DNA of 64,000 nt from a bacterium (GTDB lineage Bacteria > Zhuqueibacterota > Zhuqueibacteria > Residuimicrobiales > Oceaniaggregativiventaceae), in the NCBI GenBank assembly GCA_029565675.1, contig JAKQNP010000002.1:496001-560000 (forward strand), given 5' to 3'. Position numbers and translations under genes: made by a program. The notes under the pieces are model-generated. The model had not been told where the DNA came from. It searched no databases and was given only the letters and a program-made list of their open reading frames with translations. Below are positions 1 to 64,000 of this stretch, one piece after another (position 1 is the stretch's first letter; the number at the start of each line of letters is the position of its first letter).

Positions 1-447
1 TTTGGCGCTGTTTTGGGCGGCAAAATGGATCGAGACGATCAGGATCGTGCCGGAATCAAAGGGATTTTGTTGGCTCTGCCGGCGCAACTGCTGGACGATT
101 TTGGAGTCCACGATCAGACTGGGCAAGTTGAATTTGTCGGTCAATTCCTGATTCCATTGTTTGCGCAGGGACGCCGGGCAAATAATCAACAAACGCCTTC
201 GGCGTTCTGCCCAGTGCTGGCAAAGAACCAGACCGGCTTCGATGGTTTTGCCCAAGCCAACTTCGTCGGCCAGCAAGGCGCCTTTTGAAAGGGGCGAGCG
301 CAGGGCAAAGTGGGCGGCTTCGATCTGGTGCGGATTGAGGTCGACACATGCATCGAACAGCGAGCGCGACAGTTTTTGGATGCTGCTGCTCTGATGATGA
401 AGCGACAACGCATGGGCAAAAAATTTGGCATGGAAAACAGTCGACAT
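1..447 (-). CDS. SNF2-family DEAD/DEAH-box helicase, N-terminal part (3' end outside window)
   Basis: The minus strand is open from an ATG at 447 to the window edge (149 codons), so only the 5' part of the gene is here. Visible helicase motifs are a Q-motif-like NPHQIEAAHFAL (residues 38-49), a Walker A variant DEVGLGKT (61-68) and motif Ia LIICPASLRKQW (87-98). This layout is that of SNF2/RapA-type superfamily 2 ATPases, which translocate on duplex DNA and remodel bound proteins. The ribosome binding site is weak (AAGGGATCC). Family-level function is well supported. The subtype (RapA-like, restriction/defence-associated or other) depends on the missing C-terminal half. Confidence 0.8.
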   Translation of the reverse strand, partial: MSTVFHAKFFAHALSLHHQSSSIQKLSRSLFDACVDLNPHQIEAAHFALRSPLSKGALLADEVGLGKTIEAGLVLCQHWAERRRRLLIICPASLRKQWNQELTDKFNLPSLIVDSKIVQQLRRQSQQNPFDSGTILIVSIHFAAQNSAK

Positions 448-601
448 GGATCCCTTTTCCGGCTAATGGGTGGGAAGCCAATATACAAAAAAGTCAGGGC
501 AAATAAAAAGTCTTTTGCGTTTGACGCCGGCGAGCGGAAAGCAGAGGTGGTGTGTTATTGGCCTGACAGCGTGCGTGGCATGGAATGACAAAAGAAAAGC
601 G

Positions 602-1852
602 CTAAAGTTTCCAGTAAAACTTTTTCTTGTTGCAAAAGAAGATGATCAGCCACAGGCAAGCGCACCAGATGGCGCCCCACAGCATGCCGCCGTAGCCGGT
701 GCGGTCGAGCCAAAATTGCCGCCACAGGGACCAATCGATCAATCCAGCCCACTGTTCTTTGACCGGATTGGGCGCACCGCTGAAAAACGGTTCGATATGG
801 GTTGCGCGAAAGAAAAGTCGCATCACAATTTGCATGAAATAGGCGAGCAGCGCATTGACGCCGAGCACGGTAAAGATGCGGAGACCGAATCGATACCGGC
901 GCACGTCGATGAGATAGTAGAGCAAGCCAAAAAAGAGGCTGGCCAGGCCGCTGGCGGCCATCGCATAGGAGGCGGTCACATCGGGTTTGTTGAAGCAGAG
1001 TTCAACTGCGCCGGTCCACATGCCGATCTGGTGCAAGAGCCAGCCAGCCAGAAAGAAAACAAGGCCGAGTTTGAGGCTTTGCAGGAGAATTCGCCGTCTG
1101 TCTCCATCTCTGACTGTTTCACCGAGCAGAACGCCGACGAGGGTCATGGCGCCATATGAGATCGACACCCAGGGCAGGCAATGGACGCGCAGAGGTTTTG
1201 CCCAACTGCCGTCGAGGCGGCTGATGGTGAAAAAGGGCTCTTCACTGTCGCCAAAATGGAGCCACCAGTCGACCGAATGCGACATGAGCAAGTGAAACCC
1301 GAGCAGGCCAAAAACGGCAACCCAGCGTCCCCAGCGCGGCAATTTGAGACTGGATGCGCCGATCAGATAGGAAATGCCGATAGCTTGCAGAATACCCCAC
1401 CACCATGAAAGGCCGAGGATCAGGCTGATATAGAGGATGCCGGCGAGGATCAGCATGGCTGTGCGCGAAAAAACTCGCCGCCACCATTCGGCACCGCGAT
1501 TGGCCCGGCTCAGCGGAATACACAAACCAACGATAAAGACAAAAAAAGGAGCGACCAAATCGGTCGCCGTGAGGCCGATGTTTTTGAGCCTGGCTTCAGG
1601 CATTTGCTGGATCGCCTGCAAGTCAAAGCCCGCGGCCATTTTTTCTTCGACGAATCGTTCCCACGCCACGTCGGCATGGTTCCAGGTTGAGATCGGCAGG
1701 CTGCCGAACCAGGAAGCTCGCTGTGGCAACTGGCGATAATCGCCAGCTGCAACGGCGATGACAAAGATCATCAACAGAATGGTAAAACCGCGAAAGACAT
1801 CGATCGATTCGACCCGAAGCCGTGGGTGGGTTTGAACGTCGGATGCTTTCAT
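602..1852 (-). CDS. COG4299/NagX-like membrane acyltransferase (HGSNAT family, DUF5009-like)
   Basis: A 416-residue polytopic membrane protein. The N-terminus RVESIDVFRGFTILLMIF is the signature opening of the heparan-alpha-glucosaminide N-acetyltransferase/NagX family, which moves acyl groups across the membrane onto amino sugars. About ten hydrophobic segments follow (for example residues 18-36, 98-116, 133-160, 325-365). A periplasmic loop after the first segment is rich in Trp and Glu. It lies downstream of the saccharopine genes on the same strand but beyond a hairpin that looks like a terminator, so it may be a separate unit. The family is well supported; the substrate is unknown. Confidence 0.75.
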   Translation of the reverse strand: MKASDVQTHPRLRVESIDVFRGFTILLMIFVIAVAAGDYRQLPQRASWFGSLPISTWNHADVAWERFVEEKMAAGFDLQAIQQMPEARLKNIGLTATDLVAPFFVFIVGLCIPLSRANRGAEWWRRVFSRTAMLILAGILYISLILGLSWWWGILQAIGISYLIGASSLKLPRWGRWVAVFGLLGFHLLMSHSVDWWLHFGDSEEPFFTISRLDGSWAKPLRVHCLPWVSISYGAMTLVGVLLGETVRDGDRRRILLQSLKLGLVFFLAGWLLHQIGMWTGAVELCFNKPDVTASYAMAASGLASLFFGLLYYLIDVRRYRFGLRIFTVLGVNALLAYFMQIVMRLFFRATHIEPFFSGAPNPVKEQWAGLIDWSLWRQFWLDRTGYGGMLWGAIWCACLWLIIFFCNKKKFYWKL

Positions 1853-1879
1853 GGCAACCTCCTGTTGGCGGGCAAAGCA

Positions 1880-1946
1880 GAAAAAATCAAACCTCCCCAG
1901 AAAGACGGTTGTCCGGGCGACAGAAAAGTCGTCCGATCCGGGGAGG
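1880..1946 (-). terminator. Probable rho-independent terminator downstream of saccharopine dehydrogenase
   Basis: On the minus strand CCTCCCC (1946-1940) pairs with GGGGAGG (1898-1892). The 41-nt apical part contains a CGAC/GTCG mini-stem. A T-rich run (TTTGATTTTTTC) follows immediately. It sits between the saccharopine dehydrogenase stop and the start of the acyltransferase gene. The long loop makes this less certain than a classic hairpin. Confidence 0.5.
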
Positions 1947-1961
1947 TTGTCGACAGACCGA

Positions 1962-3287
1962 TTAAAATTCAGTTTCGGTTTCTTTACAGACGATGTTCAT
2001 TTTTTCCAGTTCATCGAGTACCGGCAGATAGATTTCAGGCAGCACGGGAATATGCACGCCGGTGAGCTTGATTTTGCCGGTCAAGATCAAGTTTACGGCG
2101 ATGGCTGCCGGCAAACTGACGGTGCGCGCCATCGAACTGTCGCCGTGCGGTATGCCATAATCGATAAGCAGGGAACAGATCTTTTTCTTTTTGCCGTTCG
2201 GGAAAGAGGCGATGAAATCGTGTTGCAGAACGATCATATCGCGCTCACCTTCCCTGTAGGGCATCTTTTTCAGCATTCGAGCAGCGAGGATATCGAGCAA
2301 TGTTGGCGGATCGGTATCGGCTGGTTCATCGCTGAACAATCCGAGCCATTCGAGCCGGGAAATGACTTTCGAATCGGCGGGCAGACCGAGATGAGCGGCG
2401 ACATTGCTCTTCAAACGATTGTCGGCAGGCACGCTGGCGAGGAATGCGGTCACCTGGGCGAGAGTTTTACCCTTGAGGTCCGGTTTTTCGCTGTCATCGA
2501 GAAAACCTAGAGCGACAATATTGGTCAGGGTTTCGCACCAACCCGGATTTCGATAGGTACCGCGAAACAGGGTTTCCGCGCTTTGCAGACCATACAGCTC
2601 TTCGTAGATCATCGAGTCGCGGTTGGGGTAAACCTCCAGCTTTCCCAGACCCTTGACTTCTTTCAGCCAATTATTTTTAAACAGGTCCTTGCCTTCGATG
2701 CGGATGTCCTGTTTGTTCTTGCGAAAGTGGGCGGCATTGCGGCCGGCCATCACCACTCCGCGTGGGCTCCAGGAAAATTTGTAGCCGAAAGGATTGTCGT
2801 TGGCTTCCGGAGCTGGCAGCCCGCCACAGCATGATTCAAAGGAAAGGATTGAGCCGCCGCTTTTTTTAACGTTGTCGATGATCTTCATGGCCGACATGTG
2901 GTCGATGCCCGGGTCCAGGCCGATCTCATTCAAGAAGAGCAAACCTTTCTGGCGTGCCTGGGCATCCAACGCTTTCATCGCCGGGCTGACATAGGAGGTG
3001 GTGACCAGGTGGGTGCCATGCCGCAAGCAGAGTTCTGCAACCTGAACGTGGTGGATGTAGGGAAGCAGGCTGATGGCGATGTCGGCTTCTTTGACGAGTT
3101 TTTCCAGTTCATCCTGATTTTTGACATTGAGCGGCAAAGCGCGGCCGTTTGGATGGCCATCGATCAGGGTTTCAGCCTTGCTGACTGTCCGGCTGGCTGC
3201 AACCAGTGTCAAATTTCCCTGATCCAGCAGATAGCGCACCAGCGGCCGGGCAACGAGTCCCGCACCCAGAACCAGTACCTTTTTCAT
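1962..3287 (-). CDS. Saccharopine dehydrogenase, glutamate-forming type (LYS9-like)
   Basis: 441 residues from ATG 3287, chosen because an AAGGGTG ribosome binding site precedes it and the Rossmann fold starts at once (MKKVLVLGAGLVARPL). Longer upstream starts add a non-conserved 23-residue tail. GAGLVARPL is the nucleotide-binding glycine loop, and LNEIGLDPGIDHMSAMKII is typical of the saccharopine dehydrogenase C-terminal fold. The enzyme oxidises saccharopine to aminoadipate semialdehyde and glutamate. The gene lies 126 bp downstream of the lysine-ketoglutarate reductase gene on the same strand, so the pair can take lysine to aminoadipate semialdehyde. Biosynthetic use of this enzyme type (fungal LYS9) is the alternative, but the context fits degradation better. 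Confidence 0.85.
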   Translation of the reverse strand: MKKVLVLGAGLVARPLVRYLLDQGNLTLVAASRTVSKAETLIDGHPNGRALPLNVKNQDELEKLVKEADIAISLLPYIHHVQVAELCLRHGTHLVTTSYVSPAMKALDAQARQKGLLFLNEIGLDPGIDHMSAMKIIDNVKKSGGSILSFESCCGGLPAPEANDNPFGYKFSWSPRGVVMAGRNAAHFRKNKQDIRIEGKDLFKNNWLKEVKGLGKLEVYPNRDSMIYEELYGLQSAETLFRGTYRNPGWCETLTNIVALGFLDDSEKPDLKGKTLAQVTAFLASVPADNRLKSNVAAHLGLPADSKVISRLEWLGLFSDEPADTDPPTLLDILAARMLKKMPYREGERDMIVLQHDFIASFPNGKKKKICSLLIDYGIPHGDSSMARTVSLPAAIAVNLILTGKIKLTGVHIPVLPEIYLPVLDELEKMNIVCKETETEF

Positions 3288-3413
3288 CTCGACGCACCCT
3301 TTCATAAAGAGATCCATCCGATGTCGCTGATTAAATCGGATTTGGGTTCTGCTCATCGGCTTTGCGCGTGATTTTTTAATACAAGCGGCGCAAATACCCT
3401 GAATATGAGCGGA

Positions 3414-4724
3414 CTAGATTTTTCCAGTCAAATGTTGACGCAGATATTCAAAATCAGGTGTAAGCTTGCCGTCATGGACGATCACGGCTTTTTTAATCTC
3501 CGGTGGATAGTGACAATCGGCAAACGGGATGGTGGTGTCGGCATGATAAATCGCCGGCACAAACGACCACAGAGAATTGCTGAAAGCCGCAGAGGCGTCG
3601 CGCGGCAGTTCGGCCGGCAGATTGTCCACAGCGATATTGACGATGCCTTCGCCCTGATATCCATCTGTTATTTGATCTGTGCTGGGGTTGTAGACAAAAG
3701 CCGGCATATCTGGCTGGGTGGCTTTTTCGGTGATTTCGATCGAGCCGTTGATATCGCAGCTGATGTCGACGATCATTTTAAGCGGATGTCGGCCGGCAGA
3801 ATAATTCTTGCGCAAATAGTCTTTGGTGACCAGACGGGGATAGCGCTCGTCCCAATAGATGCCGTTGACCAAAAGATCGAGTTGGGGCAGGTACTTTTCA
3901 AATTTGGATCGGTACTTTAGTGGATGAACGTAATAATCGCGCAGCGAGAATTCATAACCGGGTTCGATGGGCTCCACCATATCTTGCTCGCGAAAAACGG
4001 TCTTGATGATGGGTGCGGAGGGCCGAGTCTGGGGCAGCAGCAACTCATCCGGCTGCACCTGCCGGTGCGGTAAAAGATCGAGGATCTCCTGTGCGCCTTT
4101 GGAAACCTGGCCATAGCCAGAAAAACCGATCGTCAATGGCGTCAGCTCGGATGGCAGTCCCTTTTGCCGGATCTCTTCGCCCAGTTTTTTGATCTCGGTT
4201 TTGGCTTCCTCGAGATCATGGTATTGCAGCGCCGGTTTGAGATGCAGGAAGGGAGAATCTAAACCAAGGGCGAGCAGGCGTTGGCCCAGGCCATAGAGGC
4301 CATCCAACATGCCCGCCAGACCGGCGAATCTGCCAAAGAAAACCAGGCGCTGATTGTTCGCATCTTTGATGCATTCATAATCGATGAGGGTACAGCGCAG
4401 GTCGAGCAGCCGCTTCAGCATCGGCATATTGTAGCGTTGACCTTTGATGGTATGCGAAAAGAAGAGATAAGTTTTTTGTGGCAGCAACAGCGCAGGAGGG
4501 ATTTCCTTGACCGCGAAAATGACGGGGCATGGGGAGAGATCTTCAGCCACCTCGGCTTTGGCCGCGCGAAACTCGTCGTCGCTGAACGCCCGTTTCGGAA
4601 AAGGTTGAATGCGCGTGGGCACCTGGAACTGGTCGAAGAGTTGCTTGACGTGTGCGGGAGTGAGCGGGACCCTGCGCTCCCAAATGTTTTTATCTTCCCG
4701 TCGGATACCGATCGGTCCTGGCAT
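3414..4724 (-). CDS. Lysine-ketoglutarate reductase / saccharopine-forming dehydrogenase (AASS N-terminal half)
   Basis: 436 residues. The start IGIRREDKNIWERRVPLTP is the alanine dehydrogenase/PNT-type N-terminal fold found in the LKR half of animal and plant AASS. It condenses lysine with 2-oxoglutarate to saccharopine. A Rossmann-type segment TIGFSGYGQVSKGAQEIL lies near residues 200-217. The start is backed by a very strong ribosome binding site (AGGAGGAG) and a promoter just upstream. It is the first gene of an apparent two-gene operon with saccharopine dehydrogenase. In eukaryotes these two activities are usually fused; here they are separate neighbouring genes. Confidence 0.85.
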   Translation of the reverse strand: MPGPIGIRREDKNIWERRVPLTPAHVKQLFDQFQVPTRIQPFPKRAFSDDEFRAAKAEVAEDLSPCPVIFAVKEIPPALLLPQKTYLFFSHTIKGQRYNMPMLKRLLDLRCTLIDYECIKDANNQRLVFFGRFAGLAGMLDGLYGLGQRLLALGLDSPFLHLKPALQYHDLEEAKTEIKKLGEEIRQKGLPSELTPLTIGFSGYGQVSKGAQEILDLLPHRQVQPDELLLPQTRPSAPIIKTVFREQDMVEPIEPGYEFSLRDYYVHPLKYRSKFEKYLPQLDLLVNGIYWDERYPRLVTKDYLRKNYSAGRHPLKMIVDISCDINGSIEITEKATQPDMPAFVYNPSTDQITDGYQGEGIVNIAVDNLPAELPRDASAAFSNSLWSFVPAIYHADTTIPFADCHYPPEIKKAVIVHDGKLTPDFEYLRQHLTGKI

Positions 4725-4788
4725 AGGGCGGTCTCCTCCTGAAAAATGGCTGGTCGCAGATCATTTTTGCTGGCGCAATGCTCCAATT

Positions 4789-4817
4789 AACCTAAACAAT
4801 TCGCTTTTTAAAGTCAA
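4789..4817 (-). promoter_or_regulatory. Sigma70-like promoter for the lysine degradation genes
   Basis: On the minus strand TTGACT (4817-4812) and TAGGTT (4794-4789) are separated by 17 nt. It lies 65-93 bp upstream of the lysine-ketoglutarate reductase start. The -35 box is close to consensus and the -10 box is weaker. Confidence 0.5.
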
Positions 4818-4933
4818 ATGATTAATCAAGTGCAGGATATTATTTATTAAGCTGGAGAGGGCCATCGGCAGCAGGCTTTGGCAAAACAGAAGCATGCGTA
4901 GTTAAAAAATTAATCGGGCTGGCGACGCTTTTG

Positions 4934-5443
4934 CTAATCCTTTGCCGGTTGGGCAGGCAGCAGGAGGTGAAGAGTGGCCATGCATTCATCGACAGTTTTG
5001 GTGATGTAAATTTGTCCTGCCGCGCCATAGGGCAGAATGGCTTGCGGGTCGAGCGGATCGAGTAAAATGAGAGGTCGCCGGTTTTTCAAAGCCAGGGCAA
5101 TCTCACAAAGGGTGCCGCTGGCCCCGCGGCAGGCGACGACGACATCGCTGCTCAGGACGTTGATCAGATTGCGCGCATCCGCCATGCCGGTGGCGATCGC
5201 GATATCGATAAAAGGATTGGCGTCGTTTGGCGATTTGCCGGGCAGAATGGCGATTGTCAGGCCGTTGCGGCTTTTGGCGCCTTGTGCGGAAGCGCGCATG
5301 ACGCCGCTGTCGCGGCCGCCGTTTAAAAGAATCCATCCTTGTTCGGCAATGGCAGCACCCAGGGCAAAAGCCTGTTCCTCCACTTTGTGGTCCACCTGTG
5401 CACCGCCCATAACCCCGATGACGGGAATGCGTTGACGTGCCAT
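4934..5443 (-). CDS. LOG-family / TIGR00725-like nucleotide-binding protein
   Basis: 169 residues from ATG 5443. VIGVMGGAQ opens a Rossmann-like fold; LLNGGRDSGVMRASAQGAK and RNLINVLSSDVVVACRGASGT follow, matching the TIGR00725/LOG (lysine decarboxylase-like) fold that includes cytokinin-activating phosphoribohydrolases. The usual PGGxGTxxE signature is altered here to RGASGTLCE, so the classical phosphoribohydrolase reaction should not be assumed. The start lies one base after the rlmN stop, so the two genes are probably co-translated. Longer open frames upstream only read through rlmN in another frame. Confidence 0.7.
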   Translation of the reverse strand: MARQRIPVIGVMGGAQVDHKVEEQAFALGAAIAEQGWILLNGGRDSGVMRASAQGAKSRNGLTIAILPGKSPNDANPFIDIAIATGMADARNLINVLSSDVVVACRGASGTLCEIALALKNRRPLILLDPLDPQAILPYGAAGQIYITKTVDECMATLHLLLPAQPAKD

Positions 5444-5444
5444 C

Positions 5445-6491
5445 TTATTGCCTTTCCTGTGTGCGAGCAGCCAGTTGTCCGCAAGCAGCGTTGATGTCGT
5501 CTCCCTGACTCCAGCGCACCGAAACGGCGGCCGGCATTTGCGCCAGCCAGGCGGCAAAGGCATCCACACGTTCAGGGGAAGGGCGTTCGAAGCCGGCCAC
5601 TGCCGGATTATAGGGGATGAGATTGATTTTGCAGGGCAGGGAGCGGAGCAGTTTTTGCAGGGCGATCGCATCCGCCTTCGAATCGTTGAAGCCGGCCAGG
5701 AGGGCATATTCAATGGTCGGCCGTCTGCCACTCTTTTCGTAATACGCGTGCAGGGCGGTCATCAGTTGTGCGAGGGGGTATTTGCGGGCGATCGGTACGA
5801 TTTGCACCCGTTTTTCGTCGGTGGCAGCGTGCAGCGAAACCGCCAGTTTGTAGCGGTGTTTTTCGGCGGTAAAGCGTTCGATGGCCGGAACAATGCCGAC
5901 AGTCGATATGACGATATGCCGGCTGCCGATGGCCAGTCCATCGGCATGGTTGATCAGGGCGGCTGCCTGCAAAACCGCGTCGGTGTTCATAAAGGGTTCG
6001 CCCATGCCCATGAACACCACATTGGTGATTTCGAGCATTTGATCGCGTTCAGCAAACAGCACCTGGTCGACGATTTCGCCTGCCGATAGATTGCGGGTAA
6101 ATCCCAATGTGCCGGTGGCGCAGAAACGGCAGCCCAAAGCGCAGCCGACCTGCGAAGAGATGCACAAGGTACGGCGGTCTTTTTCGGGGATATAGACGCT
6201 TTCGATGCGCCGGCCGTCTTGCAGGGAAAAGAGGTACTTGGTCGATCCGCTTTGCGGTGAGATACTTTTTTCCACCAGAGCGAGGAGGCCGATTTCAGCC
6301 ACAGCCGCCAGCTTCCGGCGCAGAGGCAGAGACAGATCCGACATCTGAGCAAAATCGGTTGCCTTTTTTTGATAGATCCAGCTGAACAATTGGCGGCTGC
6401 GAAATTTTATTTCAGGCAATTCCGCGACGAATTTTTCCAACTCGGATTGGTCAAGTCCCGTAAGGTTGATTTTTATGGTTTTTTCACTCAT
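5445..6491 (-). CDS. rlmN: Dual-specificity 23S rRNA A2503 / tRNA A37 C2-methyltransferase RlmN
   Basis: 348 residues, the normal family length. The radical SAM CX3CX2C cluster motif is C117-ALG-C121-RF-C124, and a conserved C-terminal Cys (about C337, in DDINAACGQL) matches the methyl-carrying cysteine of this family. The order FRSRQLFSWIYQK, SQVGCALGCRFCATG, VFMGMGEPF, GDDINAACGQL is diagnostic. RlmN methylates A2503 in the peptidyl-transferase centre and A37 of some tRNAs. It appears to be transcribed with the LOG-like gene directly downstream. Confidence 0.95.
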   Translation of the reverse strand: MSEKTIKINLTGLDQSELEKFVAELPEIKFRSRQLFSWIYQKKATDFAQMSDLSLPLRRKLAAVAEIGLLALVEKSISPQSGSTKYLFSLQDGRRIESVYIPEKDRRTLCISSQVGCALGCRFCATGTLGFTRNLSAGEIVDQVLFAERDQMLEITNVVFMGMGEPFMNTDAVLQAAALINHADGLAIGSRHIVISTVGIVPAIERFTAEKHRYKLAVSLHAATDEKRVQIVPIARKYPLAQLMTALHAYYEKSGRRPTIEYALLAGFNDSKADAIALQKLLRSLPCKINLIPYNPAVAGFERPSPERVDAFAAWLAQMPAAVSVRWSQGDDINAACGQLAARTQERQ

Positions 6492-6506
6492 TGCTCTTCC
6501 GCCGGA

Positions 6507-6950
6507 TCAGTTGGCCTGGGAATTTTCTGGTTTTGGGTGGTCGCTCAGCGCTCGGCAATAGAGCCACACGGCGCCAGCCAGCAAAAGCACATCCTCGGCG
6601 ATCCGCCACAGGTCGACGCGATGGCCGGTGCCAAAACAGCCGCAATCGATATCCAGACCGCGCATGACTGCGCTGCCGATGGCGACAAGAAACATCAAAT
6701 ATAAAAGTGCGGTCAGCAAGGCGGTGCCGCGGCGCAACCGGCCGCTGGCCAGGGCTAAACCGAGAATGACCTCCAACCATGGCAGGAAAATCGCCATGGC
6801 GATGACCGCAAAATAGGGCAGAAGACGATAATTGTCGATTGCCTGGGCAAAAGTCCCGGGATCAGCGATCTTTGGCACTCCGGCAAAAAAGAAGACCAGC
6901 GCCAGAATCCAGCGGACAGCTGTTTCAACCCATGGTTTGTGCCTATTCAT
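6507..6950 (-). CDS. MauE/DoxX-family redox-associated membrane protein
   Basis: 147 residues with four hydrophobic segments. FFFAGVPKIADP is the usual DoxX/MauE start and DIDCGCFGTG carries the paired Cys of MauE-type proteins, which support disulfide or thiol redox chemistry at the membrane. The start overlaps the end of the upstream rhodanese gene by 8 bp, so the two are co-transcribed and probably work together. Its exact partner is not visible. Confidence 0.8.
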   Translation of the reverse strand: MNRHKPWVETAVRWILALVFFFAGVPKIADPGTFAQAIDNYRLLPYFAVIAMAIFLPWLEVILGLALASGRLRRGTALLTALLYLMFLVAIGSAVMRGLDIDCGCFGTGHRVDLWRIAEDVLLLAGAVWLYCRALSDHPKPENSQAN

Positions 6951-7509
6951 CGCTGTTCTCTCTTTCGTGCAACGGGAAGCCCGCTTTTTGCCATCCTTCG
7001 GTCCCTTGCGGGAAGAGTGCGACCTGGTTGAACCCCTGTCGGATCAGCTCCCATGCCAACAATTCGGCCAGATCGCATGCCGGTCCGCCGCAATAGGCGA
7101 TCAGCCATTTATCTTTTGGTAACTCATCTGCGAGTTGTTGCCTGGCATCCCAATCTTCGAAAGGCATGTTGATCGCTCCCGGCAGATGGCCGCTGTTGTA
7201 TTCCTGCGGCAGGCGAGCGTCCAAAAGGGTGACCTGTTGTTTTTCGAGCAAGGTTTGCAGTTGCTCGACGCTGATCATGGGGAGTTGTTGGGCTACGGCT
7301 GCGGCCGACGCATCGGCAGTGGAATCTATGGCGATCGTCGGCAAAGGCAAGGACGAAGAGAAATCCTCTGTATAATAGATCGGCCTGCGGTCGAATCGGT
7401 TGGTCAGCGAATCGCCCTGTACGAGTACCGAGATCACCGCTGCGAGCACAGCAAGCGCAAGCAGCAACAGCGCTTCCTGCACCATTTGGTGCGGCAGCAG
7501 GTTTTTCAT
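6943..7509 (-). CDS. Membrane-anchored rhodanese-domain protein
   Basis: 188 residues from ATG 7509. One transmembrane segment (about residues 13-31) is followed by a short linker and a rhodanese domain (about 76-185) with VTLLDARLPQEYNSGHLPGAIN and active-site Cys140 in AYCGGPACD. Rhodanese domains carry persulfide sulfur on this Cys; here the domain should face the periplasm. The extra Cys145 in the loop and the overlapping MauE gene suggest a thiol-redox or sulfur-relay role. Open frame upstream of 7509 has no ribosome binding site and overlaps the promoter. Confidence 0.8.
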   Translation of the reverse strand: MKNLLPHQMVQEALLLLALAVLAAVISVLVQGDSLTNRFDRRPIYYTEDFSSSLPLPTIAIDSTADASAAAVAQQLPMISVEQLQTLLEKQQVTLLDARLPQEYNSGHLPGAINMPFEDWDARQQLADELPKDKWLIAYCGGPACDLAELLAWELIRQGFNQVALFPQGTEGWQKAGFPLHERENSDE

Positions 7510-7597
7510 GCGTGTGGTTCCATTTCCAGGTGTTGTTGATGAATACGCGGCGGTCTGATCTGTGCAGCGAACGGCCGCTGTCGAATTGACATTGAAA

Positions 7598-7627
7598 AAT
7601 ATACCATTTTTTGTTCGGAATTCACAA
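7598..7627 (-). promoter_or_regulatory. Sigma70-like promoter for the rhodanese-MauE pair
   Basis: On the minus strand TTGTGA (7627-7622) and TATATT (7603-7598) are 18 nt apart, in an AT-rich stretch about 90 bp before the rhodanese start. The rest of the divergent 7510-7770 gap should also hold the ferritin promoter, but I see no convincing -35/-10 pair or iron box on the plus strand. Confidence 0.5.
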
Positions 7628-7770
7628 GAAATTTTCCCGGCTTGCGGAATGAGTGGGGCGCAGAGCATAACATAAGGGGCTTATTAAAATGGGAATGTTT
7701 TCTCCTTTGGCAATGTTACATCATGGAAAATAGTCGAATCTGCGCCATTTCAATCTCACAGGAGGAAACC

Positions 7771-8265
7771 ATGTTATCGAAGAAAATGGAAAAAGCGCTG
7801 AACGAACAAATCAATAAGGAAATGTTTTCTGCCTATATCTACCTGTCCATGGCCACTTTTTTGGCGGAAAAAAGGTACGATGGTATGGCCAGTTTTATGC
7901 AGGTGCAAGCACAGGAAGAGCTTGAACATGCGATGAAAATTTATGGATTTGTGGAAGAACGCGGCGGCCGGGTATTGCTCGATGCGATCGCCAAACCGGA
8001 TTCGGATTTTCAGAATCCGCTGAAAGTTTTTGAAACTGCACTGGGGCATGAAAAATTCATCAGCAAGTCGATCAATGATCTGGTAGACCTGGCTATTGCG
8101 GAGAAAGATCATGCGACCAAGGAATTTCTCGCCTGGTTCGTTAAAGAGCAGGTGGAAGAAGAGGCGAATATGGATCGGATCGTCGGCCAGATGCAGATGA
8201 TCGGCGACCACGGACATGGATTGTTTATGCTCGACAGACATCTGGGAGAGCGCAAAGCAGATTGA
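7771..8265 (+). CDS. ftnA: Non-heme ferritin (FtnA type)
   Basis: 164 residues from ATG 7771, set by a perfect GGAGG at 7761. The di-iron ferroxidase ligands are all present at the classical FtnA positions: E17, E50, H53, E94 and Q127, plus E49 and E130. It should form a 24-mer that oxidises Fe(II) and stores ferric mineral in the cytoplasm. An in-frame upstream extension to 7642 is not conserved-looking and is skipped. A strong terminator follows, so it is probably a single-gene unit. Confidence 0.93.
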   Translation: MLSKKMEKALNEQINKEMFSAYIYLSMATFLAEKRYDGMASFMQVQAQEELEHAMKIYGFVEERGGRVLLDAIAKPDSDFQNPLKVFETALGHEKFISKSINDLVDLAIAEKDHATKEFLAWFVKEQVEEEANMDRIVGQMQMIGDHGHGLFMLDRHLGERKAD

Positions 8266-8327
8266 CCCGCATACAGCGCGATTTCGGATTGCGGTGTGTG
8301 ATCGTCGGTTTTTGTCAGATTCATTCA

Positions 8328-8355
8328 GGGCTGTTGCCACAACAGCCCTTTTTTT
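8328..8355 (+). terminator. Rho-independent terminator after ferritin
   Basis: A 9-bp perfect stem GGGCTGTTG / CAACAGCCC with a 3-nt loop (cca) is followed by seven T residues. It lies 63 bp after the ferritin stop. In the remaining gap to 8599 only a weak promoter-like pair (TTGCTT 8430-8435, TATGTT 8452-8457, spacer 16) is visible. Confidence 0.9.
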
Positions 8356-8599
8356 GTTATTGGTCAATGAAAAATATCAACTGCTGTAAACCGTCTGGAT
8401 TGTCGCGGACTGATTCTGCATAGAAGCCGTTGCTTTTTTCACTAATTTTGCTATGTTGTATTCAGCTGCCGGCAACTCTGGTGTTTGTAATGGCGGTTGA
8501 TTTTTCGGGTTGATGTTTTGTGCTTTGTCTAGTGTAGGGACAATCAGCGGAAAGAGGAATACTCTTTTTTTTGACAGCCTTATAAGGTAAAGCATCGCC

Positions 8600-9616
8600 A
8601 TGAAAGAAGCGCTCTATTACCAGTCCGAAAAAGAGGGCAAGGTGCGCTGCACCCTTTGCCCGCACCGATGCCTGTTGGCTGAGGAGCAATCGGGGTTATG
8701 TGGTGTTCGTCGGAATATCGGTGGCAGGCTTTATTCGCTGGTTTACGAAAAGGCCATTGCCTTGCATGTCGATCCGATCGAAAAAAAACCGCTTTTTCAT
8801 GTTTATCCGGGCAGCAGTTCGTTTTCTTTGGCAACGATGGGTTGTAACTTTAAATGCCGGTTCTGTCAGAACCACGAGATTTCGCAAGTGCATCTTTCGA
8901 GTTCGCGACAGATCAGCGGTGAAAGTGTGAGCGCCTCTCAGGCGGTGCAGATGGCCCGCCAGCAGGGGTGCAAGACCCTTGCCTGCACCTATACCGAACC
9001 GACTGTCTTTTTTGAATATGCGCTCGAAGTAGGCAAGAAAGCCCGAGAAGACGGCTTGCAGATGGTCTGGATTTCCAATGGTTATATTTCAGCCAAGCCG
9101 TTGCAGGAAATCGCTCGGTTTCTGCTGGCTGCGAATATCGATCTCAAGAGTTGGAATGAAGATTTTTACCGGCATGAAATCGGCGGGGATTTGTCGAGTG
9201 TTCTCGAAACCCTGGTGCGGATGAAAAAGCTCGGTGTCTGGTTGGAGGTGACCACGCTGATCATTCCGGGGGTAAACGATTCTGAAAGTGAATTGCAGTC
9301 GATCGCTCATTTCATCGCCAATGATCTAGGCCCGGAGACGCCGTGGCATATTTCTCGTTTTTATCCCCATTTCAAGACGACCCATCTTTCGCCGACGCCG
9401 ATCGAGGTGCTGCACCGGGCCAGAGAAATCGGGATCGAAAACGGATTGCGCTATGTTTATTGCGGCAATGTGCCCGGCGAAGAAGGAGAACACACCTTTT
9501 GTTACCAATGCCACGAGCGAATTATCCAGCGTTTCGGATTCCATGTGCTGCAAAACAAGCTGTGCAAAGGCTGTTGCCCGGTTTGTTCAGCGCCGATCGA
9601 TGGCATTTTTTCCTGA
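8600..9616 (+). CDS. amrS: AmmeMemoRadiSam system radical SAM enzyme
   Basis: 338 residues. The radical SAM motif is C82-NFK-C86-RF-C89 in TMGCNFKCRFCQNHEIS. N-terminal cysteines C17, C20, C24 and C34 (RCTLCPHRCLLAE) and a C-terminal CYQC...CKGCCPVC cluster suggest zinc or auxiliary Fe-S sites. The family is the radical SAM member of the AmmeMemoRadiSam system (PflA-like); its substrate is not established. The usual AmmeMemo partners are not next to it here. ATG 8600 is preceded by an AAGG element. Confidence 0.9.
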   Translation: MKEALYYQSEKEGKVRCTLCPHRCLLAEEQSGLCGVRRNIGGRLYSLVYEKAIALHVDPIEKKPLFHVYPGSSSFSLATMGCNFKCRFCQNHEISQVHLSSSRQISGESVSASQAVQMARQQGCKTLACTYTEPTVFFEYALEVGKKAREDGLQMVWISNGYISAKPLQEIARFLLAANIDLKSWNEDFYRHEIGGDLSSVLETLVRMKKLGVWLEVTTLIIPGVNDSESELQSIAHFIANDLGPETPWHISRFYPHFKTTHLSPTPIEVLHRAREIGIENGLRYVYCGNVPGEEGEHTFCYQCHERIIQRFGFHVLQNKLCKGCCPVCSAPIDGIFS

Positions 9617-9619
9617 CGG

Positions 9620-9877
9620 TCAATCGCCGTCCACACAAACACGTCCGAGCTTCCACTGCAAGGCAGCCGTCTGGTAGATCAATTCGAACGATCCTGCTTC
9701 TCGGGCGGAAATGTGAAAATGATAGTCGCGATTTTGCCCTTTGACGTCGTGCCAGATGCCGTTGATGTGGTCGACGCGGTAAGGGCGGCCGCGCCAGCGG
9801 AAGCGCAGCGGCCGCATGGTGCGGCCGTCGAAATAGCTGATGACCTCGATGGTTTCGTTGATTTCGATAAACTGCAT
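9620..9877 (-). CDS. Small conserved protein of unknown function (DUF6504-like)
   Basis: 85 residues, converging on the radical SAM gene with only 3 bp between stops. The sequence is compact and mostly beta-like, with RPLRFRWRGRPYRVDHING and a YHFHISAREAGSFELIY segment. The R-W-R-G-R-x-Y-x-V pattern resembles the short domain found near ImuB-type polymerases, but I hold that loosely. No signal peptide or membrane segment. Codon use looks native. Confidence 0.6.
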   Translation of the reverse strand: MQFIEINETIEVISYFDGRTMRPLRFRWRGRPYRVDHINGIWHDVKGQNRDYHFHISAREAGSFELIYQTAALQWKLGRVCVDGD

Positions 9878-10014
9878 GGTTCAGCCGGATAAATGGTGTA
9901 ATAAAGTACACCTAAAGATAGCAAATCTGACTTTTCGATGCAAGTATTTTTTCACTGCCACAGTCTTGCCGGCAGAGATGGCTGAATCGGTTTAAGGAGT
10001 TCACTCTGTTGATC

Positions 10015-10101
10015 ATGATGCGACGGCGCCGAAATCGGCGGCTACAGCTGCCTTTAGAGGCGGCAGGTCGATTCGCCGTAAAAGTGGTGTTGTGGTGTTG
10101 A
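10015..10101 (+). CDS. Possible 28-residue leader ORF overlapping the ECF S-component start
   Basis: ATG 10015 opens an Arg-rich reading frame of 28 codons (MMRRRRNRRLQLPLEAAG...) after an AAGGAG element at 9994-9999. Its TGA (10099-10101) overlaps the likely ATG (10101) of the next gene. The S component itself has no good ribosome binding site, so translation of this short frame could be coupled to it. It could equally be a chance ORF or mark a sequencing frameshift. Confidence 0.3.
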   Translation: MMRRRRNRRLQLPLEAAGRFAVKVVLWC

Positions 10102-10658
10102 TGAATACCCGTACAACGGCATTGACCGCTCTGTTTGCGGCTTTGGCGGCAGCGGTTGGTTTTATTTTCGTCGCCATACCGAATCTGGAGTTTATCACCG
10201 CCACAATTTTCATCGGCGGTGCCGTTCTTGGCATACGCCGGGGAATGATTGCAGGCGGGATGGGCGAACTGATCTTTTCCTTGCTCAATCCCTATGGTAT
10301 GCCGGCATTGCCCATTTTGCTGGCCCAGGTGATGGTTATGGCCCTGGTTGGCGGAACGGGCGGTGTTTTTTACCGTGTGGTTGGGGGTGGCAGTTGGGGG
10401 TGGCGCGGTTACCTGGCGTGTGGTGCAGTGGGAATGGTGTTGACCGCCTTGTTCGACCTTTTGACGACATTGAGTTTTGCTCTTTTCATGTTCGGCTGGG
10501 AATGGCGGAAAATAGCCGCCAATCTTTTGACCGGTTTGAGTTTTTACCTCTTTCATATCATCATCAATACCTTGTCATTTGCCGTGGTTGTGCCGTTGTT
10601 GCTGCAGCGATTGGAATCGGTTTTTCGTTCTGCTGATGATCGGAAAGGAATTTTGTGA
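10101..10658 (+). CDS. ECF transporter S component (vitamin-binding membrane subunit)
   Basis: About 185 residues, nearly all hydrophobic, with five or six membrane segments. NTRTTALTALFAALAAAVGF, the PNLEFITATIFIGGAVLG loop and FSLLNPYGMPALPILLAQ fit the substrate-capture (S) subunit of energy-coupling-factor vitamin transporters. The likely start is ATG 10101; GTG 10092 and 10095 are in-frame alternatives. The gene is coupled to the following outer-membrane protein (GTGA overlap) and lies 2 kb from a cobalamin riboswitch, so cobalamin or a precursor is a reasonable but unproven substrate. No ECF ATPase or T subunit is in the window. Confidence 0.75.
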   Translation: MNTRTTALTALFAALAAAVGFIFVAIPNLEFITATIFIGGAVLGIRRGMIAGGMGELIFSLLNPYGMPALPILLAQVMVMALVGGTGGVFYRVVGGGSWGWRGYLACGAVGMVLTALFDLLTTLSFALFMFGWEWRKIAANLLTGLSFYLFHIIINTLSFAVVVPLLLQRLESVFRSADDRKGIL

Positions 10659-12508
10659 AAACTGCGTTGGTGTATGCGATATCAGGCCTTGTGATCTTGT
10701 TGTCGCAGACAGCATCTGCTGCGGATAGCGCCGCCATCGCCGGAGTCGGTCGGCTGGCGATATCCGACTCCAGCGGACAGGCGGATTTTTGGCGGGCCGA
10801 TTCATTGGTTGCGCGGCGGCAGCCCTATAGCTCTTTTGCCGATATTCTCAATACCTTGCCGGGGATCTCCATCGCGGATCGCGGCAGCACAGGCCAACCG
10901 TTATATGCATCGCTGTTCGGCGCGCCGCTTGGTCGTCAGGCGTTGCGCTACAACGGCCTGGATCTCGGCGATCCTCTAACCGGCTTGACTGATCTGAATC
11001 TCATCCCGACGGAGAGCCTGGCGGAGACCCGAGTGGTCTCGGATACAGAGTTGCGCCGTTTAGGATATAGCGGTGGTCCTGGTCAGGGTATTTCGTTGCG
11101 CACCATGGCGTTGGCCTCGGCCTCGGTGCCGGTACGCACCCGTATTGCCTACCGCACCGGCGGTATGGGCTATGACGATATCGATCTGCGGCTGGGGCTT
11201 TGGGCGATGCCCAAAGCCCGCATTGAAGCCGGCATTTTGCTGAAAAACAGCGACGGCATCGATCTTGCGCACGCGTATGAAGCGCAAAAGATCGATCTCG
11301 GCATCGAATCGCCTTTGATGCGCAAGTTCGCCATTCGCTACCAATTGCTGCGCAACATTTCGGATCTGGATTTGCTGTTGCCAACTCTTGCCCCGTCGAT
11401 GCCGGTTCTTGGCATCGATCGACCGCACCGCAAAGAGGTGCGCACCGATCATGGCTTTTCATTGAATCTGCCTGCTGCCGTTTTCCATCATTTGCAGATC
11501 ACCGACCTGCATCGGGAAATGTATCCCCGCCGGGATCGTGCGAAAATGGAAACCGTAGATGCTCTGCGCGCAAAGTGGTCCAGCCATTGGCAGGGGCGTT
11601 TTGGCTCGCTTTTGCCTGTTCTGGGCGCTCAGTGGCAGTTCACCCGGCTGGAGAGCCAGGCCTGGGGTGACACGGATGAGCATGAAGGCCGTTGGTGGTC
11701 GGGGATGGCCTGGCATTCCGGAATGCGGTCTCGTTTCTATGCCGGCGCTGCAGCGATTCAGACGCAAGACAACTGGGGTGTGTATCCGGAGGGAACCTTC
11801 GATTTCAAGCTCAAGTCCGTGGAAATGCGCGGTTGGTTTCGCAAGGAAGCGATTGCTCCGACCCTGGCGCAGCGAAAGGAACGCAGTGTGTTCGGCCAGG
11901 GCAATTCTGCGCTGGTCGATGAAAAACAGACAAGTGCCGGTTTGCTGATGCAGCGCAATGGCGAGCGGAGCGGCATCGCCTTTTCGGTCGCCTGGATCGA
12001 CCGTCAGCATCCTGTGTTGCGAAGATGGGACGGCGCGTCGTTGTCGATGAGCTATAGCAACGGTCCGGCGCAGGAATTTTTCTGCAGCGACATGGCGGTT
12101 CGTTGGCGTTTTTTGTCGTTTCTGACTCTGCACCTGCGCGGCCAATTGCTTGAATCGCGCGCCGACGATACAAACACCGTGATCGACCGGCCGGAAACAA
12201 TCGGCCGAATTCAAGTGGAGTTTCATCGCATCTGGTTTCGCGGCGATCTCGATTTCCGGTTTTTCGTCGGTGTCGACACTTGGGGCGAACAGCGAGGCAT
12301 GGCACCGTTCGGCGCTGAGATCGGTGGTGAGCCCCTGCTGCTGGAGGCGGCTGCACTGCCGTGGCTGCAGATCACGGCCGACGTCCACGACGTATCTTTG
12401 TTCGCGATGGCGGGCAATGCGCTCGATCTGGAGGTGCAATCGATGCCGGGTTTTGCCCAGCCTGGCCGATTTTTGCGCTTTGGTTTGGTGTGGAATTTCT
12501 ACGACTGA
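10655..12508 (+). CDS. Outer-membrane protein with TonB-receptor plug-like domain
   Basis: 617 residues starting at a GTG that overlaps the stop of the S-component gene. A signal peptide (1-22, ending TASA-ADS) is followed by a plug-like domain (about 45-150: SSFADILNTLPGISIADRG, QALRYNGLDLGDPLTGLTDLNLIPTESLAETRVV). The rest is a beta-rich barrel ending in LRFGLVWNFYD with a terminal aromatic-containing strand. There is no N-terminal carboxypeptidase-like domain and no clear TonB box. It probably forms an outer-membrane channel that feeds the ECF permease; the substrate is unknown. Confidence 0.7.
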   Translation: MKTALVYAISGLVILLSQTASAADSAAIAGVGRLAISDSSGQADFWRADSLVARRQPYSSFADILNTLPGISIADRGSTGQPLYASLFGAPLGRQALRYNGLDLGDPLTGLTDLNLIPTESLAETRVVSDTELRRLGYSGGPGQGISLRTMALASASVPVRTRIAYRTGGMGYDDIDLRLGLWAMPKARIEAGILLKNSDGIDLAHAYEAQKIDLGIESPLMRKFAIRYQLLRNISDLDLLLPTLAPSMPVLGIDRPHRKEVRTDHGFSLNLPAAVFHHLQITDLHREMYPRRDRAKMETVDALRAKWSSHWQGRFGSLLPVLGAQWQFTRLESQAWGDTDEHEGRWWSGMAWHSGMRSRFYAGAAAIQTQDNWGVYPEGTFDFKLKSVEMRGWFRKEAIAPTLAQRKERSVFGQGNSALVDEKQTSAGLLMQRNGERSGIAFSVAWIDRQHPVLRRWDGASLSMSYSNGPAQEFFCSDMAVRWRFLSFLTLHLRGQLLESRADDTNTVIDRPETIGRIQVEFHRIWFRGDLDFRFFVGVDTWGEQRGMAPFGAEIGGEPLLLEAAALPWLQITADVHDVSLFAMAGNALDLEVQSMPGFAQPGRFLRFGLVWNFYD

Positions 12509-12521
12509 TTGGCAAAAGCTG

Positions 12522-12550
12522 TTGCTTTTTTTGTGTACCTTTTCTATATT
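12522..12550 (+). promoter_or_regulatory. Sigma70-like promoter for the B12 riboswitch transcript
   Basis: TTGCTT (12522-12527) and TATATT (12545-12550) are 17 nt apart. It lies about 40 bp upstream of the riboswitch and just after the preceding gene stops, so it can drive the riboswitch-btuB-propeller transcript. Confidence 0.6.
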
Positions 12551-12589
12551 GTCCAACAAAAGTACCGATAGACACGCGGTACAAAGAAA

Positions 12590-12800
12590 CCATCCTCAAT
12601 ATGCGGGCCGGTCAAGGGAAGACGGTGTGAATCCGTCGCAGCCCCGCTACTGTAATCCCGATGCCGAGTTGTTCGGCTTTGTGGTCTGACCTCGGATGCC
12701 ACTGTTCGCGATACGAATGGGAAGGCGGTCAGATTCGGGAGAGCCAGGAGACCTGCCGGACTCGCCCTGAGCTGTAACCTTCGCGGGTGAGGGATGACAG
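12590..12800 (+). promoter_or_regulatory. Cobalamin riboswitch
   Basis: Matches the conserved cobalamin aptamer: AAGGGAAGACGGTGTGAATCC (about 12614-12634), the CCCCGCTACTGTAA segment, and the B12 box GCCAGGAGACCTGCC at 12743-12757. A downstream stem CTCGCCC/GGGTGAG (about 12761-12792) is the likely part of the expression platform. Adenosylcobalamin binding normally represses the downstream gene. The next gene, a BtuB-like receptor, starts about 180 nt later. Confidence 0.95.
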
Positions 12801-12982
12801 TAAGCCCTTTTTTCAACATGCCAGACCACCTGCTTTACCAGAGAAAACCGGCCGTTTTTGCAGTGGCGGATTGTTGCGCCATACCGGCCGCATGCGGGAT
12901 CGGTTTGGGTTGTTGATCTGCGTTTGCCGCCTTTTCTCTCCGTTCGAGGTTGCCTCAGCTTTGCATGCAAAGGATTGATTCC

Positions 12983-15217
12983 GTGCGACTGTTTTTTTCA
13001 ACTGCAACAAAAATCATTGCCTGCGCGTGGCTATTCAGCATTGCGCCGCTGTGGTCGCAATCGACCGTCAAGATCGAAGGCTGGGTGTGGGATGCCGAGA
13101 GCGGTCGTCCCTTGAGTGGGGCCAATATTCAGATCAGCGGCACGACGCTCGGCGCTGCTGCTGATGGTTTGGGATATTTTTCGTTTTCGGATCTTTTGGT
13201 TGGCGAATACGCTCTGGTGGCGACTTTTATAGGGTATGGTCCTCAGCGCATCGGCCATGTGCAAGTGCAACTGGACCAGCCGGTGCGGGTGGATTTCAAT
13301 CTCAAGCCGCAGATTTTGCAGATGCCGTTGATCGCTGTCACGGCCAATCGAGCCACGATCGAGCGGCCGCCAGACCAGGTGTTGACCGGCGAGAAGATCC
13401 GCACCAGCAATGCCCAGTCGCTCGGCGAACTGCTGCAAAACGTCAGCGGTCTGACCGTTGAGCGCACCGGTGTGGCCGGCGCGGACGCCGTCCTCTCGAT
13501 ACGCGGCAGCAAAAGCAATCAGGTTCTGGTTTTGCTCGATGGCATGCGGCTCAGCGATCCGCTGACCGGCGATGCCGACCTTTCAGCTGTGCCTCTGTCG
13601 TCGATCGAACGGATCGAGGTGTACAAAGGCGGGCAGTCGGATCAATACGGCAACGGTGCCATGGCCGGAGTCATCCACATCGTGACCCGGAAGGCGACCG
13701 AAAACCGTCTGGAAGGCAAACTGCAAGCAGGTGTCAGCGCCAATGAGCGGGCGAGTCTGTCTTTGCTGCGCTGTTACGGCGATTGGAACCTGCTCTTTTC
13801 CGGAGAGGTCGGCAAAAACGATGGCGACTATCGCTATACCTATGCACACGCCGGGATCGAACAAACGGCCATGCGGGTCAATGCCGACAGCCGCGATCGT
13901 TCGATCTATGGCAAAATCGGTTGGGATCCGGATTTTGCCGCCATTCAGCTCTCGTGGCAGGAGATGCACTCCGAGCGCGGACTTCCCGGACAGGTCTTTG
14001 CCCTGACGCCTTATGCCCGCGCTCACCTCGATCGCCGATTGGTGCGATTGCAGATGCGAAAAATGGTCGCGCAAGGCCATGTAACCGCATCGATCGCCTG
14101 GAATCGACAAAACTCCGCCTATGACAACCGCTACGATCGTTTTGCGGTGGCGCAGGAATATCGTTCGGTGCCGCCGTATTGGAACGAAAACAGCCTCGAC
14201 CAAAGATCAGCGGAGCTGACCGGCTATCACCGTTCTCATCGCATCGGGGTGCGAGCGGGAGCAGTCGCGGATTTGCAGGAATATCGCGATGTCGATCATC
14301 TTGCCTATGGCCAGGCGCCGGTCGGCAAAGCGAATTTGCGGGCAGGGGGCGTGTGGATTGGCGGCGAATATTTGCTGCTTGACCACCGCTTCGGTATCGA
14401 TCGCTGTGAGGTAAGCGCCGCGCTGCGCCAGGACTGGGTTCAGACAGACCGTTTGGCAATCGAGCGGCAGGACCGCCAGAGCAGCCCGAACCTGCGGCTG
14501 GTTGTGCAGAAAAATCTGCTTTTGGATTGGCAAGTGGTGGTTCAAAACGGCCGTTCTTTTCGCCTGCCCGGTTTTACCGATCTCTTTTTCGAGCAGTTCC
14601 GGGTCAAGGGCAATCCTGAATTGCTGCCGGAAAAAATGAACAACCGGCAGATCGATTTGACTGCCGCGTGGCACCGATTTTTCCCGGGACGCATTCGCAT
14701 CGCGCTCTTCAATAACCATATCGAAGATTTAATCATCTGGCGCATGGGCAATTTCGCTGTCTTTTCACCGGTGAACACCGACGCTCGTCTCCAGGGCCAG
14801 GAGATCGATCTGACGCTGGCTGATCGGGGGGACCGGCAGAGCCTGAGCATCTCCTATCTGCACTTGAACAGTGAAAATCGCAGTGAGAGGCGCACCGTCT
14901 TCGGCAAGCAACTGCCCTATCGCGCCGAACACAGTGCAAAACTATCGGTCCGGATGCACCTCGGGTCGCTGGAATGCCTCTACGATTGGCGCTGGGTGGG
15001 CGACCGTTTCGTCACCGAGGCCAATACCATCCGGATGGACGCTTATCATTTGCACGATCTGACCCTGGCGATGCCGCTCAATTCACTCCATCCCCGGTTG
15101 CAGACCAACTTGAGGCTGACAGTGACCAATCTGCTCGACACGCCGATCCAGATGTTTGAAAACGCGCCATTGCCCGGCCGGCAATGGCGTTTGGGAGTCG
15201 ATTTTGTCAAGCAATGA
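12983..15217 (+). CDS. btuB: BtuB-like TonB-dependent cobalamin receptor
   Basis: 744 residues from GTG 12983 (AAAGGA ribosome binding site); ATG 12965 and TTG 12950 are in-frame alternatives. A signal peptide (1-25) precedes a carboxypeptidase-regulatory-like beta domain (about 28-105, GWVWDAESGRPLSGANIQI), a TonB-box-like AVTANR, a plug (about 113-240; LGELLQNVSGLTVER, VLVLLDGMRLSDPLTGDADL, SIERIEVYKGG) and a 22-strand-type barrel. It takes up cobalamin across the outer membrane using TonB energy. The riboswitch upstream gives the substrate; the extra N-terminal domain is usual in Bacteroidota-like receptors. Confidence 0.9.
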   Translation: MRLFFSTATKIIACAWLFSIAPLWSQSTVKIEGWVWDAESGRPLSGANIQISGTTLGAAADGLGYFSFSDLLVGEYALVATFIGYGPQRIGHVQVQLDQPVRVDFNLKPQILQMPLIAVTANRATIERPPDQVLTGEKIRTSNAQSLGELLQNVSGLTVERTGVAGADAVLSIRGSKSNQVLVLLDGMRLSDPLTGDADLSAVPLSSIERIEVYKGGQSDQYGNGAMAGVIHIVTRKATENRLEGKLQAGVSANERASLSLLRCYGDWNLLFSGEVGKNDGDYRYTYAHAGIEQTAMRVNADSRDRSIYGKIGWDPDFAAIQLSWQEMHSERGLPGQVFALTPYARAHLDRRLVRLQMRKMVAQGHVTASIAWNRQNSAYDNRYDRFAVAQEYRSVPPYWNENSLDQRSAELTGYHRSHRIGVRAGAVADLQEYRDVDHLAYGQAPVGKANLRAGGVWIGGEYLLLDHRFGIDRCEVSAALRQDWVQTDRLAIERQDRQSSPNLRLVVQKNLLLDWQVVVQNGRSFRLPGFTDLFFEQFRVKGNPELLPEKMNNRQIDLTAAWHRFFPGRIRIALFNNHIEDLIIWRMGNFAVFSPVNTDARLQGQEIDLTLADRGDRQSLSISYLHLNSENRSERRTVFGKQLPYRAEHSAKLSVRMHLGSLECLYDWRWVGDRFVTEANTIRMDAYHLHDLTLAMPLNSLHPRLQTNLRLTVTNLLDTPIQMFENAPLPGRQWRLGVDFVKQ

Positions 15218-15235
15218 AGAGGAGATCGGATATTC

Positions 15236-17134
15236 ATGAAACAGATACGCTTGTTGTTTTTTATGCTTTTGTTAAGCCAGTACGCTACAGCCGCAGTGCC
15301 GCGGACCTTGTGGGTGGAGAACAGCACCGGGCGCACCCTGTCCCTGTTGGATCTGGAGAACGACAAAATTGAAAATGATGTGCTGCAATTGGGGCTCTAT
15401 CCCAATCAGATAGTCGTTTGGCAGAACAAAATATATGCGCTGTGCAGCGGCACGGCCGAGATTATGGTGATCGATCCGCAAAAGAAGGTGGTGGAGGAGC
15501 GAATCGCTCTGCCTATGGGCTCGAATCCCTATGAAATGGCGTTCGTGGGGGCGACGCGCTGTTATGTGACCCTGTCGCTGGCCAACAGCGTTGCGGTTGT
15601 GGATGTAAAACAAAAAGCGGTGATTGAACAAATCCCGGTCGGCACGGCGCCGCAGGGGTTGTTGGTCGAGGATCAAACCGCTTTTGTCACCAATACCGGT
15701 TTGCGGGGGTGGAGCGATTACACACAGGGATCGGTATCGCTGATCGATACAGGCAGCGATTCGGTGATCGTCGAAATCGATGTGCCAACGAATCCGCAGG
15801 CAGTGGTCGCAGCTCCGGATTATCGCTACTATGTGCTTTGCACTGGCGATTATGCTCAACAACCTGGTGTGCTGGCTGCGATGAGTTTGTACGATGCCAA
15901 TTGGAATTATCATCCGGCTGTGGTCGATACCTTTCTGATCGGCGGTGCTCCGGGCGATCTGGTCTGTACGGGATCGGGCAAGATCTATATGGTCGATTGG
16001 GGCGATACACGCGGCGGCCGTTTGTATAAATTTGATGTCTTTAGCGGTGAACTGGAACGCGGCACCGCCAATCCTTTGCGCGTCATTCAGGGAGCGACAC
16101 GCCTTTGCTATGACCGGGTGATGGAGGATCTCTATATCAGCGGTTTTATCGATGGCGTGGTTCAGCGTTTCGATCTGCAGACCGATACCATCGAACAGAG
16201 CTATGGATTCGGCGATGGAGCACAGGATATCGCCATCCTGGAGGCGATTTCCGATACCGATCCATGGGCGGATGAAGTCATCGCGTTTTCACCTGGCGAA
16301 AACTGGTCTGGTTTCGGAGCGAACCATTTCCCCTACAATGTTCTGGGTCCGCCGACTCGTGATGCCGCTGTTTCTGAATACAATCCTTCTTACAAAGCGA
16401 GCGATATTTTGTCGCTGGGATTCGGCGGCGAGATCATCCTGCGGTTCGACAACAATATCGTGTGCGACGGAGAGGGGGCCGATTTTCTTGTCTTCGAAAA
16501 TTGCTTCATCTCCTGGTTTTCGCCGCGTCCGGTGGTTGAGCCGGCGATTGTGGCGGTCAGTCAGGATGGCGAGCATTGGATGACTTTTCCTTTCGACACC
16601 ACCACCTTGCAGGGTTTGGCCGGTGTGACGCCGGTGCGCAGCACCCAGTATCCCACCGTGCCGGATTCTTCCGGTGCAGACGGATTTGATCTGGCAGATT
16701 TGCCTGTCGACTGGATCCGTTATATTCGGCTGACCGATATAGGCAACAACTGGCGGAGCAGTGAAAAACACCGCGATTTTGACCTGGATGCGGTGGTTGC
16801 GGTGAACAGCCGACCCGATGTCGCGAGCGGAGTGGCTGATCCGCTGCCGATGCCACAGGCTTTTCCCCTGGTACAGAACTATCCCAATCCATTCAATCCG
16901 CGGACGACCATTAAAGTCGATCTGCAGCAGAGCGGCAGATTGCGCATCGACATCCACAATCTTGCCGGCCAGCACGTCGTCCAGCTTTTCGATGAACAGG
17001 TTCAGCCCGGCCCGACTGCGGTGATCTGGCATGGCGATGACGCTTTTCACCAACCGGTGCCAAGCGGCCTGTATCTGGCCCGGATCTCCATGAACGGCGA
17101 CTGCCATACCCTGAAGATGACCTTGCTGCGCTAG
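15236..17134 (+). CDS. Surface beta-propeller protein with T9SS-like sorting domain; BtuG-like B12 capture candidate
   Basis: 632 residues. A signal peptide (1-19) is followed by a YncE/YVTN-type propeller (about 22-335; repeats such as NSVAVVDVKQKAVIEQIPVG and GSVSLIDTGSDSVIVEIDV). Next comes a surface-protein beta domain (about 345-525; GADFLVFENCF, VAVSQDGEHWMTFPF, DLDAVVAV). The C-terminal module (545-632) starts QNYPNPFNP and ends in a beta fold, as in type IX-like secreted cargo. The gene is 18 bp downstream of btuB under the same riboswitch. In Bacteroides, BtuG is a seven-bladed propeller that caps BtuB and binds B12; I infer the same role. An unrelated cell-surface protein is the alternative. 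Confidence 0.75.
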   Translation: MKQIRLLFFMLLLSQYATAAVPRTLWVENSTGRTLSLLDLENDKIENDVLQLGLYPNQIVVWQNKIYALCSGTAEIMVIDPQKKVVEERIALPMGSNPYEMAFVGATRCYVTLSLANSVAVVDVKQKAVIEQIPVGTAPQGLLVEDQTAFVTNTGLRGWSDYTQGSVSLIDTGSDSVIVEIDVPTNPQAVVAAPDYRYYVLCTGDYAQQPGVLAAMSLYDANWNYHPAVVDTFLIGGAPGDLVCTGSGKIYMVDWGDTRGGRLYKFDVFSGELERGTANPLRVIQGATRLCYDRVMEDLYISGFIDGVVQRFDLQTDTIEQSYGFGDGAQDIAILEAISDTDPWADEVIAFSPGENWSGFGANHFPYNVLGPPTRDAAVSEYNPSYKASDILSLGFGGEIILRFDNNIVCDGEGADFLVFENCFISWFSPRPVVEPAIVAVSQDGEHWMTFPFDTTTLQGLAGVTPVRSTQYPTVPDSSGADGFDLADLPVDWIRYIRLTDIGNNWRSSEKHRDFDLDAVVAVNSRPDVASGVADPLPMPQAFPLVQNYPNPFNPRTTIKVDLQQSGRLRIDIHNLAGQHVVQLFDEQVQPGPTAVIWHGDDAFHQPVPSGLYLARISMNGDCHTLKMTLLR

Positions 17135-17244
17135 GCTGATTCTCGTTATCGCCGGAGAAGCGAGGGGCGGCGACTGTTCCTCGGCAGTACTGTGTTGCGG
17201 GTGACCGCGAGCGAAGAGCTTTCGGCCGTTCGCCGACTTTTACC

Positions 17245-17273
17245 TTGTTTTTCAAACCGATTATCCGTAAAAT
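17245..17273 (+). promoter_or_regulatory. Sigma70-like promoter for purL
   Basis: TTGTTT (17245-17250) and TAAAAT (17268-17273) are separated by 17 nt, 44 bp upstream of the chosen purL start. Its position also argues against the longer in-frame TTG start at 17245. Confidence 0.5.
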
Positions 17274-17316
17274 CTGTATCCGAAAAAAAACAATTTGTCA
17301 TTTGACGAGGATTGCC

Positions 17317-20181
17317 TTGATCACGAGAATTGAGCTCGCGTTGAAGCGAGGCTACACCGATGCAGAGGCCAACAAAATCGGTGCCTCGATTCGCGATTTG
17401 GGTATCAAATCGATCGAACAGGTCTCTTTCTTTCGCGTTTTTTATCTGCTGGGCGAGTTGGGAGTTCAAGAGCAGCAGCGGATAGCCGCAGAGTTGCTGG
17501 CCGATCGCGTGACCGATGAATTTGCCATCGATTCTTTTGTGGTACGCCCCCACTCCGGCAAAGCCTGGTCAGTCGAGGTCACCTACAATCGCGGGGTCAC
17601 CGACCTGGTGGCGCAAACGACTTTTAAAGGGATTCAGGATCTGGGTATCAGCACCGTGCAGGAGGTGAAAACCGCGCGGCGCTACGAATTTGTCGGCAAC
17701 CTTTCAGAAGCGGAGAAGGAACTGATCGCGCAAAAGCTGTTGGTGAACAAGGTGATCGAACACGTTAAAAATCCGGACGAAACGCTGTTCTTCCCGGCGT
17801 TGGATCCCGAGTTCAAGATCATCACCGTTCCGCTGCTCGGTGCTGATGATGCGGAATTGCTGCGCATCAGCCGCGAGCGCGATTTGTTTCTCAATTTGAT
17901 CGAGATGCAGACAATTCAGAACCATTTTCGCTCTCTCAAGCGCGAACCCACGGATATCGAATTGGAGATGTTGGCGCAGACCTGGTCTGAGCATTGCAGC
18001 CACAAAACATTGACCGGCCGTATCGAGTTTGAAGGCGAGTCGATCGACAATCTGCTCAAACAGACGATTTTTCGGGTTACGAAAGAGCTGAACAAACCCT
18101 GGTGTGTGTCGGTATTTAAAGACAACGCCGGTATAATCAAATTCGACGAGAACTATCATATCTGTTTCAAGGTAGAGACCCACAACCATCCGTCGGCGAT
18201 GGAGCCCTACGGCGGCGCCAACACCGGCATAGGCGGAGTCATCCGCGATCCGCTCGGTACTGGTTTGGGCGCCAAGCCGATTATCAACAGCGATGTTTTC
18301 TGTTTCGGTCCGGTTGATGTACCGCACAGCATTTTGCCCAAAGGTGTGCTGCACCCCAAGCGGGTCATGCAAGGTGTGGTTGCCGGAGTGCGCGACTACG
18401 GCAATCGCATGGGTATTCCGACGAACAACGGTGCGATCTGTTTCGACGAGCGTTATATCGGCAACCCGTTGGTTTATTGTGGCAATGTGGGATTGATTCC
18501 GGTCGACAAGTGCGAAAAAGAGATCATATCCGGCGATTGGATCGTGGTGGTGGGCGGCCGAACTGGGCGCGACGGCATCCATGGGGCCACCGCTTCTTCC
18601 GGCGAATTGCATTCTGAGAGCGAGGGTACCTGGAGCGGGGCGGTGCAGATCGGCAATCCGATTGTCGAAAAGAAACTGGTCGACACCCTGATGCAGGCAC
18701 GCGACCTCGGTTTATATCGCGCCATCACGGATTGCGGGGCCGGCGGACTGAGTTCTGCCGTCGGTGAACTCGCCAAAACGAGCGGTGCACAGGTTGAACT
18801 AGATGCCGTGCCTTTAAAGTATCACGGTTTGAGCTATATGGAGATTTGGATTTCAGAAGCGCAAGAGCGCATGGTGATTTTTGTTGCACCGGAAAAACTG
18901 GATACCGTGCTTGCGCTGTTTGCCAGCGAAGACGTCGAGGCAACGGTAATCGGCAAAGTTACAGCAGACAAGAAGATTCATCTGCGGTACCGCGGCGTGC
19001 AGGTTGGCGAGTTGCAGATGGATTTTTTGCACGACGGCATGCCGAAACCGGTGCGCAGGGCGCAATGGCAGGCGCCAAAAATTGAAGAGCAAGGTTCCAG
19101 CGACCCTGCTGACCTGGCCCCGGCATTGCATGCCATCCTGGCTGCGCCGAACGTCTGCAGCAAAGAGTGGGTGATCCGCCAATATGATCATGAAGTGCAG
19201 GGTGGCAGTGTGCTCAAACCATTGCTCGGAGCAGAGAACGATGGTCCGGGAAACGCCTCGATAACCAGACCTCTACTGAATTCATACCGCGCAGTGGTTT
19301 TATCCAATGGTTTGAATCCCAAATATGGGCTGATCGATCCCTACCACATGGCTTCTTCGGCGATCGATGAGGCGGTGCGCAACATTATCGCTGTCGGCGG
19401 CAGTCTGGATCGTATTGCTCTGCTCGATAATTTCTGTTGGGGAAACACCGACAAACCCGATCGCCTGGGCAGTCTGGTGCGTGCGGCACGGGCGTGCTAT
19501 GATATCGCCAAGATCTATGGCACCCCGTTTATTTCAGGCAAGGACAGTCTCAACAACGAGTATCAGACCGACAGCGGCGAAACCATCGCTATCCCACCCA
19601 CGCTGTTGATATCGGCCATTGCGGTGATGGAAGACGCTCGAAAAGCGGTGTCGATGGACTTGAAAGCAGCCGGCAACTCGATCTATGCAGTGGGACTGAC
19701 TCGCAAGGAACTGGGCGGCTCGCACTATTACGAGGTTCTGGGTTTGACTTCCGCTGCGGTTCCGCAGGTGGATGGACAACGCGCGCGTCGCATTTTTGAA
19801 GCGGTTTCGTCGGCCATCCAAGAAGACACGGTTCGTGCCTGTCATGACTGTTCGGAAGGCGGATTGGGTGTGGCTCTGGCGGAGATGGCATTTGCCGGCG
19901 GACTGGGGGCAGAGGTTGATTTGGCCGCCGTACCCCGTTCATCTGATGTCCGGCAAAACGATTGGATCCTTTTCTCCGAGTCCAACTCGCGATTTGTTTG
20001 TGAGGTAGAGGCGGATAAAAAACAAGAGTTCGAAAAATGTCTCTCCGGCTGCGATTTTGCCGAAATCGGCCAAGTCACTGCTGAACCTATTTTCCGCGCT
20101 ACAGGTTTGCAAGGGCGGCTTGTGGTGTGTGAAAACGTGCTGGCGTTAAAGAACAGTTGGCAAAAAACCCTTAAATGGTAG
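17317..20181 (+). CDS. purL: Phosphoribosylformylglycinamidine synthase, PurS-PurL fusion
   Basis: 954 residues from TTG 17317, chosen for a GAGG element 6 nt upstream. Residues 1-165 contain two PurS-like beta-alpha modules (ITRIELALKRGYTDAEA... and WSVEVTYNRGVTDLVAQTT...). The rest is a two-copy PurL catalytic body with SEHCSHKT, ETHNHPSAMEPYGGANTG and a second ATP-fold half (HDCSEGGLGVALAEMAFAGG). With PurQ it converts FGAR to FGAM in purine synthesis. Many bacteria keep PurS as a separate small subunit; here it is fused and doubled. The stop overlaps the start of purQ. Confidence 0.92.
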   Translation: MITRIELALKRGYTDAEANKIGASIRDLGIKSIEQVSFFRVFYLLGELGVQEQQRIAAELLADRVTDEFAIDSFVVRPHSGKAWSVEVTYNRGVTDLVAQTTFKGIQDLGISTVQEVKTARRYEFVGNLSEAEKELIAQKLLVNKVIEHVKNPDETLFFPALDPEFKIITVPLLGADDAELLRISRERDLFLNLIEMQTIQNHFRSLKREPTDIELEMLAQTWSEHCSHKTLTGRIEFEGESIDNLLKQTIFRVTKELNKPWCVSVFKDNAGIIKFDENYHICFKVETHNHPSAMEPYGGANTGIGGVIRDPLGTGLGAKPIINSDVFCFGPVDVPHSILPKGVLHPKRVMQGVVAGVRDYGNRMGIPTNNGAICFDERYIGNPLVYCGNVGLIPVDKCEKEIISGDWIVVVGGRTGRDGIHGATASSGELHSESEGTWSGAVQIGNPIVEKKLVDTLMQARDLGLYRAITDCGAGGLSSAVGELAKTSGAQVELDAVPLKYHGLSYMEIWISEAQERMVIFVAPEKLDTVLALFASEDVEATVIGKVTADKKIHLRYRGVQVGELQMDFLHDGMPKPVRRAQWQAPKIEEQGSSDPADLAPALHAILAAPNVCSKEWVIRQYDHEVQGGSVLKPLLGAENDGPGNASITRPLLNSYRAVVLSNGLNPKYGLIDPYHMASSAIDEAVRNIIAVGGSLDRIALLDNFCWGNTDKPDRLGSLVRAARACYDIAKIYGTPFISGKDSLNNEYQTDSGETIAIPPTLLISAIAVMEDARKAVSMDLKAAGNSIYAVGLTRKELGGSHYYEVLGLTSAAVPQVDGQRARRIFEAVSSAIQEDTVRACHDCSEGGLGVALAEMAFAGGLGAEVDLAAVPRSSDVRQNDWILFSESNSRFVCEVEADKKQEFEKCLSGCDFAEIGQVTAEPIFRATGLQGRLVVCENVLALKNSWQKTLKW

Positions 20182-20963
20182 AACGAATGAAACCTCGTGT
20201 TCTGGTTTTACGGGCTGCCGGCTCGAATTGTGATGGCGAAACTCAATTTGCTTTTCAGCATGTCGGTGCACAGGCCGATCTTGTCCACATCAATCGGCTG
20301 TTGCAGGGCGATATCCGGTTGGTTGATTATCAGATCCTGGCGATTCCCGGCGGTTTTACCTATGGCGATGATATTTCAGCCGGAAAAATACTCGCCAACC
20401 AGCTCAAATACCAATTGGCGGATCAAATCCTCGCTTTTCATCAAAGCGGGAAATTGATTGTCGGGATTTGTAATGGATTCCAGGTGCTGGTGAAAGCCGG
20501 CATGCTGCCGCGGGTCGACACAACGGCCGAACAGAGCGTCACACTCACCTTCAATGATTCAGGCAGATTCGAGGACCGTTGGGTTGAGCTGACCGCCAAT
20601 CCGAAGAGCGTGTGTGTCTTTACGCAGGAGATGCCAGAGCGGGTCTATTTCCCAGTCGCCCATGCAGAAGGTAAATTTGTTGTTCAGGATTCGACTGTGC
20701 TGGCGAAATTGCATGAGAATGGGCAAATCGTTTTTCGTTACTGCAGGCCAGACGGCAGTGAACCGACCTATCCGGATAATCCCAACGGCTCTGTCGATCA
20801 TATAGCCGGGATTTGTGATCCAACCGGACGGGTTTTGGGATTGATGCCTCACCCCGAACGTCACATCGATCCCACCAACCACCCGCAATGGACGCGGCGG
20901 GCTTTGAGAGCGGAAGGCGATGGAGTTGCGCTCTTTCGCAATGCGGTTGCTTATTACGCTTAA
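20175..20963 (+). CDS. purQ: Phosphoribosylformylglycinamidine synthase glutaminase subunit
   Basis: 262 residues. A class I glutamine amidotransferase with nucleophile Cys in GICNGFQVLVKAGMLP, an oxyanion region AIPGGFTYGDDISAG and the His/Glu pair in MPHPERH. It supplies ammonia to PurL. The reading frame overlaps purL by 7 bp; ATG 20187 (MKPRVLVLRAAGSNCDGE) is an equally plausible start and closer to the usual N-terminus. No other pur genes follow. Confidence 0.95.
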   Translation: MVERMKPRVLVLRAAGSNCDGETQFAFQHVGAQADLVHINRLLQGDIRLVDYQILAIPGGFTYGDDISAGKILANQLKYQLADQILAFHQSGKLIVGICNGFQVLVKAGMLPRVDTTAEQSVTLTFNDSGRFEDRWVELTANPKSVCVFTQEMPERVYFPVAHAEGKFVVQDSTVLAKLHENGQIVFRYCRPDGSEPTYPDNPNGSVDHIAGICDPTGRVLGLMPHPERHIDPTNHPQWTRRALRAEGDGVALFRNAVAYYA

Positions 20964-21111
20964 GGCTATTTAATTCAAAGGATATAGCGCTGTTTTTCCT
21001 GTTGTTGTCACCCTGAGATCCGTGAATAATTCCCGTCCCCAGGTTGTTAATAGAGATAATAAGACCACTTTGCTTTTAGGCTCTTGCTGAACAGGGGATA
21101 GGGAGGTTGCA

Positions 21112-21852
21112 ATGGAAGATATCAGTCCGATATTACAGCACTGGCCTTATCATCCCAACAACATCAATGTTCGACTAATTGAAGGGGCGGATGGTAAAAA
21201 AAAGATCCAGATGCGGCTGGACCTGGGTATCTTGCAGATGGAGATGGATGGAAGGCCGGACGGAAAAAGGCCGCGCAATTGTGACTCCTACCTCAGTTAC
21301 TATGAGCGGCGGCTGCAAAAAGCGGAGGGTGATTCACACAAGCAAGGTCGATTGACGCCGTTGGATTGTCTGCATTTGCAGCAGGAATCAGTACAATATT
21401 ATCATCGCTATCTGGCATTGATGGAACTCCAGGATTATGTGCGAGTAAGACGGGATACGGATCTGAATCTGCGCATTTTTGATCTGGTCAATGCCCACTG
21501 TCCGGATCAGGAGATGGTCTGGTCATTTGAACAGTATCGACCTTATGTGTTGATGATGAAGGTGCGGGCGAAGGTTTTAATCGAGTTGCGCGAGGCGGCA
21601 TATGATGCGGCTTTACAGGTGATCGATTTAGGAATCGATGATCTCAAGCAATACTTTCAGCGCCATAAAGATCGGGTAGACGGTCGGGGGGGAGAAATCG
21701 CTTTTCTCGACAAGTGGGCGGCGGAGATCCGAGACCTCAAACCGCAGACCCAACGGGAACGGTTGCAAAGAGAGCTCGATCTGGCGGTCAGCAGGGAAGA
21801 ATACGAGCGTGCTGCGGTTTTGCGCGATCAACTGCGCGGACAAATGGCCTGA
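21112..21852 (+). CDS. UvrB/UvrC-motif protein of unknown function
   Basis: 246 residues, soluble, with a GGGAGG ribosome binding site. The last 35 residues form a UvrB/UvrC motif helix hairpin (LQRELDLAVSREEYERAAVL RDQLRG, split here for length). The N-terminal part (1-60) has basic and Asp-rich strands ending RPRNCDSYLSYYERRLQKAE; the middle is helical. The UvrB/C motif usually mediates contact with UvrC, McsA or similar partners. No catalytic motif is visible. It precedes the PfpI-ferritin fusion gene by 27 bp and may be co-transcribed. Confidence 0.6.
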   Translation: MEDISPILQHWPYHPNNINVRLIEGADGKKKIQMRLDLGILQMEMDGRPDGKRPRNCDSYLSYYERRLQKAEGDSHKQGRLTPLDCLHLQQESVQYYHRYLALMELQDYVRVRRDTDLNLRIFDLVNAHCPDQEMVWSFEQYRPYVLMMKVRAKVLIELREAAYDAALQVIDLGIDDLKQYFQRHKDRVDGRGGEIAFLDKWAAEIRDLKPQTQRERLQRELDLAVSREEYERAAVLRDQLRGQMA

Positions 21853-21879
21853 AAACTTGTGCAGACTGGGAGGAAAAAG

Positions 21880-22908
21880 ATGTTGCAGGGGAAACGCATT
21901 GCGGTTCTGATCGGACCGCAATTTCACGACGAAGAAGCGACTGTTCCGCGAGATTTTTTCCGCCAGAAAGGCGCCCGGGTTGATTTGATCGGACTGGATG
22001 GAGCGCATTTGACCGGTAAATACAATCGCGTCACTCTGGATCCGGATTTGACAATCGATCAGATCAAGGAAAACGACTATGACGGCGTCATCATCCCCGG
22101 CGGTGGTGCTCCTGAGCGTATCCGATTGAATGAAAAAGCCTTGAAATTTGTCCGCGTGTTCTGGCATACCGGTCGACCACTCGGGGTAATTTGTCACGGC
22201 CCGCAGGTACTGATTTCAGCCCGTGTGCTGGAGGGTGTGACTTTAACCTGTTTTGCAGGGATTCGCGATGATGTGCAGCTCGCCGGAGCCATTTACGTCG
22301 ATCAACCGGTATGCATTGATGGTCAATTGATCAGCTCGCGGCAGCCCGAGGATCTTCCGGCCTTCAACGCCGCTTTTGCCCGCGCTTTGAGCGAGGGGTT
22401 TCTGGCAGAAGAGGAGAAGAATCTTTCGCCGGCATCGGCCCTGCGTCTGGCAGCGAGCCGGGAGAAGGGAGCGCGCGACTTTTATCTGCGAGTTTCCCAG
22501 GTGGTGAACAACAGTTCCATTCGCAATAAATTCAAATATCTATCTGAAATTGAGCAGGATCATTATGATCAGCTCATCGATCTAAACAAGAAATTGCATG
22601 GTGACCAGGAATTGGCCGATGAATTGCCGGCCGCTGAAATCAAGGCTGAGGTCAAGGCGGATATCACAGCCCAGGAAGCGATAGAGTTGGCGTTGGCCGC
22701 CGAGCAAAAAGCTTATGATTTCTATCGCCACGCCGCCTTGAAATCGAAGAGCAAGGCTGCCAGTGAAATGTTCGAATATCTGGCTGCCGAAGAGCTGGAG
22801 CACAAGCGTTTGCTTTCCGTGGATCGAGCGGCTGATTTGGGCGGTCAAGGCCATTTCCAGTGGGCGACTTATTGGGATATTCCTCCGGGCATGGAAGATT
22901 TGTGGTAG
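21880..22908 (+). CDS. DJ-1/PfpI domain fused to a rubrerythrin-like ferritin domain
   Basis: 342 residues from ATG 21880 (GGGAGGAAAAAG). Residues 5-175 are a DJ-1/PfpI fold with the nucleophile elbow GVICHGPQVL (C105, H106) and acidic partners at E18/E19. Residues about 183-315 are a ferritin-like four-helix bundle with E195, E225xxH228, E275 and E305xxH308, a complete rubrerythrin-style di-iron ligand set. The combination suggests glyoxalase/deglycase or stress-protease chemistry coupled to peroxide or iron handling. Each half is convincingly recognised. The joint function is unknown. Confidence 0.85.
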   Translation: MLQGKRIAVLIGPQFHDEEATVPRDFFRQKGARVDLIGLDGAHLTGKYNRVTLDPDLTIDQIKENDYDGVIIPGGGAPERIRLNEKALKFVRVFWHTGRPLGVICHGPQVLISARVLEGVTLTCFAGIRDDVQLAGAIYVDQPVCIDGQLISSRQPEDLPAFNAAFARALSEGFLAEEEKNLSPASALRLAASREKGARDFYLRVSQVVNNSSIRNKFKYLSEIEQDHYDQLIDLNKKLHGDQELADELPAAEIKAEVKADITAQEAIELALAAEQKAYDFYRHAALKSKSKAASEMFEYLAAEELEHKRLLSVDRAADLGGQGHFQWATYWDIPPGMEDLW

Positions 22909-23083
22909 AGAAGGAACTCGAGCACGCACCCCATGTTTTGCAGCCAAACTCTGCTATGCACAGCAGGTCCTCCGGTTTTGCCGATTCGAATCATGGCAAA
23001 TCGCAAGAGAACATTTGCCTGGTGATCAAATAGGGAAAATTTTGCAAAGTGATTCTAACGACTTTAGCGGAAGGAGTTGGCGA

Positions 23084-24442
23084 ATGAACGGCAAAACCAT
23101 TGCCTTGCTTTGTGCGGTGATTGCGTTATCGCTGATCCAGTCGGCGCAGGGCCAGTTGCTCGGCAGTACCTTTGGGTATAGCGGGCGAGAGGGTGGGCAG
23201 CTGATGGGCGGGTTGGGATTTGCGAAAATCCAGGACGAAACCTATTACGCGATTCAATTTCGTCCCGAGTTTGCCTTTGGCAAGATCGGGGTCGGCTTGA
23301 ACGTCAATTTGCTCTACGACACGGAGAACGGCAACCTTCGCACCGAGGATTGGGATACGAGCTATGATTACTTTCGCGTTCTCCGTTACCTGCGCTTCGG
23401 CAACAAAATGGATCCAGTGTATGCACGGGTCGGGTCATTGGATGCGGCTCGGTTGGGGCATGGTTTTATCGTCAATTATTACACCAATGAGGCCTCCTAT
23501 GATCAGCGCAAAATAGGCATGGCCCTGGATATCGATTTTGGCTCCTTTGGTCTGGAATCGATTGCCAGCAATTTTGGCCGCGCCGAATTGATCGGAGTGC
23601 GCAGCTACGTCAGACCTTTGTATCACCTTTTATCCTTGCCGGTCATTGAAAATTTCGCCATCGGGGCGACCTGGGCGCAGGATTTTGATCCGGATAGCTG
23701 GTCGGGAACGGATGACGAGACATCGGTTTATGGCTTCGATCTCGAGTTGCCATTGATCCGGGGCAAGCGTTTAAGCAGCATGATCTATTACGATTGGGCG
23801 CAGATCCGCGGTTACAGCAATTTTGAAAATCGATCTCGTACTTTGGGCTCGGGCCATGCGGTCGGAGTGGGATTCGGTATGGGGAATCTTGGCGGTTTGC
23901 TTGAGTTGAGCCTCAAACTGGAACGCCGTTGGCTTGGAAAAGAGTTCACGCCCGCCTATTTCGATGCGTTTTATGAAGTCGAGCGCTTTTTTATGAATGA
24001 AAATCAGGTTGCCCAGCACAAAACCGATTATCTGCTCAGCTTGCAGGAAGACACCCGCGGATTTTTTGGCGAGCTGTACGGCCGCTTGCTCGGCAATCGC
24101 GTAAATCTGCTGGGAATGATGAGTTGGCTGGATGATATGCCGGCCTGGTACAGCGAAGAAGAGGGCACAGGTGCAATGCATCTGGCTGCTGAGGCGCTCG
24201 ATGCTTTTCCGAGCATTGCGGCGCACGCGACCTATGACAAAATCCGCATGGGTGCTTTGGATGATCTTTTTACCCTCGACAACCGCAGTGTGGCACGAGT
24301 CGGCCTGGGTTACAAGATGACCCCTTATTTGATCTTTTTTGTTGATTACATTTGGACATACGAAGAGACCGAACCAGGCAGCCGGATCTTTCGGCCTCAG
24401 GAACGCATCGAACCCAAATTGGTGGTTGCCTATCGATTCTGA
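23084..24442 (+). CDS. Predicted outer-membrane beta-barrel protein
   Basis: 452 residues from ATG 23084 (AAGGAG at 23071-23076). The signal peptide (about 1-23, SLIQSAQG-Q) is followed by alternating amphipathic strands rich in Gly, Tyr and Phe. It ends with a barrel-closing strand PKLVVAYRF with terminal Phe, a typical Bam recognition signature. No known porin family is obvious to me. Its role could be structural or a channel. Confidence 0.65.
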   Translation: MNGKTIALLCAVIALSLIQSAQGQLLGSTFGYSGREGGQLMGGLGFAKIQDETYYAIQFRPEFAFGKIGVGLNVNLLYDTENGNLRTEDWDTSYDYFRVLRYLRFGNKMDPVYARVGSLDAARLGHGFIVNYYTNEASYDQRKIGMALDIDFGSFGLESIASNFGRAELIGVRSYVRPLYHLLSLPVIENFAIGATWAQDFDPDSWSGTDDETSVYGFDLELPLIRGKRLSSMIYYDWAQIRGYSNFENRSRTLGSGHAVGVGFGMGNLGGLLELSLKLERRWLGKEFTPAYFDAFYEVERFFMNENQVAQHKTDYLLSLQEDTRGFFGELYGRLLGNRVNLLGMMSWLDDMPAWYSEEEGTGAMHLAAEALDAFPSIAAHATYDKIRMGALDDLFTLDNRSVARVGLGYKMTPYLIFFVDYIWTYEETEPGSRIFRPQERIEPKLVVAYRF

Positions 24443-24458
24443 CATCGAACAATCGCAG

Positions 24459-25154
24459 ATGCGAGGCGGACGAGTCAGCCAGACTGTCCGCCTCTGGTTC
24501 CGCGCAGCCCTGGATTTCATCTATCCTCCGCTATGTTTGCTTTGTGAAAGAAACCTGCAGCCGGACGAGCATCTGGTTTGTCGCAATTGCTGGCAAAGCT
24601 TGCCGAATTTACAGCCTTACGAGATTTCTGCAACCGAATTGAATCCCGCTTTTTGTTTCGATTTCTCGTTTGCCCCATTTGCCTATCTCGATTCGATGCA
24701 AACGTTGATCCATGCTCTAAAATACCGCGGTTTTCGCCGGTTAATCGCTCCCCTGGCAGAAGCGGTTGCCGCTTCTGCATCTGCTGTGCTGCATCGTTGG
24801 GGCGCTGAGGCTCTGGTGGCTGTACCGCTTCATTCCGCTCGTTTGCGCGAGCGGGGTTACAATCAAGCTGAATTGCTCGCCGATCGATTGGGCAATTCGC
24901 TAGGTTTGCCCTCTTATTCGGTGCTTCGCCGAAGCCGATATACCCCTCCGCAAGCGCAGCGTTCGGGGAGTGAGCGCCGGCAAAACGTCGAGAATGCTTT
25001 TGCGGTGCCCGATCCTGCCGCCATCATCGGGAAAAAACTGGTGGTGGTCGATGATATTTTGACCACTGGTTACACCATCGATGGCTGTGCCCGGGCGCTC
25101 CTGGAAGCCGGCAGCGCCCGGGTTGCGGCTTTGACAATTGCCCGCGCCGGCTGA
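24459..25154 (+). CDS. comF: ComF family amidophosphoribosyltransferase-like protein
   Basis: 231 residues from ATG 24459. N-terminal zinc-ribbon cysteines CLLCERN and CRNCWQ (about residues 23-45) precede a type I phosphoribosyltransferase fold with the PRPP loop VVVDDILTTGYTIDG near residue 195. LHSARLRERGYNQAELLA is characteristic of ComF, which in competent bacteria helps bring in single-stranded DNA. No competence operon is nearby. There is no strong ribosome binding site; the start 17 bp after the upstream stop suggests coupling. Confidence 0.88.
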   Translation: MRGGRVSQTVRLWFRAALDFIYPPLCLLCERNLQPDEHLVCRNCWQSLPNLQPYEISATELNPAFCFDFSFAPFAYLDSMQTLIHALKYRGFRRLIAPLAEAVAASASAVLHRWGAEALVAVPLHSARLRERGYNQAELLADRLGNSLGLPSYSVLRRSRYTPPQAQRSGSERRQNVENAFAVPDPAAIIGKKLVVVDDILTTGYTIDGCARALLEAGSARVAALTIARAG

Positions 25155-25241
25155 CAGGGATTGTTGTGCAATCAAACAATTCCGCGGACAGTCGGTTGTT
25201 TTTCTTCGCCGGGCGAACGCATGTCAGATTCGAGATAAATC

Positions 25242-25270
25242 TTGACTTTATAATGAAAAATTGCTAATTT
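25242..25270 (+). promoter_or_regulatory. Sigma70-like promoter for the glycolytic block
   Basis: TTGACT (25242-25247) and TAATTT (25265-25270) with a 17-nt spacer lie 48 bp upstream of fba. A second overlapping pair (TTGACT 25273-25278, TAAAAT 25294-25299, spacer 15) is less favourable. Confidence 0.6.
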
Positions 25271-25279
25271 AATTGACTT

Positions 25280-26244
<965 letters not shown>

Positions 26245-26270
26245 CTAGACAGATGATTCAGCTACACTGA

Positions 26271-27323
<1,053 letters not shown>

Positions 27324-27427
27324 GGAACACATCGGTTGTTCTTGGCGTAAAAAAAGGTACAAAAAAGGGTCGGCAGGCGCTGCGTCTGTCGACCTGTTCA
27401 TCGAAAAAAGAGAGAGATTCTGTCTTG

Positions 27428-28180
27428 ATGCGCAAAAGAATTATTGCCGGCAATTGGAAGATGAACAAGACCGTCAGCGAAGCAGCCGCTTTGGCTGAGC
27501 AGCTGGCGAGGAAGAACCATGATGCCGATCTTGTCGAGGTGGTTGTTTGTCCACCGTTTACCAGTCTGGCTGCGGTGCGCGATGCGCTGAAAGGCACCGC
27601 TATTGGCCTGGGTGCGCAGAATATGCACTGGGAAAAAAGCGGTGCTTATACCGGCGAAATATCCGCGGAAATGGTTGTGTCTACGGGATGCCGCTATGTG
27701 ATCATTGGTCATTCCGAACGCCGACAATATTTTGCGGAAAGCGACGAGATGGTCAATCGCAAGATTCTGGCTGCTCTGCAGACGGAGTTGACGCCGATCG
27801 TCTGTGTCGGCGAACTGCTGGATGAGCGGCAGAGCGATCAAACGGAAATAGTGATCAACCGCCAGGTGCGTGGAGCTTTTGCTCATCTGGACGACGTCCA
27901 AGCGAGCCGAGTGGTTCTCGCCTACGAGCCGGTATGGGCAATCGGTACCGGCCAGGTCGCGACGCCGGAACAGGCGCAAGAGGTGCATGCTTTTATTCGT
28001 TCTTTGATTCGTCAGATGTATGGCGATGCTGTTGCCGATGGATTGCGAATCCAATATGGTGGCAGCATGAAGGCGTCCAATGCGGCTGAACTTCTGCGTC
28101 AGCCGGATGTGGACGGAGGATTGATTGGCGGCGCCAGTTTGGATGCCGACTCCTTTTGGGGAATTGTCAAAGCCGAGTGA
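27428..28180 (+). CDS. tpiA: Triosephosphate isomerase
   Basis: 250 residues from ATG 27428; TTG 27425 is an in-frame alternative. GNWKMNKT near the N-terminus, the electrophile loop IIGHSERRQYF, catalytic Glu in AYEPVWAIGTG and the phosphate loop YGGSMKASNA are all present. It interconverts DHAP and glyceraldehyde-3-phosphate. It lies between gap and secG, an order seen in many bacteria. Confidence 0.97.
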   Translation: MRKRIIAGNWKMNKTVSEAAALAEQLARKNHDADLVEVVVCPPFTSLAAVRDALKGTAIGLGAQNMHWEKSGAYTGEISAEMVVSTGCRYVIIGHSERRQYFAESDEMVNRKILAALQTELTPIVCVGELLDERQSDQTEIVINRQVRGAFAHLDDVQASRVVLAYEPVWAIGTGQVATPEQAQEVHAFIRSLIRQMYGDAVADGLRIQYGGSMKASNAAELLRQPDVDGGLIGGASLDADSFWGIVKAE

Positions 28181-28187
28181 GGGTAAA

Positions 28188-28553
28188 ATGTACATTTTTT
28201 TAATTGTGCTTTTCGTCATTGTTTGTATATTATTGACGTTTCTTATACTGATCCAATCCAGCAAGGGCGGTGGTTTGGCCGGCACTTTTGGCGGTGCTGA
28301 CTCGATGGGAGCGGTTTTTGGTGGACGCGGAGCGGGTGACTTTCTAACCAAGGCAACCGGTGTGCTGGCAGCCTTGTTTATGGTCATTGCTCTGTTGATC
28401 GGCCTGCTGACTTACGGCGAGGTTTCACAGGAGAGTTTGGTCGAACAAGAGCGCGATCAGCGCAAGAGTTCCGCAACCTATACTTTGCCGCAAGCGCCGT
28501 CGCCGAGTTCACCAGACCAGGCTCCGGTTCCAGCATCCAACCCTGCTGAGTAA
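28188..28553 (+). CDS. secG: SecYEG translocon subunit SecG
   Basis: 121 residues from ATG 28188, only 7 bp after the tpiA stop. Two membrane helices (about 3-23 and 58-78) flank the conserved loop SSKGGGLAGTFGG and FGGRGAGDFLTKAT, diagnostic of SecG. The 40-residue C-terminal tail is Pro/Ser/Gln-rich and longer than in E. coli. The tpiA-secG-tRNA-Leu arrangement is a common conserved neighbourhood. Confidence 0.95.
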   Translation: MYIFLIVLFVIVCILLTFLILIQSSKGGGLAGTFGGADSMGAVFGGRGAGDFLTKATGVLAALFMVIALLIGLLTYGEVSQESLVEQERDQRKSSATYTLPQAPSPSSPDQAPVPASNPAE

Positions 28554-28565
28554 GGTGTTGGTTTT

Positions 28566-28649
28566 GCCGAAGTGGTGGAAATGGTAGACACGCTATCTTG
28601 AGGGGGTAGTGCCCTACCGGGTGTGCGGGTTCGAATCCCGCCTTCGGCA
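28566..28649 (+). tRNA. tRNA-Leu (anticodon GAG)
   Basis: A class II tRNA: acceptor GCCGAAG/CTTCGGC, D stem GTG/CAC, anticodon stem CTATC/GGTAG with loop TTGAGGG (anticodon GAG), a long variable arm (CCC-TACC-GGG) and T arm GCGGG-TTCGAAT-CCCGC. The discriminator is A. The following bases are CCC, so the full CCA end is not encoded and must be added. It is just downstream of secG. Confidence 0.97.
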
Positions 28650-28727
28650 CCCTCTATCCGTGGGGTCGAGTCACATTTGATCCTGTGTGTCATTAAGTTA
28701 ACAAAGGAAAGAATCGGGAGATCGGAA

Positions 28728-29756
28728 ATGAGAAAAACAAACGTATCTGCCCTGATCGCGATAGTGGTTTTAGCGCTTTTCTTAAGTGGAACCTTATTCG
28801 CTCAAAATGCGCAGGACAAATACAACAATCTGCTAAAAGAAGCGAATGAAGTCAGGTCACAGATGGGTGAACAGGGGATCACCAAGGAAAAATATGACGA
28901 GCTGAACACCAAATATCAGAATTTGCAAAAACAGATCAAGAGTGTCGAGCAGGAGTTAATGGCTGACGTCGAATTTTCCAAGCGCATCAACGACTCCAAG
29001 CGGGCATTCAATGATGGCAACACAGCCTATAAAAAAGGGCAATACGAACTAGCTCTGCAAAGCTATGATGAAGCCATTTCATTGAATGACAGTTACGATG
29101 TGGCTTTTTACGGCAAAGGATTGTCGCTGAACAAACTTCGCCGTTATGATGAAACTATCGCCGCTTTCAAAAAGGCAACAGAGATCAATCCGACTTATGC
29201 GGCAGCATTCTCGGCTCTTGGCTCGGCTCTGAACCAGGTGGGAAGGCGCGGAGAAGCCGTCACTGCTTTGCTCAAGGCGATCGAGATCGACCCCAGTTCC
29301 TCCACCACCGTTTACAACCTAGGGGCCATTTATCAGGCACAGAAGAACAGCGAAGAAGCCATACGCTATTTTCGCATGGCCACGCAAGTGAATCCTGATT
29401 ACTACAAGGCCTATAACAGCCTGGGAGTTGCTCTGTTGGATGCAGGGAAAGTCGATCAGGCCATCATGGCTTTTGAAAACGCTCTGGCGATCCGGGACAA
29501 TTACCATGAAGCGATGTACCGTCTTGCCGAGGCCCACAACAGACTTGGCAAACATGAAGAAGCGTTAAAATTTGCCCGGCAGACCCTTGCCTCGCGCAAC
29601 ACTTTTCATCCCGCCGCCAATTACGAGGCAGGCAAGGCGCTGCAGAATCTCGGCCGCAAGCAAGAGGCTTTGACCTTTTTTCAAGAAGCCGCAAAAGATC
29701 GCCGCTGGCGCAAGTCAGCGGAATACGAGATCGAGCTCATTCGCAAAAGCCTCTGA
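28728..29756 (+). CDS. Exported TPR-repeat protein
   Basis: 342 residues from ATG 28728 (GGGAG). A signal peptide (1-25, LSGTLFA-Q) leads to a coiled-coil segment (about 28-85, Lys/Glu/Gln-rich) and at least six tetratricopeptide repeats (about 95-325), each with the W/Y-G-A pattern (for example AFSALGSALNQVGRRGEAV and AVYNLGAIYQ-like). Such proteins act as periplasmic scaffolds. No enzymatic domain is visible. It ends in a strong terminator and seems monocistronic. Confidence 0.85.
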   Translation: MRKTNVSALIAIVVLALFLSGTLFAQNAQDKYNNLLKEANEVRSQMGEQGITKEKYDELNTKYQNLQKQIKSVEQELMADVEFSKRINDSKRAFNDGNTAYKKGQYELALQSYDEAISLNDSYDVAFYGKGLSLNKLRRYDETIAAFKKATEINPTYAAAFSALGSALNQVGRRGEAVTALLKAIEIDPSSSTTVYNLGAIYQAQKNSEEAIRYFRMATQVNPDYYKAYNSLGVALLDAGKVDQAIMAFENALAIRDNYHEAMYRLAEAHNRLGKHEEALKFARQTLASRNTFHPAANYEAGKALQNLGRKQEALTFFQEAAKDRRWRKSAEYEIELIRKSL

Positions 29757-29777
29757 GCAGAAAACTTTACCGATCTT

Positions 29778-29806
29778 AAGCCTGCCTCGTAGAGGCAGGC
29801 TTTTTT
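29778..29806 (+). terminator. Rho-independent terminator after the TPR gene
   Basis: An 11-bp perfect stem AAGCCTGCCTC / GAGGCAGGCTT with a 3-nt loop (gta) runs into a T tract (29801-29806). Confidence 0.93.
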
Positions 29807-29836
29807 ATTGATACAAACGATTAGCGAGGTAGTTTT

Positions 29837-30736
29837 ATGCAGCGAATAAATCGCAGAGATTTTATCAAAACCGGATTGACTGCTGCCGCCGGTGCTCTTT
29901 TATTGCCAGGGGCGATTGCCGCCGACAGCCGGCCGGATCTGGTGGTGGTGAGCAATGGTGAACCTGCCGAGTTGGTCCGTCAGGCGGTGGAAGCGCTGGG
30001 CGGCATCGGCCGGTTTGTTCGACCTGGACAAACGGTTCTGATCAAGCCCAATATCGGCTGGGATAGGGTGCCGGAACAAGCTGCAAACACCAATCCGGAT
30101 GCGGTTGCTCAGATGGTGCGAATGTGTGTGGAGGCCGGGGCCAAAACCGTTCGCGTTCTCGATCGCACCTGCAATCAAGCCAGGCGTTGCTATCAGCGCA
30201 GCGGCATCGAAGAGGCGGCCAAGAAAGCCGGCGCCCAGGTCCGCCATATCATCGAGAGCCGGTTTCAGGAGATCGATATCCCTGCGGGAGAACTGGTCAA
30301 AAGTTGGCCGGTCTATCGCGATGTTCTGGAATCGGAGGTGATTATCAATATGCCGATTGCCAAACACCATTCCATTTCCGGGGTGACGTTGGGTTTTAAG
30401 AATTTTCTTGGGGTGCTCGGCAGCGATCGCGGCGCTCTGCACCGCGATTTTGCGACCAAGATCGTCGATATCAATTCAGCTCTGCGGCCGACCCTGACGA
30501 TTGTCGATGGGTATCGGGTGTTGTTGCGAAACGGGCCGACCGGCGGAAATTTGCAGGACGTGGCGGTCAAGAAAACGGTCGTTGCCGGCACGGAACCGGT
30601 AGCGGTCGATGCGCGCGCGGCAGGTTTGTTGGAGGTGGATTGGCGCGATGTGGACTATCTCCGCATCGCCGAGCAGCGCGGATTGGGGAAATGTCTCCTC
30701 GAGCCTGCGCGAGTGAAAACGATCCAGTTGGGATAA
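29837..30736 (+). CDS. DUF362 domain protein with Tat signal
   Basis: 299 residues. The N-terminus NRRDFIKTGLTAAAGALLLPG is a twin-arginine signal, so the folded protein is exported, probably with a cofactor. The body has the DUF362 pattern: VLIKPNIGWDR, GAKTVRVLDRTC, INMPIAKHHSISGVTLGFKN and the HRDF/VDGYRVL region. DUF362 proteins often sit beside ferredoxin-type proteins and are thought to serve Fe-S or electron-transfer chemistry, but no reaction is established. The next gene, a membrane polyferredoxin, is probably its partner. Confidence 0.8.
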   Translation: MQRINRRDFIKTGLTAAAGALLLPGAIAADSRPDLVVVSNGEPAELVRQAVEALGGIGRFVRPGQTVLIKPNIGWDRVPEQAANTNPDAVAQMVRMCVEAGAKTVRVLDRTCNQARRCYQRSGIEEAAKKAGAQVRHIIESRFQEIDIPAGELVKSWPVYRDVLESEVIINMPIAKHHSISGVTLGFKNFLGVLGSDRGALHRDFATKIVDINSALRPTLTIVDGYRVLLRNGPTGGNLQDVAVKKTVVAGTEPVAVDARAAGLLEVDWRDVDYLRIAEQRGLGKCLLEPARVKTIQLG

Positions 30737-30813
30737 TCGATTGAATGGTCTTCTTGCCGGCGTTCCAGGTCCTTCAACCATGTCGGGCACTGAAGCGAAT
30801 AAAGGGCATTATC

Positions 30814-32340
30814 ATGATGCGTTGGCTGCGGCGTTTGAGTCAGGTGCTGTTTCTCGGCCTTTTTTTGTTGCTCTTTTTGCAGGCGAGATATCCCTATGAG
30901 CCCCTGTTGCCTGTGGATTTCTTCTTGCGCGCTTCCCCGCTGGTGGCGCTTGGTACAGCTCTGAGCAGCCGTGCTTTGCCGTCCCTGATGATCTGGCCGG
31001 CGCTTTTGATTCTCCTGTTGACCGTTATCTTTGGCAGAGTGTTCTGCGGTTGGATCTGTCCGTTGGGGACGACCATCGACATCAGCGATCGATTGTTCCT
31101 GCGGGCGAGGCGTCAGAAAAAAAGAGATTCCTTGCGCTTTCGCTCATGGAAATTTGCCATACTCGTTGCGGTGGCAGCCACAGCGTTTTTTTCTCTGCAA
31201 ATCCTCTGGTTTTTTGATCCCATCGCTTTGCTGACAAGGACACTAACCGGCTTTGTCTATCCGGCGTTTGTCTATCTTGTGAGCAGTCTGTTCGATGCCG
31301 GTCTGGAGATCGACTGGATGGCAGAATCTATCTATACCCTTTACGACAGCGCCCAACAGAATCTGCTGCCGTTGCAGCAACCGGCTTTTTATGGCAGCAT
31401 GGCCATAGCGCTGTTCTTTTTTGCCATCCTTTTTCTTGGAAGTGTCAGCCGCCGGTTTTGGTGCCGAAATTTGTGTCCCCTGGGTGCATTGCTCGGGATT
31501 TTTGCCAAATATCGTTTTTTGCGGCGGACAGTTTCTTCCGAATGCACCGCATGTGCTGTTTGTCAGCGGCGTTGCCGCATGAACGCGATTGAAGATGACT
31601 TTACATTGAACAACGCGGTCGAGTGTATACAATGCGGGGAATGCGAGACGGTCTGCAAACCGCAAGCGATTTCCTATCGATTTGGCCGCGGCCCGCAGCT
31701 CAACCAAATCGATCTTTCGCGGCGACGTTTTTTACAGGCAGGCGTGTTTGGCCTGGTCGGGGTCGCGGCAGTTAAGTCAACGGCGCAAAACCGCAACGCC
31801 ATCGGCGGAGTGATTCGGCCCCCCGGCTCGCTGCCTGAAGCCGAATACCTGGATCGATGTGTGCGCTGCCTGGAGTGTGTGCGGATTTGTGCATCGACCG
31901 GCGGATGTTTGCAGCCCGCCGGTTGGCAGAGCGGCTGGGAAGGCCTTTTGTCGCCTTTGTCGATTCCTCGTATGGGGTATTGTGAATACAATTGCAATTT
32001 ATGCGGCCAGGCCTGTCCCACAGGGGCGATTAAAAAAATGCCGCTGCCGGAAAAGCAGCACACCAAAATTGGCACCGCTTATTTTGATCGCAGCCGCTGT
32101 ATACCGTGGTATAGCCATGAGAATTGTCTGGTCTGTGAAGAACACTGCCCTTTGCCTGAAAAGGCGATCCGATTCGACGAAAAAACAGTGACCACGGCAG
32201 ACGGTCAAGTGCGGCTGGTTAAATTTCCAGCTGTCATTGAAGAGCTGTGTATAGGCTGCGGTATTTGCGAAAACCGGTGTCCAGTGGTGGGTAAACCGGG
32301 TATCTTTGTGACCGCTGCACATGCGGACCGCCGTTCATGA
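30814..32340 (+). CDS. Membrane-bound polyferredoxin (NapH/MauN-type 4Fe-4S protein)
   Basis: 508 residues from ATG 30814 (AAAGGG). Four or five membrane helices in the first 230 residues carry the NapH-type pairs CGWICPLGT and CRNLCPLGALLG. They are followed by a chain of cysteine clusters: CTACAVCQRRC, CIQCGECETVC, CVRCLECVRIC, CNLCGQACP, CLVCEEHCP and CIGCGICENRC. A twin-arginine-like RRRFLQAGVFGLVGVAAV sits inside the protein near residue 300 and may act as an internal membrane anchor. It should move electrons between the quinone pool and a periplasmic partner, likely the DUF362 protein. Confidence 0.85.
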   Translation: MMRWLRRLSQVLFLGLFLLLFLQARYPYEPLLPVDFFLRASPLVALGTALSSRALPSLMIWPALLILLLTVIFGRVFCGWICPLGTTIDISDRLFLRARRQKKRDSLRFRSWKFAILVAVAATAFFSLQILWFFDPIALLTRTLTGFVYPAFVYLVSSLFDAGLEIDWMAESIYTLYDSAQQNLLPLQQPAFYGSMAIALFFFAILFLGSVSRRFWCRNLCPLGALLGIFAKYRFLRRTVSSECTACAVCQRRCRMNAIEDDFTLNNAVECIQCGECETVCKPQAISYRFGRGPQLNQIDLSRRRFLQAGVFGLVGVAAVKSTAQNRNAIGGVIRPPGSLPEAEYLDRCVRCLECVRICASTGGCLQPAGWQSGWEGLLSPLSIPRMGYCEYNCNLCGQACPTGAIKKMPLPEKQHTKIGTAYFDRSRCIPWYSHENCLVCEEHCPLPEKAIRFDEKTVTTADGQVRLVKFPAVIEELCIGCGICENRCPVVGKPGIFVTAAHADRRS

Positions 32341-32343
32341 AGC

Positions 32344-34116
32344 ATGGGTATTGCGATGAAAGCGCTGTTGACAAGAATTTCTTTGCCGCGGCTGGTGAGC
32401 CGCTGGCGCAAGCGCCATAAAGCAAAGATTGTCGAAGATTCGGACCGTCCGTGGCTGCGCCATTATGATCGCGGGGTTGGTCATGATCTGGCGCAGCCGC
32501 AAGCGCTGTTGACCTCACTTTTTTTAGATGCCGCGCGAGACTGGGGCACTGCCACGGCTTTTATCTACTTTGAGCGCTCTTTTACCTATACCGAGGTCTA
32601 TCGGCTGGTCATGAGGTTCTCGGCTGGATTGCGGAGCATCGGCGTCACCCGTGAGAATCATGTTGCCTTAATTTTGCCCAATTGCCCGCAATTTATCATT
32701 GCCTATTGGGCAATTTTATGGCTGGGGGCAAGAGTTGTACCGATGAACCCTTTGCTCTCTGAGCGCGAGATGCGCACCCAGTTAAAACTCAGCAATGCGC
32801 AGGCGGCCATCACGCTGGATCGCGTCCTTCCTCGTCTTTACCGCATCTATCGTAACACCGGTTTGCGATCTATTGTTGTGGCCTCTCTTGAGACTTTTAT
32901 GCCAACGCTGGACAAAATCGGCTATCGCCTGAAAACGCGCTCCTGGCTAAATCAACCGCGAGTGCAAAAGGATCGTTCTGTTCATCTGTTTCGTGAGTTG
33001 TTGATTGACGAGGCAGGGCCGCCTTCGGCGGGTGAGATCGATCCGGATTCTCCTGCGGTTCTGTTGTTCACTGGCGGGGTGACCGGCTCGCCCAAGTTGG
33101 CGGTGCTGTCGCATCGGAATTTGTTGGCCAACGCCTACCAGGCGAGGATTTGGATTCCCGGCTTTCGCGATGGCAAGAAAACGATCCTTGCCGCGTTGCC
33201 GCTTTTGCACAGTTATGGTCTGACTGTTTGCCATCACCTCGCTTGGTACAGCAAGGCAGCTGTTTTATTGGAGCCTCGGTTCGATGCCCGCCGACTGGCA
33301 AGGCTCAGCCGGCGATATTCGATTGATCTCTTCCCGGCGGTTCCGACCATGTTTGTTGCCCTGTTGGCAAACAAAAAAGCCGACTTTTATGCACAGATCT
33401 GTATCAGCGGCGGCAGTCCTTTGCCTGAGCCGGTGCGAACCGAGTTTCGCAGCCGTTTTGGCATCGATATCACCCAAGGATACGGACTGACCGAAGCGGG
33501 TCCGATAACCCATTGCAATCCGATCCAAGGGCGGCACAAGCCCGACAGCATCGGCATGCCCTGGCCGGGCACGCGTGCGCGGATCGTCGATTTACAGAGC
33601 CGTTTGCCTCTGCCGCCCGGTGAAATCGGCGAGCTGCAAGTCACAGGACCGCAGGTTATGCCAGGCTACTACCGCAATCCAGAGGAAACCCGAAATGTTT
33701 TTTCATCGCCTCCCTGGCTCTGCACCGGTGATGTGGCGAGAATGGATGAGGATGGATATTTTTTTATTGTTGATCGCAAAAAAGATATTATCTTTACGGG
33801 CGGTCATAATGTCTATCCTTCGGAAGTAGAGGCAGTTTTATGTGAGCACCCGGCGGTGCGCGATGCGGTGGTCGTGGGCAGGCCGGATTCCTATTACGGC
33901 GAAGTGGTTTTCGCGTTTCTGTTGCTAAAAACAAAAGGGACGATTTCGTTGGCGGAAATCAAGAGATTTTGCCGCGACAAACTGACGACATGGAAAATTC
34001 CGCGCGGTATTGAGGAGGTCGATCACATTCCATACAATTTTTTGGGCAAGGCCTTGCGAAACAAATTGCTGGAAAACATCAAGCAACCGGCAAAAAATAT
34101 AAGTGACGGCGTATGA
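32344..34116 (+). CDS. AMP-dependent acyl-CoA ligase (long-chain fatty acid type)
   Basis: 590 residues. The adenylate-forming A3 loop is LLFTGGVTGSPKLAVLSHRN. A5 is QGYGLTEAGPITHCNP, A7/A8 is WLCTGDVARMDEDGYFFIVDRKKDII, and the catalytic Lys region is NFLGKALRNKLL. It activates a carboxylic acid to acyl-AMP and then acyl-CoA. The basic N-terminal 45 residues are an extra extension. ATG 32344 and 32356 are both possible; neither has a good ribosome binding site, so coupling to the upstream gene (3 bp gap) is likely. The substrate chain length is not determined. Confidence 0.88.
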   Translation: MGIAMKALLTRISLPRLVSRWRKRHKAKIVEDSDRPWLRHYDRGVGHDLAQPQALLTSLFLDAARDWGTATAFIYFERSFTYTEVYRLVMRFSAGLRSIGVTRENHVALILPNCPQFIIAYWAILWLGARVVPMNPLLSEREMRTQLKLSNAQAAITLDRVLPRLYRIYRNTGLRSIVVASLETFMPTLDKIGYRLKTRSWLNQPRVQKDRSVHLFRELLIDEAGPPSAGEIDPDSPAVLLFTGGVTGSPKLAVLSHRNLLANAYQARIWIPGFRDGKKTILAALPLLHSYGLTVCHHLAWYSKAAVLLEPRFDARRLARLSRRYSIDLFPAVPTMFVALLANKKADFYAQICISGGSPLPEPVRTEFRSRFGIDITQGYGLTEAGPITHCNPIQGRHKPDSIGMPWPGTRARIVDLQSRLPLPPGEIGELQVTGPQVMPGYYRNPEETRNVFSSPPWLCTGDVARMDEDGYFFIVDRKKDIIFTGGHNVYPSEVEAVLCEHPAVRDAVVVGRPDSYYGEVVFAFLLLKTKGTISLAEIKRFCRDKLTTWKIPRGIEEVDHIPYNFLGKALRNKLLENIKQPAKNISDGV

Positions 34117-35072
34117 CCAGTGCGAATTCTCCGCAGCCGTCCAATTCCGCCGGCGCCAGGCCGAGCGAATGGATCGACGATGTTCTGCAGATCGACACCC
34201 TCGACGCAGAAGGAATGGTTTTGTGTTTAACGCCACACGGCGATCCGCACGATATCAGCCTGGTTCCAATCTTGATCGCTGCGTTCGAAAAGCTGCTGAA
34301 AGGAAGTTTTCATCGGTTGTTTCTCGATATGCGGCATTTCAATACCCTTGGACCTGGCCTGATTGTTTTTATGCTTGAGGCTACTGCGCGTTCCCGGCGC
34401 CATGGCCGCGAGTTTTATGTTTTGCGGCTGAATGAAGCTGCGCGGCAAGAGCTGGAACGGTTTCAGCCGCATCAATTTTTGGCGCTTGTGGAAGAAGTTG
34501 CGGAAATTGCTGATGGATTGGAAATTGAGGAGCAAGCCGATGAGGCTCTTGCTGGTGAACAATCCGAACCGCAACAAACGCAAACGACTTCGGGCGACAC
34601 AGATAGAAATTTGCATACGATAAAAATTCCCAGCAAGGTCAGTGCGCTCTACAAGGCCTGCGATTTTGTCACTCATCTGGCGGAGGAGATCGGTTTTAAT
34701 GAAACCGATCAGGGGAAAATCAAGATTGCGGTTTATGAGGCTTGTTTGAACGTGATCGAGCATGCTTACCATTCCAATCCGAACCGTATCGTGCAAGTGG
34801 AGGTGGAAAAACTGCTGATGGGAATGATTATTGCGGTGATCGATCATGGGCAGGGATTTCAGGTCAGCACATCGGAAGATTTCAATGTGGTGGAAGCGGC
34901 CTTAAAACGCAAGACAGGTGGCATGGGGCTGCATATTATCCGCAAATCGATGGACCGGGTCTATTATGCTGTCGATCCGGTCAACGGCAACCGTTTGGTC
35001 ATGGAAAAGAGCTTGCCGGCAGGGTCAGAAAGCCAGACTTTCCCGGATGCAGCTGCGGGTGAGCGGAGGTGA
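34113..35072 (+). CDS. STAS-HATPase fusion, anti-sigma-factor-like regulator
   Basis: 319 residues, overlapping the ligase gene by 4 bp. Residues about 25-135 are STAS-like (FHRLFLDMRHFNTLGPG). After an acidic Gln/Glu-rich linker (136-165), residues 168-305 form a RsbW-type HATPase: N box KIAVYEACLNVIEHAYH (E209, N213), G1 DHGQGF (244-249), G2 GGMGLHII (269-276). Normally an anti-anti-sigma STAS protein and an anti-sigma kinase are separate partners. The STAS part lacks the phosphorylated Ser of the canonical DSSGLG loop. It may be an internally regulated switch; the target sigma factor is not in the window. Confidence 0.8.
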   Translation: MTSANSPQPSNSAGARPSEWIDDVLQIDTLDAEGMVLCLTPHGDPHDISLVPILIAAFEKLLKGSFHRLFLDMRHFNTLGPGLIVFMLEATARSRRHGREFYVLRLNEAARQELERFQPHQFLALVEEVAEIADGLEIEEQADEALAGEQSEPQQTQTTSGDTDRNLHTIKIPSKVSALYKACDFVTHLAEEIGFNETDQGKIKIAVYEACLNVIEHAYHSNPNRIVQVEVEKLLMGMIIAVIDHGQGFQVSTSEDFNVVEAALKRKTGGMGLHIIRKSMDRVYYAVDPVNGNRLVMEKSLPAGSESQTFPDAAAGERR

Positions 35073-35074
35073 AC

Positions 35075-35287
35075 ATGAGGATTGAACTTTTGAGCTTTTT
35101 ATTTGGTGTTTTGACAACGCTGGCAGTGATCATCGTGTTTGAGAGGATTTGGGGCCGATTCTTCGGAAATCGCCGAATTCGGGAACTCGAACGGGAAGCC
35201 AATCGTTTAAGACAAACGATAAAACGGAAAGATGAGTTGATCGTCAAATCATTGAAAAGTTTAGAGAAAGAGAATCGAGATGAATAA
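35075..35287 (+). CDS. Small single-pass membrane protein with coiled coil
   Basis: 70 residues from ATG 35075 (GGAGG at 35065-35069). One membrane helix (about 5-24, LLSFLFGVLTTLAVIIVF) is followed by a charged Arg/Glu-rich helix (30-70, RELEREANRLRQTIKRKDEL). No family recognised. It lies 2 bp after the STAS-HATPase gene and overlaps the next gene by 8 bp, so it belongs to that operon and might anchor its products. Confidence 0.65.
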   Translation: MRIELLSFLFGVLTTLAVIIVFERIWGRFFGNRRIRELEREANRLRQTIKRKDELIVKSLKSLEKENRDE

Positions 35288-35582
35288 TCGAATCAAGAAT
35301 TCACTGCGCAATGGTGTTTGGGGTGGGCTGGCCGGCTTTATTGCCGAGCGCGGTTTGGAGTACGCCACGGGAGTCGATTTTATCGACGGCGTAATGGAAA
35401 TTGCAGGTGCAACCTTGGGGGTTTTGGCCGCCAATCGCGACCTGATTCAATTGGCTTATGACAGTGCGGTGCAAGTCACTGGCAAAGAGCCGAAAGACCT
35501 GAGCAATGCAGAATGGGAAGAGGTACGGCAAAAGTACCCGCGGGCCGTTGGTTATTTGGAACAGGCCTTGGCAGTCAGATAG
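35280..35582 (+). CDS. Small hypothetical protein
   Basis: 100 residues. It contains a Gly/Ala-rich weakly hydrophobic segment (NGVWGGLAGFIAERGLEYAT; later VMEIAGATLGVLAANRDL) and an acidic, Trp-containing C-terminal helix. No family recognised. The 8-bp overlap with the upstream gene and the compact neighbourhood support that it is translated. Confidence 0.6.
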   Translation: MNNRIKNSLRNGVWGGLAGFIAERGLEYATGVDFIDGVMEIAGATLGVLAANRDLIQLAYDSAVQVTGKEPKDLSNAEWEEVRQKYPRAVGYLEQALAVR

Positions 35583-35593
35583 CGGGCGCTGAG

Positions 35594-36262
35594 ATGGCGA
35601 TCTGGGGTATACCGACCTTTGCCGTGGTGGGGGCGGCACGTCTGCTCTTTGCCGTACTGGATAAAAACCAGTGGCTGCCGAGCAGATCTTACCGACAAAA
35701 AGCGATCAACCGCCTCAAAGACGGGGATTTGCAAGGAGCCGGATTCTGCATCCGGCTTCTGTTGCAGCGCAATCCTGACGATCACAACAGTCAAATACTG
35801 CAAGATTTGCTGGCCATGCGGCGGGATGCACAGCTCCATGATTTGGAAAAAAAAATAAAAAAGGAAGAAGAGTTCTGCCACAGCCTGCAGGAGTCGGTGC
35901 GCCAAAATCGACAGGTTTTTGCACAATCCTGTCGTCGGCACAGACAGCAAAAGCTGTGGCCGCCGGCCGCTGTGTTGGTCTGGTGGGTAAGTGCAATTGC
36001 CGCGATTCGCTTTATGCCGCTGATGCAAAACGGCATTTTTGCTGTCGCCATTGTGGGGATGGTTGGACTCTACCTTTGGCTTTTCAGCTCAAAGCGTGAA
36101 CAAAGACTCGGCGCCCAACAAGCACAGCGCCAAGCGCTCGAACAAGAACTGCTGTTTTTGCAAAAACAAGTGCAGATCCGGCAAGAGAAAATTCGCAGAG
36201 TACGCCACGAGATGCAAATGCTGGCCGCTTCCCTGGTCGTTGCCGGGGAGGTGGTTGCATGA
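35594..36262 (+). CDS. Coiled-coil membrane protein of unknown function
   Basis: 222 residues from ATG 35594. An N-terminal hydrophobic stretch (GIPTFAVVGAARLLFAVL) and a paired membrane hairpin (about 123-160) surround two long charged coiled coils (about 72-115 and 165-210, rich in Gln, Glu, Lys). The upstream in-frame extension (to 35513) overlaps the preceding gene and lacks a ribosome binding site, so it was not used. The coiled coils suggest a scaffold in the STAS-HATPase operon. No family recognised. Confidence 0.6.
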   Translation: MAIWGIPTFAVVGAARLLFAVLDKNQWLPSRSYRQKAINRLKDGDLQGAGFCIRLLLQRNPDDHNSQILQDLLAMRRDAQLHDLEKKIKKEEEFCHSLQESVRQNRQVFAQSCRRHRQQKLWPPAAVLVWWVSAIAAIRFMPLMQNGIFAVAIVGMVGLYLWLFSSKREQRLGAQQAQRQALEQELLFLQKQVQIRQEKIRRVRHEMQMLAASLVVAGEVVA

Positions 36263-36308
36263 TTGCGGCCGTTGTTGGTTTGCTTTTGATACCTGAGAGA
36301 GGCTGGCA

Positions 36309-36824
36309 ATGATCAAATCAGCATTCGAGTTTAAGATCAAGTATCTGCTCGAATTTATTTTTGTGGTTTTTGGTTTCATTTTGGCGCTGAGCGTTGCCGA
36401 CAATTCTTCGCAACCAACGCACAATCGGTCAACTGTGCAACAAATGCAACCGCAATCTCCATCCGCTGCCAGTGCGGTGCAGGCAAAACCTCGACAAAAT
36501 TTTTCGCTGCAGATTGAAGAAGCTGTGGTTTGTCTGGATATCGATAACCAAGAGCCACTGATGGCCAAATCGCGGTTCAGCCGTTTGGTCGACCGTCTTT
36601 ATTGTTTTGTGGCACTGAATGCACAGGTGGACCGGGAAGTTGTTGTACACCGCTGGTATTACGGCGAGCAACTCATGCATCACCACGATTTTTCATTGCA
36701 GTTCGGCCGGCAAGTGTTGATCAGTTCGCTGGAAATGAAACCCGAGTGGGGCGGCACCTGGCAGGTGGTGATCGTCGATGCTCGAGGCCGCGAATTGGAC
36801 AGAATCCCCTTTGTCTTGCAGTAA
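36309..36824 (+). CDS. DUF2914 domain protein with N-terminal membrane anchor
   Basis: 171 residues. One membrane helix (about 13-30) leads to a Ser/Gln-rich linker (31-65) and a DUF2914-like beta domain (66-171): QIEEAVVCLDIDNQEP, YCFVALNAQVDREVVVHRWYYGEQ and the closing GGTWQVVIVDARGRELDRIPF. These match the conserved W-Y and G-W-V elements of DUF2914. Its function is unknown. It is the last gene of the apparent 34.1-36.8 kb operon. Confidence 0.7.
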   Translation: MIKSAFEFKIKYLLEFIFVVFGFILALSVADNSSQPTHNRSTVQQMQPQSPSAASAVQAKPRQNFSLQIEEAVVCLDIDNQEPLMAKSRFSRLVDRLYCFVALNAQVDREVVVHRWYYGEQLMHHHDFSLQFGRQVLISSLEMKPEWGGTWQVVIVDARGRELDRIPFVLQ

Positions 36825-37158
36825 AAACCCATCCATATCTCACAGCAAATCGCAACAAACAGCTTGTCTGCCTTTCATCCGCGTCAAAAAATGAAAAAGG
36901 GTTGAAACCTTTTGTTGCTGTGTGAGTCTAATACGAAGACTGACACAGAAACAGACCCACAACGATTGCAGTGCCTGGCGAGAGGTGTGGTTCCTTCACT
37001 ATGTAAGCACAAGCGAATTCATCCGCATTGTTAGGATTGGTCAGAACGCGAAGGAGGAACTGCAGGGGATGGCAACAGAACAACAGATTCGCCTGCGGAA
37101 TCCGCGCTTCGGTTGAGTGTGGGGTTTGAACTGCAGAGACAAGAAAGGTAGAAAGACT
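36825..37158. other. 334-bp gap between DUF2914 gene and zinc peptidase
   Basis: No supported gene. CACAGCAA (36841-36848) pairs with TTGCTGTG (36915-36922), and GCAACAAA (36852-36859) can alternatively pair with TTTGTTGC (36911-36918). A small AAAAGG/CCTTTT hairpin lies inside. This may be a weak terminator or untranslated leader. A short plus-strand ORF (36922-37116) lacks a ribosome binding site and recognisable features. Confidence 0.4.
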
Positions 37159-37833
37159 ATGTTTGGATCGATGGATATCGCTTTGTTGTTGCCTGCTTTG
37201 ATTTTTTCGCTTTATGCGCAACACAAGGTCCGCAGCGCTTTTAAAGAGATGAGTCGGGTTCGTTCCACCTCCGGTATGACCGGCGCGGAGGTCGCAAAAC
37301 GCATGTTGGAGCGCAACGGTCTGGGGAGTGTGCAGGTGGAACTGATCGCCGGTGACTTGAGCGATCATTATGACCCGATTCAAAAAACACTGCGCTTGTC
37401 TTCTCCGGTTTATCAATCGGATTCCTTGGCAGCCCTTGGGGTGGCCGCTCATGAGACAGGCCATGCCCTGCAGCATCGGGATGCCTATCGGCCGTTGCAA
37501 GTGCGTCAGGCCATATTCCCGGTGGTCAAATTTGGCTCCAGTTTGTGGATGCCGCTGTTTATCGGCGGTCTGCTCTTTTCCATTCCCAACCTGATCGACC
37601 TCGGCATTGTGCTGTTTTCTGCAGCGGTGGCGTTTCATCTTGTCACCTTGCCGGTGGAGTTCAATGCCAGCAAACGCGCACTGGCGCAATTGAGTTCAGG
37701 CGGCTATATCAGCGAACGCGAGATAGCTGGTGCCAAAAAGGTGCTCGATGCCGCTGCGATGACCTATGTCGCTGCTGCAGCGATGGCTGCCCTGCAGTTG
37801 CTGCGATTGTTGCTGCTGCGCCGCAGCGAGTGA
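37159..37833 (+). CDS. YugP-like membrane zinc metallopeptidase
   Basis: 224 residues from ATG 37159. AAHETGHALQHRD carries the HExxH zinc motif, and the family's third acidic ligand region FNASKRAL follows at about residue 170. Membrane helices are near 5-18, about 125-170 and 195-215. The family (Zn_peptidase_2, YugP) is widespread but poorly characterised. Its position at the head of an htrA-dnaK-clpB block suggests a role in membrane protein quality control, which is inference. Confidence 0.85.
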   Translation: MFGSMDIALLLPALIFSLYAQHKVRSAFKEMSRVRSTSGMTGAEVAKRMLERNGLGSVQVELIAGDLSDHYDPIQKTLRLSSPVYQSDSLAALGVAAHETGHALQHRDAYRPLQVRQAIFPVVKFGSSLWMPLFIGGLLFSIPNLIDLGIVLFSAAVAFHLVTLPVEFNASKRALAQLSSGGYISEREIAGAKKVLDAAAMTYVAAAAMAALQLLRLLLLRRSE

Positions 37834-38144
37834 GAATTGCCAAAATGACCGAATGGCTGTCATATTGACGCACTTGAATTGCCGGATGGGGTTGGAAAAT
37901 TATCTATAAATTTATGATAAACAGATAATAAGATAAAATCGAGTTCCTCTGGCATATTCATTGCATTGGACTATTTTGTGGATAGCCATGACTGTACAGG
38001 TTGGCGCAATAAGGGTAACGGCATCGACGCAGCGGTTATGAAGGTCGAGGCGGATTGGTATGAGAGACAATCCGCAATTTGGTCCTGGTTACGGCAGGGT
38101 GGTGCCGCTGCTGTTCACGATATAAAAGAGAAGGGATAGTGAAA
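37834..38144. other. 311-bp gap upstream of htrA
   Basis: Holds the sigma54 promoter described separately and a long leader of about 165-180 nt. A small imperfect repeat TGTCA-TAT-TGACG (37859-37871) lies about 80 bp upstream of the -24 box and is a weak candidate for an activator site. I see no gene. Confidence 0.5.
37950..37965 (+). promoter_or_regulatory. Sigma54 (-24/-12) promoter upstream of htrA
   Basis: TGGCATATTCATTGCA matches the sigma54 consensus TGGCAYRNNNNTTGCW at every fixed position, with a preceding pyrimidine (C). The GG and GC dinucleotides are separated by exactly 10 nt. The predicted start of transcription is about 12 nt downstream, giving a leader of about 165 nt to the htrA ATG. 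Confidence 0.8.
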
Positions 38145-39671
38145 ATGATCTCAAGGCAAAAAGCATTTTGGCTCATGATGGGTGCGTTTATCGGTGTTGC
38201 CGCTTGGATGGTGATTTCTGCCAACTGGGACACCCTGTACAAACCGGTATTGGCAGAACCGCAAGCAAAGGCTGCAGCCATCCAGCTGGGATCAACGGAA
38301 CCGATTGCATCAGAGTTGGCGGGATTGGAGGGTTTGAGCAAGGCGTTCGCGCGGGTTGCCTCGCAGGTGAATCCAGCGGTGGTGCCAATCAACAGCGAGG
38401 CGGTGGTTAAGCGTCAGATTCACCCATTTTTCGAGGATGAATTTTTTCGCCGTTTCTTCAACTTTCCCGAGCAGCAACAAGAGGAAATCATGCGCGGTTT
38501 GGGCTCGGGCGTGATTGTCACCAGCGACGGGCATATTTTGACCAACAATCATGTGATCGATGAAGCCGATCAGATCTATGTGACCATAGACAAGGAAAAG
38601 TACAAAGCCAAGATCATCGGCACCGATCCCTTGACCGACTTGGCAGTGATAAAAATTGACAAGAACGGATTGTCGACGGTGCGTTTGGGTGATTCGGATC
38701 AACTGGAGGTCGGCGAATGGGTTTTGGCAATCGGCAATCCATTTTCGAACATCTTGCAGAACACCGTGACTGCCGGGATTGTCAGTGCAAAAGGGAGGTC
38801 CGGGTTGGCGATCGGCGGAAGTCAGGGTCGCTCCGGGGTGACCTATCAGGATTTCATTCAGACTGATGCCGCGATCAATCCCGGCAACAGCGGGGGTGCG
38901 TTGGTCAATCTGCGCGGCGAGTTGGTCGGCATCAACACTGCCATCGTCGGGCAGGCCAATGTGGGCATCGGCTTTGCCATTCCTATCAACATGGCCAAAA
39001 GCGTGATGAAGCAGCTCATGGACGACGGCAAAGTCAGCCGCGGCTACCTGGGCGTGCAGATTCAGGATGTGGATGAAAATTTGGCCAAGATTTATGGTTT
39101 GGACAAGCCTCGCGGGGCGTTGGTTGCCAGTGTTCAGCCCGACAGCCCAGCCGATAAAGCTGGAATCAAAGCCGAGGATATCATCGTTGAAATTGCCGGT
39201 GAAAAGATCGCCGATGTTGAGCAATTGCGGCGCACGGTTGCTTCCTATTCTCCTGGCACTGAGGTCGATGTGGTTGTTTTGCGCAATGAAAAGAACAAAT
39301 CCTTAAAGGTAAAACTGGCTGAGCTGGATGGGGAGACGGCGGAAGAGCCGACCGATAAACCAGCAAAAACGACTATCGGCATGCGGCTTGGCCTGCAGGT
39401 GCAAAATTTAACTGATCAGCTTACACAACGCTACGGCTATGAAGGGGAGAGTGGAGTTTTTGTGACGGCGGTCGAGCGCAATTCTGTTGCCGATCGCGAG
39501 GATATCCGGCAAGGCGATCTGATTCAAGCTGTCAATCGCCAGACGGTCAAAAACGTCGCTGAATTCACCGCTCAGCTCAATAAAGCAGACGAGGATGACA
39601 TCATCCTTTTGCGCATCAAACGCGGCTCGAGCAACCTCTTTCGAGCCCTGCGAGTGCCCAAAACAGAATAA
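38145..39671 (+). CDS. htrA: HtrA/DegP-type periplasmic serine protease-chaperone
   Basis: 508 residues from ATG 38145 (AAGGGA at 38131-38136). An N-terminal membrane or signal segment (about 6-26) is followed by a trypsin fold with the catalytic triad regions TNNHVID, DLAVIKID and NPGNSGGAL, then two PDZ domains (about 285-380 and 405-505; RGYLGVQIQDV, GVFVTAVERNSVADREDI). It degrades or refolds misfolded envelope proteins. A sigma54 promoter lies upstream, which is unusual for this family. Confidence 0.95.
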   Translation: MISRQKAFWLMMGAFIGVAAWMVISANWDTLYKPVLAEPQAKAAAIQLGSTEPIASELAGLEGLSKAFARVASQVNPAVVPINSEAVVKRQIHPFFEDEFFRRFFNFPEQQQEEIMRGLGSGVIVTSDGHILTNNHVIDEADQIYVTIDKEKYKAKIIGTDPLTDLAVIKIDKNGLSTVRLGDSDQLEVGEWVLAIGNPFSNILQNTVTAGIVSAKGRSGLAIGGSQGRSGVTYQDFIQTDAAINPGNSGGALVNLRGELVGINTAIVGQANVGIGFAIPINMAKSVMKQLMDDGKVSRGYLGVQIQDVDENLAKIYGLDKPRGALVASVQPDSPADKAGIKAEDIIVEIAGEKIADVEQLRRTVASYSPGTEVDVVVLRNEKNKSLKVKLAELDGETAEEPTDKPAKTTIGMRLGLQVQNLTDQLTQRYGYEGESGVFVTAVERNSVADREDIRQGDLIQAVNRQTVKNVAEFTAQLNKADEDDIILLRIKRGSSNLFRALRVPKTE

Positions 39672-39701
39672 CCGAATTTGTGGCAAATGGAGTGGTGTTG
39701 T

Positions 39702-39911
39702 ATGCCGAGTTATGATTACCTGTGTTTGAAGTGCGGGCACCGGTTTGAGGCCTTTCAGCCGATTTCCGCTGAGCCGTTGAAGCGTTGCCCTTTATGTGGC
39801 GGCGCAGTCAAGCGGCTTATCGCCGGCGGATCCGGTTTGATCTTTAAAGGCTCCGGATTCTATATCACCGATTATAAAAACAAGAGTACCCCTTCGACCA
39901 AAAATAACTGA
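39702..39911 (+). CDS. FmdB-family zinc ribbon protein
   Basis: 69 residues from ATG 39702. YDYLCLKCGHRFEAFQ and LKRCPLCGGAVKRLI carry two CxxC knuckles that form a zinc ribbon, and a Gly/Phe-rich tail (SGLIFKGSGFYITDY) follows. Small FmdB-like regulators of this type are common and mostly uncharacterised. It is between htrA and a strong terminator, so it is probably co-transcribed with htrA. Confidence 0.88.
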   Translation: MPSYDYLCLKCGHRFEAFQPISAEPLKRCPLCGGAVKRLIAGGSGLIFKGSGFYITDYKNKSTPSTKNN

Positions 39912-39958
39912 CTAGTTGTCAGAGAATCTGCCAGATTGGCGATACAGTGTCCGGCAGA

Positions 39959-40008
39959 AAAATAAAACAAGCACATCGAGCAAGAAGCCTATGTGCTTGT
40001 TTTATTTT
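39959..40008. terminator. Long bidirectional terminator hairpin
   Basis: An 18-bp perfect stem AAAATAAAACAAGCACAT / ATGTGCTTGTTTTATTTT with a 14-nt loop, T-rich on the 3' side and A-rich on the 5' side, so it can work in either direction. It separates htrA-fmdB from the dnaK promoter. Confidence 0.9.
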
Positions 40009-40041
40009 ATAATAGAACGTATGATTTTAAGGTATTTTACC

Positions 40042-40057
40042 TGGCATAGCTTTTGCA
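40042..40057 (+). promoter_or_regulatory. Sigma54 (-24/-12) promoter upstream of dnaK
   Basis: TGGCATAGCTTTTGCA fits TGGCAYRNNNNTTGCW perfectly, with GG and GC 10 nt apart. Together with its preceding C it shares the block CTGGCATA and TTGCA with the htrA site. It starts 34 bp after the terminator hairpin and about 130 bp upstream of the dnaK ATG. No CIRCE/HrcA repeat is visible in the gap. Confidence 0.8.
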
Positions 40058-40187
40058 AGTCAATAACAAATGCTACAGCGGAGTTTGACTGGCTTTGCGG
40101 CACAAGCGACAGCAGTGAGTGCGACAGGGCTCGAAACGGGTTGTAATCGGACAGACACTTACCTGATAGATTAAGGAGAAAAGCAAC

Positions 40188-42107
40188 ATGGGTAAAATAA
40201 TCGGAATAGATCTGGGGACGACGAATTCATGTGTCGCGGTCATGGAAGGCGGCGAGCCGGTCGTCATTCCCAATTCTGAAGGCGGGCGCACGACGCCGTC
40301 GATGGTCGCGTTTACCAAAAATGGTGAGAGATTGGTGGGACAGGTGGCGAAGCGTCAGGCGATCACCAATCCGCAAAAGACCATTTTTTCGATCAAGCGG
40401 TTTATGGGGCGTCGCTATGATGAAGTGAGCAACGAGATCAGCGAGGTGCCCTATAAGGTCATCAGCGGCAGTGGCGGGGTGGCCAAGGTTGAGATCGATG
40501 ATAAAGAATACACGCCGCAAGAAATTTCGGCAATGATTCTGCAAAAAATGCGGCAGACAGCAGAGGATTATCTCGGCGAGAAAATCACTGAAGCGGTGAT
40601 TACGGTGCCGGCCTATTTCAATGACAGTCAGCGGCAGGCGACCAAAGAGGCGGGCGAGATTGCCGGTTTGACGGTGCGGCGGATCATCAACGAGCCGACG
40701 GCAGCATCGCTCGCCTATGGTTTGGATAAAAAGAAAAACGAAAAAATAGCGGTCTTTGATCTCGGCGGTGGAACTTTTGATATTTCGGTATTGGAAATCG
40801 GCGACGGTGTTTTTGAAGTCAAATCGACCAATGGTGACACCCATTTGGGAGGCGATGATTTTGATCAGCGGGTAATCGATTGGATTGTCGACGGATTTAT
40901 CAAACAAGAAGGCGTCGATCTTTCCAAGGACCCGATGGCTCTGCAACGCCTGAAAGAGGCGGCAGAAAAGGCCAAGGTTGAGTTGTCGAGCACGAGCCAG
41001 ACCGAGGTCAACTTGCCCTTTATCACGGCAACCGATACCGGCCCAAAACATTTGAACATGACGCTGACCCGCGCCAAATTCGAGCAGATTTGCGACGATC
41101 TATTTCAGCGCACTCTTGGACCGTGCAAGACGGCTCTGAAGGATGCGGGGATGAGCACCAGCGAAATCGACGAAGTGGTTCTGGTTGGTGGTTCGACGCG
41201 CATGCCCAAGGTTCAGGAAATGGTGCGTGACTTTTTCGGCAAGGAGCCGCATCGCGGGGTGAATCCGGATGAGGTGGTTGCGGTTGGTGCGGCCATTCAG
41301 GGAGGAGTATTGGCTGGTGATGTACAGGACGTGTTGTTGCTGGACGTCACGCCGCTCTCTTTGGGTATCGAAACGCTGGGCAGTGTCAATACGCGGTTGA
41401 TTGAAAAGAACACCACCATTCCGACCAAGCGTTCGCAAATATTCTCCACAGCCAGCGACAATCAGCCCTCGGTTGAGATTCATGTGTTGCAGGGCGAGCG
41501 CGAGATGGCGATGGACAATCGCACCCTGGGTCGTTTCCATCTGGACGGAATTCCGCCGGCTCCGCGGGGAGTGCCGCAAATCGAGGTCACTTTTGATATC
41601 GACGCGAATGGCATTCTCAATGTTTCGGCCAAAGACAAGTCGAGCGGCAAGGAGCAGTCGATTCGCATCGAGGCATCGACCGGCCTGTCCAAGGAAGAAA
41701 TCGATAAAATGGTAAACGATGCCAAAGCCCATGCTGCGGAGGACAAGAAGCGTCGCGAGATTATCGATCTCAAGAATCAGGGCGATCAGCTGGCCTATCA
41801 GACCGAAAAGATGATCAAGGAGAGCGGGGACAAGCTCGATTCTGTCACCAAAAACAAGATCGAAGCCGCAGTGGGCCGTCTGAAAGAGGCGCTCAAGGGT
41901 GAAAATGCGAATGAAATCCGTTCTTCCATCGATGGCTTGAACAATGTTGTTCAGCCGGCCGCTTCCAAGATGTATAGCGATGCCGGAGCTGGTGCCAGCG
42001 GCGCCGGCGCTGAACAGGCTGGATCTTCTTCATCCGGTACGAGTGACGACAGCGCCCAGAACGCGGAAGAGGCGGATTTTGAAGTGGTCGATGATGACAA
42101 GAATTGA
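40188..42107 (+). CDS. dnaK: Molecular chaperone DnaK (Hsp70)
   Basis: 639 residues, the normal length. [18 protein letters not shown] opens the ATPase domain, [17 protein letters not shown] is the phosphate-2 motif, and the linker [18 protein letters not shown] leads to the substrate domain. The C-terminus has a Gly/Ser-rich stretch and ends [13 protein letters not shown]. An AAGGAG ribosome binding site precedes ATG 40188. GrpE and DnaJ genes are not adjacent, so it is separated from the usual operon. It folds and protects cytosolic proteins. Confidence 0.98.
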
Positions 42108-42136
42108 TGCAAGTTGACAATAATCGCGTCTGGTGG

Positions 42137-42204
42137 GGTGGCTGTGTTTGGGGTCAGCCACCTGCCGACGCAAAATCTCGATGGTGAATGCCCCGACGGC
42201 AGGT
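42137..42204 (+). promoter_or_regulatory. Overlapping alternative hairpins between dnaK and clpB
   Basis: GGTGGCTG (42137-42144) pairs with CAGCCACC (42155-42162). ACCTGCCG (42160-42167) pairs with CGGCAGGT (42197-42204). The two stems share bases 42160-42162, so they exclude each other at their ends. No T tract follows the first; the rest of the gap to 42388 shows no gene and no convincing promoter. Confidence 0.35.
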
Positions 42205-42388
42205 TTCGGTAAGAGAATAAGAAAATTTGGGGGGCTGTCAGAAAAAGGGAGCTGGATATCCGGCCGCAAGTCACTGGTACGCGATGTCGAGCTTTTTATG
42301 ATGGCCCCCTTTTTTATAGATTCCGGCCTGGCAGTGGAGGTTGCCGGACTGGAGGATTGGTTGACAAGGGATTGAGAAAGGCACGGAT

Positions 42389-45004
42389 ATGTTATCTTTT
42401 GATCGAATGACGATAAAAACGCAGGAAGCTCTTGCCAGGGCACAACAGCTCGCGGGTGAAAACGGGCAGCAGCAGATCGAGCCTGTCCATTTATTGCGGG
42501 CGGTGGTGGCGGATAAAGAGAGCACGGCTCATGCGGTATGCAAGAAAATCGGTTTGGATCCCGAACTGTTTGCGGAGCGAATTGACAAGGAGATCAGTCG
42601 TTTGCCGCGCGTATCCGGCGGGGTGGGGCAGATCTATTTGTCTTCGCAGACCCAACAGCTTTTCGATCGGGCTTTAAAGGCCTCTTCGCAGTTGCGCGAT
42701 GAGTATGTGAGCGTCGAGCATTTGTTTTTGGCATTGGCCGATGAGAGCGGTGCGGCCGGGAGTTTGATGCATGAAGCTGGTTTAAGCAGCGATGTGTTGC
42801 TCAAGGTACTGAAGGAGATTCGCGGCAATCAGCGGGTCAGCGATCAGAATCCTGAGGAAAAATATCAGGCGTTGAAGCGCTATGCGCGCGATCTCACTGA
42901 TCTGGCGCGGCGCGGCAAGTTGGATCCGGTCATCGGCCGCGAAGATGAGATTCGCAGGGTGTTGCAGGTGTTGTCTCGCCGGACGAAAAACAATCCGGTT
43001 TTAATCGGCGAACCCGGAGTCGGCAAGACCGCGATCGCCGAGGGGTTGGCGAATCGCATCATTGCCGGTGATGTCCCGGAAAACCTCAAGCACAAGCGGA
43101 TACTTTCTTTGGACATGGGGGCATTGATCGCCGGCGCGAAGTATCGCGGTGAATTTGAGGATCGTCTCAAGGCCGTGCTCAAGGAGGTGCAGGAATCAGA
43201 CGGCGAGGTGGTTCTGTTCATCGACGAACTGCACACGCTGGTGGGTGCCGGTGCTGCCGAGGGGGCGATGGATGCTTCCAATATGCTCAAACCGGCGCTG
43301 GCGCGCGGCGATCTGCGCTGCATCGGCGCAACGACTCTTGATGAATACCGCAAGCATGTTGAAAAAGATGCGGCGTTGGAGAGACGGTTTCAGCCGGTTT
43401 TGGTCGAAGAGCCGTCGGTGGAAGAGACGATTTCGATTTTGCGAGGTTTGAAAGAAAAATATGAAGTTCACCATGGAGTGCGCATCACCGACAGCGCTCT
43501 GGTGGCGGCGGCGACTTTGTCGCACCGCTATATCGCCGACCGTTTTTTGCCTGACAAGGCGATCGATCTGGTCGACGAAGCGGCTTCGATGTTGCGCATT
43601 GAAATCGACAGCATGCCGGTCGAATTGGACGAGGTCGAGAGGCGCTTGAAGCAACTGGAGATCGAGCGGCAAGCGTTGAAAAAGGAAAAAGACGATCAAT
43701 CGATAGAGCGGCTCCAACAGGTGGAAAAAGAAATCGCCAATCTGGCTGAACAAAGCCAGAGCTTGCGCAGCCATTGGCAGATGGAAAAAGAGATCATCTC
43801 CCGTATTCGATCGATCAAAGAAGAGCTTGATCAGGTCCGTACGCAGGCGAGCCAGGCTGAGCGCGACGGCGATCTGGCGCGGGCGGCCGAGCTCAAATAC
43901 GGGCGATTGCCGGAATTGGAAAAGAATTTGCAGCAAGCCAATGCCAACCTGATTGAATTGCAGCGTGATCTGCAGATGCTCAAGGAAGAGGTGACAGACG
44001 AAGATATCGCTCAGGTGGTGGCCAAGTGGACAGGCATACCGGTGAGCCGCATGCTGGAGGGCGAGCGGGAAAAATTGCTGCAGATGGAAGAGCGGCTGCA
44101 TCGGCGATTGATCGGTCAGGATCAGGCGGTTGTCGCGGTTTCAGACGCTATTCGTCGCGCCCGGGCAGGTTTGCAAGAGCAGCATCGACCCATCGGCTCG
44201 TTCATTTTTCTCGGATCGACTGGGGTAGGCAAGACGGAGTTGGCCAGGGCGCTGGCGGAATTTTTGTTCGATGATGAACACGCGATGGTCCGCATCGACA
44301 TGTCGGAATATATGGAACGCCATGCAGTGTCGAGGCTGATCGGGGCGCCGCCGGGATATGTCGGATATGAAGAGGGTGGGCAGTTGACCGAAGCGATTCG
44401 TCGGCGGCCCTATGCGGTTGTGCTGCTGGATGAAATCGAAAAGGCGCACCCGGAAGTCTTTAATATTCTCCTGCAGGTGTTGGATGAAGGGCGATTGACC
44501 GACAACAAAGGTCGAACGGTGAATTTCTCCAACACCCTGATCATTCTGACCTCGAACATCGGCAGTCAATTGATCATGGAAAAATCGCAACAGATCACCG
44601 AAGCCAACCGCGAACGGATCCATCAAGAGATTGCGCTGGAGGTCGGTGAATTGCTCAAGCACCAGCTGCGCCCGGAATTTTTAAATCGCATCGATGATGT
44701 GATCGTGTTTCATGCATTGACGCGCGACAATTTGCGACAGATTGTGCGTTTGCAGTTGGAGCGCACCGAAGAGTTGCTCCGCCCGCATGGCATTCAGTTG
44801 GAGATTACGGCCGAGGCTGAAAACTATTTGGTTGAACACGGCTATGATCCGGCATTTGGTGCGCGGCCGTTGAAACGGTTGATTCAGAAAGAGCTGGTCA
44901 ATAAATTGGCGACGAGCATATTGGAGGGCACGATTCACAGCGGAACGACCGCGGAAGTCGTTGTGCGGGAGAATTCGCTTGATTTTGTGGAAAAAAAGGG
45001 ATAA
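42389..45004 (+). CDS. clpB: ClpB disaggregase (Hsp100)
   Basis: 871 residues. The order is N-domain (1-145), first AAA+ module with [18 protein letters not shown] and [18 protein letters not shown], coiled-coil middle domain (about 405-530), and second AAA+ module with [40 protein letters not shown] and the sensor region. It works with DnaK to pull apart protein aggregates, which fits its place next to dnaK. The start codon follows a GAGAAAGG region. It is about 280 bp downstream of dnaK and may be read from the same transcript. Confidence 0.98.
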
Positions 45005-45075
45005 AATTTTAAATAATTTGGAACCCGTGTTTTACCTGGGCGTTGAAGGCAATGTTTAAGTGAAGGAGACCTCTT

Positions 45076-45579
45076 ATGCGGACTATCGGTCGAGCGAGCA
45101 TTGTTTTTTTGATGTTGTCATTGATGGTGGGGTGCGGTGCGAGAATGACGGAAGAACAAATGCGCGCCAAAGCGATCGAAGCTGAGAACAGCGAGCAATG
45201 GGATGAGGCGATTTCCGCCTATGAGAGGTTGGTGAACAAGTATAAAGAATCACCGGTTCGCGAAGAAGCTCTCTACAAGTTGGGCATGTTGTACGCCAAT
45301 CACTCAAAGGATTTTCAAAAATCGATTGATTCTTACGAACGTCTGATCAGCGATTATCCGTCAAGCGATTATACGGTCAAAGCCTCTTTCATGATCGGAT
45401 ACGAATACGCCAACCACGTTCAGGATCTGGAAAAAGCGCGCATTGCCTACAGCGATTTTCTGGCCAAATATCCGGATCACGAATTGGCGGTATCGGTCAA
45501 ATGGGAACTGGATCACCTTGGCAAGGACATCAGTGAACTCGATCTGATTTTTGAGGGATCTGCGCCGGAAAGCAATTGA
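45076..45579 (+). CDS. TPR lipoprotein (BamD/YbgF-like)
   Basis: 167 residues with an AAGGAG ribosome binding site. The signal peptide ends in the lipobox LMVGC (Cys at about 20), so the mature protein is a lipoprotein. Three or four tetratricopeptide-like repeats follow (EQWDEAISAYERLVNKYKES, FQKSIDSYERLISDYPSS, LEKARIAYSDFLAKYPDHEL), the pattern of BamD/YbgF-type periplasmic scaffolds. It is much shorter than BamD. It may act in envelope assembly alongside the bat operon that follows. Confidence 0.8.
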   Translation: MRTIGRASIVFLMLSLMVGCGARMTEEQMRAKAIEAENSEQWDEAISAYERLVNKYKESPVREEALYKLGMLYANHSKDFQKSIDSYERLISDYPSSDYTVKASFMIGYEYANHVQDLEKARIAYSDFLAKYPDHELAVSVKWELDHLGKDISELDLIFEGSAPESN

Positions 45580-45669
45580 TGGATGGCCTGCAGCGATTTT
45601 TTCAGCCGAATCGGGCTTTTTGCCTCTAAACCGGTTTGCAGCAATTTGCAGGCTTTCTAACCTCGAATG

Positions 45670-45701
45670 GGGGAACCTGCCGCTTTTGGGGCAGGTTCCC
45701 T
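45670..45701 (+). terminator. Hairpin between the TPR lipoprotein and the bat operon
   Basis: An 11-bp perfect stem GGGAACCTGCC (45671-45681) / GGCAGGTTCCC (45690-45700) with an 8-nt loop. No T tract follows, so it may be a factor-dependent pause or terminator rather than a classic one. Confidence 0.45.
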
Positions 45702-45846
45702 GCCATGTTTCACATCCGATTCGCCATTACCAGATAAACCGGCTTGACGGACTTGTGGGCAAATGGCCCGACCCTTCGCAAGCGTCGGAAAATCATGCTC
45801 ACTCCGATGGCTTTGGCTTTCGTGTTGGTTTGGTCAAGGAGACGGT

Positions 45847-46827
45847 ATGAAACGCGTGTTGATCATGCTTTGGGTGTTATGGAAGCTGCTGGCGAATACG
45901 CCGTTGGCTGCGCAGGCGCCTGACAGTGTTGACAGTGCAGGCGGAATACAGCTGACCGCTTTTTTGGATCATGTTGAGGTGGCGCTCAATCGCGAAGCGG
46001 TATTGACGCTGCGACTGGAATGGGTCGGCGACCCGGACCGCTATGAAGTTTATACCCCCGAGAATCCATTTGTTCAAAATCTCACCATTATCGGCAATGC
46101 TTCGGCCAATCGGGTTTCGCAACATGACGGAAAGACCCACTCGCTGCAGGAATACACCTTCCGTCTCAAGCCGACCAGTCTCGGGATGGGATATGTTGAA
46201 GGCATGATTATCAAATATCGCGATTTGCTGCTCGATCGCGATTTCCGCCTGACGACCAATCGACTTGAGATCAAAATCACCGATCCACTCCCCGATCCGG
46301 GATCCAAACGATGGCTGCTGTTTTTATTTCTCGGTCTGGGCTTGCTCCTGGCGGTCGGGTGGTATTGGCGTCGCCAGCATCTGCTGCACCAGAGCCGTTT
46401 GGCTGCCGAACGTGCAGCTGCTGCACAGTCGGTGCCGCTGGAACACGGTTATCTTGAGGAATTGCAGCGGATCAGCTTTGACGCCGATGCAGAAGAATCG
46501 GTTGGTGCTCTGAATCAGCTTTCGCGTTTGCTGCGGCGTTTTTTGGGTGAAAGATATGGCTGCCCGGGATTGGAATCGACCTCCAGTGAACTTTTACAGG
46601 ACATCAAACAGCGCGATTTAAATCCACACTTGTGCGAAGTGGTCGAGGAGGTCATCAGCAAGGCGGATTTGATCAAATTTACAGGTCGACAGGCGGATCG
46701 ACACGAGCTGGATCGCATGAAGGTCCTGATCGAAAGTGTGATAAAATTCAGCCAGACCGAACGGAATTCGCCGTCGGCTGCAGATGAGCAAAACAATGAA
46801 ACGAACGCGGCGGAGGAAAATAGATGA
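45847..46827 (+). CDS. Short BatD-like protein, first gene of the bat operon
   Basis: 326 residues from ATG 45847 (AAGGAG). Signal peptide (1-22), an immunoglobulin-like beta domain (about 30-150; ALNREAVLTLRLEWVG), one membrane helix (about 154-175) and a cytoplasmic helical domain (about 200-295; LSRLLRRFLGERYG, CEVVEEVISKADLIKFTGR). The same layout is seen in the gene at 49693 and, enlarged, in BatD. It opens a ten-gene run with almost no gaps. Its role is presumably envelope stress or secretion-related, as for the other bat genes. Confidence 0.7.
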   Translation: MKRVLIMLWVLWKLLANTPLAAQAPDSVDSAGGIQLTAFLDHVEVALNREAVLTLRLEWVGDPDRYEVYTPENPFVQNLTIIGNASANRVSQHDGKTHSLQEYTFRLKPTSLGMGYVEGMIIKYRDLLLDRDFRLTTNRLEIKITDPLPDPGSKRWLLFLFLGLGLLLAVGWYWRRQHLLHQSRLAAERAAAAQSVPLEHGYLEELQRISFDADAEESVGALNQLSRLLRRFLGERYGCPGLESTSSELLQDIKQRDLNPHLCEVVEEVISKADLIKFTGRQADRHELDRMKVLIESVIKFSQTERNSPSAADEQNNETNAAEENR

Positions 46828-47813
46828 GCATCGATATTTCAGCCCTCAATGCGCAGATTGAAAAAAAGAGCGCTTTTGTGGAAAAGATCAATGAGCAGGT
46901 CAAACGAGTCATTGTTGGCCAGCAATATATGATTGACCGTCTGATGATTGGATTGTTGGCCAATGGCCATATCTTGCTGGAAGGTGTGCCCGGGTTGGCC
47001 AAAACCATGACCATCAAAACCCTTTCCGATACGATCACAACCCAATTCCAACGCATTCAATTCACACCCGATTTGTTGCCGGCCGATATTATCGGCACCA
47101 TGATCTATGATCAAGAGCACAAAAAGTTCACTGCCAAAACCGGTCCGGTCTTTGCCAATCTCATCCTCGCAGATGAAATCAACCGTTCGCCGGCCAAAGT
47201 GCAATCGGCATTGCTGGAGGCGATGCAGGAGCGCCAGGTGACCATTGGCGAAACAACCTTTGCTCTGCCTTCGCCATTTTTGGTTTTGGCAACGCAAAAT
47301 CCGATTGAGCATGAAGGAACTTATCCACTTCCTGAGGCACAAGTGGATCGTTTTATGCTCAAGCTTTCAGTCGGTTATCCAAATCGACAGGAAGAGCTGG
47401 AGATCATGCGGCGTATGACTCAACCAGAGTTGCCGACTGCGGCGGCGGTGGTCAGTCCGGAAGACATTATGGCTGCGCAAAAGGCGGTGCACGAGGTTTA
47501 TATCGATCCCAAGGTTGAAAACTATATTGTCGACATTGTTTTCGCCACCCGCAAGCCCAAAGAGTATGGTCTGGATGAGGTTGCCGGGCTGATCGAATAC
47601 GGTGCTTCGCCGCGTGCTTCGATCTATTTGAGCAAAGCGGCCAAAGCGCACGCATTTTTGCGCCGGCGAGGCTATGTGACGCCAGAGGATGTGCGCGCCA
47701 TCGGTATGGACGTCCTTCGCCATCGCATCATCCTGACTTACGAGGCTGAGGCTGAAGACATGACCAGTGAAAATTTGGTCAACCGGATCATCAATCATAT
47801 CGAAGTGCCCTGA
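46824..47813 (+). CDS. MoxR-family AAA+ ATPase
   Basis: 329 residues; the ATG overlaps the upstream stop by 4 bp. Walker A is GVPGLAKT, Walker B with the MoxR extension is LADEINRSPAKVQSALLEAMQE, and the sensor LATQNPIEHEGTYPLPEAQ is diagnostic. MoxR ATPases work with VWA-domain partners as chaperones for metal insertion or complex assembly. VWA proteins and DUF58 follow in the same operon. Confidence 0.93.
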   Translation: MSIDISALNAQIEKKSAFVEKINEQVKRVIVGQQYMIDRLMIGLLANGHILLEGVPGLAKTMTIKTLSDTITTQFQRIQFTPDLLPADIIGTMIYDQEHKKFTAKTGPVFANLILADEINRSPAKVQSALLEAMQERQVTIGETTFALPSPFLVLATQNPIEHEGTYPLPEAQVDRFMLKLSVGYPNRQEELEIMRRMTQPELPTAAAVVSPEDIMAAQKAVHEVYIDPKVENYIVDIVFATRKPKEYGLDEVAGLIEYGASPRASIYLSKAAKAHAFLRRRGYVTPEDVRAIGMDVLRHRIILTYEAEAEDMTSENLVNRIINHIEVP

Positions 47814-47818
47814 TCTGC

Positions 47819-48733
47819 ATGATCATGAGGATGACTGCTGAACAGGAGCTGAAATTGATACCCAAAGAGATTCTCAAAAAAGTCAAACGCATCGAGATAC
47901 AAACTCGCGGTTTGGTGAATGATGTTTTTTCCGGCGAATACCATTCGGTCTTCAAAGGTCGGGGAATGGAATTCGCCGAAGTGCGCGAGTACCAATACGG
48001 CGATGATATTCGGACGATTGACTGGAACGTGACAGCGCGCATGGGGCGTCCTTTTGTCAAGGTGTTTGAAGAAGAGCGCGAATTGACTGTCATGCTCCTG
48101 GTCGATGTGAGTCCATCGGGTGAATTTGGTACCGTGCAACAGATGAAAGGCGAGATCGCGGCCGAGATATGCGCCATGCTTGCTTTTTCGGCGATCAAGA
48201 ACAACGACAAAGTCGGGCTGATCATTTTCAGCAATTATGTGGAAAAATATGTTGCGCCCAAGAAAGGCAAACGCCATGTTTTGCGCGTCATACGCGAGAT
48301 ACTCTATCACAAGCCGCAGGGAACCGAGACGAACATCACCGATGCTCTGCAAGTGCTTTCCCGGGTGACCCATCGGCGAGCCGTGGTTTTTTTGATTTCC
48401 GACTTTATGAATTCGGGCTATGAGAAAGCCCTGCAGATCGCCAACAAAAGGCATGATGTCATTGCCATTGCGATCACCGATCCGCGCGAAGAAGAGTTGC
48501 CGGATGTCGGATTTATCGAGTTGGAGGATGCCGAAACCGGCGAGACACTGTTGGTCGATACCACAGATCAGCAAGTCAGAGCCCAATTTTCCGACACCGC
48601 TTTATCGCGTCGTCGGCAGCGGCAAACGCAGTTTCGCGCCATGAATGTGGACTCGATCGAAGTGAGCACCGGGCAATCCTATATCGATCCATTGATTCAT
48701 TTTTTTAGAATGCGCGCCAAACGTTTTCGTTGA
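47819..48733 (+). CDS. DUF58 protein of the MoxR-bat system
   Basis: 304 residues. VFSGEYHSVFKGRGMEFAEVREYQYGDDIRTIDW (split: VFSGEYHSVFKGRGMEFAEV, REYQYGDDIRTIDW) and a VWA-like core LLVDVSPSGEFG are diagnostic of DUF58. Three in-frame ATGs (47819, 47825, 47831) make the exact start uncertain. It lies 5 bp after moxR. DUF58 proteins are the constant companions of MoxR. Confidence 0.88.
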   Translation: MIMRMTAEQELKLIPKEILKKVKRIEIQTRGLVNDVFSGEYHSVFKGRGMEFAEVREYQYGDDIRTIDWNVTARMGRPFVKVFEEERELTVMLLVDVSPSGEFGTVQQMKGEIAAEICAMLAFSAIKNNDKVGLIIFSNYVEKYVAPKKGKRHVLRVIREILYHKPQGTETNITDALQVLSRVTHRRAVVFLISDFMNSGYEKALQIANKRHDVIAIAITDPREEELPDVGFIELEDAETGETLLVDTTDQQVRAQFSDTALSRRRQRQTQFRAMNVDSIEVSTGQSYIDPLIHFFRMRAKRFR

Positions 48734-48751
48734 AACGTCCTGGAGGAAGGC

Positions 48752-49681
48752 ATGCGAGGTCTCTGTATTTATGCAGCTTGTGCAGTTTTCCTGGTTCTGA
48801 CCGGCTGTCAGCAGGAAAAGGGCAATCGTATTGATGGGGACACTGTGCGTGAATACGCCGGCGATCTGATCAACCGCCAGCTGTACAAACAAGCCATCGA
48901 GCAGTATCAACACTATCTGGCGTACTATCCGGTGGAACCCAATGAGCAAGCCAATGTGATCTATATCGTGAGCAACACCTATTTCGACCGTCTGAAGGAC
49001 TATGAAAACGCCCTGGGCGGTTATCTCAAGATCAAACACTATTATCCGGACAGCCCTTTGATGGAAGAGGTCAACAAACGCATCATCGCCTGTTTGGAGC
49101 GTCTGGAACGTTCAGCGGATGCTCAGCAAGCCCTGCAGGAGGCTGCTTACCTGGATCCGCAACAGGTGAGCAAGAAACGGCCAGGAGCAGTGATAGCCCG
49201 TATCGGTCAGCGCGAGATCACCCTCGGCGATCTCGAATTCGAGCTCAACCAATTGCCTTCGAGCGTTCGCGATCAGTTCAACAGCCGAGAACGCAAGTTG
49301 GAATTTTTACGCGAGTTTGTCGCGATCGAATTGCTCTACGATACGGCCAAACGTTCGGGTATGGATAACGATGCCGAAGTGATCGAAGGCGCTTTCCAGA
49401 CCAAGAAAGCACTGATGGTGCGCAAATTGTTGCAGGAGCGGGTGGAATCGAAGATCGATATCAAGGAAGAAGATCTCGAGCTCCACTACCAGGCGCACAA
49501 AGATGATTTTGTTGAAAAGGCAGACGGCGGCAAAGAAGGGCGCCAAAAATCGTTTGCTGAAGTTCGCCAACAGGTGCAGGAAGCCTTGTACCGAGAGCGT
49601 TATGCGCGGGCATACCAAGATTTGATCGATCGAATGGTACTGGCAGAAAATGTCCAGTTTTTCCACGACCGGGTGAATTAG
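48752..49681 (+). CDS. Lipoprotein with TPR and SurA-like chaperone domain
   Basis: 309 residues with a GGAGG-type ribosome binding site. The signal ends in lipobox VLTGC (Cys about 18). Residues 30-130 hold TPR-like helices (LYKQAIEQYQHYLAYYP). Residues 148-305 resemble the SurA N-terminal chaperone module (VIARIGQREITLGDLEFEL, REFVAIELLYDTAKRSGM) with no peptidyl-prolyl isomerase domain. It may hold unfolded envelope proteins. It is inserted between DUF58 and the batA region, not a usual bat gene. Confidence 0.7.
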   Translation: MRGLCIYAACAVFLVLTGCQQEKGNRIDGDTVREYAGDLINRQLYKQAIEQYQHYLAYYPVEPNEQANVIYIVSNTYFDRLKDYENALGGYLKIKHYYPDSPLMEEVNKRIIACLERLERSADAQQALQEAAYLDPQQVSKKRPGAVIARIGQREITLGDLEFELNQLPSSVRDQFNSRERKLEFLREFVAIELLYDTAKRSGMDNDAEVIEGAFQTKKALMVRKLLQERVESKIDIKEEDLELHYQAHKDDFVEKADGGKEGRQKSFAEVRQQVQEALYRERYARAYQDLIDRMVLAENVQFFHDRVN

Positions 49682-49692
49682 GATAGCAAAGC

Positions 49693-50691
49693 ATGCGAGC
49701 GGATTTTGCCATAACCACAACGATGCGCTTTCTTTTTGGGAGCTTGCTGGTTTCATTATCCATTGCGAATGCAGACATCGAGGTCGAATCTCGTCTGGAT
49801 CGCAGGGAAATTCTGATCGGCGATGTGGTGCGCTATTCGGTTGTGGTGACACGCGATCAAGAGATGGTGGTAACGATGCCGCCGTTGGCGGTCAATCTGG
49901 GACAATTTGAGATACGCGATTATCAAGTTCATGAACCGGTAAAAAGAGGAGAACGGGTTGTCGAACAGACCGATTATCTGCTCTCCACATTTGATACGGG
50001 TGAGTTTGTTATTCCCGCTCTGGATATTTTGTACCGCATGGATCCTGACACCACCGGTTATCGGCTAAAAACGGAGCCGTTGACCATTCAGGTTAAAAGT
50101 CTCAATCCGGATGAAGCAGGCGATATCCGCGATGTCAAACCGGTTCTCACTCCCTCGCGCCAATGGCCGGTTCGGATTTTGCTCAGCCTGGCCGTTGTGC
50201 TGATTCTGTCGGTGGCAGGTTATTTCTTTTGGCGTCGATATCGGCGTAAGGGTGAGAGCCTTTTACCTGCTTTTCGCAAACCGGAGCGCCCCATACATGA
50301 GGTGACGTTGGAGTCTTTGGCCGCGCTGCGCAGCAGCGATTTATTGGCAAAAGGTGAGGTCAAAGCCTATTACACCGAATTTTCGGACATTGTCAGGCGT
50401 TATATCCGGGGGCGTTATTTTATCGATGCGCCGGAGATGACCACCTCGCAATTGCAGTTGACCATGGCAAAAGAAGAGATCGGTGAAAAAGTGGTGGCCT
50501 CGGTGAGCGAGATGTTGCGGTTGTGCGATCTGGTCAAATTCGCCAAATTTATACCGGAACCGGCCGTGCACAGCGAGATTATCGACCGCGCTGTCGAGCT
50601 GGTGCAGTCGACTCAGTTGACTGTGGGGCCGGAGGAAACGCTTGTGGAAGAACCGGCAATCGATCTGGAAAGCGCAAAGGAGGGCGAGTAG
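49693..50691 (+). CDS. Second short BatD-like protein
   Basis: 332 residues; ATG 49693 has AGGA 9 nt upstream, while ATG 49723 (MRFLFGSLLV) begins closer to the signal peptide. It has an exported beta domain (EVESRLDRREILIGDVVRYS), a membrane helix (about 158-178, VRILLSLAVVLILSVAGYF) and a cytoplasmic helical domain (GEVKAYYTEFSDIVRRYIRG, LCDLVKFAKFIPEP). It shares its plan with the 45847 gene and BatD, suggesting duplication within the operon. Confidence 0.7.
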   Translation: MRADFAITTTMRFLFGSLLVSLSIANADIEVESRLDRREILIGDVVRYSVVVTRDQEMVVTMPPLAVNLGQFEIRDYQVHEPVKRGERVVEQTDYLLSTFDTGEFVIPALDILYRMDPDTTGYRLKTEPLTIQVKSLNPDEAGDIRDVKPVLTPSRQWPVRILLSLAVVLILSVAGYFFWRRYRRKGESLLPAFRKPERPIHEVTLESLAALRSSDLLAKGEVKAYYTEFSDIVRRYIRGRYFIDAPEMTTSQLQLTMAKEEIGEKVVASVSEMLRLCDLVKFAKFIPEPAVHSEIIDRAVELVQSTQLTVGPEETLVEEPAIDLESAKEGE

Positions 50692-50692
50692 G

Positions 50693-51685
50693 ATGTTTCA
50701 TTTTGCCGATCCGCACTTTCTCCTTTTGCTGCTGGTGATACCGCTGTTGCTCTACCGCCATTTTCGCCGGCGCCGGCAGTCATCCGGAACGCTGCGCTAC
50801 TCAAATCTCGGTTTGCTCAAGAGCGGACAGCAGTCAGGTTTGTCCAAGTATCGCTGGGTGCCCTTTCTATTGCGGATGTTGGCCTTGATATTTTTGATCG
50901 TCGCTTTTGCGCGGCCGCAGGCAGGTCAGCAGGAGAGAGAGATTCTGACCGAAGGAATCGATATCATCCTTTCGCTGGATATTTCCAGCAGTATGTTGGC
51001 CGAGGATTTCAAACCCAACAATCGTCTGGAGGCTGCCAAGCTGGTCGGCGCCAAGTTTATCCAGGGCAGGCAGAACGATCGGATTGGTTTGGTGGTTTTT
51101 GCCGGCCAGAGTTTTACCCAATGCCCATTGACTTTGGATTATGGAATATTGCTGCAATTCTTGCAGGACATCGAGATCGGCATGATCGAAGATGGCACAG
51201 CAATCGGCATGGCAATCGCCAATTGTGTCAATCGGCTGCGCAACAGCGAAGCCAAATCCAAGGTTGTTATCCTTCTCACCGATGGTCGGAACAACCGCGG
51301 TGAACTGGACCCGGTCACTGCAGCCAAAGTGGCGCAAGCCTTTGGAATCAGAATTTATACGATTGGAGCGGGAAAAGAAGGCCAGGCACTCTATCCAATC
51401 GATGATCCCCTGTTTGGCCGTCGTTATGTGCCCATGGAAGTGCAAATCGACGAGGAGTTGTTGCAGCGGGTTGCAGAAGTGACCGGAGGGAAATATTTCC
51501 GCGCCACCGATGAAACCAGTTTGGCAAAAATTTATACGGAAATCGGCGAGCTGGAAAAGACCAAGATCGAGATTAAAGAATACACCCGCTATACCGAGTT
51601 GTTTGTGCGGTTTGTTGTTGCGGCAATTTTATTGTTGTTGTTGGAGCTTATCTTGTCACAGACGCGTTTTCGCAAAATTCCTTAG
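50693..51685 (+). CDS. batA: BatA, VWA-domain membrane protein
   Basis: 330 residues from ATG 50693 (AAGGAGG upstream). Two membrane helices near the N-terminus (about 8-20 and 58-76), a VWA domain (about 90-290) with the MIDAS motif DISSSML and a second site TDGRNNRGE, and a C-terminal helix. BatA with BatB forms a membrane complex linked to oxygen or oxidative stress tolerance in Bacteroides. The open frame upstream of 50693 overlaps the preceding gene and is not used. Confidence 0.9.
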   Translation: MFHFADPHFLLLLLVIPLLLYRHFRRRRQSSGTLRYSNLGLLKSGQQSGLSKYRWVPFLLRMLALIFLIVAFARPQAGQQEREILTEGIDIILSLDISSSMLAEDFKPNNRLEAAKLVGAKFIQGRQNDRIGLVVFAGQSFTQCPLTLDYGILLQFLQDIEIGMIEDGTAIGMAIANCVNRLRNSEAKSKVVILLTDGRNNRGELDPVTAAKVAQAFGIRIYTIGAGKEGQALYPIDDPLFGRRYVPMEVQIDEELLQRVAEVTGGKYFRATDETSLAKIYTEIGELEKTKIEIKEYTRYTELFVRFVVAAILLLLLELILSQTRFRKIP

Positions 51686-51706
51686 CCCAAGGACAGGAAA
51701 AGAGGG

Positions 51707-52738
51707 ATGTTTCGTTTTGCCAACCCACAGGCACTGCATTTATTATGGCTTGTGCCGATATTGATCGTGTTTTTGTTCATCGCCTTTCGCGCCAAAAAGC
51801 GGGCGTTGCAAAGGTTCGGCAATCTCGAATTGCTGCAAAAACTGATCGCCAATACCAGCAGATCTCGCCAAATTGCCAAGTCGGTCGCCTTTTTGCTGGC
51901 CATTGTGTTGCTGCTGCTCGCTTTAGCGCGTCCGCAGATCGGCATTCGCTATGAGGACATTTCGCGAGAAGGCATCGATCTGCTGATCGCCATCGATGTA
52001 TCGGCTTCGATGCTGGCGCGCGACATTCAACCCAGTCGATTGCAGAAAGCCAAGCATGAGGTTGAGGGTCTGATCAATCTGTTGCGTGGCGACCGGGTGG
52101 GGTTGATCGCTTTTGCCGGGGTTCCCTTTGTGCAATGTCCCTTGACGCTGGATTATGGGGCGGCAAAGATGTTTCTCGATGTTATGGACACCGACCTCAT
52201 TCCAACGCCGGGAACCGCTATCGGTGCGGCGATCCGCAAGGCCATCGAGACATTCGAAAGAAAAGAGCGGAAATTTAAGGTCTTGATCTTGATTACGGAT
52301 GGTGAGGATCACAGCGGTGAAGCGCTTGTCGCAGCGGAAGAAGCAGAACGCGAGGGCATCATTATCTATACGGTTGGCATCGGTTTGCCGCAAGGAGAAC
52401 CCATACCGATGCAATCCGGTGAGCGGGTGCCTGCGTCGTTTAAAAAGGATCGCCAGGGTCAGGTGGTCATCACGAAACTGGATGAAGTGACGCTGGAAAA
52501 GATCGCTTTGCAGACAGGCGGCAAATATTACCGCGCGAGCAGTGCTGAAGATGAGCTGAAAAAGATCTATGCTGAGATCAGCGAAATGGAAAAGAAAGAA
52601 TTGGGATCTCGGCGGTATGCGCAATTCGAGGATCGTTACCAATACGTGTTGGGTTTTGCTTTGTTGTTGTTGCTGATCGAGACGCTTTTGCCGGAGCGCA
52701 AACGGATCCGCCGCGAATGGCGCGGCCGGTTTATGTAG
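51707..52738 (+). CDS. batB: BatB, VWA-domain membrane protein
   Basis: 343 residues. Same architecture as BatA: membrane helices at about 9-24 and 56-76, then a VWA domain with MIDAS DVSASML and TDGEDHSGEAL, and a final helix (about 310-330). It differs from BatA mainly in the loops. It lies 21 bp after batA in the same operon. Confidence 0.9.
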   Translation: MFRFANPQALHLLWLVPILIVFLFIAFRAKKRALQRFGNLELLQKLIANTSRSRQIAKSVAFLLAIVLLLLALARPQIGIRYEDISREGIDLLIAIDVSASMLARDIQPSRLQKAKHEVEGLINLLRGDRVGLIAFAGVPFVQCPLTLDYGAAKMFLDVMDTDLIPTPGTAIGAAIRKAIETFERKERKFKVLILITDGEDHSGEALVAAEEAEREGIIIYTVGIGLPQGEPIPMQSGERVPASFKKDRQGQVVITKLDEVTLEKIALQTGGKYYRASSAEDELKKIYAEISEMEKKELGSRRYAQFEDRYQYVLGFALLLLLIETLLPERKRIRREWRGRFM

Positions 52739-52767
52739 AGAACTGATATGGGAGACATTGGCAAGAA

Positions 52768-53520
52768 ATGATCGAGCGGAATGGCAAAATCGCCACATGG
52801 TTGTTGCTTTTGGCCATCGCAAGCGGCTCATCGGCGCAAGTCGATCGTTCCCGGGTGATGGATGGCAATCGTTTGTATGAAGCACAACGCTATGACGAAG
52901 CGTTGAACATTTATCGCGATGCCCAGGTCAGTGCGCCGGAGTCGCCTTTATTGAAGCACAATATCGGCAATACGCTTTATCAGAAGAAAAATTATGAACA
53001 GGCGTTGCAGGAATACGAAGGTGCACTTTCTTTTGATACAGCGCTCGAGCAATCAAAGGTGTATTACAACATAGGCAACAATTATTATCGGATGGGCAAA
53101 TTGGCGGAAAGCATTGAGGCGTACAAACGCGCCCTTTTTCTCAATCCCGACGATGAAGATGCCAAATACAATCTCGAATATGTGCGCAAAAAGATAAAGG
53201 ATGAGGCGCAAAAGCAACCGCAGAATCAGCAACAGCAACAACAGAATCAGGAGCAGTCAGAGCAGCAGTCGCAAGAGCAGCAAAACCCGGATCAATCGTC
53301 GCAGGAACAGCAAGAAGAACAGCAGCAATCGCAGGAGCCGCAACCGCAGGATTCGGAACAGCAGCAACAGCAAGAGCAATCGGCGCCGCAACAGGAAGAT
53401 GAGATTTCCAAAGAGGATGCCGCCCGGATACTCGATGCGTTGCAGGAAAATCAAGATGAACTCAAGGATGCACGCCGCCAAAAGATACCGGCCAATCGCC
53501 GTGTTGCGAAGGATTGGTGA
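52768..53520 (+). CDS. batC: BatC, exported TPR protein with Gln-rich tail
   Basis: 250 residues. A signal peptide (1-23, SGSSA-Q) and two or three TPRs (about 30-130; LYEAQRYDEALNIYRDAQ, YYNIGNNYYRMGKLAESIEA) are followed by an unusual Gln/Glu/Ser-rich low-complexity stretch (about 148-210) and a short acidic end. BatC normally scaffolds the BatA/BatB complex. The Gln-rich region comes from CAG/CAA runs and also explains the open frame in the +1 phase that continues into batD. Confidence 0.85.
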   Translation: MIERNGKIATWLLLLAIASGSSAQVDRSRVMDGNRLYEAQRYDEALNIYRDAQVSAPESPLLKHNIGNTLYQKKNYEQALQEYEGALSFDTALEQSKVYYNIGNNYYRMGKLAESIEAYKRALFLNPDDEDAKYNLEYVRKKIKDEAQKQPQNQQQQQQNQEQSEQQSQEQQNPDQSSQEQQEEQQQSQEPQPQDSEQQQQQEQSAPQQEDEISKEDAARILDALQENQDELKDARRQKIPANRRVAKDW

Positions 53521-53524
53521 GCGG

Positions 53525-55342
53525 ATGAGAGTGAACACGCAGTTGTCTTTTTTCATTCTGTTTGCTGCAATCTCATATGCCGCTAATGCGCAGCCGCTTA
53601 AGGTGACGACGACAGTCGATCGCACGACGGTGGCTTTGAACCAGCGATTGGCTTTGACGGTGACGTTGTCTGGGGATGGAGCACAAAAAGTTGAGCGTCC
53701 GTCGCCGCCTGATTTGGGCGAAGCGTTGCGATTGTTGGGTGCCGGCGGGACGTCGCAGAACATACAGTTGATGAACGGCAAGATGTCGGTCGAGATGTCG
53801 AGCACTTTTTACTATATAGCAGCCAAAGAGGGACGATTCACCATTCCACCGATCAAGGCCGTCTATCAGAACACCGAATATGCCTCAAATCCGATCGATA
53901 TCGAAATCGTTGCTTCGTCCCAGCAGCCGTCAACGCCTGTCACGCCGCCGGGAGAGCAGACAGATCTTTCCGAATTGCTGTTTGTCCGCACTTTGGTGAA
54001 CAAATCGCGTGTTTACCAGAACGAGCCGGTGGTGGTCACCTATCGCATCCACACGCAAGTGAACGTTGCAGGTTATGCATTGTCACAACTGCCTGAGACG
54101 ACCGGTTTTTGGGTTGAGGATATCGAGTCCCAGGCGGTTACGCGAGAAGAGGAATACCGCGGCAAGCGCTATACAGTCGCCGACATTAAAAAGATGGCTG
54201 CGTTTCCGACTTCTCCTGGGGTCAAGACCATCGGAGCCCTGGCCATGACCTGCGAGGTCCGTTTGCAGAACCGGCGGCGCTCTCGCGACATTTTTGATTC
54301 GATTTTTGAAGATCCATTTTTTACCCGTACTGTCAAACAGGAGGTTTTTGCGCCGGCAGTCAAGGTTGAAGTGATGCCGTTGCCGGAAGAGAACAAACCG
54401 GCGAATTTCAGCGGTGCTGTGGGTAGTTTCACACTCGACGCTTCTGTCGACCGCAGGGAAGTGAAGGCCAATGAGGCCGTCACCTTGACTGTTAAAATCG
54501 CCGGGCAAGGGAATATCAAAATATTGCCCACCCCAGCTCTGCAGTTGCCAGCCGACTTTACCTCTTACGATCCCACGATCAGCCAGACGGTGCAAGCCAA
54601 CGACCGCGGTGTTCGCGGCAGCAAGACTTTTGAATATGTGCTGATTCCCCGATTTCCGGGTGAAAAAAAGATCAAGTCGATCGAGTTTGCCTATTTTGAT
54701 CCGCAAAAGGGCGAATACCAGGTGCTTAAAACACCGGAGATCACCCTGTCGGTGGCCAAAGGCGACCAAGAGATTCTGTCCGTGGGGTCGGGATTGAGCA
54801 AAGAAGATGTGCAATTGATCGGTCGGGATATCCGTTTTCTCAAACTGCAGAGCAGCCGATTCGAGTCGATCAACCGGCAGGTCTACCTGCGCCCTCTCTA
54901 TTTGCTGGTCATCATTCTTGCGGCGCTGTGCTTGCTGGGAGTTGCCGGATACCAGCGTTACAGCGATAAATTGAATGAGAACCAGGCATTGGCACGCAGC
55001 AAAAAAGCCAGCAGAACGGTCCGTAAAAGGTTGCACAGCGCTCACCAAGCCTTAAAAGCCGATGAGGGTGTTGCATTTTACGGTGAACTATCCCGCGCTT
55101 TGCTCGGTTATATCAGCGACAAGTTGAATCTGGCCGAAGCCGGAGTGGTAAGTCAAGAGCTGGAGAAGCTGTTGACTGAGCGTCAAGTGGGAAAGGAACT
55201 GGTGGCGGAGCTGCTGCGCATTTTGCAGATCTGCGATTACTATCGCTTCGGACTGGGGCAGACAGATAAAAAAGAAATGGAGGCTGTGTACCAACAAGCC
55301 AAAACCCTTTTGGTCAAACTTGGACGCAGTAAACCGCTATGA
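53525..55342 (+). CDS. batD: BatD, exported beta-domain membrane protein
   Basis: 605 residues from ATG 53525, 4 bp after batC. Signal peptide (1-22), repeated immunoglobulin-like beta domains (about 25-440; VTTTVDRTTVALNQRLALTV, VDRREVKANEAVTLTVKIAG), a membrane helix (about 459-476) and a cytoplasmic helical tail (500-600). A longer in-frame ORF beginning at 53201 is only batC read in another phase. BatD completes the BatA-E complex. Confidence 0.92.
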   Translation: MRVNTQLSFFILFAAISYAANAQPLKVTTTVDRTTVALNQRLALTVTLSGDGAQKVERPSPPDLGEALRLLGAGGTSQNIQLMNGKMSVEMSSTFYYIAAKEGRFTIPPIKAVYQNTEYASNPIDIEIVASSQQPSTPVTPPGEQTDLSELLFVRTLVNKSRVYQNEPVVVTYRIHTQVNVAGYALSQLPETTGFWVEDIESQAVTREEEYRGKRYTVADIKKMAAFPTSPGVKTIGALAMTCEVRLQNRRRSRDIFDSIFEDPFFTRTVKQEVFAPAVKVEVMPLPEENKPANFSGAVGSFTLDASVDRREVKANEAVTLTVKIAGQGNIKILPTPALQLPADFTSYDPTISQTVQANDRGVRGSKTFEYVLIPRFPGEKKIKSIEFAYFDPQKGEYQVLKTPEITLSVAKGDQEILSVGSGLSKEDVQLIGRDIRFLKLQSSRFESINRQVYLRPLYLLVIILAALCLLGVAGYQRYSDKLNENQALARSKKASRTVRKRLHSAHQALKADEGVAFYGELSRALLGYISDKLNLAEAGVVSQELEKLLTERQVGKELVAELLRILQICDYYRFGLGQTDKKEMEAVYQQAKTLLVKLGRSKPL

Positions 55343-56085
55343 AAGCCGCAATTTTTCTATTGTTATCGGCGCCGGTATTGCTTTGGGCGCAGGTTGAACC
55401 GTTTTTTGCGCAGGGGAATGCGCATTATCAGAACGGTAATTATGAAGACGCGATTGCCGCCTATCAAACCGTGGTGCAGGCGGGTTTTGAGAGCGCCGAG
55501 CTGTACTACAACATGGGCAATGCCTATTTTAAACAGAATGAAATTGGCGAAGCAGTGCTTTTCTACGAAAAAGCCCTCAAATTGGCGCCCCGCGATGCCG
55601 ATATTGCCTATAATCTGGGACTTGCGCAGCTCTATGTGGTGGATAGAGTCGAAACGCCGCCGCCGTTTTTTATCCAGAAATACTGGCAGGGAGTGTTGTA
55701 CCTCTTTAGTCGCACACAACTCGCCCTCTGGACATTGGTCATTTATTTGATCTCGGTTGGCTTGTGGACCATGCGCCTTTTGTTGCGCCGGCGGAAGGGA
55801 TGGCTGATTATCTCAAGAGCAGCAGCAGCGGCGGGGATCGTTTTTATCGTTTTTTTATTTTTGTTGCTCGCTCGCGAGCGCCGCGAGCGGACTGAGGTTT
55901 TTGCGGTGGTTATGCAGGAACGGGTTGAAGTGTTGAGCGGCCCGGCTGTGGATTCTACGCCGGTATTTGCTTTACACGAAGGGGTCAAAGTTCAGCTGGG
56001 ACCTTCTTCAGGAGAATATGTGCAGATTTCTCTTGTAGACGGCAAAGTGGGTTGGCTGCCAAAGGAAACGGTTGAAAAAATCTGA
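55339..56085 (+). CDS. batE: BatE, TPR and SH3-like membrane protein
   Basis: 248 residues, overlapping batD by 4 bp. Signal peptide (1-17), two or three TPRs (about 20-105; AYQTVVQAGFESAELYYNMG), two membrane helices (about 128-145 and 155-175) and a C-terminal SH3-like module (about 187-247; VLSGPAVDSTPVFALHEGVK, VGWLPKETVE). It ends the operon just before a strong terminator. Confidence 0.88.
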   Translation: MKAAIFLLLSAPVLLWAQVEPFFAQGNAHYQNGNYEDAIAAYQTVVQAGFESAELYYNMGNAYFKQNEIGEAVLFYEKALKLAPRDADIAYNLGLAQLYVVDRVETPPPFFIQKYWQGVLYLFSRTQLALWTLVIYLISVGLWTMRLLLRRRKGWLIISRAAAAAGIVFIVFLFLLLARERRERTEVFAVVMQERVEVLSGPAVDSTPVFALHEGVKVQLGPSSGEYVQISLVDGKVGWLPKETVEKI

Positions 56086-56146
56086 ACCCTGGAAAAGAGA
56101 ACTTGCAAACCGCGTTCGTTTCGCTCGTTTTCTCGTTAAGCCATAG

Positions 56147-56175
56147 AAAGCCTGGAACTTGTCCAGGCTTTTTTT
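56147..56175 (+). terminator. Rho-independent terminator of the bat operon
   Basis: A 10-bp stem AAAGCCTGGA / TCCAGGCTTT with a 5-nt loop (acttg) runs into a T tract (56169-56175), about 60 bp after the batE stop. Confidence 0.93.
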
Positions 56176-56517
56176 CGTTATTAAGGTTGTATTCATTGGT
56201 TGCAGGTGGGGAAAAACAAAAACAAAATAAAAACAAACGAAATTGACCGGTTTTTGCGTATAGTGTATAGAAGAACGCAACAAAAGAGAATCAAAAGGGG
56301 GGAGTGAAGGGTTGCACGAGATATTGAATCAGAATAAAAAAAGCGGCGATTTTTGCAGCGATCATGCCGTTGCGATTTTGGCTGAGGCGACTCCAGGCTA
56401 GTTTAAAAGGTCTTGCCACTGGCAACACAACTTCTTATATTGATCGTCAAAGTGGCCTACATCAACAGCGAGGCGTAAAAGCACGTGTTACCGCCATGGG
56501 TAAAGGAGGCGAGTGCG
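56176..56517. other. Long leader region before the Tyr/Trp-rich lipoprotein gene
   Basis: Contains the promoter at 56243-56271 and about 240 nt of untranslated leader. A TTG-started 29-codon frame (56312-56401) follows a GGGGGGAG run and could encode a short peptide, but nothing else supports it. No repeat or known RNA is recognised. Confidence 0.4.
56243..56271 (+). promoter_or_regulatory. Sigma70-like promoter with long leader
   Basis: TTGACC (56243-56248) and TATAGA (56266-56271) are separated by 17 nt in an A-rich region. It lies about 245 bp upstream of the lipoprotein start, implying a leader of about 240 nt. Confidence 0.65.
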
Positions 56518-57723
56518 ATGAAAAAAATTTTTAAATACAGTTTATTCAGCATGGTCCTGGTATTTTGGGGACTAAGCGCGACAGGTTGTTATACCCAACT
56601 TCGTCCACCGGCCGAACGGGTAGTCTACGATGACGAGGCCGAGTCAGAGACCGAGGGGTACAGATACGAAGACTCGGATCGCGACATTGTTTATGATGAG
56701 TATGACCGGAACGATGTCTATATTCATGTGTATAACCCACCGATGGTTTATTTTGATTATTGGTGGTATTCACCGTATTGGTCTTTTCGTGCTTCACCCT
56801 GGTGGTCTATTCACCATTACGTCTGGGATCCATACTGGGGGTACAGGCCTTTCTGGGGAGATCCCTATTATTGGGCACCGGTCAATTATTATGGCGGCTG
56901 GGCTTATTATCATCCCTATCGCACTTATCATTATTGGCCGCACCATTTTTATTCCGGCAACTATTATGATGATGGCCATGGCGGCGGCTCAGGACGGCCT
57001 TATGGTGCACCGCGGGCAATGGAGTCCTCTCCGCTGGTCCAGCGCCGAAGCGGCAACAATTATGGCGATCAAGGGATTCCGCGCGGCGAATCCGCATTAA
57101 TCGGGCGCAGCCAGGATCCGCGCTTTATCAGCACGACCCGCGGCAGCGGCAGCAATGGATCGCAACCGGACAGCCGCGATCAGATGGGCGCTCCGATCGA
57201 GGGAACACGTCAGACACGCACTGTGGACAATGAGGAAAGCCGTTTTATCAAGCGCACTGATCCTTCGCGCTTGCCTGAACCGCAAAACACGCGCGATAAA
57301 ACCGTCGAAACGAAGAAAACCCAAACAGCCGACGAACGCACCTATGTGCCGACTCGTCCAAATCAAGAGGTCAAGAGATCCACTACAAACGAACCGCCAT
57401 CGAGTCGCACCAAGGAATCGGTTTCGCGATCTTCCCAGCAACAGTCACAACAAAGGAATGCCGCTCCGCAGGTTGAAGAAAAGAAATCGACGCCTTCGAG
57501 CTCCTCAGAAAGAAGAAGCAAAGAATCGACCAGCACCAAGAGATCATCCGGATCCTCGGTTTCGCGCAAGGCACCGTCGAGCTCAAGCAGTTCACCTGCC
57601 CGATCTTCTTCCAGCAGCCGTTCCAGTTCAGGAAGCAGTTCGCGATCGAGCAGCAGCTCCAGTTCAAGCTCCAGCTCGAGCTCAAGCTCAAGTTCCAGCA
57701 GCTCAAGCAGAGGGAGAAGGTAA
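56518..57723 (+). CDS. Lipoprotein with Tyr/Trp/His-rich domain and poly-Ser tail
   Basis: 401 residues from ATG 56518 (AAAGGAGG). The signal peptide ends with the lipobox LSATGC (Cys about 24). Residues about 65-165 are extremely rich in Tyr, Trp, His and Pro (short WWYSPYWS and YYHPYRTYHYWP runs), resembling adhesive or mineral-binding surface proteins. Residues 165-340 are polar and Arg/Thr/Gln-rich. The last 50 residues are almost pure Ser with Arg, encoded by tandem AGC/TCC/AGT codons that may slip. No known family recognised. The length of the Ser tail is likely variable. Confidence 0.75.
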   Translation: MKKIFKYSLFSMVLVFWGLSATGCYTQLRPPAERVVYDDEAESETEGYRYEDSDRDIVYDEYDRNDVYIHVYNPPMVYFDYWWYSPYWSFRASPWWSIHHYVWDPYWGYRPFWGDPYYWAPVNYYGGWAYYHPYRTYHYWPHHFYSGNYYDDGHGGGSGRPYGAPRAMESSPLVQRRSGNNYGDQGIPRGESALIGRSQDPRFISTTRGSGSNGSQPDSRDQMGAPIEGTRQTRTVDNEESRFIKRTDPSRLPEPQNTRDKTVETKKTQTADERTYVPTRPNQEVKRSTTNEPPSSRTKESVSRSSQQQSQQRNAAPQVEEKKSTPSSSSERRSKESTSTKRSSGSSVSRKAPSSSSSSPARSSSSSRSSSGSSSRSSSSSSSSSSSSSSSSSSSSSRGRR

Positions 57724-57909
57724 GCGGAAGTCAATCCGGCCGGCTTGGTTTTCGCGGTTTGCGTAAAGTGCGGCAGTGCAGATTAGAGCCGTTGCCTCAT
57801 CGACCCTGATTCATGCGGGGTAGCTATTTGCAGCTCGAAAGAGCAAGGGTTGTGTTTTTGGATTCACTTAGGACCGAATCCAAGCGCATTGGGTAACAGA
57901 GGAGTAGAG

Positions 57910-59325
57910 ATGAATTATCGTATTGTCGTCCGGGCCTTATTGGTTGTCGGGCTATTATTGATCGCCGATGCTTCGCTTTGGGCACAAAACCAGTCTGCGG
58001 CGGAATTGTTGTTCCGTGGCAACGGTCTTGGGGTGGGAGCACGGGCGATCGGTATGGGTGGTGCCTATGTTGGATTGGCAGATGATTATGCGGCGATTTT
58101 TTGGAATCCGGCTGGAATGGGCCAGTTGCGCCGCATGGAATTCAATGTTGGCTTTTCACATAATCAAACCGAAAATGAGGCGCTTTTTTTAGGCAATTCT
58201 CTGCAAAACAAACGCACCTTTACCCGGTTGAATTCGTTGGGTTTTATTTTCCCGGTACCCACTTATCGCGGCAGCATGGTTTTCGGTGTGGGCTATAACA
58301 AGTATCGCGATTTTGATTCGATTCGCAGAGTGGAAGGCTTTAACGAGCAATATGCAGCCTTTCAGGATTACGTTGCGCCATACTATGATACTTTCAGCGA
58401 AAACCAGGTGACGCGAAATGTTTCGCAGGAGATTACCGAGCGACATTCTGGAAGCTTGGATGAATTTACCCTCGCAGGAGCGGTGGAAGTCCAGAAAGAC
58501 CTGATGCTGGGTGCATCTTTGCGGTTTATCAACGGCACTGATGAATTCAGCAAACGTTTTGTTGAAGAGGATAGCCGCAATTTGCACAATTACATCAGCG
58601 ATGAGATTCTTTCGGATCTCGATTATTGGAAATATTTGATCGATCAAGAGACGGAAATCAGCGCCGTGGCACTGAAATTGGGCGCTCTCTACCGAATCGG
58701 TACGGTTTTTCGTCTGGGAGCAACCCTGACTCCGCCGATGACAGTCAAGCGCAAACTCATCTACACCGAGTCGCAGCCAGAGATTTATCTCGACGGCGGC
58801 GTTGAACTCGAGCCTTATGAATATGAATCCGAATATGACTTTGAGGTCAAAGAGCCATACGAAATTTCCTTCGGCGCTTCAGCCCATCTCATGAATTTTG
58901 TGCTCTCGGCCGGGGTTGATTTTCGCGACTGGTCGCAAACCAAATACGAGAAAGTGCCCTATGACGGCATGCAATTGCAAGAATTGAATGACTATGTTGC
59001 CGACAGTTTGCGCGCGACTGCCGCCTTGCGATTGGGCGCAGAGGTCTACATACCGCTGATTCGCAGCCGGGTGCGCGCCGGTTACCTCAAACAACCATCG
59101 CCATTCAGGCAAGATGAGGCTTCTGCCGGCGACGCTTATGTTTATCCCGACAAAGAATATTTTTCTGCCGGCATCAGCGTTCCGCTCGGCCGCCAGGCAT
59201 TTTTCGACATGGCTCTGGTTACCACCAAGTGGGATGAGATGCGTTTCGATCCTTTGGCAATGGTTGAGAGCGAAGAGAGCCAATCAAATCATAAATTGCT
59301 GGGTACCTTGTCGATTCGTTTCTGA
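57910..59325 (+). CDS. OmpP1/FadL-family outer-membrane protein (PorV-like)
   Basis: 471 residues from ATG 57910. A signal peptide (1-25) is followed by GVGARAIGMGGAYVGLADDYAAIFWNPAGM, given here in parts (GVGARAIGMGGAYVGLADDY, AAIFWNPAGM), the diagnostic start of OmpP1/FadL and PorV/PorQ-like barrels. The protein ends in LLGTLSIRF with a terminal Phe. FadL members carry hydrophobic compounds; PorV members are T9SS components. I cannot tell which applies, although a T9SS-like cargo exists in this window. Confidence 0.85.
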   Translation: MNYRIVVRALLVVGLLLIADASLWAQNQSAAELLFRGNGLGVGARAIGMGGAYVGLADDYAAIFWNPAGMGQLRRMEFNVGFSHNQTENEALFLGNSLQNKRTFTRLNSLGFIFPVPTYRGSMVFGVGYNKYRDFDSIRRVEGFNEQYAAFQDYVAPYYDTFSENQVTRNVSQEITERHSGSLDEFTLAGAVEVQKDLMLGASLRFINGTDEFSKRFVEEDSRNLHNYISDEILSDLDYWKYLIDQETEISAVALKLGALYRIGTVFRLGATLTPPMTVKRKLIYTESQPEIYLDGGVELEPYEYESEYDFEVKEPYEISFGASAHLMNFVLSAGVDFRDWSQTKYEKVPYDGMQLQELNDYVADSLRATAALRLGAEVYIPLIRSRVRAGYLKQPSPFRQDEASAGDAYVYPDKEYFSAGISVPLGRQAFFDMALVTTKWDEMRFDPLAMVESEESQSNHKLLGTLSIRF

Positions 59326-59345
59326 GTACTCAGACGGACATTGGA

Positions 59346-59408
59346 AACAGGATGCAGGTTCGAGCCGAATAGACAAACGGCCGATTTCTGCATCCTGTAT
59401 TTTTTTTC
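59346..59408 (+). terminator. Terminator after the OmpP1-like gene
   Basis: ACAGGATGCAG (59347-59357) pairs with CTGCATCCTGT (59388-59398), followed by a run of T (59400-59407). The loop is 30 nt. Confidence 0.8.
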
Positions 59409-59459
59409 TATGGCGATCCATCGCTTGTGAGGAGGGGAACAAGCCGCAAGGGAGGAACA

Positions 59460-60251
59460 ATGCGGGTAATCTATCTGTTGGCCATTGGGGCACTTTTTCT
59501 GATGTGCTGCAGTGCCAATCGGTTGCAAGTACCGCGTGTAAAGTCGCGAATAGAGCTCGAATATCCTCTCGAAGCGCAAGTCAAACATCTTGAAGGCGAG
59601 GTTCTGCTGGCCGCGTTCGTCACTCGCGATGGAAAAGTTGATGCGGTAGAATTGCTGGAAAGCTCCGGACATGCCGAATTGGACAGTGGTGCCTTGAATT
59701 ATGCCAGGACCATCGAATTCGAGCCAGGCAGAGTGGACGATCGTCCGGTCGATGCATGGTCTCGCCTTTTGTTGCGCTATCGACTCACCGAGGTACCGTT
59801 TGAAACGCAAAAGTGGCTGCAAGATGTTCGACATTACCAGAAAGAAGCCGCCAATACTCTGACCGCTGAAGAGCGGTCCAAGAATCTGAGAAAGCTCTAC
59901 AACAATTATCGCGGTCTTGTACTCTATATTCAGCATCATCCGGACGTTTCGATCAACACCGCCATCCGCAAGGTGATCACCCCGGAGATCGATCGCCGGT
60001 ATCAATTGTTTTGGCTGGAGATACCAGCCGCCTTTGCAGTGTTTGATGATTTCCTCCTGCGTTATCCGGACAGCGATTTGCGCTCAAAAGTTGAGCAAGA
60101 TCTTCTCTCCGAGCTTTTAGACGCCAAGCATCGTCTCGCCCGCTCCGCCTCTTCCTCACCCCGGAAAACAGAACGTTTAGCAGAAATGGGGATAGCCCTG
60201 GAAACGCGCTTGCGCGAGCAAAGCCCACAAATCGAGTTTCTGCATCGATAA
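59460..60251 (+). CDS. Lipoprotein with TonB C-terminal-like domain
   Basis: 263 residues from ATG 59460 (GGAGG upstream). The signal ends in LFLMC (Cys16), predicting a lipidated protein. Residues about 35-110 are a TonB C-terminal domain (YPLEAQVKHLEGEVLLAAFV, GHAELDSGALNYARTIEFEP). TonB is normally held in the inner membrane by an uncleaved helix and reaches across the periplasm; a lipoprotein version would be anchored differently. The rest (115-263) is helical, with Arg/Glu/Leu-rich segments. It may be a sensor or an outer-membrane scaffold rather than an energy transducer. Confidence 0.75.
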   Translation: MRVIYLLAIGALFLMCCSANRLQVPRVKSRIELEYPLEAQVKHLEGEVLLAAFVTRDGKVDAVELLESSGHAELDSGALNYARTIEFEPGRVDDRPVDAWSRLLLRYRLTEVPFETQKWLQDVRHYQKEAANTLTAEERSKNLRKLYNNYRGLVLYIQHHPDVSINTAIRKVITPEIDRRYQLFWLEIPAAFAVFDDFLLRYPDSDLRSKVEQDLLSELLDAKHRLARSASSSPRKTERLAEMGIALETRLREQSPQIEFLHR

Positions 60252-60390
60252 GTTCCATTTTCGAAATTTGTTGGGAACCATTCTCCATTCGCCAAAATCC
60301 CTATTTTGTTGTATTATCTGGCAAAAGAATGCGGGTTATTTCTTTTGCTGGATCATCTGAACTTACAACCAGGCGATTTTGGAGGACAAG

Positions 60391-60999
60391 ATGGCGCAAT
60401 ACTCTATCACGCGCGGCGTCAAGTGGGCGATTTGGGGGTTGCTGCTGGTTTTTTTGCCGGCTCAAGCGCAACGGCAGGGCTCAGTCGAGGTTGGCGGCTA
60501 TTTGGAATATGCGAACAATAATGATTCAAATGAAAACACAGAAAATATCCTCAACCTTAAAGTTCCGGTCGGCTTTTATTTTTCTCGCAAAATGCTCTTT
60601 GAGATTGAACCGATGATCGACTTGACATTCAACAGAGATCGATCGAATATTAAAGCCGTGGTGCTGCTGGGGCCCAGTTATCAAATTGCCGATCTTTTCC
60701 CGCCGATGATTGAACAGCAGTATTACCGCGACCGGGATGTGGGAACTTCTGCAGCGATTTTTACCTCAGTTCGTGCAGGCTTTTGGTCAGAAGGTTTTGC
60801 CGAGCAGGACGAACCTGGCAAGAACCATTCAGGCATGGCAGCTTCCGTTGGTATTGGCACACGCTCCAGCATCGGTCACCGTTTGTTCTTGCGTTCGCAG
60901 ATGCACTTTCTCTATCTTTTCCCCTCGGGTGAGGTGTACAATTTCAGCCGCACGATTCTGTCGTTCAGCATTGGATTGAGCACTATCGTCAAATTTTAA
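60391..60999 (+). CDS. Predicted small outer-membrane beta-barrel protein
   Basis: 202 residues from ATG 60391 (GGAGG at 60381-60385). Signal peptide about 1-27 (FLPAQA-Q). Alternating strands with Gly/Phe/Tyr (GSVEVGGYLEYANN, LNLKVPVGFYFSRK, MLFEIEPMIDLTF) and a C-terminal ILSFSIGLSTIVKF with terminal Phe fit an eight-stranded barrel. No family recognised. Confidence 0.7.
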   Translation: MAQYSITRGVKWAIWGLLLVFLPAQAQRQGSVEVGGYLEYANNNDSNENTENILNLKVPVGFYFSRKMLFEIEPMIDLTFNRDRSNIKAVVLLGPSYQIADLFPPMIEQQYYRDRDVGTSAAIFTSVRAGFWSEGFAEQDEPGKNHSGMAASVGIGTRSSIGHRLFLRSQMHFLYLFPSGEVYNFSRTILSFSIGLSTIVKF

Positions 61000-61118
61000 A
61001 TATACTTGATTTTAAACCCAAGAGTTGTTATTTTTGAGCAACTCATCCGATGGGCAATTCAAATGCAACAACACCGGATGAGCATGCAGAGCCATTTGAT
61101 TATCGAAAGGTTGATCTG

Positions 61119-61997
61119 ATGAAAATCAAAAATGTTCTGATCATGCTGTTGCTCATCTCATCCGGGGTAGTTGCGCAATATTCGCGACGCGAAGTGGAGA
61201 CCTTGCGGTTTGATTTCGATGACGAACGGGATCCATTGATGTACCGTCCCACTGAATTGATCGATATCCCCACTGCTTTTCTGCTCGAAGGTGGCGAGGT
61301 GACCAGCATTCTTCGTTTTTATGAAGAGGGCGGATTGCTCGGCAGAATGTCAGTCGGCGTATCGAGCCGAATAATGTTCGGAGTTTCCTTTGGCGGCACG
61401 CGAATGCTTGGTGCAGATGATATTATCTGGAATGAGATGCCCGGCGTCCATTTTGTTTACCGTATTGTCAAAGAAAACCTGGATTTCCCGGAAATCGTCC
61501 TGGGTATCGACACCCAAGGGTATGGAAAGTATTGGCGTCTGGATGACTATCGAGACCCATCATTTCCGGACTATATACCCGAGATCGACAAGACCAAGCA
61601 GCTCTTGGACCGTTATTCCTATAAATCCCGAGGCTTTTATGCAATGGCGTCGAAAGGGTACGAATCCTTTCGCACTGTGGGACTGCACATCGGTGCCAGT
61701 GTGAGCACCGAGACCGCTGATTCGGATAAAAGCCCAACCCTTTTTGGCGGGCTGGATTTGGAGTTAACCAACGACATTTGCGCGTTGATGGAGTATGATT
61801 TTGCCATCAATGATGATAAAATAAAAAACACCAATAACGGCCGGGGTTATCTGAATGTCGGTTTGCGCTGGGTTTTTTCTCCTAATATGGCCATTGAATT
61901 CGATGTCAAAAACCTTTTTTCCGATAACACTGGTTTGCCGGGAATTACGCGGATACTCAAATTTACCTACCGCGGGTTGATCACGAATGAGGATTAG
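61119..61997 (+). CDS. Predicted exported beta-rich envelope protein
   Basis: 292 residues from ATG 61119 (AAAGG at 61106-61110). Signal peptide about 1-20 (LLISSGVVA-Q). The body is beta-rich with many Gly and Tyr (FYEEGGLLGRMSVGVSSRIM, LFGGLDLELTNDICALMEYD, GRGYLNVGLRWVFSPNMAIE), like YjbH/OmpP1-style barrels, but no family is certain. The C-terminus (RILKFTYRGLITNED) lacks a terminal aromatic residue. It is followed by a terminator. Confidence 0.65.
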   Translation: MKIKNVLIMLLLISSGVVAQYSRREVETLRFDFDDERDPLMYRPTELIDIPTAFLLEGGEVTSILRFYEEGGLLGRMSVGVSSRIMFGVSFGGTRMLGADDIIWNEMPGVHFVYRIVKENLDFPEIVLGIDTQGYGKYWRLDDYRDPSFPDYIPEIDKTKQLLDRYSYKSRGFYAMASKGYESFRTVGLHIGASVSTETADSDKSPTLFGGLDLELTNDICALMEYDFAINDDKIKNTNNGRGYLNVGLRWVFSPNMAIEFDVKNLFSDNTGLPGITRILKFTYRGLITNED

Positions 61998-62041
61998 CTC
62001 GTATTCTCGACGAATGGTTTGGCAAAAAGATCGATTTGATC

Positions 62042-62083
62042 AAAGGCAAGAAGGCGGCCGGCGTTGCGTTTCTTGCCTTTTTT
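62042..62083 (+). terminator. Terminator before the penicillin-acylase gene
   Basis: AAAGGCAAGAA (62042-62052) pairs with TTCTTGCCTTT (62070-62080), followed by further T residues. The loop is 17 nt. Confidence 0.82.
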
Positions 62084-62112
62084 AATTTTATCAGCTATAA
62101 AGGGCTCACCAA

Positions 62113-64000
62113 ATGGTCATGCATCTGCGAAGATTTTTTCTTTTTTTAATTGTTTTGTTGATTATTCTCGCCGCATTTCTCACTTTGGGATACTTTTCTT
62201 TGCGCCGCTCTTTGCCGGTCACACAAGGCAAGCTGCCGACCACGATCTGTAGTGCGCCTGTCGAAGTCAGGCGCGACAGTCTGGCTGTCGTGCACCTGCG
62301 GGCGGAGAATATCACTGATCTTTTCAGCGGCTATGGCTACGTCTGTGCACAAGACCGGTTATTTAACATGGAGTTGTTGCGCCGGATGGCCCAGGGTCGC
62401 CTCGCGGAATGGATTGGTGTAAAGGGGCTTGAAATCGATCGTCTGGCCCGCACGATCGGCTTTGTCGGATTGGGCGAACAAATGCTGGCACAGCTTCCGG
62501 AAACGACAAGAGCGCTGTTGGATGCTTATGTAGCAGGTATCAATGGGTTTATCGAAGGCAACTCGGGACGTTTTTCGGTTGAGTTTTCCTTGATCCGCAC
62601 GCAGCCCGAACCCTGGCGCAGCGCCGATTGTTTGGCGGTGCAAAGGATGTTGGCCTGGGAGATGAGTTTGGGGCGGCTTTGTGATCCGGTTTATGCCGAT
62701 TTGGCGATGCGCTTGCCGCCGCAGAAATTGGCAGATCTGTTGCCCGTGCCCGGCGCGCAACCGACTGCGGCCAAAACATTGGACGGAGCTGAGCGATTCC
62801 TGGCTCGCGACGAGGCGACCCTGCTTGCGAACAAAGAGCGGTTTAGCGGCTTCAGCGGCACTGCATACCTTGTCAGCGGGCAAAAAAGCCGGTCGAATCT
62901 GCCCTACCTGGCCAATGACTTGCATCTGCCATTTGTGGTGCCGAATCCATTTTACATCATCCATCTGCAGTGCCCGGGAATCGAGGCGGCCGGTGTTTGC
63001 ATTCCATCCATACCGGGTATCCTGGCCGGTCGCAATCGCGATATAGCCTGGGGAGTGACCTGCGGATTGGTTGACGACGTCGATTTTTTTGTTGAAAAAG
63101 TTGATTCTTTACAAAATCTTTATTATTCCAACGGCCGTTGGTTGCCGTTGCAGGTTGTCGAAGAGATGATCGCTGTGCAAGGCCATGAACTGGTGCCGCT
63201 GCAGATCCGCATGACTGCGGGCCGGCCTTTGGTTGATCACCTCTCCCTGCTCTTTTCAGCCAGCAGTGCGCCTCTAAGCGTGAAATGGAGCGGTTTTGCT
63301 CCAAGCGATGAATTGTCCGCCATGCTCGGTTTGCTGGTTGCGCGAGACATGTCTGACTTTCGTCGCGCGATTTCGACATGGAAGACGCCGGCGCTCAACT
63401 TTGTTTTTGCAGATCGAGCGGGACATTTTGGCCATCAATTGGCGGCTGCCGAGCCGATTCGTCGATCGTCCACCGGTTTTTTGCCCAAAGACGGCCGTTC
63501 TGCTCAAGATGGCTGGACCGGTTGGACAACCTTGCTGCCAAATGCATCGCAATATGATCCGGCAGCAGAGACACTTGTTTGCGCCGATTCATGGGGTCAG
63601 GCCATGTCAAGCGGATCTGCACAGAGCAAATCTTTTGCTTACCGCCACAAACGAGCGATGGCGTTGATCGACAGCCTTGCCCCTTTGGGCATCGTCGAGC
63701 TTCGCGCCATGCAAAACGATATCTATTCTGAGCAGGCAGCTGAACTTTTGCCGGTTTTGTTGCCTTTGCTAGACGCTTCGGCCTTCGATTATCCGGCTGG
63801 CAAAGAAATCTATGCGTTTTTACAAGACTGGGATTATCAGGAAACGGACGACAGCATCGCAGCGGCTTTTTTTGAGTGGTGGTATTTGCAATTGATGCGC
63901 GATATTTTGCAGGATGACTTGACTCCGGAAGGAATGGTCGCCTTTTTTTCCTTGCCCCTTTTCAATTTGGCGCTGTTTGATCGCTTGTTGTACCAGAGCG
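62113..64000 (+). CDS. Penicillin-acylase family Ntn hydrolase, 3' end outside window
   Basis: The frame is open from ATG 62113 (AAAGGG upstream) to the window edge, 629 codons. An N-terminal membrane or signal helix (about 6-27) precedes the alpha-chain region (YGYVCAQDRLFNMELLRRMA, LEIDRLARTIGF). The beta-chain start lies near residue 248 (FSGTAYLVSG), followed by the conserved LPYLANDLHLPFVVPNPFY and GRNRDIAWGVTCGLVDDVDF. Members autoprocess and hydrolyse amide bonds such as acyl-homoserine lactones or beta-lactams. The canonical catalytic SNxW motif is replaced by SGTAY, so activity is uncertain. Confidence 0.88.
   Translation, partial: MVMHLRRFFLFLIVLLIILAAFLTLGYFSLRRSLPVTQGKLPTTICSAPVEVRRDSLAVVHLRAENITDLFSGYGYVCAQDRLFNMELLRRMAQGRLAEWIGVKGLEIDRLARTIGFVGLGEQMLAQLPETTRALLDAYVAGINGFIEGNSGRFSVEFSLIRTQPEPWRSADCLAVQRMLAWEMSLGRLCDPVYADLAMRLPPQKLADLLPVPGAQPTAAKTLDGAERFLARDEATLLANKERFSGFSGTAYLVSGQKSRSNLPYLANDLHLPFVVPNPFYIIHLQCPGIEAAGVCIPSIPGILAGRNRDIAWGVTCGLVDDVDFFVEKVDSLQNLYYSNGRWLPLQVVEEMIAVQGHELVPLQIRMTAGRPLVDHLSLLFSASSAPLSVKWSGFAPSDELSAMLGLLVARDMSDFRRAISTWKTPALNFVFADRAGHFGHQLAAAEPIRRSSTGFLPKDGRSAQDGWTGWTTLLPNASQYDPAAETLVCADSWGQAMSSGSAQSKSFAYRHKRAMALIDSLAPLGIVELRAMQNDIYSEQAAELLPVLLPLLDASAFDYPAGKEIYAFLQDWDYQETDDSIAAAFFEWWYLQLMRDILQDDLTPEGMVAFFSLPLFNLALFDRLLYQS

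Follow-up and report, generated by a model that had tools for sequence, protein, structure and literature searches.

The window (the whole 64,000-nucleotide stretch of DNA that was analysed, from the 4.43-Mb, 95 percent complete genome G000) encodes, downstream of a cobalamin riboswitch, a BtuB-type TonB-dependent receptor and a lid protein that, by sequence and structural model, is a BtuG-BtuH fusion with a BtuG1-like architecture. The lid ends in a sorting domain of the type IX secretion system (T9SS) type and is apparently placed on the cell surface by another export machine than the lids of Bacteroides. A BtuG-BtuH fusion was ruled out as novel in itself, since BtuG1 of Bacteroides thetaiotaomicron has the same build, and the novelty therefore rests on the mode of display and not on the domain pair, which is known already. 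Taken as a whole, the locus is likely to be a B12 scavenging operon, in a scheme that extends from the riboswitch, via the T9SS-displayed lid and BtuB, to an ECF-type S-component; within this scheme, we infer B12 binding by each module of the lid, capping of BtuB and hand-over to it, anchoring, and the substrate of the ECF component. A close relative (locus L063), whose lid has 68 percent identity to that of the window, carries the record name candidate division KSB1 bacterium Zod_Metabat.28.

Riboswitch, receptor and lid

All features described here lie on the forward strand. The cobalamin riboswitch aptamer (RF00174; 12593..12774) is full-length (model positions 1-189) and scores 75.4 bits (E 9.3e-17) against a gathering score of 31.5. 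The copy ahead of BtuB is the single RF00174 match in the whole 4.43-Mb genome, and exactly one match each was found in 17 of the 19 relatives searched. A conserved ACCTTCGCGGGTGAGG hairpin followed by a T-run (12776..12817), present 3' of the aptamer in the window and in many relatives, is a putative expression platform; the hairpin itself is probably P13/L13. In about 14 of 19 relatives, judged by eye, a clear intrinsic terminator (hairpin plus T-run) lies between the aptamer and BtuB, which suggests transcription termination. The version in the window is weak (fold z-score -1.57), and a simple scanner found neither a sigma-70 promoter nor a terminator 3' of the aptamer there. Across relatives, between 19 and 436 nt separate the aptamer from BtuB, leaving aside one mis-paired value.

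The receptor gene (12983..15217) starts with GTG at 12983 after AAAGGA, stops at 15215-15217, and encodes a signal peptide, a CarboxypepD_reg domain, a plug and a barrel (Pfam Plug and TonB_dep_Rec). Its top equivalog match is TIGR01779, at 148 bits, under the cut-off of 599.7 for that model. The best PDB chain for a receptor family profile built from 22 homologues is 8blw_A, BtuB1 of B. thetaiotaomicron (E 5e-58), and the top four Foldseek matches are the BtuBs of the B. thetaiotaomicron BtuBG complexes, ranked before E. coli BtuB. By sequence and predicted fold, the receptor is thus a BtuB plug and barrel protein most like BtuB1-3 of B. thetaiotaomicron, and this homology, together with the riboswitch, points to cobalamin transport. 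The sequence-only reading, which had placed a cobalamin riboswitch ahead of a BtuB-like receptor and a propeller gene 18 bp beyond it, was borne out on both counts: the gap between the BtuB stop and the lid ATG at 15236 is exactly 18 bp, with both genes in the same reading frame.

The 632-residue product of the lid gene (15236-17134) begins with a signal peptide and continues with a propeller and a second beta domain; a disordered linker (residues 530-554) then leads to a C-terminal beta domain. The AlphaFold2 model of the lid has a mean pLDDT of 86 and a pTM of 0.75. The signal peptide (15236..15292) contains no lipobox cysteine, as judged from the sequence and from an alignment of fusion homologues (A1), and is followed by nearly no linker, with the first propeller strand at residue 24. 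The propeller (residues about 20-335; 15293..16240) is of the YVTN/YncE type, an assignment made by fold comparison with the blades not counted. Its profile (A1) matches BtuG1 (8blw_B) at E 2.7e-21, along with BtuG2/G3 chains, and Foldseek with the lid model ranked BtuG1 first (650 aligned columns), with an archaeal S-layer propeller second and BtuG2/BtuG3 next. Together with the conserved pairing with BtuB described below, these matches uphold the earlier proposal of a BtuG-like capture propeller.

That proposal had also joined a second surface beta domain to the propeller; the domain is indeed present, but its BtuH-type identity had been missed. For this domain (residues about 336-528; 16241..16819; hereafter the H domain), a single-sequence search matched BtuH2 (7biz) at E 0.0042, and a 50-sequence profile searched against 177,635 PDB sequences matched only BtuG1 (8blw_B, E 2e-4) and BtuH2 (7biz, E 0.14). 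Residue N299 of the BtuH2 chain aligns with an Asn found in every one of the 50 H domains. An offset of 100, which is supported because chain residue Q233 then becomes the listed Gln333, turns N299 into Asn399, one of two BtuH2 residues reported to contact the phosphate and ribose of B12 (PMC8941943). The B12 contacts listed for BtuH2 are Gln333, Asn399, His476, Tyr510, Trp511 and Trp577 (PMC8941943); the Asn399 equivalent is invariant, the alignment of Gln333 is uncertain, and the other four fall in the unaligned C-terminal half. The window H domain is also shorter than that of BtuH2. On these sequence comparisons, the lid probably has two B12 sites.

Type IX display and conservation of the locus

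The C-terminal domain of the lid (16880..17131), with its QNYPNPFNP tail, scores 25.4 bits with TIGR04183, against a cut-off of 23, and in combination with the signal peptide this marks the lid as probable T9SS cargo of the type A-like kind. The PNPFN motif does not vary among the 21 fusion homologues in alignment A1, and no convincing lipobox was found in the window lid or in these homologues, which sets the lid apart from the BtuG surface lipoproteins with their N-terminal lipobox. In genome G000, PorU scores 892 bits (cut-off 420), SprA is present (over its cut-off in 59 of 60 genomes of the class), and the PorV match, at 224 bits, is slightly below its cut-off of 250; GldM gave no match in a search where the positive control also gave none. 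Dozens of similarly tailed proteins are encoded in the same genome. We also noticed three very large proteins (C62:706554, C62:85057 and C36:22171) with C-terminal sorting domains and PorU matches that are below cut-off but extend over much of the model; these are probably C25-type proteases or PorU paralogues. The claim that a T9SS-like tail takes the place of a lipobox was supported by the TIGR04183 score, the missing lipobox cysteine and the presence of PorU and SprA. In BtuBG complexes, an N-terminal linker has been proposed as a hinge (PMC10404256); with nearly no such linker here, the lid would therefore need to be tethered from its other end.

The fusion, full or cut by a contig end, occurs in 25 of 60 class genomes, and BtuB adjoins it wherever visible. 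In all 20 relatives with a contig reaching far enough, the order is riboswitch, BtuB, fusion, and because this order recurs without exception the arrangement is not due to chance; the search of relatives thus found the BtuB-propeller pair conserved. In the remaining four fusion loci the contig stops too early to show the full order, in one case just within the riboswitch. Three genomes (G010, G014 and G015) have the riboswitch and BtuB with the lid absent, and the lid is therefore dispensable there. At loci L143, L144 and L145, a single cobalamin riboswitch stands ahead of BtuB without any lid gene. Another locus (L066, 3707-10040) combines two riboswitch-box matches, an ECF S-component, BtuB, the fusion and a second propeller.

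The modules are also found split or rearranged. In family f9 (L050-L052), one riboswitch precedes separate genes for an H protein with the tail, for BtuB and for a propeller that has a lipobox-like cysteine, two of these three propellers scoring well above the DUF5074 cut-off, and in L053 the propeller has the tail and no H domain. Judging from these loci, a lipid and a T9SS tail may stand in for one another as surface anchors for the modules. Along with the conserved pairing, the fold search and the presence of PorU and SprA, they agree with the earlier suggestion of a different way of displaying the same capture protein.

A genome scan recovered H-domain relatives from records of metagenome-assembled genomes (MAGs) labelled KSB1, Calditrichota, Ignavibacteria, Kapabacteria, Melioribacter and Chlorobiota, as well as Fermentibacteria, Bacteroidota, Deltaproteobacteria, Binatia, Planctomycetia and Armatimonadetes, although such labels are unreliable for phylum counts, as the titles of L064 (Actinomycetota) and L079 (Gemmatimonadota) clash with their KSB1-like loci. 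Most of these relatives consist of a signal peptide, a single H domain and a C-terminal module. Two sets of distant loci were scanned for a cobalamin riboswitch, which 12 of 15 loci had in one set and 9 of 11 in the other. Standalone H proteins with a tail are common. In place of the PNPF tail, the H proteins of L079 and L118, which lie outside the main T9SS lineages, have dockerin-like C-terminal repeats (weak Pfam matches), and the C-terminal display module may thus be swapped by lineage; by eye, L099 and L129 have dockerin-like ends too. Pfam holds no model for the H domain. The NCBIfam model NF033170 (LIC_13355 family lipoprotein) matches part of all 50 H domains (best 6.4e-11), and on the window H domain the match is partial and far under the curated cut-off. 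A generic adhesin was considered as an identity for this domain and rejected, given the PDB matches and the riboswitch association.

Alternative readings and the inner-membrane step

It is rather unlikely, in our view, that the lid is a free capture protein, exported by the T9SS and binding B12 at the surface or after release in the manner of BtuH/BtuJ-type proteins, without capping BtuB. BtuB and lid were folded as one chain, with the single TGA between them read through and with 35 further alignment rows (four paired). Each part came out with good confidence (pLDDT 87), but the pTM of 0.57 was about that expected of the barrel by itself and the relative placement was not confident, so the model gives no support to docking and does not refute capping either. 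This outcome, the near absence of the N-terminal tether linker that is the presumed hinge of BtuBG (PMC10404256), and the frequency of tailed standalone H proteins would all fit a free protein. However, pairing with BtuB is tight in every fusion locus, the receptor is closer to BtuG-capped BtuBs than to E. coli BtuB, and the propeller is BtuG-like in both sequence and fold. A related question is whether the propeller alone binds B12, the second domain being a surface jelly-roll of a generic kind that plays no part in B12 capture. The BtuH homology is partial, with low identity, and for five of the six contacts listed the alignment gives no certain counterpart; yet we consider this reading unlikely, given that PDB matches are limited to two B12-binding H domains, that the H-domain family on its own tracks cobalamin riboswitches across many phyla, and that the position matching the phosphate-contact Asn never varies.

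The tail could also be a structural or adhesive beta domain, FlgD-like or Por-like, on a protein that remains in the periplasm or gets to the surface by another route. The tail does score with the Pfam model FlgD_ig, PorV is under its cut-off, and GldM was not found, albeit in a search lacking a working positive control. Against this stand the TIGR04183 score above cut-off, the presence of PorU and SprA, the dozens of other proteins of this genome with a tail of this kind, and the split loci, which put tail and lipobox on different partners, making this reading quite improbable. A T9SS-displayed lid that captures B12 and caps BtuB is the reading we follow below.

Upstream of the riboswitch, the window encodes an ECF-type S-component (10092..10658), a candidate cobalamin transporter subunit, whose profile has as its sole PDB match 6fnp_A (E 6.8e-8), from the ECF-CbrT structure (PMC5997447), identifying it as a CbrT homologue. 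A second TonB-plug outer-membrane protein (10655..12508; Plug 23.5 bits, just under cut-off) is encoded with a 4-bp overlap with the ECF gene, is kept at this place, ahead of the riboswitch, in a number of relatives, and has a C-terminal RWGFVWNFxD motif. In genome G000, searches found neither CobI/CbiL nor a BtuC/FecCD match above cut-off, whereas eight proteins with a B12-binding domain scored above cut-off and one CbiQ/EcfT-type protein is present. Because no BtuC was found, the CbrT-like S-component is probably the inner-membrane B12 importer. Counting matches over 290 bits as true BtuC, the S-component occurs in none of the 5 genomes with BtuC and in 36 of the 37 without it, among genomes at least 90 percent complete (Fisher p 7e-6, phylogeny ignored). 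Across all 60 class genomes, of which one has both, p is 5e-4, phylogeny again ignored. The near mutual exclusion of the two gives a lead on the missing inner-membrane step. Presence of the fusion showed no association with either ECF-S or BtuC across class genomes. In L066 and L079, the order is riboswitch box, ECF-S, BtuB, fusion.

According to the proposed mechanism, low intracellular B12 would allow the riboswitch to permit production of BtuB and the lid. The lid would cross the inner membrane by Sec and be taken out by the T9SS, its C-terminal sorting domain being swapped for a surface anchor, and would then offer two B12-capture modules, the BtuG-type propeller and the BtuH-type domain, as BtuG1 does in B. 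thetaiotaomicron. The propeller, most likely seated on the barrel as a lid, would pass B12 on to BtuB, TonB energy would move it through BtuB into the periplasm, and the CbrT-like S-component with the single CbiQ/EcfT-type protein would probably carry it across the inner membrane.

Relation to known systems

The locus is similar to BtuB1-BtuG1 of B. thetaiotaomicron (8BLW, PMC10404256), where a riboswitch-controlled TonB-dependent transporter is followed, in the same order, by a propeller-BtuH fusion, and which gave the best structural match for the lid and the best sequence match for the receptor. In contrast with BtuG1, a lipoprotein lipidated at its N terminus to which it has about 16 percent identity, the window lid has no lipobox or N-terminal linker, carries a C-terminal T9SS domain, and comes from another phylum. 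BtuH2 (7BIZ, PMC8941943) shares H-domain homology and the invariant Asn position that contacts the B12 phosphate, but it is a surface lipoprotein with Ig-like (PKD) domains before its H domain, whereas the shorter H domain of the window follows a propeller. BtuJ/DUF4465 proteins (PMC13398666) are secreted beta-jellyroll B12 binders that occur also outside the gut; membership in this group was rejected, with no Pfam match to DUF4465 in 25 H domains scanned. The LIC_13355 lipoprotein model NF033170, to which H domains have a partial likeness, has no function assigned in its library. CbrT (6FNP, PMC5997447) comes from Lactobacillus, which has no outer membrane, while the S-component of the window belongs to a diderm and is encoded beside BtuB.

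In its signal peptide and TIGR04183 domain, and in the accompanying PorU and SprA, the lid resembles T9SS type A cargo, although some papers (PMC7906972, for example) describe the T9SS as restricted to Bacteroidetes and the present genome is KSB1. Lipoprotein-capped TonB transporters have likewise been said to seem exclusive to Bacteroidetes (PMC10404256). When the literature was searched for BtuG together with T9SS, the sole match concerned the BAM complex, judging by its title and abstract. We give an even chance to the broadest form of the proposal, in which a T9SS-delivered, C-terminally held lid, a reversal of the N-terminal lipid tether known from BtuG lids, caps a TonB-dependent transporter outside Bacteroidota and feeds a CbrT-like ECF system, not BtuCDF, with the H domain as a multi-phylum B12-capture family. 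The two-module B12 lid would thereby extend to KSB1 with a different route of export and attachment, and the H-domain family could be used to recognise B12 scavenging across many phyla without cultured members. Moreover, fused and split modules with different anchors in sister lineages would offer a comparative test of the need for an N-terminal lipid hinge.
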